Below are positions 1 through 22,486 of a stretch of 22,486 bases of DNA, one piece after another (the stretch's first letter is position 1; every line of letters starts with the position of its first letter). This stretch comes from a virus. The notes beneath the pieces were generated by a model. It was not told the origin of the DNA. It made no database searches and saw only the letters and a list, made by a program, of their open reading frames with translations. The position numbers and the translations under genes were made by a program. The DNA lies in the IMG/VR virus record IMGVR_UViG_3300035698_011428, positions 1-22,486 of that record. The stretch is one strand, 5' to 3'.

Positions 1-879
1 GCGACCCTTATCGGGATGTTCGTACCACGGAAGCATGAACACTTTTATCTGACCTGAATTAATCCAACTACTATATTCTGTTCCGGCTCCAGCGGGAGTA
101 CTATTTACTATACGACAAGGAGTTACGTCAGCCGTCGCTGATCTCATCGCCTCGCCATTCTCCACTTTCGCAAACTCATCGAGTAATACGATCTTTCGCC
201 GGTCGCCAGATGCAGCATTAGGAGTCGTTGATTCGCCGTCGATAATACTATTCGTTATCGAATTGAATAAGTGCATTTTCGTTCTGTTCGGTTCCCCCTG
301 CCCAACACTTGGGGGACGCATCCACTCGGGCAACCAGCTATTTATATAATCGTGTTTCCAGAACAAGGCTTTTGGATTTCCTGTTTTATCGACGTAATCC
401 TCTGTCCGTGATAACTCTAGTAACATACAGTCTTCATAGAACAACCAGTACCAATGAAGTAAAATCAAACAACACCAACTGGCCCCCATGTCACGGCTCT
501 TTTTAATCCCAAGATCCTCGCCATTTTCCACAGCCCATATAAGTTCCCCAAAGAACCGATCCTGTATTTCCCATGTAACCATTGGTACATGACTTTGAAC
601 GGCGGGTATTTTATTTCCATCAGGCAATATATCAAACTGCTTAAAGGTCCAAACGAATACATTCACAAAAAATAACAATGAGTCCTTACACGCCCGCATA
701 AGTTCTTCCTGCAAACCGATATTATGTTCCGCCTTACGGAGAAGAGTTTCGCGGTACCGTTTATTCGCCTCGACGTCTTTGGGAACTTTAAGTCCAGTCA
801 CAGGACAAACCCAAAACGGTTTAACGTCGGGAAAGGGGGTTTTAAGTTTGGGGGCCGTAATTAAATTACCTAACGCCAT
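1..879 (-). CDS. terL: Terminase large subunit (N-terminal 293 residues, cut by window edge)
   Basis: This is the ATPase half of the phage DNA-packaging motor, which drives genome into the prohead. The reading frame is open from ATG at 879 to base 1 with no stop, so the C-terminal nuclease domain lies outside the window. A Walker A variant (KKSRDMGAS, residues 126-134) is followed by a Walker B strand ending in acidic residues (KIVLLDEFA, 229-237, D234/E235) and a coupling-type motif (NSTPAG, 259-264). That order and spacing fit terminase ATPases. It starts one base after the stop of the putative small subunit, the usual terS-terL order. The ribosome site (GAGAG) is weak, so translation may be coupled. 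Confidence is high for family and moderate for the exact start. Confidence 0.93.
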   Translation of the reverse strand, partial: MALGNLITAPKLKTPFPDVKPFWVCPVTGLKVPKDVEANKRYRETLLRKAEHNIGLQEELMRACKDSLLFFVNVFVWTFKQFDILPDGNKIPAVQSHVPMVTWEIQDRFFGELIWAVENGEDLGIKKSRDMGASWCCLILLHWYWLFYEDCMLLELSRTEDYVDKTGNPKALFWKHDYINSWLPEWMRPPSVGQGEPNRTKMHLFNSITNSIIDGESTTPNAASGDRRKIVLLDEFAKVENGEAMRSATADVTPCRIVNSTPAGAGTEYSSWINSGQIKVFMLPWYEHPDKGR

Positions 880-880
880 A

Positions 881-1237
881 TTAACTCTCGTCTGCGATCT
901 CGTTTATTTTTGTTTTAGTCGTCTCACTTATACGATCTGCCACAGTTTTCTTCGTCTTGTCCGAAGCCACATCTTGAACTTTGCCTTCTATCCGCTCCAG
1001 AAGAACTTTCATGTATGACAAATTAGGCAGATGCTCGATCTCAGTTCCGTCTTTTACATTCTCTACTTTGAAACCCAAAGTATTCTTCCAAATAATCTCT
1101 GCGAGTTTTTCGGCCCGGGTACACATCCGGGACTCTTCGCCATCGTCTATGCAGGCGTCCTCCTTGCTGGCCATGTCTGTCAAATACTTACTTACCAGAC
1201 GAGACGCCTTCGCTCTACTACTCTTTTTCTTCGCCAT
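881..1237 (-). CDS. terS: Probable terminase small subunit
   Basis: A 118-residue basic, helical protein immediately upstream of the large terminase gene. Small terminase subunits bind the packaging site on phage DNA and load the large subunit. The middle of the protein (RAEKLAEIIWKNTLG, then LSYMKVLLERIEGKV) resembles the helical block common in phage small-terminase-like proteins, where a LAEKLW-type helix is followed by an IKEILDRIEGK-type helix. The N-terminus is very basic (MAKKKSSRAKASR), which suits DNA binding. The start ATG at 1237 has CGGAGT a few bases upstream. The call rests on position plus this resemblance; no catalytic motif exists to confirm it. Confidence 0.68.
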   Translation of the reverse strand: MAKKKSSRAKASRLVSKYLTDMASKEDACIDDGEESRMCTRAEKLAEIIWKNTLGFKVENVKDGTEIEHLPNLSYMKVLLERIEGKVQDVASDKTKKTVADRISETTKTKINEIADES

Positions 1238-1370
1238 GTTTTACTCCGTCGTGGGTCATCCATGAACATTTACAACACCCAGGACAGTGTGATCTCACTA
1301 CCCTCGGGTCTGTTGTGTGTTCTACATTTCCGCATAGGGGACATACCCATTTAGTTTTGGCCCGCTGCAA
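1218..1370 (-). CDS. Small zinc-ribbon protein, start uncertain
   Basis: The 113 bases between the protease gene and the small terminase gene are not empty. One frame reads WVCPLCGN, a spacer, then HCPGCCKCSW, a zinc ribbon with paired cysteines, ending at a TAG that overlaps the next gene by 20 bases. No ATG is in frame. A TTG at 1370 would give 50 residues and overlap the end of the protease gene, and a second in-frame TTG lies further upstream. A competing ATG frame from about 1350 gives only 26 residues with no motif. The cysteine pattern supports a real gene, perhaps translated by coupling. Its function is unknown. Confidence 0.45.
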   Translation of the reverse strand: MQRAKTKWVCPLCGNVEHTTDPRVVRSHCPGCCKCSWMTHDGVKHGEEKE

Positions 1371-2025
1371 TTTCTTGTCGTCTATATTTCTCAAGCAACT
1401 CTCTACCTCTCGCTATCGGTACTGCCAAATTAGCTTCTATGCCCGTATAGAAAACTGTACCACCCACTACAATCCCTACTAAACGTCCTTGCATATCAAA
1501 CAACCCGCCACCCGAGTTACCGTGAGTTATTTCGGCGTCGACCTGTATTAGATCCACACCAAACGAAGATCCATTACGATGAATATTCGACACAATACCC
1601 GACGACACGGTATTTAAAACTCCGAGCGGATGCCCTACTACGTATACAGACTCTCCGAGTCGTGGGTATACACCGCTTAACCCAACATGTGGGGCATCTT
1701 CGATATCGATTTTCAAAATCGCAATATCATTATTCGGGCCCACTATAATTGTGGTGCTCATATATTTTACGCCGTCGATCATCGTGGCAATCATAACATC
1801 TTGGTCCTCAACAACGTGTTTGGCTGTGACCAACCACCCATCATCGGAGATCAATACTCCCGCACCCATCCAACCGGCAAATCCCGGACGGAGTTCTACA
1901 ATCGCCGGTAAAGTTTTATCAACAAGATCGGGGAGGGTGTTCATATTGGCGGGGATACACACATGGGCCCCCGCACCAATAAATAACACTACCAATATCC
2001 CCACCATTGCCGCGAGTTGTCTCAT
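1351..2025 (-). CDS. Exported trypsin-like (HtrA/DegP-type) serine protease without PDZ domain
   Basis: A 224-residue chymotrypsin-fold protease. The triad is visible in order and context: His70 in TAKHV, Asp100 in NNDIAIL, Ser171 in HGNSGGGL. The GNSGGGL and VVGHPLG blocks match HtrA/DegP-family proteases more than digestive trypsins. Residues 1-22 form a basic start followed by a hydrophobic stretch (MVGILVVLFIGAGA), a signal peptide or membrane anchor, so it should act outside the cytoplasmic membrane. HtrA proteins usually carry C-terminal PDZ domains; here the protein ends after the protease domain. GGAGGTTAGG lies directly before the ATG. It shares a strand with an SPFH membrane protein and an MgtC-like protein. 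A capsid-maturation role is possible but an export signal argues against it. Confidence 0.88.
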   Translation of the reverse strand: MRQLAAMVGILVVLFIGAGAHVCIPANMNTLPDLVDKTLPAIVELRPGFAGWMGAGVLISDDGWLVTAKHVVEDQDVMIATMIDGVKYMSTTIIVGPNNDIAILKIDIEDAPHVGLSGVYPRLGESVYVVGHPLGVLNTVSSGIVSNIHRNGSSFGVDLIQVDAEITHGNSGGGLFDMQGRLVGIVVGGTVFYTGIEANLAVPIARGRELLEKYRRQEIAAGQN

Positions 2026-2036
2026 CCTAACCTCCG

Positions 2037-2351
2037 TTATGCGTTGTCGCTGATTTTTACTACGTAGGCTTTACAATCAAAGTTATTCCCAAAGCCATCC
2101 GTAGTATCTTCACAGAGAAGCATCAAAGCTGTCCCGGTCGCTTTTACATCAAGCCACCCACCCGGAGCAATTACACCCGTGATATTACCGACAGTATCGG
2201 GGTCTGCATAACCCATCACCAATATGCCATTCGCAGGAGCGAACACTCGATATTCCTCACCGACTACGAGTGTAGCATCGGCTTTAGCCCCATCTGCAAG
2301 AGAAACTATTTGGGCGTCACCAGCTTCGCACACTATACCATTACAGTTCAT
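2037..2351 (-). CDS. Small beta-rich hypothetical protein
   Basis: A 104-residue protein of unknown function. It has alternating hydrophobic strands and many Gly, Asp and Thr residues, with blocks such as LVVGEEYRVFAPANGILVMG and WLDVKATGTALMLL, so a compact beta-sandwich is likely. No signal peptide or membrane segment is visible. Four cysteines are present, two in the first eight residues (MNCNGIVC). GAGGG lies upstream of the ATG. Size, composition and position between the protease and packaging genes would suit a virion decoration or fibre-associated protein, but this is inference. Confidence 0.7.
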   Translation of the reverse strand: MNCNGIVCEAGDAQIVSLADGAKADATLVVGEEYRVFAPANGILVMGYADPDTVGNITGVIAPGGWLDVKATGTALMLLCEDTTDGFGNNFDCKAYVVKISDNA

Positions 2352-2367
2352 ATTATTTCCCTCTTAC

Positions 2368-2619
2368 TTAATTTAATATTCTGGCTTTCGTTCTTTCCCG
2401 AGTAGAAGGGAAATTCACTTTATATATGGGTTCATTATTCCTTTCATGGCATAATTGTTCGCCACATTTTTTGCAAGACACAATAACTTCTATGAGTTGT
2501 CCGCCGACGACATCGTTCTCGATTATGCAAAAATCCTCACGGAACAAATGTGAAACATAAATATCACGATGACGACATCGAAAGAAAAAATCCCACGCCT
2601 TTAAAAATAACTTCCTCAT
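2368..2619 (-). CDS. Small cysteine/histidine-containing hypothetical protein
   Basis: An 83-residue protein. After a short basic-aromatic N-terminus (MRKLFLKAWDFFFRCRHRD) it carries CKKCGEQLCHE near residues 49-59, a probable zinc knuckle; the N-terminal CRHR may supply other ligands. It follows the membrane microprotein gene with one base between, and has AGGGGGC upstream of the start. No enzyme motif is seen. It belongs to the large set of small metal-ligand proteins in this window. Confidence 0.65.
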   Translation of the reverse strand: MRKLFLKAWDFFFRCRHRDIYVSHLFREDFCIIENDVVGGQLIEVIVSCKKCGEQLCHERNNEPIYKVNFPSTRERTKARILN

Positions 2620-2620
2620 A

Positions 2621-2707
2621 TTATGCCCCCTTCTTAATTTTATTGACTAAATAACTAACGCGGAGTACCGCGAAAATTATAATTGCAATAGCGAGTACTT
2701 CTCTCAT
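2621..2707 (-). CDS. 28-residue single-pass membrane microprotein
   Basis: A very short frame whose ATG overlaps the TGA stop of the SPFH gene as ATGA, the same coupling used between larger genes here. The product reads MREVLAIAIIIFAVLRVSYL then a basic tail ending KIKKGA. This is one hydrophobic helix of about 16-18 residues followed by Lys/Arg, so an N-out/C-in orientation is likely. It fills the gap between the SPFH gene and the next ORF exactly, with one base to the following ATG. Its coupling to SPFH suggests a partner or regulator of that membrane protein. It could also be a small holin- or antiholin-like peptide; nothing in the sequence decides. Confidence 0.6.
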   Translation of the reverse strand: MREVLAIAIIIFAVLRVSYLVNKIKKGA

Positions 2708-3234
2708 TCAGCCGAAACTCCCGAGCCGTTCGTCAATAACCTGATGTTACGGGCTCTTCCTAGGTCCGTGATATAAACTTTTTGCAAACGAAGCCCCCAC
2801 CCATTGGCTTCCTCGCGTATTTTTTTGAGTATGCGATTTCCCAGTTCCTCAGTATCGGATAGCTCGTTCTCGGTTAGAGTACTCGCCACAGCAGACAAAA
2901 CGCCCAAAGCCAACGCTTGAAGGCTCTGGTCATAGTCATTAACCTCGAGCATGGCTTTACGGATATTACTTACTTTATATTGAATAGCCCCACTAACTAT
3001 CATATTCTGATGATCCAAAGAATATATACTCTGATTTCTAAGATCAACCACTTGAGTAGTTACTGTAGTATAAACAATCTCTTGGATAATGGGCCATAAA
3101 AAATACCACCCCGGGATCAGTATTTTTTCCCGGGTACCGAGCGTAACCTTAACGCCCAGTTCATCGGGCTGGATCAATTCGATCCTCGGTATCAATTTCT
3201 TTACAGCTTCAAAAAATTTGGACCAAAATCCCAT
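2704..3234 (-). CDS. SPFH/Band 7 (stomatin/prohibitin-like) membrane-associated protein
   Basis: A 176-residue protein with the start of an SPFH domain. IQPDELGVKVTLG (about 21-33) matches the VxxGExGVxxxxG opening of stomatins, ILIPGWYFLWPIIQEIV (38-54) matches their PGxHFxxPFI segment, and VVDLRNQSIYSLDHQNMIVS (62-81) is the conserved strand pair. A helical region (about 110-150) then corresponds to the end of the domain. SPFH proteins oligomerise on membranes and often scaffold or restrain proteases (HflK/HflC with FtsH, prohibitins). It lacks a long coiled-coil tail and a clear N-terminal transmembrane helix, so it is a minimal version. The start overlaps the previous stop (TAATG), with GGAG 12 bases upstream. 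A 28-residue membrane protein is coupled at its end. Confidence 0.85.
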   Translation of the reverse strand: MGFWSKFFEAVKKLIPRIELIQPDELGVKVTLGTREKILIPGWYFLWPIIQEIVYTTVTTQVVDLRNQSIYSLDHQNMIVSGAIQYKVSNIRKAMLEVNDYDQSLQALALGVLSAVASTLTENELSDTEELGNRILKKIREEANGWGLRLQKVYITDLGRARNIRLLTNGSGVSAE

Positions 3235-3455
3235 TAGTTTCCGCTCCTACGCTGTGCGATTCCTACTTCGGAACGCTCTATCTGTCGATCTAAGACAATG
3301 TCTGTCACGTCTGCTATAAACTTCTTACCGTCGATAACTCCCATCATTTCGTCCGCAAATTCTTCCGGCGTCATGTTCGGCTCATCAAAAAACTCTCCAT
3401 GGAACTTTGTCCGGTAGGCTCTCATTTCCGCCGAAGATTTTTTAACTCGTACCAT
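3234..3455 (-). CDS. Hypothetical protein upstream of SPFH gene
   Basis: A 73-residue charged, probably helical protein with a basic N-terminus (MVRVKKSSAEMRAYR) and an acidic middle (DEPNMTPEEFADEMMG). No cysteines or membrane segments. AGGA lies upstream of the ATG and its TAA overlaps the SPFH start, so the two are likely translated together. Not recognised. Confidence 0.65.
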   Translation of the reverse strand: MVRVKKSSAEMRAYRTKFHGEFFDEPNMTPEEFADEMMGVIDGKKFIADVTDIVLDRQIERSEVGIAQRRSGN

Positions 3456-3466
3456 TTTAATTCCTA

Positions 3467-3619
3467 TTACGGTTTAACGGCTTCCGCTCGGGCCGCATTA
3501 TCTTTTTTAATCTGGGCCACGGCAGCTTTATACCGTTTGGTGTCTTTTCTGACTATTTCGGCTTCTACCAGAGATCTAGCGTCTTGCTCAATCTCCCATT
3601 TTTTATCATCCTCAGTCAT
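3467..3619 (-). CDS. Small charged helical hypothetical protein
   Basis: About 50 residues from the ATG at 3619, which has GGAG six bases upstream. An in-frame ATG at 3655 would add 12 residues but has poorer spacing. The sequence MTEDDKKWEIEQDARSLVEA, then a run rich in Lys, Ala and Glu, resembles a small DDKxWxAExDARxL-type protein often met in phage accessory regions whose function is unknown to me. The 107 bases upstream (3620-3725) contain only very short frames without ribosome sites. Confidence 0.6.
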   Translation of the reverse strand: MTEDDKKWEIEQDARSLVEAEIVRKDTKRYKAAVAQIKKDNAARAEAVKP

Positions 3620-3725
3620 TGGTATCTCCATATTAGCCACATCTTCCCCACACATAGTCCTCTAGTATATTATCGGCAATCACGGCACATATATCCAATA
3701 AAATACTATTATTTTTTAAATTTAT

Positions 3726-3899
3726 TTATAAATCTTCGGATGAGAGTAATTTCTCCTCCAAGTTACTAATATGGCGGATCGCCTCGTTGAGTTTTACCGT
3801 AAGTAGTTCTATTCGCTGAGTCGACGACAACGGAATCTGGAACGACCCCACAGCGTCGAATACTATGGCCATTGTCGTACCCGGTATTTGTTCAATCAT
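3726..3899 (-). CDS. Small hypothetical protein coupled to the MgtC-like gene
   Basis: A 57-residue frame whose ATG overlaps the TGA of the MgtC-like gene (ATGA). AGGGGAAAG lies directly upstream. The N-terminal half (MIEQIPGTTMAIVFDAVGSF) is mildly hydrophobic and strand-like; the C-terminal half (LTVKLNEAIRHISNLEEKLL) is a strong amphipathic helix with heptad spacing, so it may form a coiled coil. Not recognised. Coupling suggests it is made with the MgtC-like protein. Confidence 0.6.
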   Translation of the reverse strand: MIEQIPGTTMAIVFDAVGSFQIPLSSTQRIELLTVKLNEAIRHISNLEEKLLSSEDL

Positions 3900-4297
3900 T
3901 TCTTTCCCCTAAATTTATTTATAAACTTTTCGACGGGCGATAACCCGAGTAACACTACTAATACCAAGAGCGTCGTAACAGTGGCAAGGCCGTAAAACCC
4001 TAGCCCACATGCGATCCCGATACCCGATGTGGCCCAAATTCCTGATGCTGTAGTGAGACCACTGGTACCTCCGTCCTTGTGTAGAATCGATCCAGCCCCT
4101 AGGAACCCCATGCCAGTAACAACGGCGGCCACAACCCGACTGGGATCGCCCCCAATATGTCCGGAGATTATCGTGAATATTGCGGCACCCAAAGCGATCA
4201 GAATATTTGTCCGGAGTCCCGCCGGTTTTTTAGACATTTCTCGCTCAAGTCCGATCAAGCCGCCGAGTATAATCGCCATGATGAGGTTCACTACCAT
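3896..4297 (-). CDS. MgtC/SapB-family membrane protein
   Basis: A 133-residue integral membrane protein matching the membrane domain of the MgtC/SapB family: GGLIGLERE (12-20) followed by KKPAGLRTN (23-31), GMGFLGAGSIL (62-72), and GLTTASGIWATSGIGIACG (80-98). About four hydrophobic helices are visible, ending in a basic tail. Salmonella MgtC supports growth at low Mg2+ and inside macrophages and inhibits the F1Fo ATP synthase. The longer family members have an extra C-terminal cytosolic domain that is absent here. An AGGAG sits eight bases before the ATG at 4297 and overlaps an in-frame GTG at 4306, so ATG is the start. It is the first gene after a 249-bp gap with a candidate promoter. A phage-borne copy is unusual. 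Confidence 0.9.
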   Translation of the reverse strand: MVVNLIMAIILGGLIGLEREMSKKPAGLRTNILIALGAAIFTIISGHIGGDPSRVVAAVVTGMGFLGAGSILHKDGGTSGLTTASGIWATSGIGIACGLGFYGLATVTTLLVLVVLLGLSPVEKFINKFRGKK

Positions 4298-4505
4298 AAT
4301 TATCACTCCTATCTGTGACCTGCGGTCGACAAAAAACTACATATATGCCTCAATATATTTTTTTGCTTTTTCCAAGCAGTACACGATTATATAGACTTTT
4401 CACACTTCTTCAATATATCATTCTTGATGTATTACTACCACGAAGTTAAAACAACATGCTGTTTCGTACATTCTGCACATTAACATGTCTGCGGTTAAAA
4501 TGCAA

Positions 4506-4532
4506 TTATTATGTTACCATACAATGTGTCAA
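4506..4532 (-). promoter_or_regulatory. Candidate leftward promoter before the MgtC-like operon
   Basis: On the minus strand a perfect TTGACA (4532-4527) is followed by TAATAA (4511-4506) after 15 bases, or AATAAT after 16. The spacing is short compared with the 17 bp of the rightward promoters. It lies in the only sizeable leftward gap, just past the endonuclease VII stop. Downstream in the leader, 4449-4464 is a near-perfect 16-bp palindrome (AAACAACATGCTGTTT, one mismatched pair) that could be an operator or a weak hairpin. Confidence 0.42.
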
Positions 4533-4546
4533 AACGTCGGTACTTG

Positions 4547-4966
4547 TTAGTAACAGCCCGCACCTTTACACATAATTTTTTCTCCCGGCATCGGGGGACC
4601 GCCAACACGGGTCGGTTCCGGTTTAGGGGCGAGATACCCTACCGCTGCCCTCAACACTCTGAGATCTCGACCTGATCGTCTGAGGAGCCGATTACAGCGG
4701 ACACAGAGTAATCCTTTGACTTCCCCGGTTTCCGGGTCGTGGTCGACTCGTATTTTACTCAGGTAGACTTTACTATTACAGATTTTACAGCGAAACTTCT
4801 GCTCTATATACATAGCCTCATATGTATGGGGGTCTTCCCCCGCTCGCTGTTCCCGTTTTTCGAGGCAGTAGTTACATGTAGTGGCAAGATTATCGGCAGA
4901 TCGTTTATCAATCTTGAACTCTTCTATCGGTCGAGTACTCCCACACTCTTTACATATCTTGGTCAT
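4547..4966 (-). CDS. Endonuclease VII-like HNH (His-Me finger) nuclease
   Basis: A 139-residue nuclease of the phage T4 endonuclease VII type, which resolves Holliday junctions and branched DNA before and during packaging. Residues 60-92 carry the signature: CKIC (C60, C63), VDHDPETGEVKGLLC with catalytic D75-H76, and CVRCN (C88, C91, N92). Ahead of it is a second zinc motif, CKECGSTRPIEEF with CNYC at 31-34, common in phage relatives of the family. GGGGGAG precedes the ATG. Its neighbours upstream (5099 and 5369) share the same fold but have lost the DH pair. Placement on the packaging strand suits a debranching role. Confidence 0.9.
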   Translation of the reverse strand: MTKICKECGSTRPIEEFKIDKRSADNLATTCNYCLEKREQRAGEDPHTYEAMYIEQKFRCKICNSKVYLSKIRVDHDPETGEVKGLLCVRCNRLLRRSGRDLRVLRAAVGYLAPKPEPTRVGGPPMPGEKIMCKGAGCY

Positions 4967-5096
4967 TTTTACTCCCCCTCTCGATTTTCCGAGCCTTGTC
5001 GATTACTTTAAGGGCTGTGGTAAATAATGTGAGGGACACCGGTTCCCTAAACTGTTTCGCCTCGTGGACAATTTTTTTCGCTTCGCTCAGTTCCAT
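4950..5096 (-). CDS. Small helical hypothetical protein
   Basis: A 48-residue frame (MELSEAKKIVHEAKQF, then PVSLTLFTTALKVIDKARKI) between the two endonuclease VII-like genes. It starts two bases after the stop of the upstream gene and overlaps the downstream start by 17 bases. AAAGGG lies upstream of the ATG. Two amphipathic helices are likely. Not recognised. Fit to the gap and the ribosome site support it as a gene. Confidence 0.55.
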   Translation of the reverse strand: MELSEAKKIVHEAKQFREPVSLTLFTTALKVIDKARKIERGSKNDQDM

Positions 5097-5098
5097 TT

Positions 5099-5353
5099 TT
5101 ACCCTTTCCAAAACTCGGATTTACACGTAGAGCCCAAACACCCAATACACACCAATTGCGAGGCCCCCCCGTTGGGGGTCGCCATATAAGAGTAGTGTAT
5201 GGGATTCCAGCTTCCGCACACAGAACAGCGGCCCTCTTGGGCGAGGTATAGTTTTTCGTAAAGTTTTATGTCGTCTTTATGCTTCTTCCGCCATTCGATC
5301 TCAAACTCTGATTTCTCCGTTTTCTTCCGCCAATTAAGTTCGGACTTACCCAT
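5099..5353 (-). CDS. Degenerate endonuclease VII-fold zinc protein (catalytic residues lost)
   Basis: An 84-residue paralog of the nuclease at 4547-4966. It shares the YEKLYLAQEGRCSVCG lead-in (C43, C46) and LVCIGCL (C69, C72), matching YEAMYIEQKFRCKIC and LLCVRCN there. The catalytic DH segment between the pairs is replaced by MATPNGGASQ, and the Asn after the last cysteine is absent. It therefore probably keeps the zinc-stabilised fold but not nuclease activity, and may bind DNA or a partner. A GTG at 5359 is in frame, but GGGTGATA before the ATG at 5353 favours the latter. Confidence 0.72.
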   Translation of the reverse strand: MGKSELNWRKKTEKSEFEIEWRKKHKDDIKLYEKLYLAQEGRCSVCGSWNPIHYSYMATPNGGASQLVCIGCLGSTCKSEFWKG

Positions 5354-5368
5354 TATCACCCTTTCTAA

Positions 5369-5596
5369 TTAGTGGCCGTGTGAACAGGGAAGACATACCA
5401 GTTCCGGAGTGGCCCCCTCTATATTGAGTGTCACTTGGGTCATTTTGCCTATTGGTATTTCCTTCCCGCAAATCCCGCAGCAACCACCCTGTTTAGCATA
5501 GAGTGGTTTAAATGCCTCTTTTTCTGCGGCTGATCTTTCTGCCCGTTCGAGTGCTCGCCTACCTTTGGCGTTTCTGTTACGCATGTCCATTTTCAT
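5369..5596 (-). CDS. Second degenerate endonuclease VII-fold zinc protein
   Basis: A 75-residue protein, first gene of the leftward arm. It has a basic helical N-terminus (RNRNAKGRRALERAERSAAE) followed by FKPLYAKQGGCCGICGKEI (C40, C43) and ELVCLPCSHGH (C68, C71), aligning with the other two paralogs. The segment between the pairs (IGKMTQVTLNIEGATPE) has no DH, so catalysis is unlikely. Starts at 5596 or at the second ATG at 5590, which is better spaced from AAAGG. No clear sigma-70 promoter is seen just upstream on this strand, although a 6-bp inverted repeat (ATCGTC-N6-GACGAT, 5631-5648) lies 35 bp ahead. Confidence 0.7.
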   Translation of the reverse strand: MKMDMRNRNAKGRRALERAERSAAEKEAFKPLYAKQGGCCGICGKEIPIGKMTQVTLNIEGATPELVCLPCSHGH

Positions 5597-5970
5597 TTCC
5601 TTTCCGATTAATAATTAGTTCTACTATACTATCGTCATTTAGGACGATTTTGTCCAGTAAAATATTTTTATTTTTTATATATTGTAGTTATTGAAGTACT
5701 TTCCAACATCCCAAATGAAGAATCCTTATTTTTGAGCTAAAAACCCTGTCCCCCACAGACCAGACAACACGTCAATACCGGTCCCTCTATAGGCCATTTA
5801 CTAATAAACTACATATTACGATATATTATACATATTATAGTTTATTATATTTCTTCTATAGACTTCCTATACCTCTAGGGACAGGGGGGACAGTAATATA
5901 TAGTGTTATAAGTTATTTAATAATAAGGGGTTAGGGTGGCCTAAGTATATTATGTTTTGCTAGGAACTGG

Positions 5971-6091
5971 GGGGTCATGTCGGGGACTACTCTATATTGT
6001 TTATATTTTATTTTTTATATCTGCGTGGGGTCCGAGAATAGGTACCCTTCTACCCCGGGTCATATATGAAGGGGTCATACCCCGGGGGTCA
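5971..6091. repeat. GGGTCA iteron-like repeats
   Basis: The hexamer GGGTCA, mostly extended to GGGGTCAT, occurs at 5972, 6057, 6072 and 6086 in the same orientation; the last three are 14-15 bp apart. A related GGGGTCC lies at 6027. Two of them flank CCCCGGG palindromes. Regular spacing near helical repeat multiples suggests binding sites for an initiator or repressor. Confidence 0.5.
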
Positions 6092-6214
6092 AGGTCGAGC
6101 ATTAATGGAATTAAATTACATTGATAACATACCGACTGGTTGGTTGGTCCTAGACCACGGCCATATCAAATTAGTACAGATTGTTACAATCATCATACAC
6201 AATAGGGTATAGGA

Positions 6215-6261
6215 GTTAGATAGATACATAACAAGGACATATGTTAGTTAGATACATAACA
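6215..6261. repeat. 19-bp direct repeat, 28-bp period
   Basis: GTTAGATAGATACATAACA at 6215-6233 is repeated as GTTAGTTAGATACATAACA at 6243-6261, with one mismatch in 19. Start-to-start distance is 28 bp. It lies about 150 bp upstream of the first rightward promoter and in non-coding DNA, so it may bind a phage regulator or initiator. Confidence 0.6.
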
Positions 6262-6408
6262 TACTACATACATGAGTATAAACTCACAGATGACGTTGGC
6301 TTGTGTTGGATGATAACAGTCTCGACCATACCAAACTACCCCCCGGATATACATGACATGTCAGTAATAGAGTAGTATATGGATATATCAGTATTGATAA
6401 AATAACGC

Positions 6409-6437
6409 TTGACATTACATATCAGACCTGCTATAAT
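6409..6437 (+). promoter_or_regulatory. Sigma-70 promoter P1 (extended -10)
   Basis: TTGACA (6409-6414), 17-bp spacer, TATAAT (6432-6437), with TGC immediately before the -10. Both hexamers are perfect consensus. The predicted start near 6444 gives a leader of about 36 bases to the ATG at 6480. Confidence 0.9.
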
Positions 6438-6479
6438 ACAGGCTATTAAATAGAATAGAGTTTAATTAAGAGGTGTAAC

Positions 6480-6635
6480 ATGAAACGGTATAGAATGAAG
6501 GTGGCAAGGGGGCTCGGGCAAATGTTTATGCGAGGTAAAATCGTCGACATACTAAGAGTTGATGATCGACACTGGGTAACGACACTCCGATATAAAACAA
6601 AGCCCGATAAAAAAGTGTTGACATATATTGACTGA
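6480..6635 (+). CDS. Small basic hypothetical protein, first rightward gene
   Basis: A 51-residue basic protein (MKRYRMKVARGLGQMFMRGK, then IVDILRVDDRHWVTTLRYKT) with likely beta-strand content in the second half. AGAGGTGTAAC stands directly before the ATG, nearly the same as before 7741. It is the first product of the rightward arm from a consensus promoter and so should be expressed immediately. Small basic early proteins are often host-takeover or DNA-binding factors, but no family is recognised. The stop TGA is followed at once by TAA. Confidence 0.7.
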   Translation: MKRYRMKVARGLGQMFMRGKIVDILRVDDRHWVTTLRYKTKPDKKVLTYID

Positions 6636-6646
6636 TAACCTATAAC
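6618..6646 (+). promoter_or_regulatory. Sigma-70 promoter P2 overlapping the end of the previous gene
   Basis: TTGACA (6618-6623), 17-bp spacer, TATAAC (6641-6646). The -35 lies inside the last codons of the 6480-6635 gene. Predicted start near 6653, reading into the 6803 gene. Confidence 0.72.
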
Positions 6647-6647
6647 A

Positions 6648-6674
6648 CCGGGCAGTATTAGGTATACCGCCCGG
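6648..6674 (+). promoter_or_regulatory. Stem-loop at the P2 start site
   Basis: CCGGGC (6648-6653) pairs with GCCCGG (6669-6674); inside, GTAT (6655-6658) pairs with ATAC (6664-6667) around a 5-base loop, with one A-C mismatch. No U-tract follows, so it is not a standard terminator. It straddles the predicted P2 start, so it may be an operator at DNA level or a 3' structure for P1 transcripts. Confidence 0.5.
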
Positions 6675-6802
6675 ATATATCAGGTTTATATACAAGGCAA
6701 AATTAAACGACAAGCAACAAACAGGGTAATGCTACTATCGAGACAAGTTTTGACCGATGACGGCAGTACAAGATTTTGACTATTTAATCACGAGGGTATA
6801 AA

Positions 6803-7123
6803 ATGAACACAATACAGAAAATGCTATACTTGCGGGAACTTAAAAAGTACCCCCGGTCGACACCCTATGAGAACTTGAGTAAGTTTTACACTTACAAACT
6901 ACAAAAACAAGGTTATTATCACGATATGACTTTACGGAGTTTAGTCACAAGGTTTTTGTTTCGGCGTGTTGTGAGTATCGCCAAAGGATATTATTTCAGG
7001 TTACACTATTACTACGATCAAAACAATGATTTGCGGAATAGCTTAGTAACGGGCGTAACATATAATTGTTATGTATTGCATGTTAACTGGTATAACAAAA
7101 AATTATCATTAAAACAAAAATAG
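6803..7123 (+). CDS. Hypothetical early protein rich in Tyr and basic residues
   Basis: A 106-residue, strongly basic protein with many tyrosines and aromatic residues (for example YPRSTPYENLSKFYTYKLQK and AKGYYFRLHYYYDQN). No cysteine motif, signal or membrane helix. The start has GAGGGTATAAA ahead of the ATG, a ribosome-site form that recurs before several early genes. It is transcribed alone between P2 and P3. Not recognised. Composition suggests nucleic-acid contact, but that is inference. Confidence 0.7.
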   Translation: MNTIQKMLYLRELKKYPRSTPYENLSKFYTYKLQKQGYYHDMTLRSLVTRFLFRRVVSIAKGYYFRLHYYYDQNNDLRNSLVTGVTYNCYVLHVNWYNKKLSLKQK

Positions 7124-7126
7124 TAC

Positions 7127-7155
7127 TTGACATACTATCCGGGTTATGCTATAAT
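7127..7155 (+). promoter_or_regulatory. Sigma-70 promoter P3 (extended -10)
   Basis: TTGACA (7127-7132), 17-bp spacer, TATAAT (7150-7155), preceded by TGC. It starts four bases after the stop codon of the 6803 gene. Predicted RNA start near 7162. Confidence 0.9.
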
Positions 7156-7161
7156 GCCTAT

Positions 7162-7264
7162 AGTGAATTGACAAGTGAATAAAACATCTAAACACCTCCT
7201 TTTAATCATAGGTATCGGCGGTATCACATACTACCGTCGATACCATATTTTGGAGAATGATAAA
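7162..7264 (+). promoter_or_regulatory. P3 leader with anti-Shine-Dalgarno copy and strong hairpin
   Basis: The leader contains ACACCTCCTTTT (7192-7203), which includes the CACCTCC core of the 16S rRNA 3' end and is complementary to Shine-Dalgarno sequences. Eight bases later, 7211-7223 and 7232-7244 form a 13-bp stem (GGTATCGGCGGTA with TACCGTCGATACC, one G-T wobble) around an 8-base loop. A GGAG at 7252-7255 then precedes the first AUG. The arrangement suggests RNA-level control: base-pairing of the anti-SD copy with a local or distant ribosome site, with the hairpin as spacer or switch. No known riboswitch class is recognised. Confidence 0.5.
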
Positions 7265-7345
7265 ATGACAAATAAGGAATTTATGACGATAATATGAATG
7301 GCGATATTATGCTTTATTGCGTTAATGTGAATTGGAAGGGTATAG
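7265..7345 (+). other. Micro-ORF for a membrane helix interrupted by two TGA codons
   Basis: After GGAG, an ATG at 7265 opens MTNKEFMTII then TGA (7295), MAILCFIALM then TGA (7328), then IGRV and TAG. Read with Trp at both TGA codons it would be a 26-residue single-pass membrane peptide, and Trp would fit both places. TGA is a normal stop elsewhere in the window (several ATGA overlaps), so recoding of the genome is excluded. Either these are two tiny peptides of ten residues, a decayed gene, or a readthrough case. Coding status is doubtful. Confidence 0.3.
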
Positions 7346-7346
7346 A

Positions 7347-7664
7347 ATGGAATGGCAATTAATAGAAGTAAAAGACATCGATTGTGCAATGGATAACAGC
7401 GGCATTTATACTGTTATCCATCGTAAAACGTCCGATAAAACTCATAAAGGTTATGCCGATTATCGGGTATTTGTCCGTATCGATATTATGAGGTCTTGTG
7501 ACGATATCCCGCTAATCAGTTTTTACGGACTCGAAAATAACGTCCGAAAACATGTTATGCGGTGGTTAGACGATAACGCTTGTCAAGTATCGACGGAACA
7601 TGCAAGTTATATCGGACGTGAATTACATCGGGCAACTACTGACATTAATTATATTCAAGAATAG
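7347..7664 (+). CDS. Hypothetical early protein
   Basis: A 105-residue protein starting at the ATG at 7347, with GGAAGGGTATAGA upstream; an in-frame TTG at 7332 lies inside that ribosome site and is unlikely. The N-terminal half is beta-rich (WQLIEVKDIDCAMDNSGIYT, YRVFVRIDI), followed by a helix near NVRKHVMRWLDDNA. No cysteine cluster or membrane segment. Not recognised. The following 76 bases (7665-7740) hold a weak inverted repeat, TCATCG/CGATGA (7682-7704), and another GGGTCAT. Confidence 0.7.
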   Translation: MEWQLIEVKDIDCAMDNSGIYTVIHRKTSDKTHKGYADYRVFVRIDIMRSCDDIPLISFYGLENNVRKHVMRWLDDNACQVSTEHASYIGRELHRATTDINYIQE

Positions 7665-7740
7665 GAGATAAACAAATAGGGTCATCGGACCCCCCGCTCG
7701 ATGATCCTGTTAGTTAATCTTTTAAAAAGGAAGGTGTAAC

Positions 7741-7884
7741 ATGAAACATCGAAACACTAAAGAGTATTTGCGAAACTTAAATCACGACGGAAAATGCAAT
7801 TGTAAGTATTGCCGCAAGTTTAACGCCGATGCACAAAAAGTATTGGAACGCGAATTAAAAAGACTTGACACCGAGGTAAAATGA
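7741..7884 (+). CDS. Small CxCxxC zinc-knuckle protein A
   Basis: A 47-residue basic protein with a CNCKYC motif (C19, C21, C24) in its middle and a charged C-terminal helix (DAQKVLERELKRLDTEVK). GGAAGGTGTAAC precedes the ATG, as before 6480. The stop overlaps the next ATG. The next gene has the same CxCxxC-plus-helix plan, so they look like diverged copies. Function unknown; a bound metal is likely but a fourth ligand (His3 or His15) is only a guess. Confidence 0.6.
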   Translation: MKHRNTKEYLRNLNHDGKCNCKYCRKFNADAQKVLERELKRLDTEVK

Positions 7885-8051
7885 TATTTAGAAAAGTATT
7901 AGAAAATCTATGTTACTACGATAAGCGAAACCCGGACGGGGATTTTGTCAATACTGGAGAGAACAATAAAAAGCTCGATCCCTGTTATTGCGATAATTGT
8001 TTTTATGGTCGTACGGAATTGGCAGAGGAAATAATAAGGCTAAGAAAATAA
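7881..8051 (+). CDS. Small CxCxxC zinc-knuckle protein B
   Basis: A 56-residue protein coupled to the previous gene by ATGA. It carries CYCDNC (C35, C37, C40) followed by a helix (TELAEEIIRLRK), the same layout as its neighbour. An extra Cys11 could be the fourth ligand. There is no separate ribosome site except GAGG within the overlap. Ends just before promoter P4. Confidence 0.58.
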   Translation: MIFRKVLENLCYYDKRNPDGDFVNTGENNKKLDPCYCDNCFYGRTELAEEIIRLRK

Positions 8052-8060
8052 ATAATTATC

Positions 8061-8089
8061 TTGACTTTAATATAAAATTGTGATATAAT
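8061..8089 (+). promoter_or_regulatory. Sigma-70 promoter P4, giving a leaderless message
   Basis: TTGACT (8061-8066), 17-bp spacer, TATAAT (8084-8089). The expected start six to eight bases later falls on the ATG at 8096 itself, leaving no room for a ribosome binding site. Confidence 0.82.
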
Positions 8090-8095
8090 GAGGGT

Positions 8096-9457
8096 ATGAC
8101 AATGGATGTAAAACAAACTATTTTACAAGCTACTCGGGATATAGTCCTAAACTACCGCCCTGCAAAACTTGGAGAATTGACGCGGATCGACGCGGAATTG
8201 TGTAAGTTAAACCCGACTTTATGCGACGATGGAGACACGGGCAAAATTGCGTTCGGCCCGGATAACAAGCGTACGAAGTTGCGAACTGCAAGATTTTTAA
8301 CTCGAAAACTCAACCTACACAATGACTTTTTAAATGACGTCGAGATCAGGACAATTCAGACCAACATCGATGACATTTTATTTGACACGGATGACCTTGT
8401 TAAAACATTTATTTCAACAGGGGAGGATATCCGAGACAATTACTCGAATGACGTTGGCGGTAGTTCCTGCATGTCAGGGAACTGCTCTGATTATGTCGGA
8501 CTATATGTCGATAATCCCGATGTTTATAGTCAACTTATTATGACGCGGGGTAACGATTCGGCCCGAGCTATGGTGGTTAAACTTGATAATGGAGAGTATC
8601 TACTTGACCGAATATATACTGACGCCGAGGACCTTGTAATTAAAATGGAAAATTACGCAGATAAACAGGGCTGGTTAAAGCGTGAACATTTATCAGGTAA
8701 TGATATGCAATTAATTGTCACGGGGCTCATTTATATCGACGGAGAGGTACCATATCAAGATACTTTAGACCGCGGACGTATCCGGGACGGCCTACTTGAT
8801 TTAATGGCCGATACTTGTCACGATTACGATTTTACGGTAGATAATACCGACGGAAGTGTAGAGGGCGGGTATGTTTGTGACAATTGCGGATGTCATCTAG
8901 TAGAAAATGAAGCACGGAGATTTAACGATTATATGTATTGCGAATGTTGTTTTGATGATATCGCATTTTCTTGTGTAAATTGTAATAATACCCATTCTAT
9001 TGAGAACGGTATTCTTATTGAAAGTCTCGGGACCATATGTGAGGGTTGTTATTGTGAGGATTATACACGATGCGAAATATGCGACGAACATGTTTTACAG
9101 GATGACTCTCGTTTTGTTGAGTCTACTGAACAGGACGTATGCAATAACTGTTTAGAACATCATTTTCAGCAGTGTCCCGTATGTAATGAGTATTTCGAGT
9201 TTGGCGGTATGGTCCGTTCTTTACTCGGCGAGGTTATTTGCTGGGGTTGTCTCGAAAATTCGACTGATCCCAAAAAAGCAAAACATAACAAACTTATAGA
9301 GTACCCCGGACAGATGACATTTGATTTTCGGGATGACATCGATGTAACCGCCGTGGATTTTCAGGACAGAATCGTTGCGGGTTGCGATAGGTCTACATTT
9401 CAGCGGGATACTCCGAACTGGTATTTTTCGAGTCCTCTAAACGGAAGGCACATATGA
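8096..9457 (+). CDS. Large early protein with eight CxxC pairs (LIM/treble-clef-like zinc array)
   Basis: A 453-residue protein in three parts. Residues 1-115 are polar and helical. Residues 123-195 hold SSCMSGNC, then YVDNPDVYSQLIM, ARAMVVKLDNGEYLLDRIY and a terminal GW, a block I associate with phage and large-virus proteins of unknown role. Residues 260-386 contain eight CxxC pairs at 261, 282, 293, 315, 326, 349, 360 and 382, spaced like consecutive LIM or treble-clef modules (about four zinc domains). The tail (387-453) is acidic. The message looks leaderless: ATG at 8096 or 8102 lies at the P4 start site. Its stop overlaps the metallopeptidase start. Likely a protein- or nucleic-acid-binding scaffold; no enzyme motif seen. 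Confidence 0.85.
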   Translation: MTMDVKQTILQATRDIVLNYRPAKLGELTRIDAELCKLNPTLCDDGDTGKIAFGPDNKRTKLRTARFLTRKLNLHNDFLNDVEIRTIQTNIDDILFDTDDLVKTFISTGEDIRDNYSNDVGGSSCMSGNCSDYVGLYVDNPDVYSQLIMTRGNDSARAMVVKLDNGEYLLDRIYTDAEDLVIKMENYADKQGWLKREHLSGNDMQLIVTGLIYIDGEVPYQDTLDRGRIRDGLLDLMADTCHDYDFTVDNTDGSVEGGYVCDNCGCHLVENEARRFNDYMYCECCFDDIAFSCVNCNNTHSIENGILIESLGTICEGCYCEDYTRCEICDEHVLQDDSRFVESTEQDVCNNCLEHHFQQCPVCNEYFEFGGMVRSLLGEVICWGCLENSTDPKKAKHNKLIEYPGQMTFDFRDDIDVTAVDFQDRIVAGCDRSTFQRDTPNWYFSSPLNGRHI

Positions 9458-10278
9458 CAAAAACAGATAGTTTAAAAGAGTTTTGGTTTAGATCAACTAA
9501 GCAGATTTTTCGGGATTTAAATAAGCACGTTCTCGACAAAGGCAGTCGGCATAAGCACCGCATTTTTATTAACAGGGGCTCGAACATTTTACTTATGGCC
9601 CATCTGGACACGGTCCAAAAACCGAAATGGGACCGGCTTGAAGGTGATACGTTATACGCCGCCGGATTAGATGATCGGCTTGGATGTTATTTGGCGTATC
9701 GAGTTGCCGAGAATCTGGGTCTTGATTTACTACTGACCGATCACGAAGAATGTGGTAAAACTACCGGGGCATTTCATACCCTGAAAGACTATAACTGGAT
9801 CGCTGAGTTTGACCGTGGCGGGGCCGATGTCGTCACCTATGATCTGGACAGCCCGGAGTTTATAGACGCTCTGGACGATTTCTGGGGTGTTGGGCAGGGA
9901 ACGTACTCGGATATAGCGAGTCTGGATACTACCGCTTGTTGTGTGAATGTCGGTATCGGATATCAGTTAGACCATAGTGCAGATAGTTACGCGGACCTGT
10001 CCGAAACCGCTAATCAAATGCAGCGATTTCAGCAATTTTATAATAAGTATAAAGACAGTAAATTCACGCAAGTTGAATCCGAGCCTATTGACTGGATGGA
10101 AGACGAAATACCCTCTCGGAAAAATTCGCGACGGTTTTGGGATGAATGCGATATTTGCGGAGGTGGCGGTGTAAAACCGATATTCGGGTACTTACTATGC
10201 CGTGATTGTGTAGAGTATATGGTCGAATCTTGTAGAATAGATAACGAGCTTGCAGGCATAGATCATCGGGAACGATAA
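9454..10278 (+). CDS. M28/M42/M20-type zinc metallopeptidase with C-terminal zinc ribbon
   Basis: A 274-residue cytoplasmic protein with the two-metal peptidase motif set: NILLMAHLDTV (H50, D52), AAGLDDRLG (D73), TDHEECG (E98, E99), FDRGGAD (D120), and the closing SDIASLDTT with VNVGIGYQLDHS (H174). These are the ligand and base positions of co-catalytic zinc aminopeptidases and carboxypeptidases. Residues after about 190 leave the family: a helical linker, then a CDICGGGG...CRDC zinc ribbon. It is shorter than typical M42 enzymes and lacks an obvious dimerisation insert. No signal peptide, so it acts on cytosolic peptides or amide substrates. Coupled by ATGA to the cysteine-rich gene, which may supply targeting. 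Confidence 0.87.
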   Translation: MTKTDSLKEFWFRSTKQIFRDLNKHVLDKGSRHKHRIFINRGSNILLMAHLDTVQKPKWDRLEGDTLYAAGLDDRLGCYLAYRVAENLGLDLLLTDHEECGKTTGAFHTLKDYNWIAEFDRGGADVVTYDLDSPEFIDALDDFWGVGQGTYSDIASLDTTACCVNVGIGYQLDHSADSYADLSETANQMQRFQQFYNKYKDSKFTQVESEPIDWMEDEIPSRKNSRRFWDECDICGGGGVKPIFGYLLCRDCVEYMVESCRIDNELAGIDHRER

Positions 10279-10292
10279 GAAGGAAGGCAAAA

Positions 10293-10469
10293 ATGCTGGA
10301 TTATAACGATGACATGGTCAGGTTGTTTGTATTGTCACAGATACCCATAGATTTACGGTGGGTTTACGACGCTATGCACATGTTATGGCAAGAGGGCAAA
10401 CTGTCTTTTAACGAGTATATATTTATGTTACACGATCTGTATTATGAAAATAATAAAGAATTGTCTTGA
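10293..10469 (+). CDS. Small helical hypothetical protein
   Basis: A 58-residue protein (MLDYNDDMVRLFVLSQIPID, then LRWVYDAMHMLWQEGKL) rich in Met, Trp and Tyr, likely a compact helical bundle. AAGGAAGGCAAAA precedes the ATG. Its stop codon overlaps the -35 of promoter P5. Last gene of the P4 unit. Not recognised. Confidence 0.65.
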   Translation: MLDYNDDMVRLFVLSQIPIDLRWVYDAMHMLWQEGKLSFNEYIFMLHDLYYENNKELS

Positions 10470-10494
10470 CATCGACATCGGGATATGTTATACT
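10466..10494 (+). promoter_or_regulatory. Sigma-70 promoter P5 (extended -10)
   Basis: TTGACA (10466-10471), 17-bp spacer, TATACT (10489-10494), with TGT just before the -10. It overlaps the stop of the preceding gene. It is the last clear promoter before the long downstream gene run, so it may drive the replication genes. Confidence 0.82.
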
Positions 10495-10519
10495 ATATTG
10501 TGGAAATAGAGGGTATAAA

Positions 10520-10696
10520 GTGGGTGATAAAAAAACAATCGAAGAACTCTGGCCGGACCCGTCGCCAAAATTGACGCCGAGAGATATGACAAAAGAAGTT
10601 ATGGGACGATGCCGAAGATGTGGCACCGTATTCGGTATTTTGCCCGAACAAAGTAAGGCGTGTCCTAAGTGTAAAGTTATTCATATTCAAGCATAG
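10520..10696 (+). CDS. Small zinc-ribbon protein (GTG start)
   Basis: A 58-residue protein. The GTG at 10520 is chosen because GAGGGTATAAA precedes it, the same ribosome-site form as before 6803; an upstream in-frame ATG at 10466 lies inside promoter P5 and would not be transcribed. The N-terminus is acidic-proline (IEELWPDPSPKLTPRD); the C-terminal half is a zinc ribbon with CRRC (C34, C37) and CPKC. Function unknown. Confidence 0.72.
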   Translation: MGDKKTIEELWPDPSPKLTPRDMTKEVMGRCRRCGTVFGILPEQSKACPKCKVIHIQA

Positions 10697-10723
10697 AGGA
10701 CCTATTAGAATTGAGGAAGTAGT

Positions 10724-10924
10724 ATGTATCTCGATAAAAAAAATACTAGGCTACGTATTTTAGAAAAGGTCAAACGGGATCGACCCGGGTGGTTATGTAC
10801 GAGAGTGTCCGAAAAAGTATTACGTCAGTTGGATATTAAAATCGACGCGATGCTAGATCAGGCTATTCATAGCCACCCGAGCAAAGGGAAAACATTCAGT
10901 CAAATTCTATTCGGAGGTAAATAA
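10724..10924 (+). CDS. Small basic hypothetical protein
   Basis: A 66-residue basic protein, with RVSEKVLRQLDIKIDAMLDQ followed by HSHPSKGKTFSQIL. The RVS...L..L then HPS.GKTF pattern is one I recall from small phage proteins without assigned function. GAGGAAGTAGT precedes the ATG. Short Lys/Arg-rich N-terminal helix suggests DNA contact. No cysteine cluster. Confidence 0.68.
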   Translation: MYLDKKNTRLRILEKVKRDRPGWLCTRVSEKVLRQLDIKIDAMLDQAIHSHPSKGKTFSQILFGGK

Positions 10925-10927
10925 GTT

Positions 10928-11140
10928 ATGATAGGGACAAAGGCCTACTGTAGAAGTTGCGGAAATTTCTTTTACATTGTACTCCGCACAAGTCGATGGG
11001 TTAAAACATGGATAAAACATCACAGAACCGGCGAGGACGTATTTGTTTTCAAAAAACAAAAAGCTACCTCCCAAAAATATGCGTCTGTGACGGGTGTTCC
11101 GTGTCCGAGGTGCAAAAAACATAAATTAGCGAGGGCATAA
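10928..11140 (+). CDS. Small zinc-ribbon protein
   Basis: A 70-residue very basic protein with YCRSCGNFF (C8, C11) near the start and CPRCKKHKL near the end, a split zinc ribbon with about 48 residues between the pairs. A tryptophan- and lysine-rich middle (RWVKTWIKHHRTGEDVF) could bind RNA or DNA. GGAGG in the end of the previous gene serves as ribosome site. Not recognised. Confidence 0.7.
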   Translation: MIGTKAYCRSCGNFFYIVLRTSRWVKTWIKHHRTGEDVFVFKKQKATSQKYASVTGVPCPRCKKHKLARA

Positions 11141-11143
11141 ATT

Positions 11144-11269
11144 ATGTGTGAGTGTCCAATATGTGGCGGTACTAAGTGGAAAGATGTAGGGTCTTGCGAT
11201 GAAGGTTGCTGTGATAAATATGAATGCGAAAATTGTGGACATCAGGAACTTGAGGAAGTCGCGGATTAA
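11144..11269 (+). CDS. 41-residue cysteine-rich zinc-ribbon peptide
   Basis: MCECPICGGTKWKDVGSCDE, then GCCDKYECENCGHQE: nine cysteines in 41 residues, with CPIC (C4, C7) and CENC (C28, C31) as the evident ribbon and extra cysteines between. Starts three bases after the previous stop, so probably coupled. Acidic tail. No function assigned. Confidence 0.62.
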   Translation: MCECPICGGTKWKDVGSCDEGCCDKYECENCGHQELEEVAD

Positions 11270-11285
11270 TATAAAGGAATAAATT

Positions 11286-11420
11286 ATGAGTCAGAGTAAA
11301 GCCAGTAAACTGAGAGAACACAAGTATCTTATGAGTATTGAAGCTCGCCGGATGAAGGGTATCGGATCGTCACAGCGTAAAAAGAGCCCAAGACACGGAG
11401 GGCTGAACTTTGGGAAGTAA
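11286..11420 (+). CDS. Small basic hypothetical protein before the sigma-like gene
   Basis: A 44-residue basic protein (MSQSKASKLREHKYLMSIEA, then RRMKGIGSSQRKKSPRHGGL). AAAGGAATAAATT precedes the ATG. Its TAA is one base from the ATG of the sigma-like factor. Too short to classify; the basic, Gly/Ser-rich tail looks flexible. Confidence 0.52.
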   Translation: MSQSKASKLREHKYLMSIEARRMKGIGSSQRKKSPRHGGLNFGK

Positions 11421-11421
11421 A

Positions 11422-12042
11422 ATGACTTTCGAACATTACTATGCCACTACTTTTGAGACGTGGGTGGACCGATTTGCTACACGGCTTAATGATCGCGAAG
11501 AGGCCGAGGATCGTGTTCAACTTATATTCACTCGCTTGATCCCCCGTAAGGAATTTTGTGAAGATCTGATTGCGAAAGGGGAAATGGACAAATATATTAA
11601 TCGTTGTCTCTGTTTGCAACGTGTGGATATATACCGGGATCAATATGGAAGGGGCACTGGTACAGGACGTATGCCCACGGTCAGCATTGATCCAGAGAAT
11701 ATAGATTTTTTGTCTTCTCTACGGGGCAACCAACAAAACTCCGAGGCAGAGGAAGCCGCCGAGTTAAATAATTTTTATGACAAGGCCCTCAAATTACTAG
11801 ACAACCCTCGGAGGGTAATAGCAGAATGTGGATTCGAAACCATCGGTGATTTACGACAGTATATACTCATCCAGTACACGCGGAATGGTCGGACTTTTGC
11901 GGAGATTGCTAAGTTGACGGGGGTGCCCCGGTCGAGTATACACGAACATTATCGAAAGATCGTCGCGGCGATTATACCCGCCATAGAAGAATTTATTGGG
12001 GAAAAATTAGATATCTCGGAAAATGGTCTGGATATTTCTTGA
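11422..12042 (+). CDS. Sigma-70/ECF-like factor or sigma-fold regulator
   Basis: A 206-residue protein resembling a divergent ECF-type sigma factor. The N-terminal part (EEAEDRVQLIFTRLIP, then YINRCLCLQRVDIYRDQYGR) has the helical pattern of sigma region 2. The C-terminal part has a helix-turn-helix like region 4: RTFAEIAKLTGVPRSSIHEH at residues 157-176. The linker contains an acidic, Gln-rich segment. It would bind RNA polymerase to redirect transcription or act as a phage regulator; region 2.4 promoter-contact residues are not obvious. ATG at 11422 is preferred over the in-frame TTG at 11410. The 126 bases after it (12043-12168) hold no consensus promoter and no gene. Confidence 0.65.
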   Translation: MTFEHYYATTFETWVDRFATRLNDREEAEDRVQLIFTRLIPRKEFCEDLIAKGEMDKYINRCLCLQRVDIYRDQYGRGTGTGRMPTVSIDPENIDFLSSLRGNQQNSEAEEAAELNNFYDKALKLLDNPRRVIAECGFETIGDLRQYILIQYTRNGRTFAEIAKLTGVPRSSIHEHYRKIVAAIIPAIEEFIGEKLDISENGLDIS

Positions 12043-12168
12043 AGAATAGCCGATAGATAGGTAGTGGAAAGAGAAAACGATCAACTGGCCCCGACCAAAT
12101 TGATAAAGTGCTAGAGAGGGTCGACTTCATTTTTCCAATGTTTTTAAAACGTAGTGATGGAGAGCAAA

Positions 12169-12717
12169 ATGTACCCAAGATGTACCCGTTGTAATAATAG
12201 AGGTTCCCGGTATTGTGATACCTGCCACGCGGATTCGAAGGCTGGTACCCGTTCTAATTGGACGCCGAGGGTCACAAAGCCTGTAATCACCGGTGTAAAT
12301 CCCAAAGACGCTATTGGAGCAGCGAAAAATCCACATGGTTGTGTATCTCGTGCTGTTTTAGCCGAGGTTGGACTTGCTATGATGGAGGGTGCCCGGAAAT
12401 ATGGTCGACATAATTATCGAGTCTCTCCTGTCCGAGCCGAAGTTTATTTCGATGCTTGTAATCGACATTTAGACGCTTGGTGGGAAGGCGAGGATATAGA
12501 TCCAGATAGTGGACTGCCCCATCTTACTAAGGCTATTGCGTGTCTATTTGTGGTACGAGACGCTATTATAAATAACAGTTGTTGTGATGATCGTCCGCCG
12601 AAAGTTCCAGTAGAACATCGGGGATATATTAAGGCCCGGGTCGCTGAGATTTTAGAGAAATATCCAGAGTGTAAACCGCCATACACAGAAGCGGGGGGCA
12701 AAAATGAAATATCCTGA
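12169..12717 (+). CDS. dATP/dGTP diphosphohydrolase-family (DUF5664-type) protein with N-terminal zinc ribbon
   Basis: A 182-residue protein. Residues 1-20 are a zinc ribbon (CTRC, then CDTC). The rest matches the all-alpha phage family named after dATP/dGTP diphosphohydrolases: NPKDAIGA, SRAVLAEVGLAMMEGARKYG, HNYR, FDACNRHLDAWWEGED and LPHLTKAIACLFVVRD, with metal-binding acidic residues in the helices. Members include MazZ-type enzymes of phages with 2-aminoadenine DNA, but many relatives are in phages without it. GGAGAGCAAA precedes the ATG at 12169; an in-frame GTG at 12154 overlaps that site. It overlaps the MazG-like gene by 14 bases, so the two likely act together on the dNTP pool. Confidence 0.8.
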   Translation: MYPRCTRCNNRGSRYCDTCHADSKAGTRSNWTPRVTKPVITGVNPKDAIGAAKNPHGCVSRAVLAEVGLAMMEGARKYGRHNYRVSPVRAEVYFDACNRHLDAWWEGEDIDPDSGLPHLTKAIACLFVVRDAIINNSCCDDRPPKVPVEHRGYIKARVAEILEKYPECKPPYTEAGGKNEIS

Positions 12718-13069
12718 GTTTGCGGAATATGTGGGGCACCTTACGAGCAAGGGCTTCGAGGTAGATCTAAACCATCAGTTGTTACATGCTTCGATGGGGT
12801 TGGTGACAGAATCCGCTGAGACGTTAGACCTATTGAAAAAACATTACGCGTATGGCCGTCCGTTTGACGAGAATAAATTTAAAGACGAACTCGGCGATAC
12901 CCTCCACTACCTTACAATGGCGTGTAACGTACTCGGTATTGGTATCGAAGACTTGATGAGTACCAATTACGCAAAACTTAGCATACGATACCCTGATGGG
13001 TATACAAATGATAAGGCGAATCACCGTGATCTCGACGCGGAATCAAAAGCAATTAATTCAGGAGATTAA
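12704..13069 (+). CDS. MazG-like nucleoside triphosphate pyrophosphatase
   Basis: A 121-residue all-alpha NTP pyrophosphatase. The metal motif is visible: E36-x2-E39 in TESAETLDLL, then E62-x2-D65 in DELGDTLHYL, with the usual helical spacing and a downstream NYAKLSIRYPDGY block found in this family. Such enzymes hydrolyse (d)NTPs to monophosphates plus pyrophosphate; in phages they supply precursors from host nucleotides or clear unwanted dNTPs. GGGGGGC precedes the ATG inside the end of the previous gene. Two related-fold hydrolases side by side suggest complementary substrates. Confidence 0.85.
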   Translation: MKYPEFAEYVGHLTSKGFEVDLNHQLLHASMGLVTESAETLDLLKKHYAYGRPFDENKFKDELGDTLHYLTMACNVLGIGIEDLMSTNYAKLSIRYPDGYTNDKANHRDLDAESKAINSGD

Positions 13070-13071
13070 TC

Positions 13072-13491
13072 ATGCTTCAGGATAATCGAGCATATTTAAG
13101 TCATAGCATACGAGGTCGACTTGGACCCGACGCAACATCTGAATCGATGGCCGCGAATAACGTACATGCTCACGAAGCCGCGGTAGAAATGCGGTGTGTA
13201 CTGCCCGAGGTACATATTTACGTACCCGGGGAAAATGATGAGGTTATCAGTATACTGTATCAAGACGGGAGACTGAGCGAGGAAGATATTTTATGGGCCG
13301 ACTGCATGATTATCGAACATACTTGCCAGATTTTATTGGCGTACACCCCGGATGGATTTATCAGTACCGGCATGCAGATTGAAATAGATTTCGCACACGC
13401 TCACAATATTCCAGTATATGTTGTAGGAGATGCCGCGGAATTACAGGCGGTTAAACCGCATATCTTGGGATACTTGCAGGAGAAAAAGTAA
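13072..13491 (+). CDS. Nucleoside 2-deoxyribosyltransferase-like protein
   Basis: A 139-residue Rossmann-like protein with the features of the deoxyribosyltransferase/DUF4406 group: AYLSHSIRG (7-15) at the first strand, HIYVPGENDE (48-57), SEEDILWADCMII (69-81) with Asp77 after the helix, and ISTGMQIEIDFAHA (97-110) with Gly100, Met101 and Glu104 where the catalytic Glu region lies. These enzymes exchange bases on deoxyribose or hydrolyse nucleoside monophosphates. It starts two bases after the MazG-like stop with AGGAG upstream. The three genes form a nucleotide-pool block. The exact substrate cannot be told from sequence. Confidence 0.75.
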   Translation: MLQDNRAYLSHSIRGRLGPDATSESMAANNVHAHEAAVEMRCVLPEVHIYVPGENDEVISILYQDGRLSEEDILWADCMIIEHTCQILLAYTPDGFISTGMQIEIDFAHAHNIPVYVVGDAAELQAVKPHILGYLQEKK

Positions 13492-14192
13492 TGAGTAGGA
13501 TTTTAGCAATAGGCGATATACACGAGCCAGTATCTCGTAAAGGCTATATGAGTTTTTGCAAAGACCTCTACGAAGAGTGGGCCTGTGACACCGTAGTTTT
13601 TCTTGGTGATATTATCGACTGGTCAGCGATCAGTTTTCACGCCCATAATCCAGAAGCCCCGGGCCCAAAGGATGAATTTAAACTGGCCTATGCCGCGGTT
13701 CAGAAATGGTACAAGGCCTTCCCGAAAGGAATAATCTGCATCGGCAACCATGACGCTCGGCCTCGACGACTTGCAGAGTCAGTAAATATTCCCGCTAAGT
13801 TTATTAGGGACTACGCTGAATTGTGGGGTACTCCGGGGTGGGAATGGGTACAGTCTATTATTATCGATGACGTGTATTTCTGTCACGGTCACGGAAAAGG
13901 TGGGGGTAACACTCCGGCTTGGAACTTATCGAAAAAGATGGGCCTGTCCACAGTTATCGGCCACTTCCACTCGAAGGGTGGTATCAACTGGTCAGCTAAT
14001 CCGCTTCGTAGATGGTTCGGGATGGATGTTGGTTGTGGTATCGACGACAAAGCCTATGCGTTTGCGTATGCAAAGGAACAGATTACACGTTCGATACTTA
14101 GTGCTGGTATCATATTGGATGGTACGCCGTACCATGAAGTAATGCCCGTAGGAAAAGGTGAACGGTACTACGACAGGAAACATAATGGGTAA
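13491..14192 (+). CDS. Calcineurin-like metallophosphoesterase
   Basis: A 233-residue two-metal phosphoesterase. All five motifs are visible: GDIHEP (D9, H11), FLGDIIDW (D40), GNHDARP (N86, H87), CHGHGKGG (H132) and VIGHFHS (H158, H160). Substrates in phage members range from nucleic acid ends to small phosphates; T4- and lambda-type relatives act on phosphoprotein or RNA/DNA. The position after the nucleotide-pool genes and before polymerase suggests nucleotide or DNA metabolism. Its start overlaps the previous stop (TAATG) with GGAG upstream. Confidence 0.88.
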   Translation: MSRILAIGDIHEPVSRKGYMSFCKDLYEEWACDTVVFLGDIIDWSAISFHAHNPEAPGPKDEFKLAYAAVQKWYKAFPKGIICIGNHDARPRRLAESVNIPAKFIRDYAELWGTPGWEWVQSIIIDDVYFCHGHGKGGGNTPAWNLSKKMGLSTVIGHFHSKGGINWSANPLRRWFGMDVGCGIDDKAYAFAYAKEQITRSILSAGIILDGTPYHEVMPVGKGERYYDRKHNG

Positions 14193-14331
14193 GGGATGTA
14201 ATAGAAGACCCTGCCAGATACCCCGATGGCTTGAAGATTTAAACTGGGCGTTGGCGATGGGTGAGATAACGAGAAAACAATACAATAAGGTTATAAAGGA
14301 CCATAAAAATGGCGAAGAAAATAAAGTCTAG
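14185..14331 (+). CDS. Small hypothetical protein
   Basis: A 48-residue protein (MGKGCNRRPCQIPRWLEDLN, then WALAMGEITRKQYNKVIKDH) overlapping the phosphoesterase end by eight bases. It has two nearby cysteines and a helical C-terminal half resembling a small winged or SHOCT-like helix hairpin. GACAGGAAAC upstream could serve as ribosome site. Not recognised with confidence. Confidence 0.55.
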   Translation: MGKGCNRRPCQIPRWLEDLNWALAMGEITRKQYNKVIKDHKNGEENKV

Positions 14332-14341
14332 GGAGAATACA

Positions 14342-14887
14342 ATGGCAGATAATATAAACGAAGCTCCAGACCTCGATGTACTCGACGCAAAAAACGAACT
14401 CGAAAAGCGAATCCACTCGGCGTTGGTTAGAGCACCGAAACTGGTAAGGCACCGCTTACAAAGTAGTTCGCTCTGGGATATTGCGGGGTGTATGAAAGTT
14501 ACAAAGAATACATACGACTTCGGGCGATTGCCCATTTATTATAAAAAACCTCGGGCTCCACGACCTAAGAAATACGATTGTCTCCGGGCACTCGTTACAT
14601 TTATCGTGGTGAAGTGGTGGGACTACTCGCTGGATCGGATTAAAACTCCGTTCCCGATGGCTTTTCTTGAGCAATTAGAACTTATTCTCGAATTAGGATT
14701 GGATAAGTTTAAGATAACCGGGGCTTACGCTGGTGGATTTAGGTTGGTATTGTGTAAAAAATGTAACGACACTGGGCTAGTGAACCAAGTCGGAGAAGAC
14801 GAGGACACAGACTATTGCACCTGTCCTGCCGGGATCGCGAGAAATGAGAAGGATGACGAGTGTATCGAAGATGAGGAGGACGAATAA
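14342..14887 (+). CDS. Hypothetical protein with C-terminal zinc motif
   Basis: A 181-residue protein. ATG at 14342 with GGGAGAAT upstream is preferred to the in-frame ATG at 14309. The N-terminal part is helical and acidic, the middle (KKPRAPRPKKYDC and IVVKWWDYSLDRIKTP) is basic and aromatic, and near 137-165 LCKKCNDTGL and YCTCPAG resemble a DnaJ-type zinc motif. The tail is very acidic (NEKDDECIEDEEDE). Basic core plus acidic tail fits a DNA- or protein-binding accessory factor for the downstream polymerase genes. No family recognised. Confidence 0.72.
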   Translation: MADNINEAPDLDVLDAKNELEKRIHSALVRAPKLVRHRLQSSSLWDIAGCMKVTKNTYDFGRLPIYYKKPRAPRPKKYDCLRALVTFIVVKWWDYSLDRIKTPFPMAFLEQLELILELGLDKFKITGAYAGGFRLVLCKKCNDTGLVNQVGEDEDTDYCTCPAGIARNEKDDECIEDEEDE

Positions 14888-15177
14888 TGCCGTATATTAA
14901 AAAAGAAAATCGAGCTCTGATCGATAACGCCGTAACTAAATTAGCCGATAATGTTTTGAACGTCGGGGAAATAAATTATGCGATAACGAAGTTCCTCCAT
15001 ATAGTAATTCGGAGAGATAAGTTTTGTTACGCCCTGTTGAACTCGATGATCGGTGTTTTGGAGTGTGCGAAGTTGGAGCTATACCGTATGGTAGCTGGAC
15101 CGTACGAAGATAAAAGACGCATGGAGAATGGTCCAGTGAGTGAGTTAGACGCGAAGAGCCTTGAGGACGTAAGATGA
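14887..15177 (+). CDS. Conserved small phage protein (DUF6899-like)
   Basis: A 96-residue helical protein beginning MPYIKKENRALIDNAVTKLA and containing VGEINYAITKFLHI and a closing ELYRMVAGPYEDKRRMENG. This matches a common phage family I know as DUF6899, characterised by PYIxxxxR, GxLNYAIT and LYRR..xPYE.K blocks. Its biochemical role is unknown. TAATG overlap with the previous gene and GAGGAGGACGAA upstream. Family members are often near replication genes, as here. Confidence 0.75.
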   Translation: MPYIKKENRALIDNAVTKLADNVLNVGEINYAITKFLHIVIRRDKFCYALLNSMIGVLECAKLELYRMVAGPYEDKRRMENGPVSELDAKSLEDVR

Positions 15178-15347
15178 AGACATATACCTGCCCAAAATGT
15201 CATGCTGTGGTGTATAGTGATAAAAAACCGGTGTACTGTGTATGCGGGGGTAAGTATAGAACTATTTTCGACGACTTTAAAAACCTAGGTTTTGGGGGTC
15301 TCGGGGCTGAGTTCGGGGGAATTCACAAAGATAATTATGGATTATAA
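15174..15347 (+). CDS. Small zinc-ribbon protein
   Basis: A 57-residue protein with CPKC (C6, C9) and CVCGG (C22, C24), then a Gly/Phe-rich tail (LGFGGLGAEFGGIHKDNYG). The ATGA overlap with the previous stop supports coupling. Its end overlaps the polymerase start by 11 bases, so it may set polymerase translation. Role unknown. Confidence 0.6.
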   Translation: MKTYTCPKCHAVVYSDKKPVYCVCGGKYRTIFDDFKNLGFGGLGAEFGGIHKDNYGL

Positions 15348-17286
15348 AGACGTACTAAAAAAAGTTGGATGGCCCACGGATATCGTGACCTTGGATTTCG
15401 AGACTTATTTCGATCAAGAGTACAGTTTATCCAAACAGAAGTGGACCACTGTTCGATATGTGATGTCGGATAACTTCGAAGCGACTGGTCTCGGCATAGG
15501 TGGGCCAGATCCGGAACTTGATTTTTGGACATATTTTAGTGGGTCTGAAGAAATAGAGATAACCTTGAAAGAGCTACGAATTAAATACGGCCCCGACCTC
15601 GAAAATTGTGTGGTTGTCATGCAAAACGCTTTTTTCGACGCGTTAATTCTCGACCACCATTATAAACTTAGGCCCAAATATATTCTCGACACAAAACAAA
15701 TGGGTAGTTTTCTTGAGGCTCGGGCCTCCCATAAACTTAAAGATTTGGCGGAGGAATATGGTTTCGACCCGAAGGGCGACACGAAACAATTTAAAGGGCT
15801 GCACTGGAATGATATGACCGAAGAACAGCGAAATGCCCTTGGTAGTTACTGCAACAACGACGTGGCCATAGAAACAAAATTATTCCAGAAAATGTTACCC
15901 CTCATAACTAATCCAGAGTTAGAACTTCCGCTGATGAACCATACGACGCAATTATTTTTACAGAAAAATTTCAAGTTCGACTATCTGTTAGCCGTGAAAC
16001 TCCAGAGAGAAATGGAAAAGCAGGCAGATAAAGTTGCTGACGAATTAGGACATACCCGGACTGAGATTAGCGGGAACAAAACTTTTGTGACGTTATTGCA
16101 AGAAGCTCTCCCCGAGGGGGAGATTGTTCCGAGGAAACAAGGTAAGAAGGGCCTGATTCCGGCGTTAGCAAAAGTTGACGACGGTATGAAAATGTTATTA
16201 GAACATACGGATACTAAGGTACGAAAATTAGCCGAGGCTCGACAAGCGGTAAAGTCTTGGCCTCTCCATATTAAACGGGTCCATAATATGATTAGACAAT
16301 CGATGGCAGATGGCGGTTACTTCCGGGTACCCCTTAAATATGCCGGGGCCCATACGATACGATGGTCTGGGTGTGAAAGTGTCAACGCACAGAATTTCGG
16401 GTCAAAAGCAGATCCACTCATTAATCAAGTCCGTAACCTTTTATTGGCCCCGGATGGTATGGTACTAATTACTGCTGATTCGAGTGCTATCGAAGCCCGG
16501 GGATTGGCGTGGATCGCGAAACAACTTGATCTCCTCGAAGCGTTTGAACAGAACCGAGACGTATATTCCGAGTTCGCCAGTAGGTTATTGGGAAGACCTG
16601 TTCGGAAACCGAAAAGCTATGATCCAGAACCGGTAGCCGAAGTATTAAAAACCGGTAGAGATTTCGGTAAAGTGTACGTACTCGGAGCGGGGTACGGTAT
16701 GGGTGCCGCCCGCAATTATGTTTATATGAGACAGACGCCCTCTCTCGCCGGAAAAATTGAGAGCGGAGAAATCGATCAAGCCTTCTGCAAAAAAGGTATT
16801 AATTTTTATCGACGAATATATCCGATGATCCCTAAATTCTGGGCCGATGTAGAAAAGGCGTTTAAAGTTGTGGCGAAATACCCCGACCAAACGCGAACAG
16901 TTGGACCGTTAGTTTTTTATGCAAAAGGCTCGATGGTCTTTTTACGATTACCAAGTGGACGAGAGTTACGGTATCCGTATTGTTCCGTTAAGCGTGGCGA
17001 CAGTTCTATTCGATGGAAGTACGGTAAACTTTGGGGTGGTAGTATAACAGAAAATATCGTGCAGTCGATGTGCCGCGACCTCTTGGGGTTTTGGATACTG
17101 GAAGCTGAGAAAGCGGGATTACCTATCCTAATCCATGTCCACGATGATGTGACTACAATGGTTCCAAAGGAAGACGAAGAGGGTAGCCGGATGACACTGG
17201 AAAAAGTTATGTTGTCGAAACCAGCATGGGCAAAAGGATTTCCGTTAGCGGTTGAGACCCATACGGGAGATAGGTACGAGAAATGA
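15337..17286 (+). CDS. polA: Family A DNA polymerase with 3'-5' exonuclease (Leu at the 762 position)
   Basis: The replicative polymerase of the phage, 649 residues. The exonuclease motifs are VTLDFETYF (D20, E22), QNAFFDA (N97, D101) and YCNNDVAIE (Y171, D175). The polymerase motifs are ADSSAIEARG (D381, E386), the O-helix RDFGKVYVLGAGYG (R441, K445, L449, Y453) and HVHDDVTT (H602, D603, D604). There is no 5'-3' exonuclease domain. L449 aligns with E. coli Pol I Phe762, a position known to affect fidelity and nucleotide discrimination. In motif C the usual HDE is HDD. An ATG at 15337 is taken as start; a TTG at 15292 would add 15 residues without a match to the exonuclease fold. Ends with an ATGA overlap. 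Confidence 0.95.
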   Translation: MDYKDVLKKVGWPTDIVTLDFETYFDQEYSLSKQKWTTVRYVMSDNFEATGLGIGGPDPELDFWTYFSGSEEIEITLKELRIKYGPDLENCVVVMQNAFFDALILDHHYKLRPKYILDTKQMGSFLEARASHKLKDLAEEYGFDPKGDTKQFKGLHWNDMTEEQRNALGSYCNNDVAIETKLFQKMLPLITNPELELPLMNHTTQLFLQKNFKFDYLLAVKLQREMEKQADKVADELGHTRTEISGNKTFVTLLQEALPEGEIVPRKQGKKGLIPALAKVDDGMKMLLEHTDTKVRKLAEARQAVKSWPLHIKRVHNMIRQSMADGGYFRVPLKYAGAHTIRWSGCESVNAQNFGSKADPLINQVRNLLLAPDGMVLITADSSAIEARGLAWIAKQLDLLEAFEQNRDVYSEFASRLLGRPVRKPKSYDPEPVAEVLKTGRDFGKVYVLGAGYGMGAARNYVYMRQTPSLAGKIESGEIDQAFCKKGINFYRRIYPMIPKFWADVEKAFKVVAKYPDQTRTVGPLVFYAKGSMVFLRLPSGRELRYPYCSVKRGDSSIRWKYGKLWGGSITENIVQSMCRDLLGFWILEAEKAGLPILIHVHDDVTTMVPKEDEEGSRMTLEKVMLSKPAWAKGFPLAVETHTGDRYEK

Positions 17287-17444
17287 AAAAGTTGGGTAAA
17301 ATAGTTTTGGTGACGTTTCTCACGATTACTTGTCCTGTGTGGGCCAGTGTACTCGCATTTATTGTGCCAATAGGATTCGCGTTTGCGTTGTTATGGGGTG
17401 TCGTGTGGGAGGTTGTAAGTGACCGCGAAGAAAAAAAGAACTAA
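17283..17444 (+). CDS. Small two-helix membrane protein
   Basis: A 53-residue protein with two hydrophobic segments, IVLVTFLTITCPVWASVLAF and the following IVPIGFAFALLWGVVW, and a charged C-terminus (SDREEKKN). It is coupled to the polymerase stop by ATGA and overlaps the nuclease gene by 26 bases. A membrane protein inside a replication operon is odd; it might anchor replication at the membrane or be an early holin- or exclusion-like peptide. No family recognised. Confidence 0.68.
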   Translation: MKKLGKIVLVTFLTITCPVWASVLAFIVPIGFAFALLWGVVWEVVSDREEKKN

Positions 17445-17883
17445 ATCTCAAATAGGGAGCCGCATAGTGGATATGATCCATGCCAAAAAAGATAACCTGC
17501 CGTTTAAACCCGGTCGTAAAGATGGTGGAGAGAAAACTAAACCGACAATACCCTGTGAGGATATGCCCGAAGCCATAGTGTTACAAGAGTGTATTACGTG
17601 GTTGAAAAAACATCGTGTCGGGGCCAAACGTATGAACGTAGGTGCCGGGGACATCGGTGGTGGGAACTATCGCCAGTATGGTATCAAAGGTGCCGCGGAT
17701 ATTCTCTGTTTATACGAGGGGCAGTACATCGAAGTCGAGTGTAAAAGAGGCAAGGGCGGAGTATTGAGTGCGAACCAACAAAAACATCGTGACTGGGTGC
17801 ACCAGTTCGGCGGTGTTTACCTAGTAGTACATAGTGTGGCGGAATTAGAATTTTATATGTTGCCTATTATACAGGGGACATGA
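17419..17883 (+). CDS. VRR-NUC-type PD-(D/E)XK nuclease
   Basis: A 154-residue nuclease. From residue 52: VLQECITWLKKH (E57), then RMNVGAGDIGGG, GIKGAADILCL (D94) and YIEVECKRGKGG with E107-C-K109, then the Q in LSANQQKHRDW. This is the G-x-D...E-x-K core of the VRR-NUC branch, which cuts branched or Holliday-type DNA. Many phages pair it with a polymerase and RecB-like nuclease, as here. GTG start at 17419 is supported by GGGAGG six bases upstream. A basic 45-residue N-terminus precedes the domain. Confidence 0.88.
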   Translation: MTAKKKRTKSQIGSRIVDMIHAKKDNLPFKPGRKDGGEKTKPTIPCEDMPEAIVLQECITWLKKHRVGAKRMNVGAGDIGGGNYRQYGIKGAADILCLYEGQYIEVECKRGKGGVLSANQQKHRDWVHQFGGVYLVVHSVAELEFYMLPIIQGT

Positions 17884-18131
17884 TGATCTCTAGCAGAAAA
17901 AACCGACAAGAGGGAGATACCATCGATTACGACTTTAGCATAGATTTACGATTTTGGTCGTTGCCTTTTTCGATATGCTATATTCCTACGCCAGCTATTG
18001 GCAAAACGCTATTAGGAGGTGGGGCTGAATGTATTCGTATATTGTGCCTCCAGTTAGCAGTAGAATGGTGGAACTGGACCGATGAAGTAACTGATATTAA
18101 TGATTCAGTTAAGGAATTATTTAATGGGTGA
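17880..18131 (+). CDS. Hypothetical protein
   Basis: An 83-residue protein coupled to the nuclease by ATGA, with AGGGGAC upstream. A polar N-terminus (SSRKNRQEGDTIDYDFSID) is followed by aromatic and hydrophobic segments (RFWSLPFSICYIPTP and CLQLAVEWWNWTDEVTDIND). No clear transmembrane helix. Not recognised. Confidence 0.6.
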   Translation: MMISSRKNRQEGDTIDYDFSIDLRFWSLPFSICYIPTPAIGKTLLGGGAECIRILCLQLAVEWWNWTDEVTDINDSVKELFNG

Positions 18132-18243
18132 CGCGGCGGACTACGATATAGAACAGGGTGAGGACATGTGGTTCGCCCATTGTGCCGGAAACTGTTTTGA
18201 AGATTGTATTTATTGCGAGGAAGATTCTAATGACCGAGAATAA
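18124..18243 (+). CDS. 39-residue cysteine/histidine peptide
   Basis: MGDAADYDIEQGEDMWF then AHCAGNCFEDCIYCEED: His19 with cysteines at 20, 24, 28 and 31, a plausible metal site, in an acidic peptide. It overlaps the previous gene by eight bases. An even shorter frame (18230-18265, MTENKKCKDED) follows with GAGG upstream and overlaps the next ATG as TAATG, so both may act in coupling. Confidence 0.5.
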   Translation: MGDAADYDIEQGEDMWFAHCAGNCFEDCIYCEEDSNDRE

Positions 18244-18264
18244 AAAATGTAAGGATGAAGATTA

Positions 18265-19488
18265 ATGGAAAATAAAAAACGACCTGTCCATGTGAGTGCG
18301 ACATTTATAAGAGCGAAGAATAAATGCGACTACCTGTGTTACCTAAAATATTATCTCGGGCTTCGGACTATTAACGACACCGATCCTCAACGGTACGGGA
18401 ACCGATGGCATACGTGCCAAGAAATTCTTGGCCGTTCCCCCGGTGTCTGTACTGATTGTGCCAATAAGATGGAGAATGACCCAGAGTGCCCGTTTTGTGG
18501 GGGTACCGGGGTTATACCCGAAGATCGGATGCCATTGGCAATAGAATACTTGAATAACTACTATGCCAATATACCCGATAACAAAGACCGGACCGAATGG
18601 CTTGTCGAACGAGCTAAAGTAATGTATGGTATATCAGCGTATCAGTGGTACTATAGTGAAGATGAATATGAGACTCTGGCCACGGAGTTGAAGTTTACTT
18701 TGCCAATTAAAAATCCAAGTACCGGTAGGACTCTACCGAATTGTAAATTGGTTGGCAAGATCGATAAACTGGTGCGAAATTCGAACGGTATTCCGATGAT
18801 AATGGAGCATAAAACTACATCGAGTTCTTTGGATTCTGACTCGTCGTTCTGGGGCAATCTTAGATTGAATACACAGATCAGTATGTATGTTTATGCCGCC
18901 CAACAAATGCAACTCGCCGGGGACTTAGAAATTTATGGGGTCAAAGCAACCGATTCACTTATTCAAGATTGTGTGTTCGATGGATTGCGTAAGCCGGGCA
19001 TTTCCCCGAAAAAACTGAGTCAAGGGGATTCGAAAACATTTATTGAGACCGGGATGTACTATGATAAAGAATTTGAGATCTGTCGTGCTTTCGATAATGC
19101 AGATATGCTAATAGATGACGAAATGGCCGATGTCGAGCCCGGCAAAAAAGAAGGAACTCTTACCATCCGCGAGACACCAGAAATGTATGGAATGCGACTG
19201 ATGACTGATATGAGCGAACGTCCCGAGTTTTATCTGGGTCGACGTGAAGTATCTCGTACCACACAGGACATAATAGACTTCCAAAAGAAAATCTATAGCG
19301 TGTACCAAGGTTACAAATTTATGTGCCGGACCGAAACATGGTCGAAGGATGAAGATCAGTGTGAAGCTACTTACATCTGTGAGTACACTAGCTTGTGTTA
19401 TAATAATGTTGACCCGACGGTTGGGGATGTACCGGGGTTCAAAAGAATATTCGAAGGGAAGAAGGAAGATGCTAAAAACAAAGTATGA
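18265..19488 (+). CDS. RecB/Cas4/AddB-like PD-(D/E)XK exonuclease with zinc insert and probable Fe-S cluster
   Basis: A 407-residue nuclease of the PDDEXK_1 group. The N-terminus VSATFIRAKNKCDYLCYLKY is the family opening (SxSxIxxFxxCPxxYxY type) with C21/C25. The nuclease core has LVGKIDKLV (D167), IMEHKTTSS (E181, K183) and LNTQISMYVYA (Q204). Near the end C366, C372 and C378 (C-x5-C-x5-C) with C25 could hold a 4Fe-4S cluster as in AddB and Cas4. An unusual insert at 60-83 has CTDC (C62, C65) and CPFCGGTGV (C75, C78), a DnaJ-like zinc motif. With the Sak4 ATPase next door it should resect DNA ends for recombination. Confidence 0.9.
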   Translation: MENKKRPVHVSATFIRAKNKCDYLCYLKYYLGLRTINDTDPQRYGNRWHTCQEILGRSPGVCTDCANKMENDPECPFCGGTGVIPEDRMPLAIEYLNNYYANIPDNKDRTEWLVERAKVMYGISAYQWYYSEDEYETLATELKFTLPIKNPSTGRTLPNCKLVGKIDKLVRNSNGIPMIMEHKTTSSSLDSDSSFWGNLRLNTQISMYVYAAQQMQLAGDLEIYGVKATDSLIQDCVFDGLRKPGISPKKLSQGDSKTFIETGMYYDKEFEICRAFDNADMLIDDEMADVEPGKKEGTLTIRETPEMYGMRLMTDMSERPEFYLGRREVSRTTQDIIDFQKKIYSVYQGYKFMCRTETWSKDEDQCEATYICEYTSLCYNNVDPTVGDVPGFKRIFEGKKEDAKNKV

Positions 19489-19738
19489 GCACATCCATTT
19501 TGAGAAAAGTGATCTCAGGAAGACCGATTATTCTTTGCGGGGTAATCGTAGCTATTTTGTTATGGGTATGGTCAGCTACTATAAACCATGGAAAAAATAT
19601 GTGGTGCAGTATTTCGAGGGGTATGTACTCGACGAAAATTGTCTTCGAGATACAGCAGATTTTCTCGACCAATTAAACGAACAACATAAACTGAAAAGGA
19701 ACAATAATGTCAACAAAACCACCACCTCCAGCAAGTAG
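19469..19738 (+). CDS. Hypothetical protein between RecB-like and Sak4 genes
   Basis: An 89-residue basic protein. The ATG at 19469 follows GGGAAGAAGGAAG and overlaps the nuclease end by 20 bases; its own end overlaps the Sak4 start by 32 bases. Beta-rich core (YFVMGMVSYYKPWKKYVVQY) and a helical Lys/Asn tail (FLDQLNEQHKLKRNNNV). The overlap on both sides supports a real gene in this compact operon. Not recognised. Confidence 0.6.
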   Translation: MLKTKYEHIHFEKSDLRKTDYSLRGNRSYFVMGMVSYYKPWKKYVVQYFEGYVLDENCLRDTADFLDQLNEQHKLKRNNNVNKTTTSSK

Positions 19739-20567
19739 AAATAAAAAAACGACACCAAAAGCAGCACCCACACCCGCAAAGAATTTCTCTGTGGGCCCAT
19801 GGAAAGATGAGGGCGAGGGAGAGAGAATCCTTATATACGCGGAGTCCGGCATGGGGAAGACAACCCTTGCGGCGTTGGCTCCCAAACCTGTGTTTATCGG
19901 TATCGATGACGGAGGTAGGAAGATCAAAGATCCACGGACCGGAGAAGACCTGCAAAAAATTAATGGGGTCGAAACGTATGAGGACGTTCGAAGTGCCCTA
20001 CAACGACCGATTCTCTTCGAGGAATTTGACACTGTTGTAGTCGATACTCTCACACTCGTAGAGAATCTAGCTGAACCTTTCATGTTTAGGACAATCAAAC
20101 ATGAAAAGGGTGGCACTGTGACACATCTTGAGGGGTATGGTTTTGGTAAAGGATTCAAACATCTGCATGATGTTATGATCCCTATTGCCGCAGATTGTGA
20201 CAGGCTAATTAGGGCGGGTAAAACTGTTATACTGGTTTGTCAACGAATGAATGTTAAACGAGCAAATCCCGGGGGTGAAGATTTTCTCGAAGCCGGTCCG
20301 AAACTTTCGCATCCAACGTCAGAGAAAAATTCGGTACGTCGGTTCTTCTGTGAATGGGCGGATCATGTATTTTTAATTGACCACTTCGGCATAGCGGTAG
20401 ATAAAAAAGGTAAGGCGACCGGGGGTTCTAACCGGGCCATTTTTGTCCAAGATGAGATTCATTACGTGGCCAAAACTCGTACCGCGGCTAAGTTCGAGGG
20501 GAACAGGGCAATAAGTTTCGATAGTCCCACGGATGACACACTTTGGAAATTTCTGTTCGAGGAGTAA
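19707..20567 (+). CDS. Sak4-like RecA-fold ATPase (phage single-strand annealing/recombination)
   Basis: A 286-residue AAA_24-type protein. After a Pro/Lys-rich 30-residue tail come Walker A (AESGMGKTT, 45-53, K51) and Walker B in FDTVVVDTLTLV. The helical segment with GFGKGFKHLHDVMIPIA, then TVILVCQRMN and a C-terminal lid (YVAKTRTAAKFEGNRAI), match Sak4 proteins. Sak4 proteins bind single-stranded DNA and promote annealing, helped by a phage SSB. AAGGAACAATA precedes the ATG. The neighbours (RecB-like nuclease, SSB-like protein) complete a resection-annealing set. Confidence 0.88.
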   Translation: MSTKPPPPASRNKKTTPKAAPTPAKNFSVGPWKDEGEGERILIYAESGMGKTTLAALAPKPVFIGIDDGGRKIKDPRTGEDLQKINGVETYEDVRSALQRPILFEEFDTVVVDTLTLVENLAEPFMFRTIKHEKGGTVTHLEGYGFGKGFKHLHDVMIPIAADCDRLIRAGKTVILVCQRMNVKRANPGGEDFLEAGPKLSHPTSEKNSVRRFFCEWADHVFLIDHFGIAVDKKGKATGGSNRAIFVQDEIHYVAKTRTAAKFEGNRAISFDSPTDDTLWKFLFEE

Positions 20568-20569
20568 CA

Positions 20570-20734
20570 ATGCTAACTCAAGAAAAAATATATAAACTCG
20601 AAGCAGAGTGCGATAAGAGGGGACACCATAGCTGGAAACGTCGAGGTAAGAATATGGAAATGTGTTTCCACTGTGGGAAACAACGTACCGAAAATTCTGA
20701 CGGTACAGTAACGATAAAACGATTTAAACTTTAG
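20570..20734 (+). CDS. Small zinc-finger-like protein
   Basis: A 54-residue basic protein (MLTQEKIYKLEAECDKRGHH) with Cys14, His19/His20 and CFHC (C32, C35), a plausible one-zinc fold, followed by a short strand (TVTIKRFKL). GGAG in the last codons of Sak4 is its ribosome site, so expression is coupled. Sits between Sak4 and the SSB-like gene. Role unknown. Confidence 0.65.
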   Translation: MLTQEKIYKLEAECDKRGHHSWKRRGKNMEMCFHCGKQRTENSDGTVTIKRFKL

Positions 20735-20752
20735 AAATTGAAAGGGTAAGAT

Positions 20753-21571
20753 ATGTTGATTGACAAAGTAGGGACGTATTTAGGGTATGCCCCGGCCCAT
20801 GGGGTGGATCAGAGTAGCGGAGGGTATCCACAACTGGCCCTCCAGTGTGTAGCGACACATTACTATGACGAAGACGTAGAGGACTATGTAGAAGTCGCCG
20901 ACTTAGAATTACGAGCGTACCTTGTACTCTACGGCAAAGATCAAAAACCTCTTCGCAATTGCGATCAGGTTAAGAAGGTCTTCGATTGGGACGGACTCTC
21001 GTTTCAAGCCCTCGCTGAAATGAATATTGCGGAGACGCGTTTCCTGTTCAGAGTGGAAGAGAATACCTACAATGATAACACAACTATGCAGGTAAGTTGG
21101 ATCGACGTAGATACAGCGAGTCCGACCAGACAGATATCCTCGTTGGATACGAAGGGTCTACAAGATCTCGACGCTAAGTTCGGGTTGGCAAAAGTAGCCA
21201 AGAAATCTACTACGAGACCGAAGCCGGGTAGTAAACCGACACCTCCGGCAACGACTCCGAAGGCATCGACAAAAACTACAAAACCGAAGACGGCAACAAA
21301 GCCGAAGGTAGACACAAAGAAACCGCCCGCTCCTACTCCGAAACCTGTGGCAGAAGCAACGGAAGAGAAAACTGGTAGTACCACCCGTGACGACGCATGG
21401 AAGTATATTACCGAACAGATCCCCGAAGCGGCATTGTCCGAAGAGGATCGGTCTGTTGAGTGGACAAAAGCTGTTGAAGCAATTCATGGCGGTCCAGATG
21501 ACGATACTCTTACTGGCGAGGAATGGTTCCAAGTTCAAGAACTTGTCATAAACAACAACCTCCCATTTTAA
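20753..21571 (+). CDS. Probable phage single-stranded DNA-binding protein
   Basis: A 272-residue protein in three parts. Residues 1-125 are a beta-rich domain (VGTYLGYAPAHGVDQSSGGY, LRAYLVLYG, FLFRVEENTYNDNTTMQVSW) like OB-fold-type phage proteins next to Sak4. Residues 151-199 are a Pro/Thr/Lys linker. The C-terminal part is acidic and helical, and the last residues are NNNLPF. SSB proteins end in acidic residues plus IPF/LPF, the tip that recruits partners; here the tip is kept although the adjacent residues are Asn. AAAGGGTAAGAT precedes the ATG. Its place between Sak4 and primase suits an SSB. The OB-fold assignment is inferred from strand pattern. Confidence 0.66.
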   Translation: MLIDKVGTYLGYAPAHGVDQSSGGYPQLALQCVATHYYDEDVEDYVEVADLELRAYLVLYGKDQKPLRNCDQVKKVFDWDGLSFQALAEMNIAETRFLFRVEENTYNDNTTMQVSWIDVDTASPTRQISSLDTKGLQDLDAKFGLAKVAKKSTTRPKPGSKPTPPATTPKASTKTTKPKTATKPKVDTKKPPAPTPKPVAEATEEKTGSTTRDDAWKYITEQIPEAALSEEDRSVEWTKAVEAIHGGPDDDTLTGEEWFQVQELVINNNLPF

Positions 21572-21583
21572 TGAGGCCCAGTA

Positions 21584-22486
21584 ATGGCTAGATCATTTGC
21601 TGAACAATTTGAACAGTACATTAAGAATGTGTACCCCGCGATGTTGGAAGAATTCGCCGAGGACTTGGGGGTTTCTACAGAGTCTCTACTAGCGATTGGT
21701 ATCGGTTTTAATCCGATACATCAATCATGGATCTCTCCGGAACGTGACGAAACCGGGGAGATCATAGGACTGGTGGAACGATTTTCCTCCGGTAAAAAAT
21801 TAATGGTGCCGGGATCTAAACGTGGACTAACTTATATACTAAACCCTAACTACGAGATAGGAGATAAAAAATATGAACCGGGTAAACACAATTGGCGGCA
21901 TACCGGAGGGGATATTAATTGCCCAATCTGTGGTAAGAATGACTGGTGCCTCGTCTCATCCGACGACCCCTATGATCCCTCCGCAGTCTTATGTGGGCGG
22001 GTACATGATGGTGCCGAACGGAAACTCGACGCGGGTTATTTACATATTCGCCGAAGTTCCGGACTCGTTGGCAAGGGTAGTCGATCAGCACTTACACCCT
22101 CCGCTCACCCCACCTTGGTTGTCGAAGGTTTCAGTGATGTGGCGGCGGCTATTGATTTGGGCTTTGTCGCGGTCGGACGAGCCTCGGCCACGTCGGTAAA
22201 ACCATCGCTCATCGAGATAACAAAAGGTTTAGATATAGTGGTGGTTGGCGAGAATGATGGTGGTGTGGGAGTTACAGGAATGGAACAAACATTCCATGCT
22301 CTCCAGCCTAAGTGTCCATCCGTCCAAAAATTATTGCCACCCGAGGGGTTTAAAGACCTGAGAGATTGGCTTAGACGGGGGGAGCTTACAACTGAATCAG
22401 TACTCGAATATATTGGAGAATACGGGGATATATCAGCCCCAACAGATATTTTAGACGATGACAACCCGACTACAGTGGCCGCGGCA
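21584..22486 (+). CDS. TOPRIM DNA primase or primase-helicase (N-terminal 301 residues, cut by window edge)
   Basis: The frame is open from ATG at 21584 to the last base. Residues 1-105 form an N-terminal domain of unclear type. A zinc motif follows (CPICGKNDWC at C113, C116, C122, with C137). The TOPRIM domain has VVEGFSDVAAAIDLG (E181) and VVVGENDGG (E223, D225), then KDLRDWLR (257-264), all typical of phage primases and primase-helicases. A helicase domain would lie beyond the window. GAGGCCCAGTA precedes the ATG. It would prime replication for the PolA upstream. Shadow frames on both strands inside it are not genes. Confidence 0.88.
   Translation, partial: MARSFAEQFEQYIKNVYPAMLEEFAEDLGVSTESLLAIGIGFNPIHQSWISPERDETGEIIGLVERFSSGKKLMVPGSKRGLTYILNPNYEIGDKKYEPGKHNWRHTGGDINCPICGKNDWCLVSSDDPYDPSAVLCGRVHDGAERKLDAGYLHIRRSSGLVGKGSRSALTPSAHPTLVVEGFSDVAAAIDLGFVAVGRASATSVKPSLIEITKGLDIVVVGENDGGVGVTGMEQTFHALQPKCPSVQKLLPPEGFKDLRDWLRRGELTTESVLEYIGEYGDISAPTDILDDDNPTTVAAA

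Follow-up and report, generated by a model that had tools for sequence, protein, structure and literature searches.

The analysis covered the window, that is, the whole stretch of 22,486 nucleotides, together with four IMG/VR contigs that carry a close terminase large subunit (TerL; L002, L003, L004, and L011; n = 5). All five belong to a single clade of uncultured phages. The features of the locus, listed from TerL upstream, are the following.

1..879, minus strand: terminase large subunit (TerL), matching the PHROG terminase large subunit at 4.7e-10 and cut by the window edge
881..1237, minus strand: ORF for a 118-aa protein in the small-terminase position, with counterparts in 4/4 relatives
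1218..1394, minus strand: 58-aa Zn-ribbon-like protein whose gene shares bases with the 3' end of the protease gene; counterparts include those in L002, L004, and L011
1351..2025, minus strand: Deg/HtrA-like trypsin-fold protease, 224 aa (PF13365, 6.1e-25; PF00089, 4.4e-13)
2037..2351, minus strand: beta-rich protein, 104 aa, found in 5/5 contigs
2368..2619, minus strand: 83-aa ORF between the peptide and the beta-rich protein, from the ORF list
2621..2707, minus strand: 28-aa single-span membrane peptide, MREVLAIAIIIFAVLRVSYLVNKIKKGA; its ATG and the TGA of SPFH overlap in the sequence ATGA
2704..3234, minus strand: SPFH/Band 7 protein, 176 aa, core only (PF01145, 5.4e-25), found in 5/5 contigs
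3234..3455, minus strand: 73-aa ORF with a one-base overlap with the SPFH start
3467..3655, minus strand: 'WEIE' protein, encoded immediately 5' of the SPFH unit, found in all five contigs and 56-78% identical to that of the window
3669..3697, minus strand: promoter-like element TGGATA-17-GATAAT, preceding the WEIE/SPFH unit and detected by a consensus scan
3726..3899, minus strand: 'NLEEKLL' ORF, flanked by MgtC and the promoter-like element, with counterparts in L002, L004, and L011
3896..4297, minus strand: MgtC-domain membrane protein, 133 aa (PF02308, 1.3e-38), with its ATG at 4297 behind GGAGTG
4505..4532, minus strand: promoter-like site TTGACA-16-AATAAT upstream of MgtC, a consensus match only

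An earlier note had proposed a cassette of four genes, encoding an MgtC-like protein, a stomatin-like SPFH protein, a coupled 28-residue transmembrane peptide, and an exported HtrA-like protease. All four were found where it had placed them, and the SPFH protein and the protease were recovered by profile searches. However, the four genes are not a contiguous run, as five further small ORFs are interspersed with them: the MgtC-SPFH interval holds the ORFs 3726-3899, 3467-3655, and 3234-3455, and the peptide-protease interval holds 2368-2619 and 2037-2351. The list of four also omitted the conserved beta-rich protein and the WEIE protein. That the combination is undescribed in phages agrees with a limited full-text search, which found no paper on it.

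The SPFH domain was recognized by profile with 88.9 bits against a cut-off of 23.6, and its nearest solved relatives are QmcA and stomatin. The protein is 175-177 aa long across the clade. The N-terminal membrane segment is absent in 5/5 contigs, with a best 19-residue hydropathy of 0.44-0.88 in the first 45 residues, and the C-terminal coiled-coil domain is absent as well, the protein stopping about 17 residues past the Pfam match (159 of 176). Cellular SPFH matches lie nearly all within open frames of at least 248 aa, and the N-terminal anchor of SPFH/Band 7 proteins is missing in a few soluble subfamilies. The predicted structure of the phage protein was poor (pLDDT 49.7).

The peptide coupled to this core has a best 19-residue hydropathy of 2.33 and a net charge of +4 in the window, and its counterparts in L002, L004, and L011 range from 2.0 to 2.7 in hydropathy. 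The ATGA coupling occurs in the window, L002, and L011, and in L004, where an HNH gene has been inserted, it persists on either side of the insertion. As the peptide is missing from L003, it is not indispensable.

The protease carries the triad H70, D100, and S171, invariant across the five homologues, and its nearest solved structures are HtrA/Deg protease domains. An N-terminal hydrophobic segment was found in 5/5 contigs, and from this hydropathy the protein is predicted to be exported or membrane-anchored. No profile matched a PDZ domain, and just 56-65 residues follow GNSGG. Membership in a known defence system was rejected, as the PADLOC matches were generic trypsin-like protease domains only.

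For the beta-rich protein, the AlphaFold model is eight-stranded and jelly-roll-like (pLDDT 77.7), and fold searches with it gave no firm identity. The WEIE protein is 49-62 aa long across the clade, and its conserved start is probably the inner Met (MTEDDKKWEIE). An ORF product similar to the 73-aa one in its C-terminal motif (RSEAGIA-like) occurs in L003 and L011, whereas no counterpart of the 83-aa ORF was seen in the four relatives. Profile searches with the 118-aa protein returned no family match.

The order WEIE-SPFH-beta-protease-Zn ribbon-TerL is kept in 5/5 contigs, including those reached via TerL alone. The claim of conserved co-occurrence and order stood for SPFH and the protease with TerL (5/5) and for the peptide (4/5), and failed for MgtC (1/5). 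Within the clade, SPFH and the protease diverge by 28-38% in amino acids. For SPFH, the beta-rich protein, and the protease, pN/pS ranged overall from 0.17 to 0.49 in the five divergent contigs, with dS near saturation; by gene, the ranges were 0.17-0.30 (SPFH), 0.31-0.42 (protease), 0.21-0.49 (beta-rich protein), and 0.29-0.66 (peptide). These genes stayed while HNH genes, MgtC, the 83-aa ORF, and an extra L011 ORF were gained or lost nearby. Judged from these sequence comparisons, the SPFH-beta-protease order in five divergent contigs with low pN/pS is beyond chance. Because the five contigs form one clade, synteny alone may reflect common descent. A search with the L003 major capsid protein found no relatives of the clade among named phages (50,697 records), and a TerL search among them returned distant relatives only.

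The MgtC gene behaves differently from this set. Its PF02308 domain is complete (132.5 bits, positions 1-120 of 121), and the C-terminal soluble domain is absent: the full-length NCBIfam models match over the first ~137 of 215-231 positions, below cut-off. MgtC is absent from the four relatives; although these records are incomplete pieces, 4/4 include the region upstream of SPFH. The promoter-like element at 3669..3697, similar to elements found in L002, L003, L004, and L011, separates MgtC from the SPFH unit. Its presence in one contig and its position upstream of this element mark MgtC as a lineage-specific neighbour. We therefore rejected it as a cassette member; it is an optional addition in a separate upstream unit. 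The closest MgtC proteins found, at about 50%, belong to Parcubacteria/Patescibacteria. No host is claimed from this, given the limited scope of the search and the matches in 31 of 287 genomes of that phylum. As further host clues, a genome-contig search gave no SPFH relative, and no tRNAs were found.

Ahead of the terminase, an SPFH core, a coupled peptide, a beta-rich protein, and a PDZ-less Deg-type protease have been retained as an ordered group. This envelope gene set before TerL probably acts on the host cell envelope. For its mode of action, we tentatively favour, at somewhat less than even confidence, a conserved module that opens the packaging/structural arm and in which a tethered SPFH protein and an exported protease remodel the host envelope. 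The coupled peptide would hold the soluble SPFH core at the inner face of the host membrane, replacing in trans the anchor that is built into ordinary stomatins. The protease, exported via its N-terminal segment, would cut host envelope proteins during infection, probably late, a timing suggested by gene position only. Overall, the host membrane would be reshaped locally, for instance to shut out competing phages or to make the envelope ready for release. The arrangement suggests that SPFH proteins can do without their usual anchor and coiled coil or receive them as separate parts. With a minimal SPFH core, a coupled peptide, and an exported protease, the set is small enough to be expressed.

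A possible but rather unlikely alternative is that the genes are independent, have no joint function, and keep their order only through the co-linear structural arm of related phages. Across the clade, TerL sequences share about 80% identity and co-linearity extends to the flanking structural genes; in unrelated phages, SPFH and trypsin-like proteases occur separately. The gain and loss of neighbouring genes around the retained ones speaks against this, and the amino acid divergence makes passive retention of useless genes unlikely, although separate functions are still compatible with it.

We consider it unlikely that the set is an unconventional lysis module, with the peptide as a holin-like protein, the exported protease helping to open the envelope, and SPFH affecting the timing. 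In lambda-type phages, lysis genes occupy the place that this set has, immediately before the terminase, and trypsin-like proteases are encoded next to or close to lysozyme genes in Sulfitobacter phage pCB2047-C and Rhizobium phage RHph_TM3_3_14B. Additionally, no endolysin or holin was recognized among the L003 proteins scanned, but the scan covered part of the L003 set and the contig may be incomplete. Against this reading, the coupled peptides did not match holin families, in a test limited by their very short length (the best score, E 0.33, came from one upstream peptide of L002 and is not significant), and L003 does without the peptide. We also know of no SPFH protein in a lysis module, which counts against it.

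It is highly improbable that all four genes form the set and that MgtC contributes to it by altering the host energy state: the four do share a strand and fit within 3 kb, and MgtC proteins are reportedly linked to F1Fo ATP synthase (PMC6658541, for example), but MgtC occurs in one of the five clade records, lies across the promoter-like element from the SPFH unit, and is a short, domain-only form below the full-length NCBIfam cut-offs.

The envelope-remodelling module favoured here resembles several known systems in part. With HtrA/Deg proteases (DegS, DegP, AlgW), the phage protease shares the trypsin-fold domain, the His-Asp-Ser triad, and the N-terminal export segment; membership in HtrA proper was rejected, as the PDZ domain is missing. 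The MgtC protein shares the complete PF02308 domain with MgtC/SapB, but it is a short form restricted to the membrane domain and occurs in one phage of the clade. In HflK/HflC-FtsH, SPFH proteins are tied to a membrane protease and are known to affect phage development (lambda cII). However, the phage set has no FtsH-type protease, and HflK/HflC membership was rejected (hflK 1.7e-8, 34.2 against 159.4 bits; hflC 1.2e-4, 21 against 134.4 bits).

SPFH proteins are widespread in phages, as 99 records matched one phage query. Those of named phages (N4 gp20, the Skarpretter band 7 protein, Pasto, and others) differ in being about 269-355 aa long and lying in other genome regions, and the window SPFH has no BLASTP similarity to N4 gp20. 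No annotated trypsin-like protease was found near the full-length SPFH genes in 11 other phage neighbourhoods inspected, so the pairing looks clade-specific. In N4 and Pasto, the gene of a small hydrophobic protein overlaps the SPFH gene start, which resembles the coupled peptide, and in phage SH19 an SPFH gene adjoins that of an annotated superinfection exclusion protein (PMC3220722). Both arrangements were counted in favour of the envelope module.

In the stomatin-STOPP system (NfeD; PH1511-PH1510), an SPFH gene also lies beside the gene of a membrane or exported serine protease, and the phage core is stomatin/QmcA-like. The partner there is a ClpP-class NfeD, whereas here it is a trypsin-fold Deg-type protease that matches Trypsin_2/Trypsin and neither the NfeD nor the ClpP family; membership in a stomatin-NfeD operon was rejected, as there is no NfeD. 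PH1510 cuts the C-terminal hydrophobic region of stomatin (PMC10153343, PMC2636767), and the phage SPFH protein lacks this region along with the N-terminal anchor and the coiled coil. A more specific and doubtful idea is a 'split stomatin', in which the SPFH core and its separate coupled anchor would jointly control the exported PDZ-less Deg protease, as an independent late-infection counterpart of stomatin-STOPP with another protease class.

In the left arm of the window, a 22,486-base virus record from IMG/VR, the genes are given in leftward reading, from MgtC to the terminase large subunit (TerL):

3896-4297, minus strand: MgtC (Pfam 1.3e-38)
between MgtC and the SPFH gene: three small ORFs
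2704-3234, minus strand: SPFH gene (Pfam Band_7 5.4e-25)
2621-2707, minus strand: membrane peptide of 28 codons
2368-2619, minus strand: 83-aa ORF
2037-2351, minus strand: beta-rich protein
1351-2025, minus strand: trypsin-like protease (Pfam Trypsin_2 6.1e-25)
1218-1394, minus strand: Zn-ribbon protein
881-1237, minus strand: 118-aa protein in the small-terminase position
1-879, minus strand: TerL, cut by the window edge

The earlier note had joined MgtC, SPFH, peptide and protease into one cassette; all four are present where claimed, three of them with Pfam matches, although five other genes are interleaved. The MgtC start is most likely the ATG at 4297, behind GGAGTG, a site that the GTG start in the ORF list overlaps. 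The SPFH stop and the peptide ATG overlap as ATGA. Additionally, about 44 bases at the 3' end of the protease gene are shared with the Zn-ribbon ORF, and similar overlaps occur in three relatives (L002, L004, L011).

Pattern scans of IMG/VR were seeded separately with SPFH, the protease, the beta-rich protein and TerL, and they converged on the same four other contigs (L002, L003, L004, and L011). L011 escaped the scan seeded with the protease, although its protease is in the ORF list and scores above the Pfam cut-off. TerL, the least biased seed, yielded no close TerL relative in IMG/VR that lacked the set, and its fifth match (L017) was a 25% partial one. TerL identity among the clade proteins is about 80%, and the four relatives are 67-72% identical to the window in SPFH, 62-64% in the protease and 55-66% in the beta-rich protein. 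All five contigs have one directly observed order: WEIE (a small protein upstream of SPFH), SPFH, beta-rich protein, protease, a 118-141-aa protein, and TerL. The Zn-ribbon ORF occurs in four of them, and the 60-aa cut-off of the L003 ORF listing would hide it there. A related 48.9-kb contig (L024) encodes a GroES-like co-chaperonin at 1654-2250(-) (PF00166, 7.9e-11).

Conservation in related phages holds in order for SPFH and the protease (5/5) and for the peptide in 4/5, but MgtC, a short form with the membrane domain only, was found in the window alone; the clade contigs are fragments and may carry MgtC elsewhere in their genomes, but all four relatives include the region upstream of SPFH. 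In L002 (9395-9527) and L011 (1850-1945), the MgtC slot before the small NLEEKLL gene is filled by another membrane peptide, which resembles the SPFH-coupled one. The ATGA overlap recurs in L002 and L011. An HNH endonuclease gene (5498-5995) separates SPFH from the peptide in L004 and overlaps each of them as ATGA; another (10527-11036) directly follows SPFH in L003, where no peptide was seen.

Upstream of the SPFH unit, all five contigs have a promoter-like element (TTGnAA or TGGAnA, about 17 bases, then a GATAnTATA-like motif). In the window, L002 and L004 it separates the NLEEKLL gene from the WEIE/SPFH unit; in L011 its position is further upstream. Consensus matches in the region were near chance (18 versus 15.8 in shuffles), so its support is the conserved position rather than the scan. 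MgtC has a separate promoter-like site at 4505-4532. Facing the rightward arm, a perfect sigma-70 promoter consensus (TTGACA-17-TATAAT, TG before the -10) lies at 6409-6437(+). On the plus strand, 11410-12042 encodes an ECF-type sigma-70 factor-like protein (TIGR02937, 3.7e-8, below cut-off), with tandem homologues in L003 (1218-1829 and 1795-2520). The product of 12154-12717(+) matched the PHROGs 'endolysin; inhibits RNA polymerase' (2.5e-54) and 'dATP/dGTP pyrophosphohydrolase' (1.2e-23), and its lysis label looks doubtful.

The SPFH protein (175-177 aa) is a core only, with no N-terminal membrane segment and no room for a coiled-coil domain; the closest solved structures to its profile are QmcA and stomatins. 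In all five contigs the protease carries a hydrophobic N-terminal segment and its triad is intact; as only 56-65 residues follow GNSGG, a PDZ domain would not fit. For the beta-rich protein, a model of moderate confidence shows a jelly-roll-like fold of eight strands; the protein is similar to small, uncharacterised proteins of Caudovirales. The pN/pS values were 0.17-0.30 for SPFH, 0.31-0.42 for the protease, 0.21-0.49 for the beta-rich protein and 0.29-0.66 for the peptide. Since these are low despite synonymous sites near saturation across clade comparisons, all four genes appear to be under coding constraint, least certainly the peptide because of its short length.

Tentatively, we read the set as a late-region envelope module, in which the coupled peptide would tether the SPFH core and the exported protease would cut envelope proteins, with membrane remodelling or exclusion of competitors as the outcome. 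The gene set, its order, the coupling and the domain losses are observed directly; tethering, protease targets, timing and benefit are what we infer. Mere co-linearity is a live rival, somewhat less likely than this reading, and an unconventional lysis module is another, less likely still. The strongest caution is that all five contigs are related and share a syntenic arm, and conserved order alone cannot prove joint function. Trypsin-like proteases also occur in other phages with no annotated SPFH neighbour, in some cases beside lysozyme genes.

Phages commonly carry SPFH genes: the Skarpretter SPFH protein matched 99 records, and such genes were reported in PaP3-related Pseudomonas phages (PMC8540360), GIB1 (PMC13239085), Xanthomonas phage X1 (PMC13384950), and DLP3 and DLP5 (PMC7326821, PMC5834331). 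In SH19, the gene adjoins an annotated superinfection exclusion protein (PMC3220722). None of 11 phage neighbourhoods had an annotated trypsin-like protease near SPFH, many neighbours being unannotated hypotheticals. No paper on an SPFH-protease set in a phage turned up in a limited search of full texts, an absence that is weak evidence. When 50,697 phage records were searched by tblastn, nothing matched the clade SPFH. In the named phages inspected, SPFH proteins are about 269-355 aa long, and nearly all cellular matches (192 genomes of one phylum) lie in open frames of at least 248 aa, unlike the clade SPFH. The truncation is not unique, because an unrelated phage contig without a trypsin-like protease in its record (L008, 7926-8441(+)) has a 171-aa SPFH, about 28% identical. 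In N4 and Pasto, a gene for a small hydrophobic protein overlaps the SPFH gene start. Every component is of a known kind; their conserved association is a new variation, as is a pared-down SPFH whose candidate anchor is encoded apart from it.
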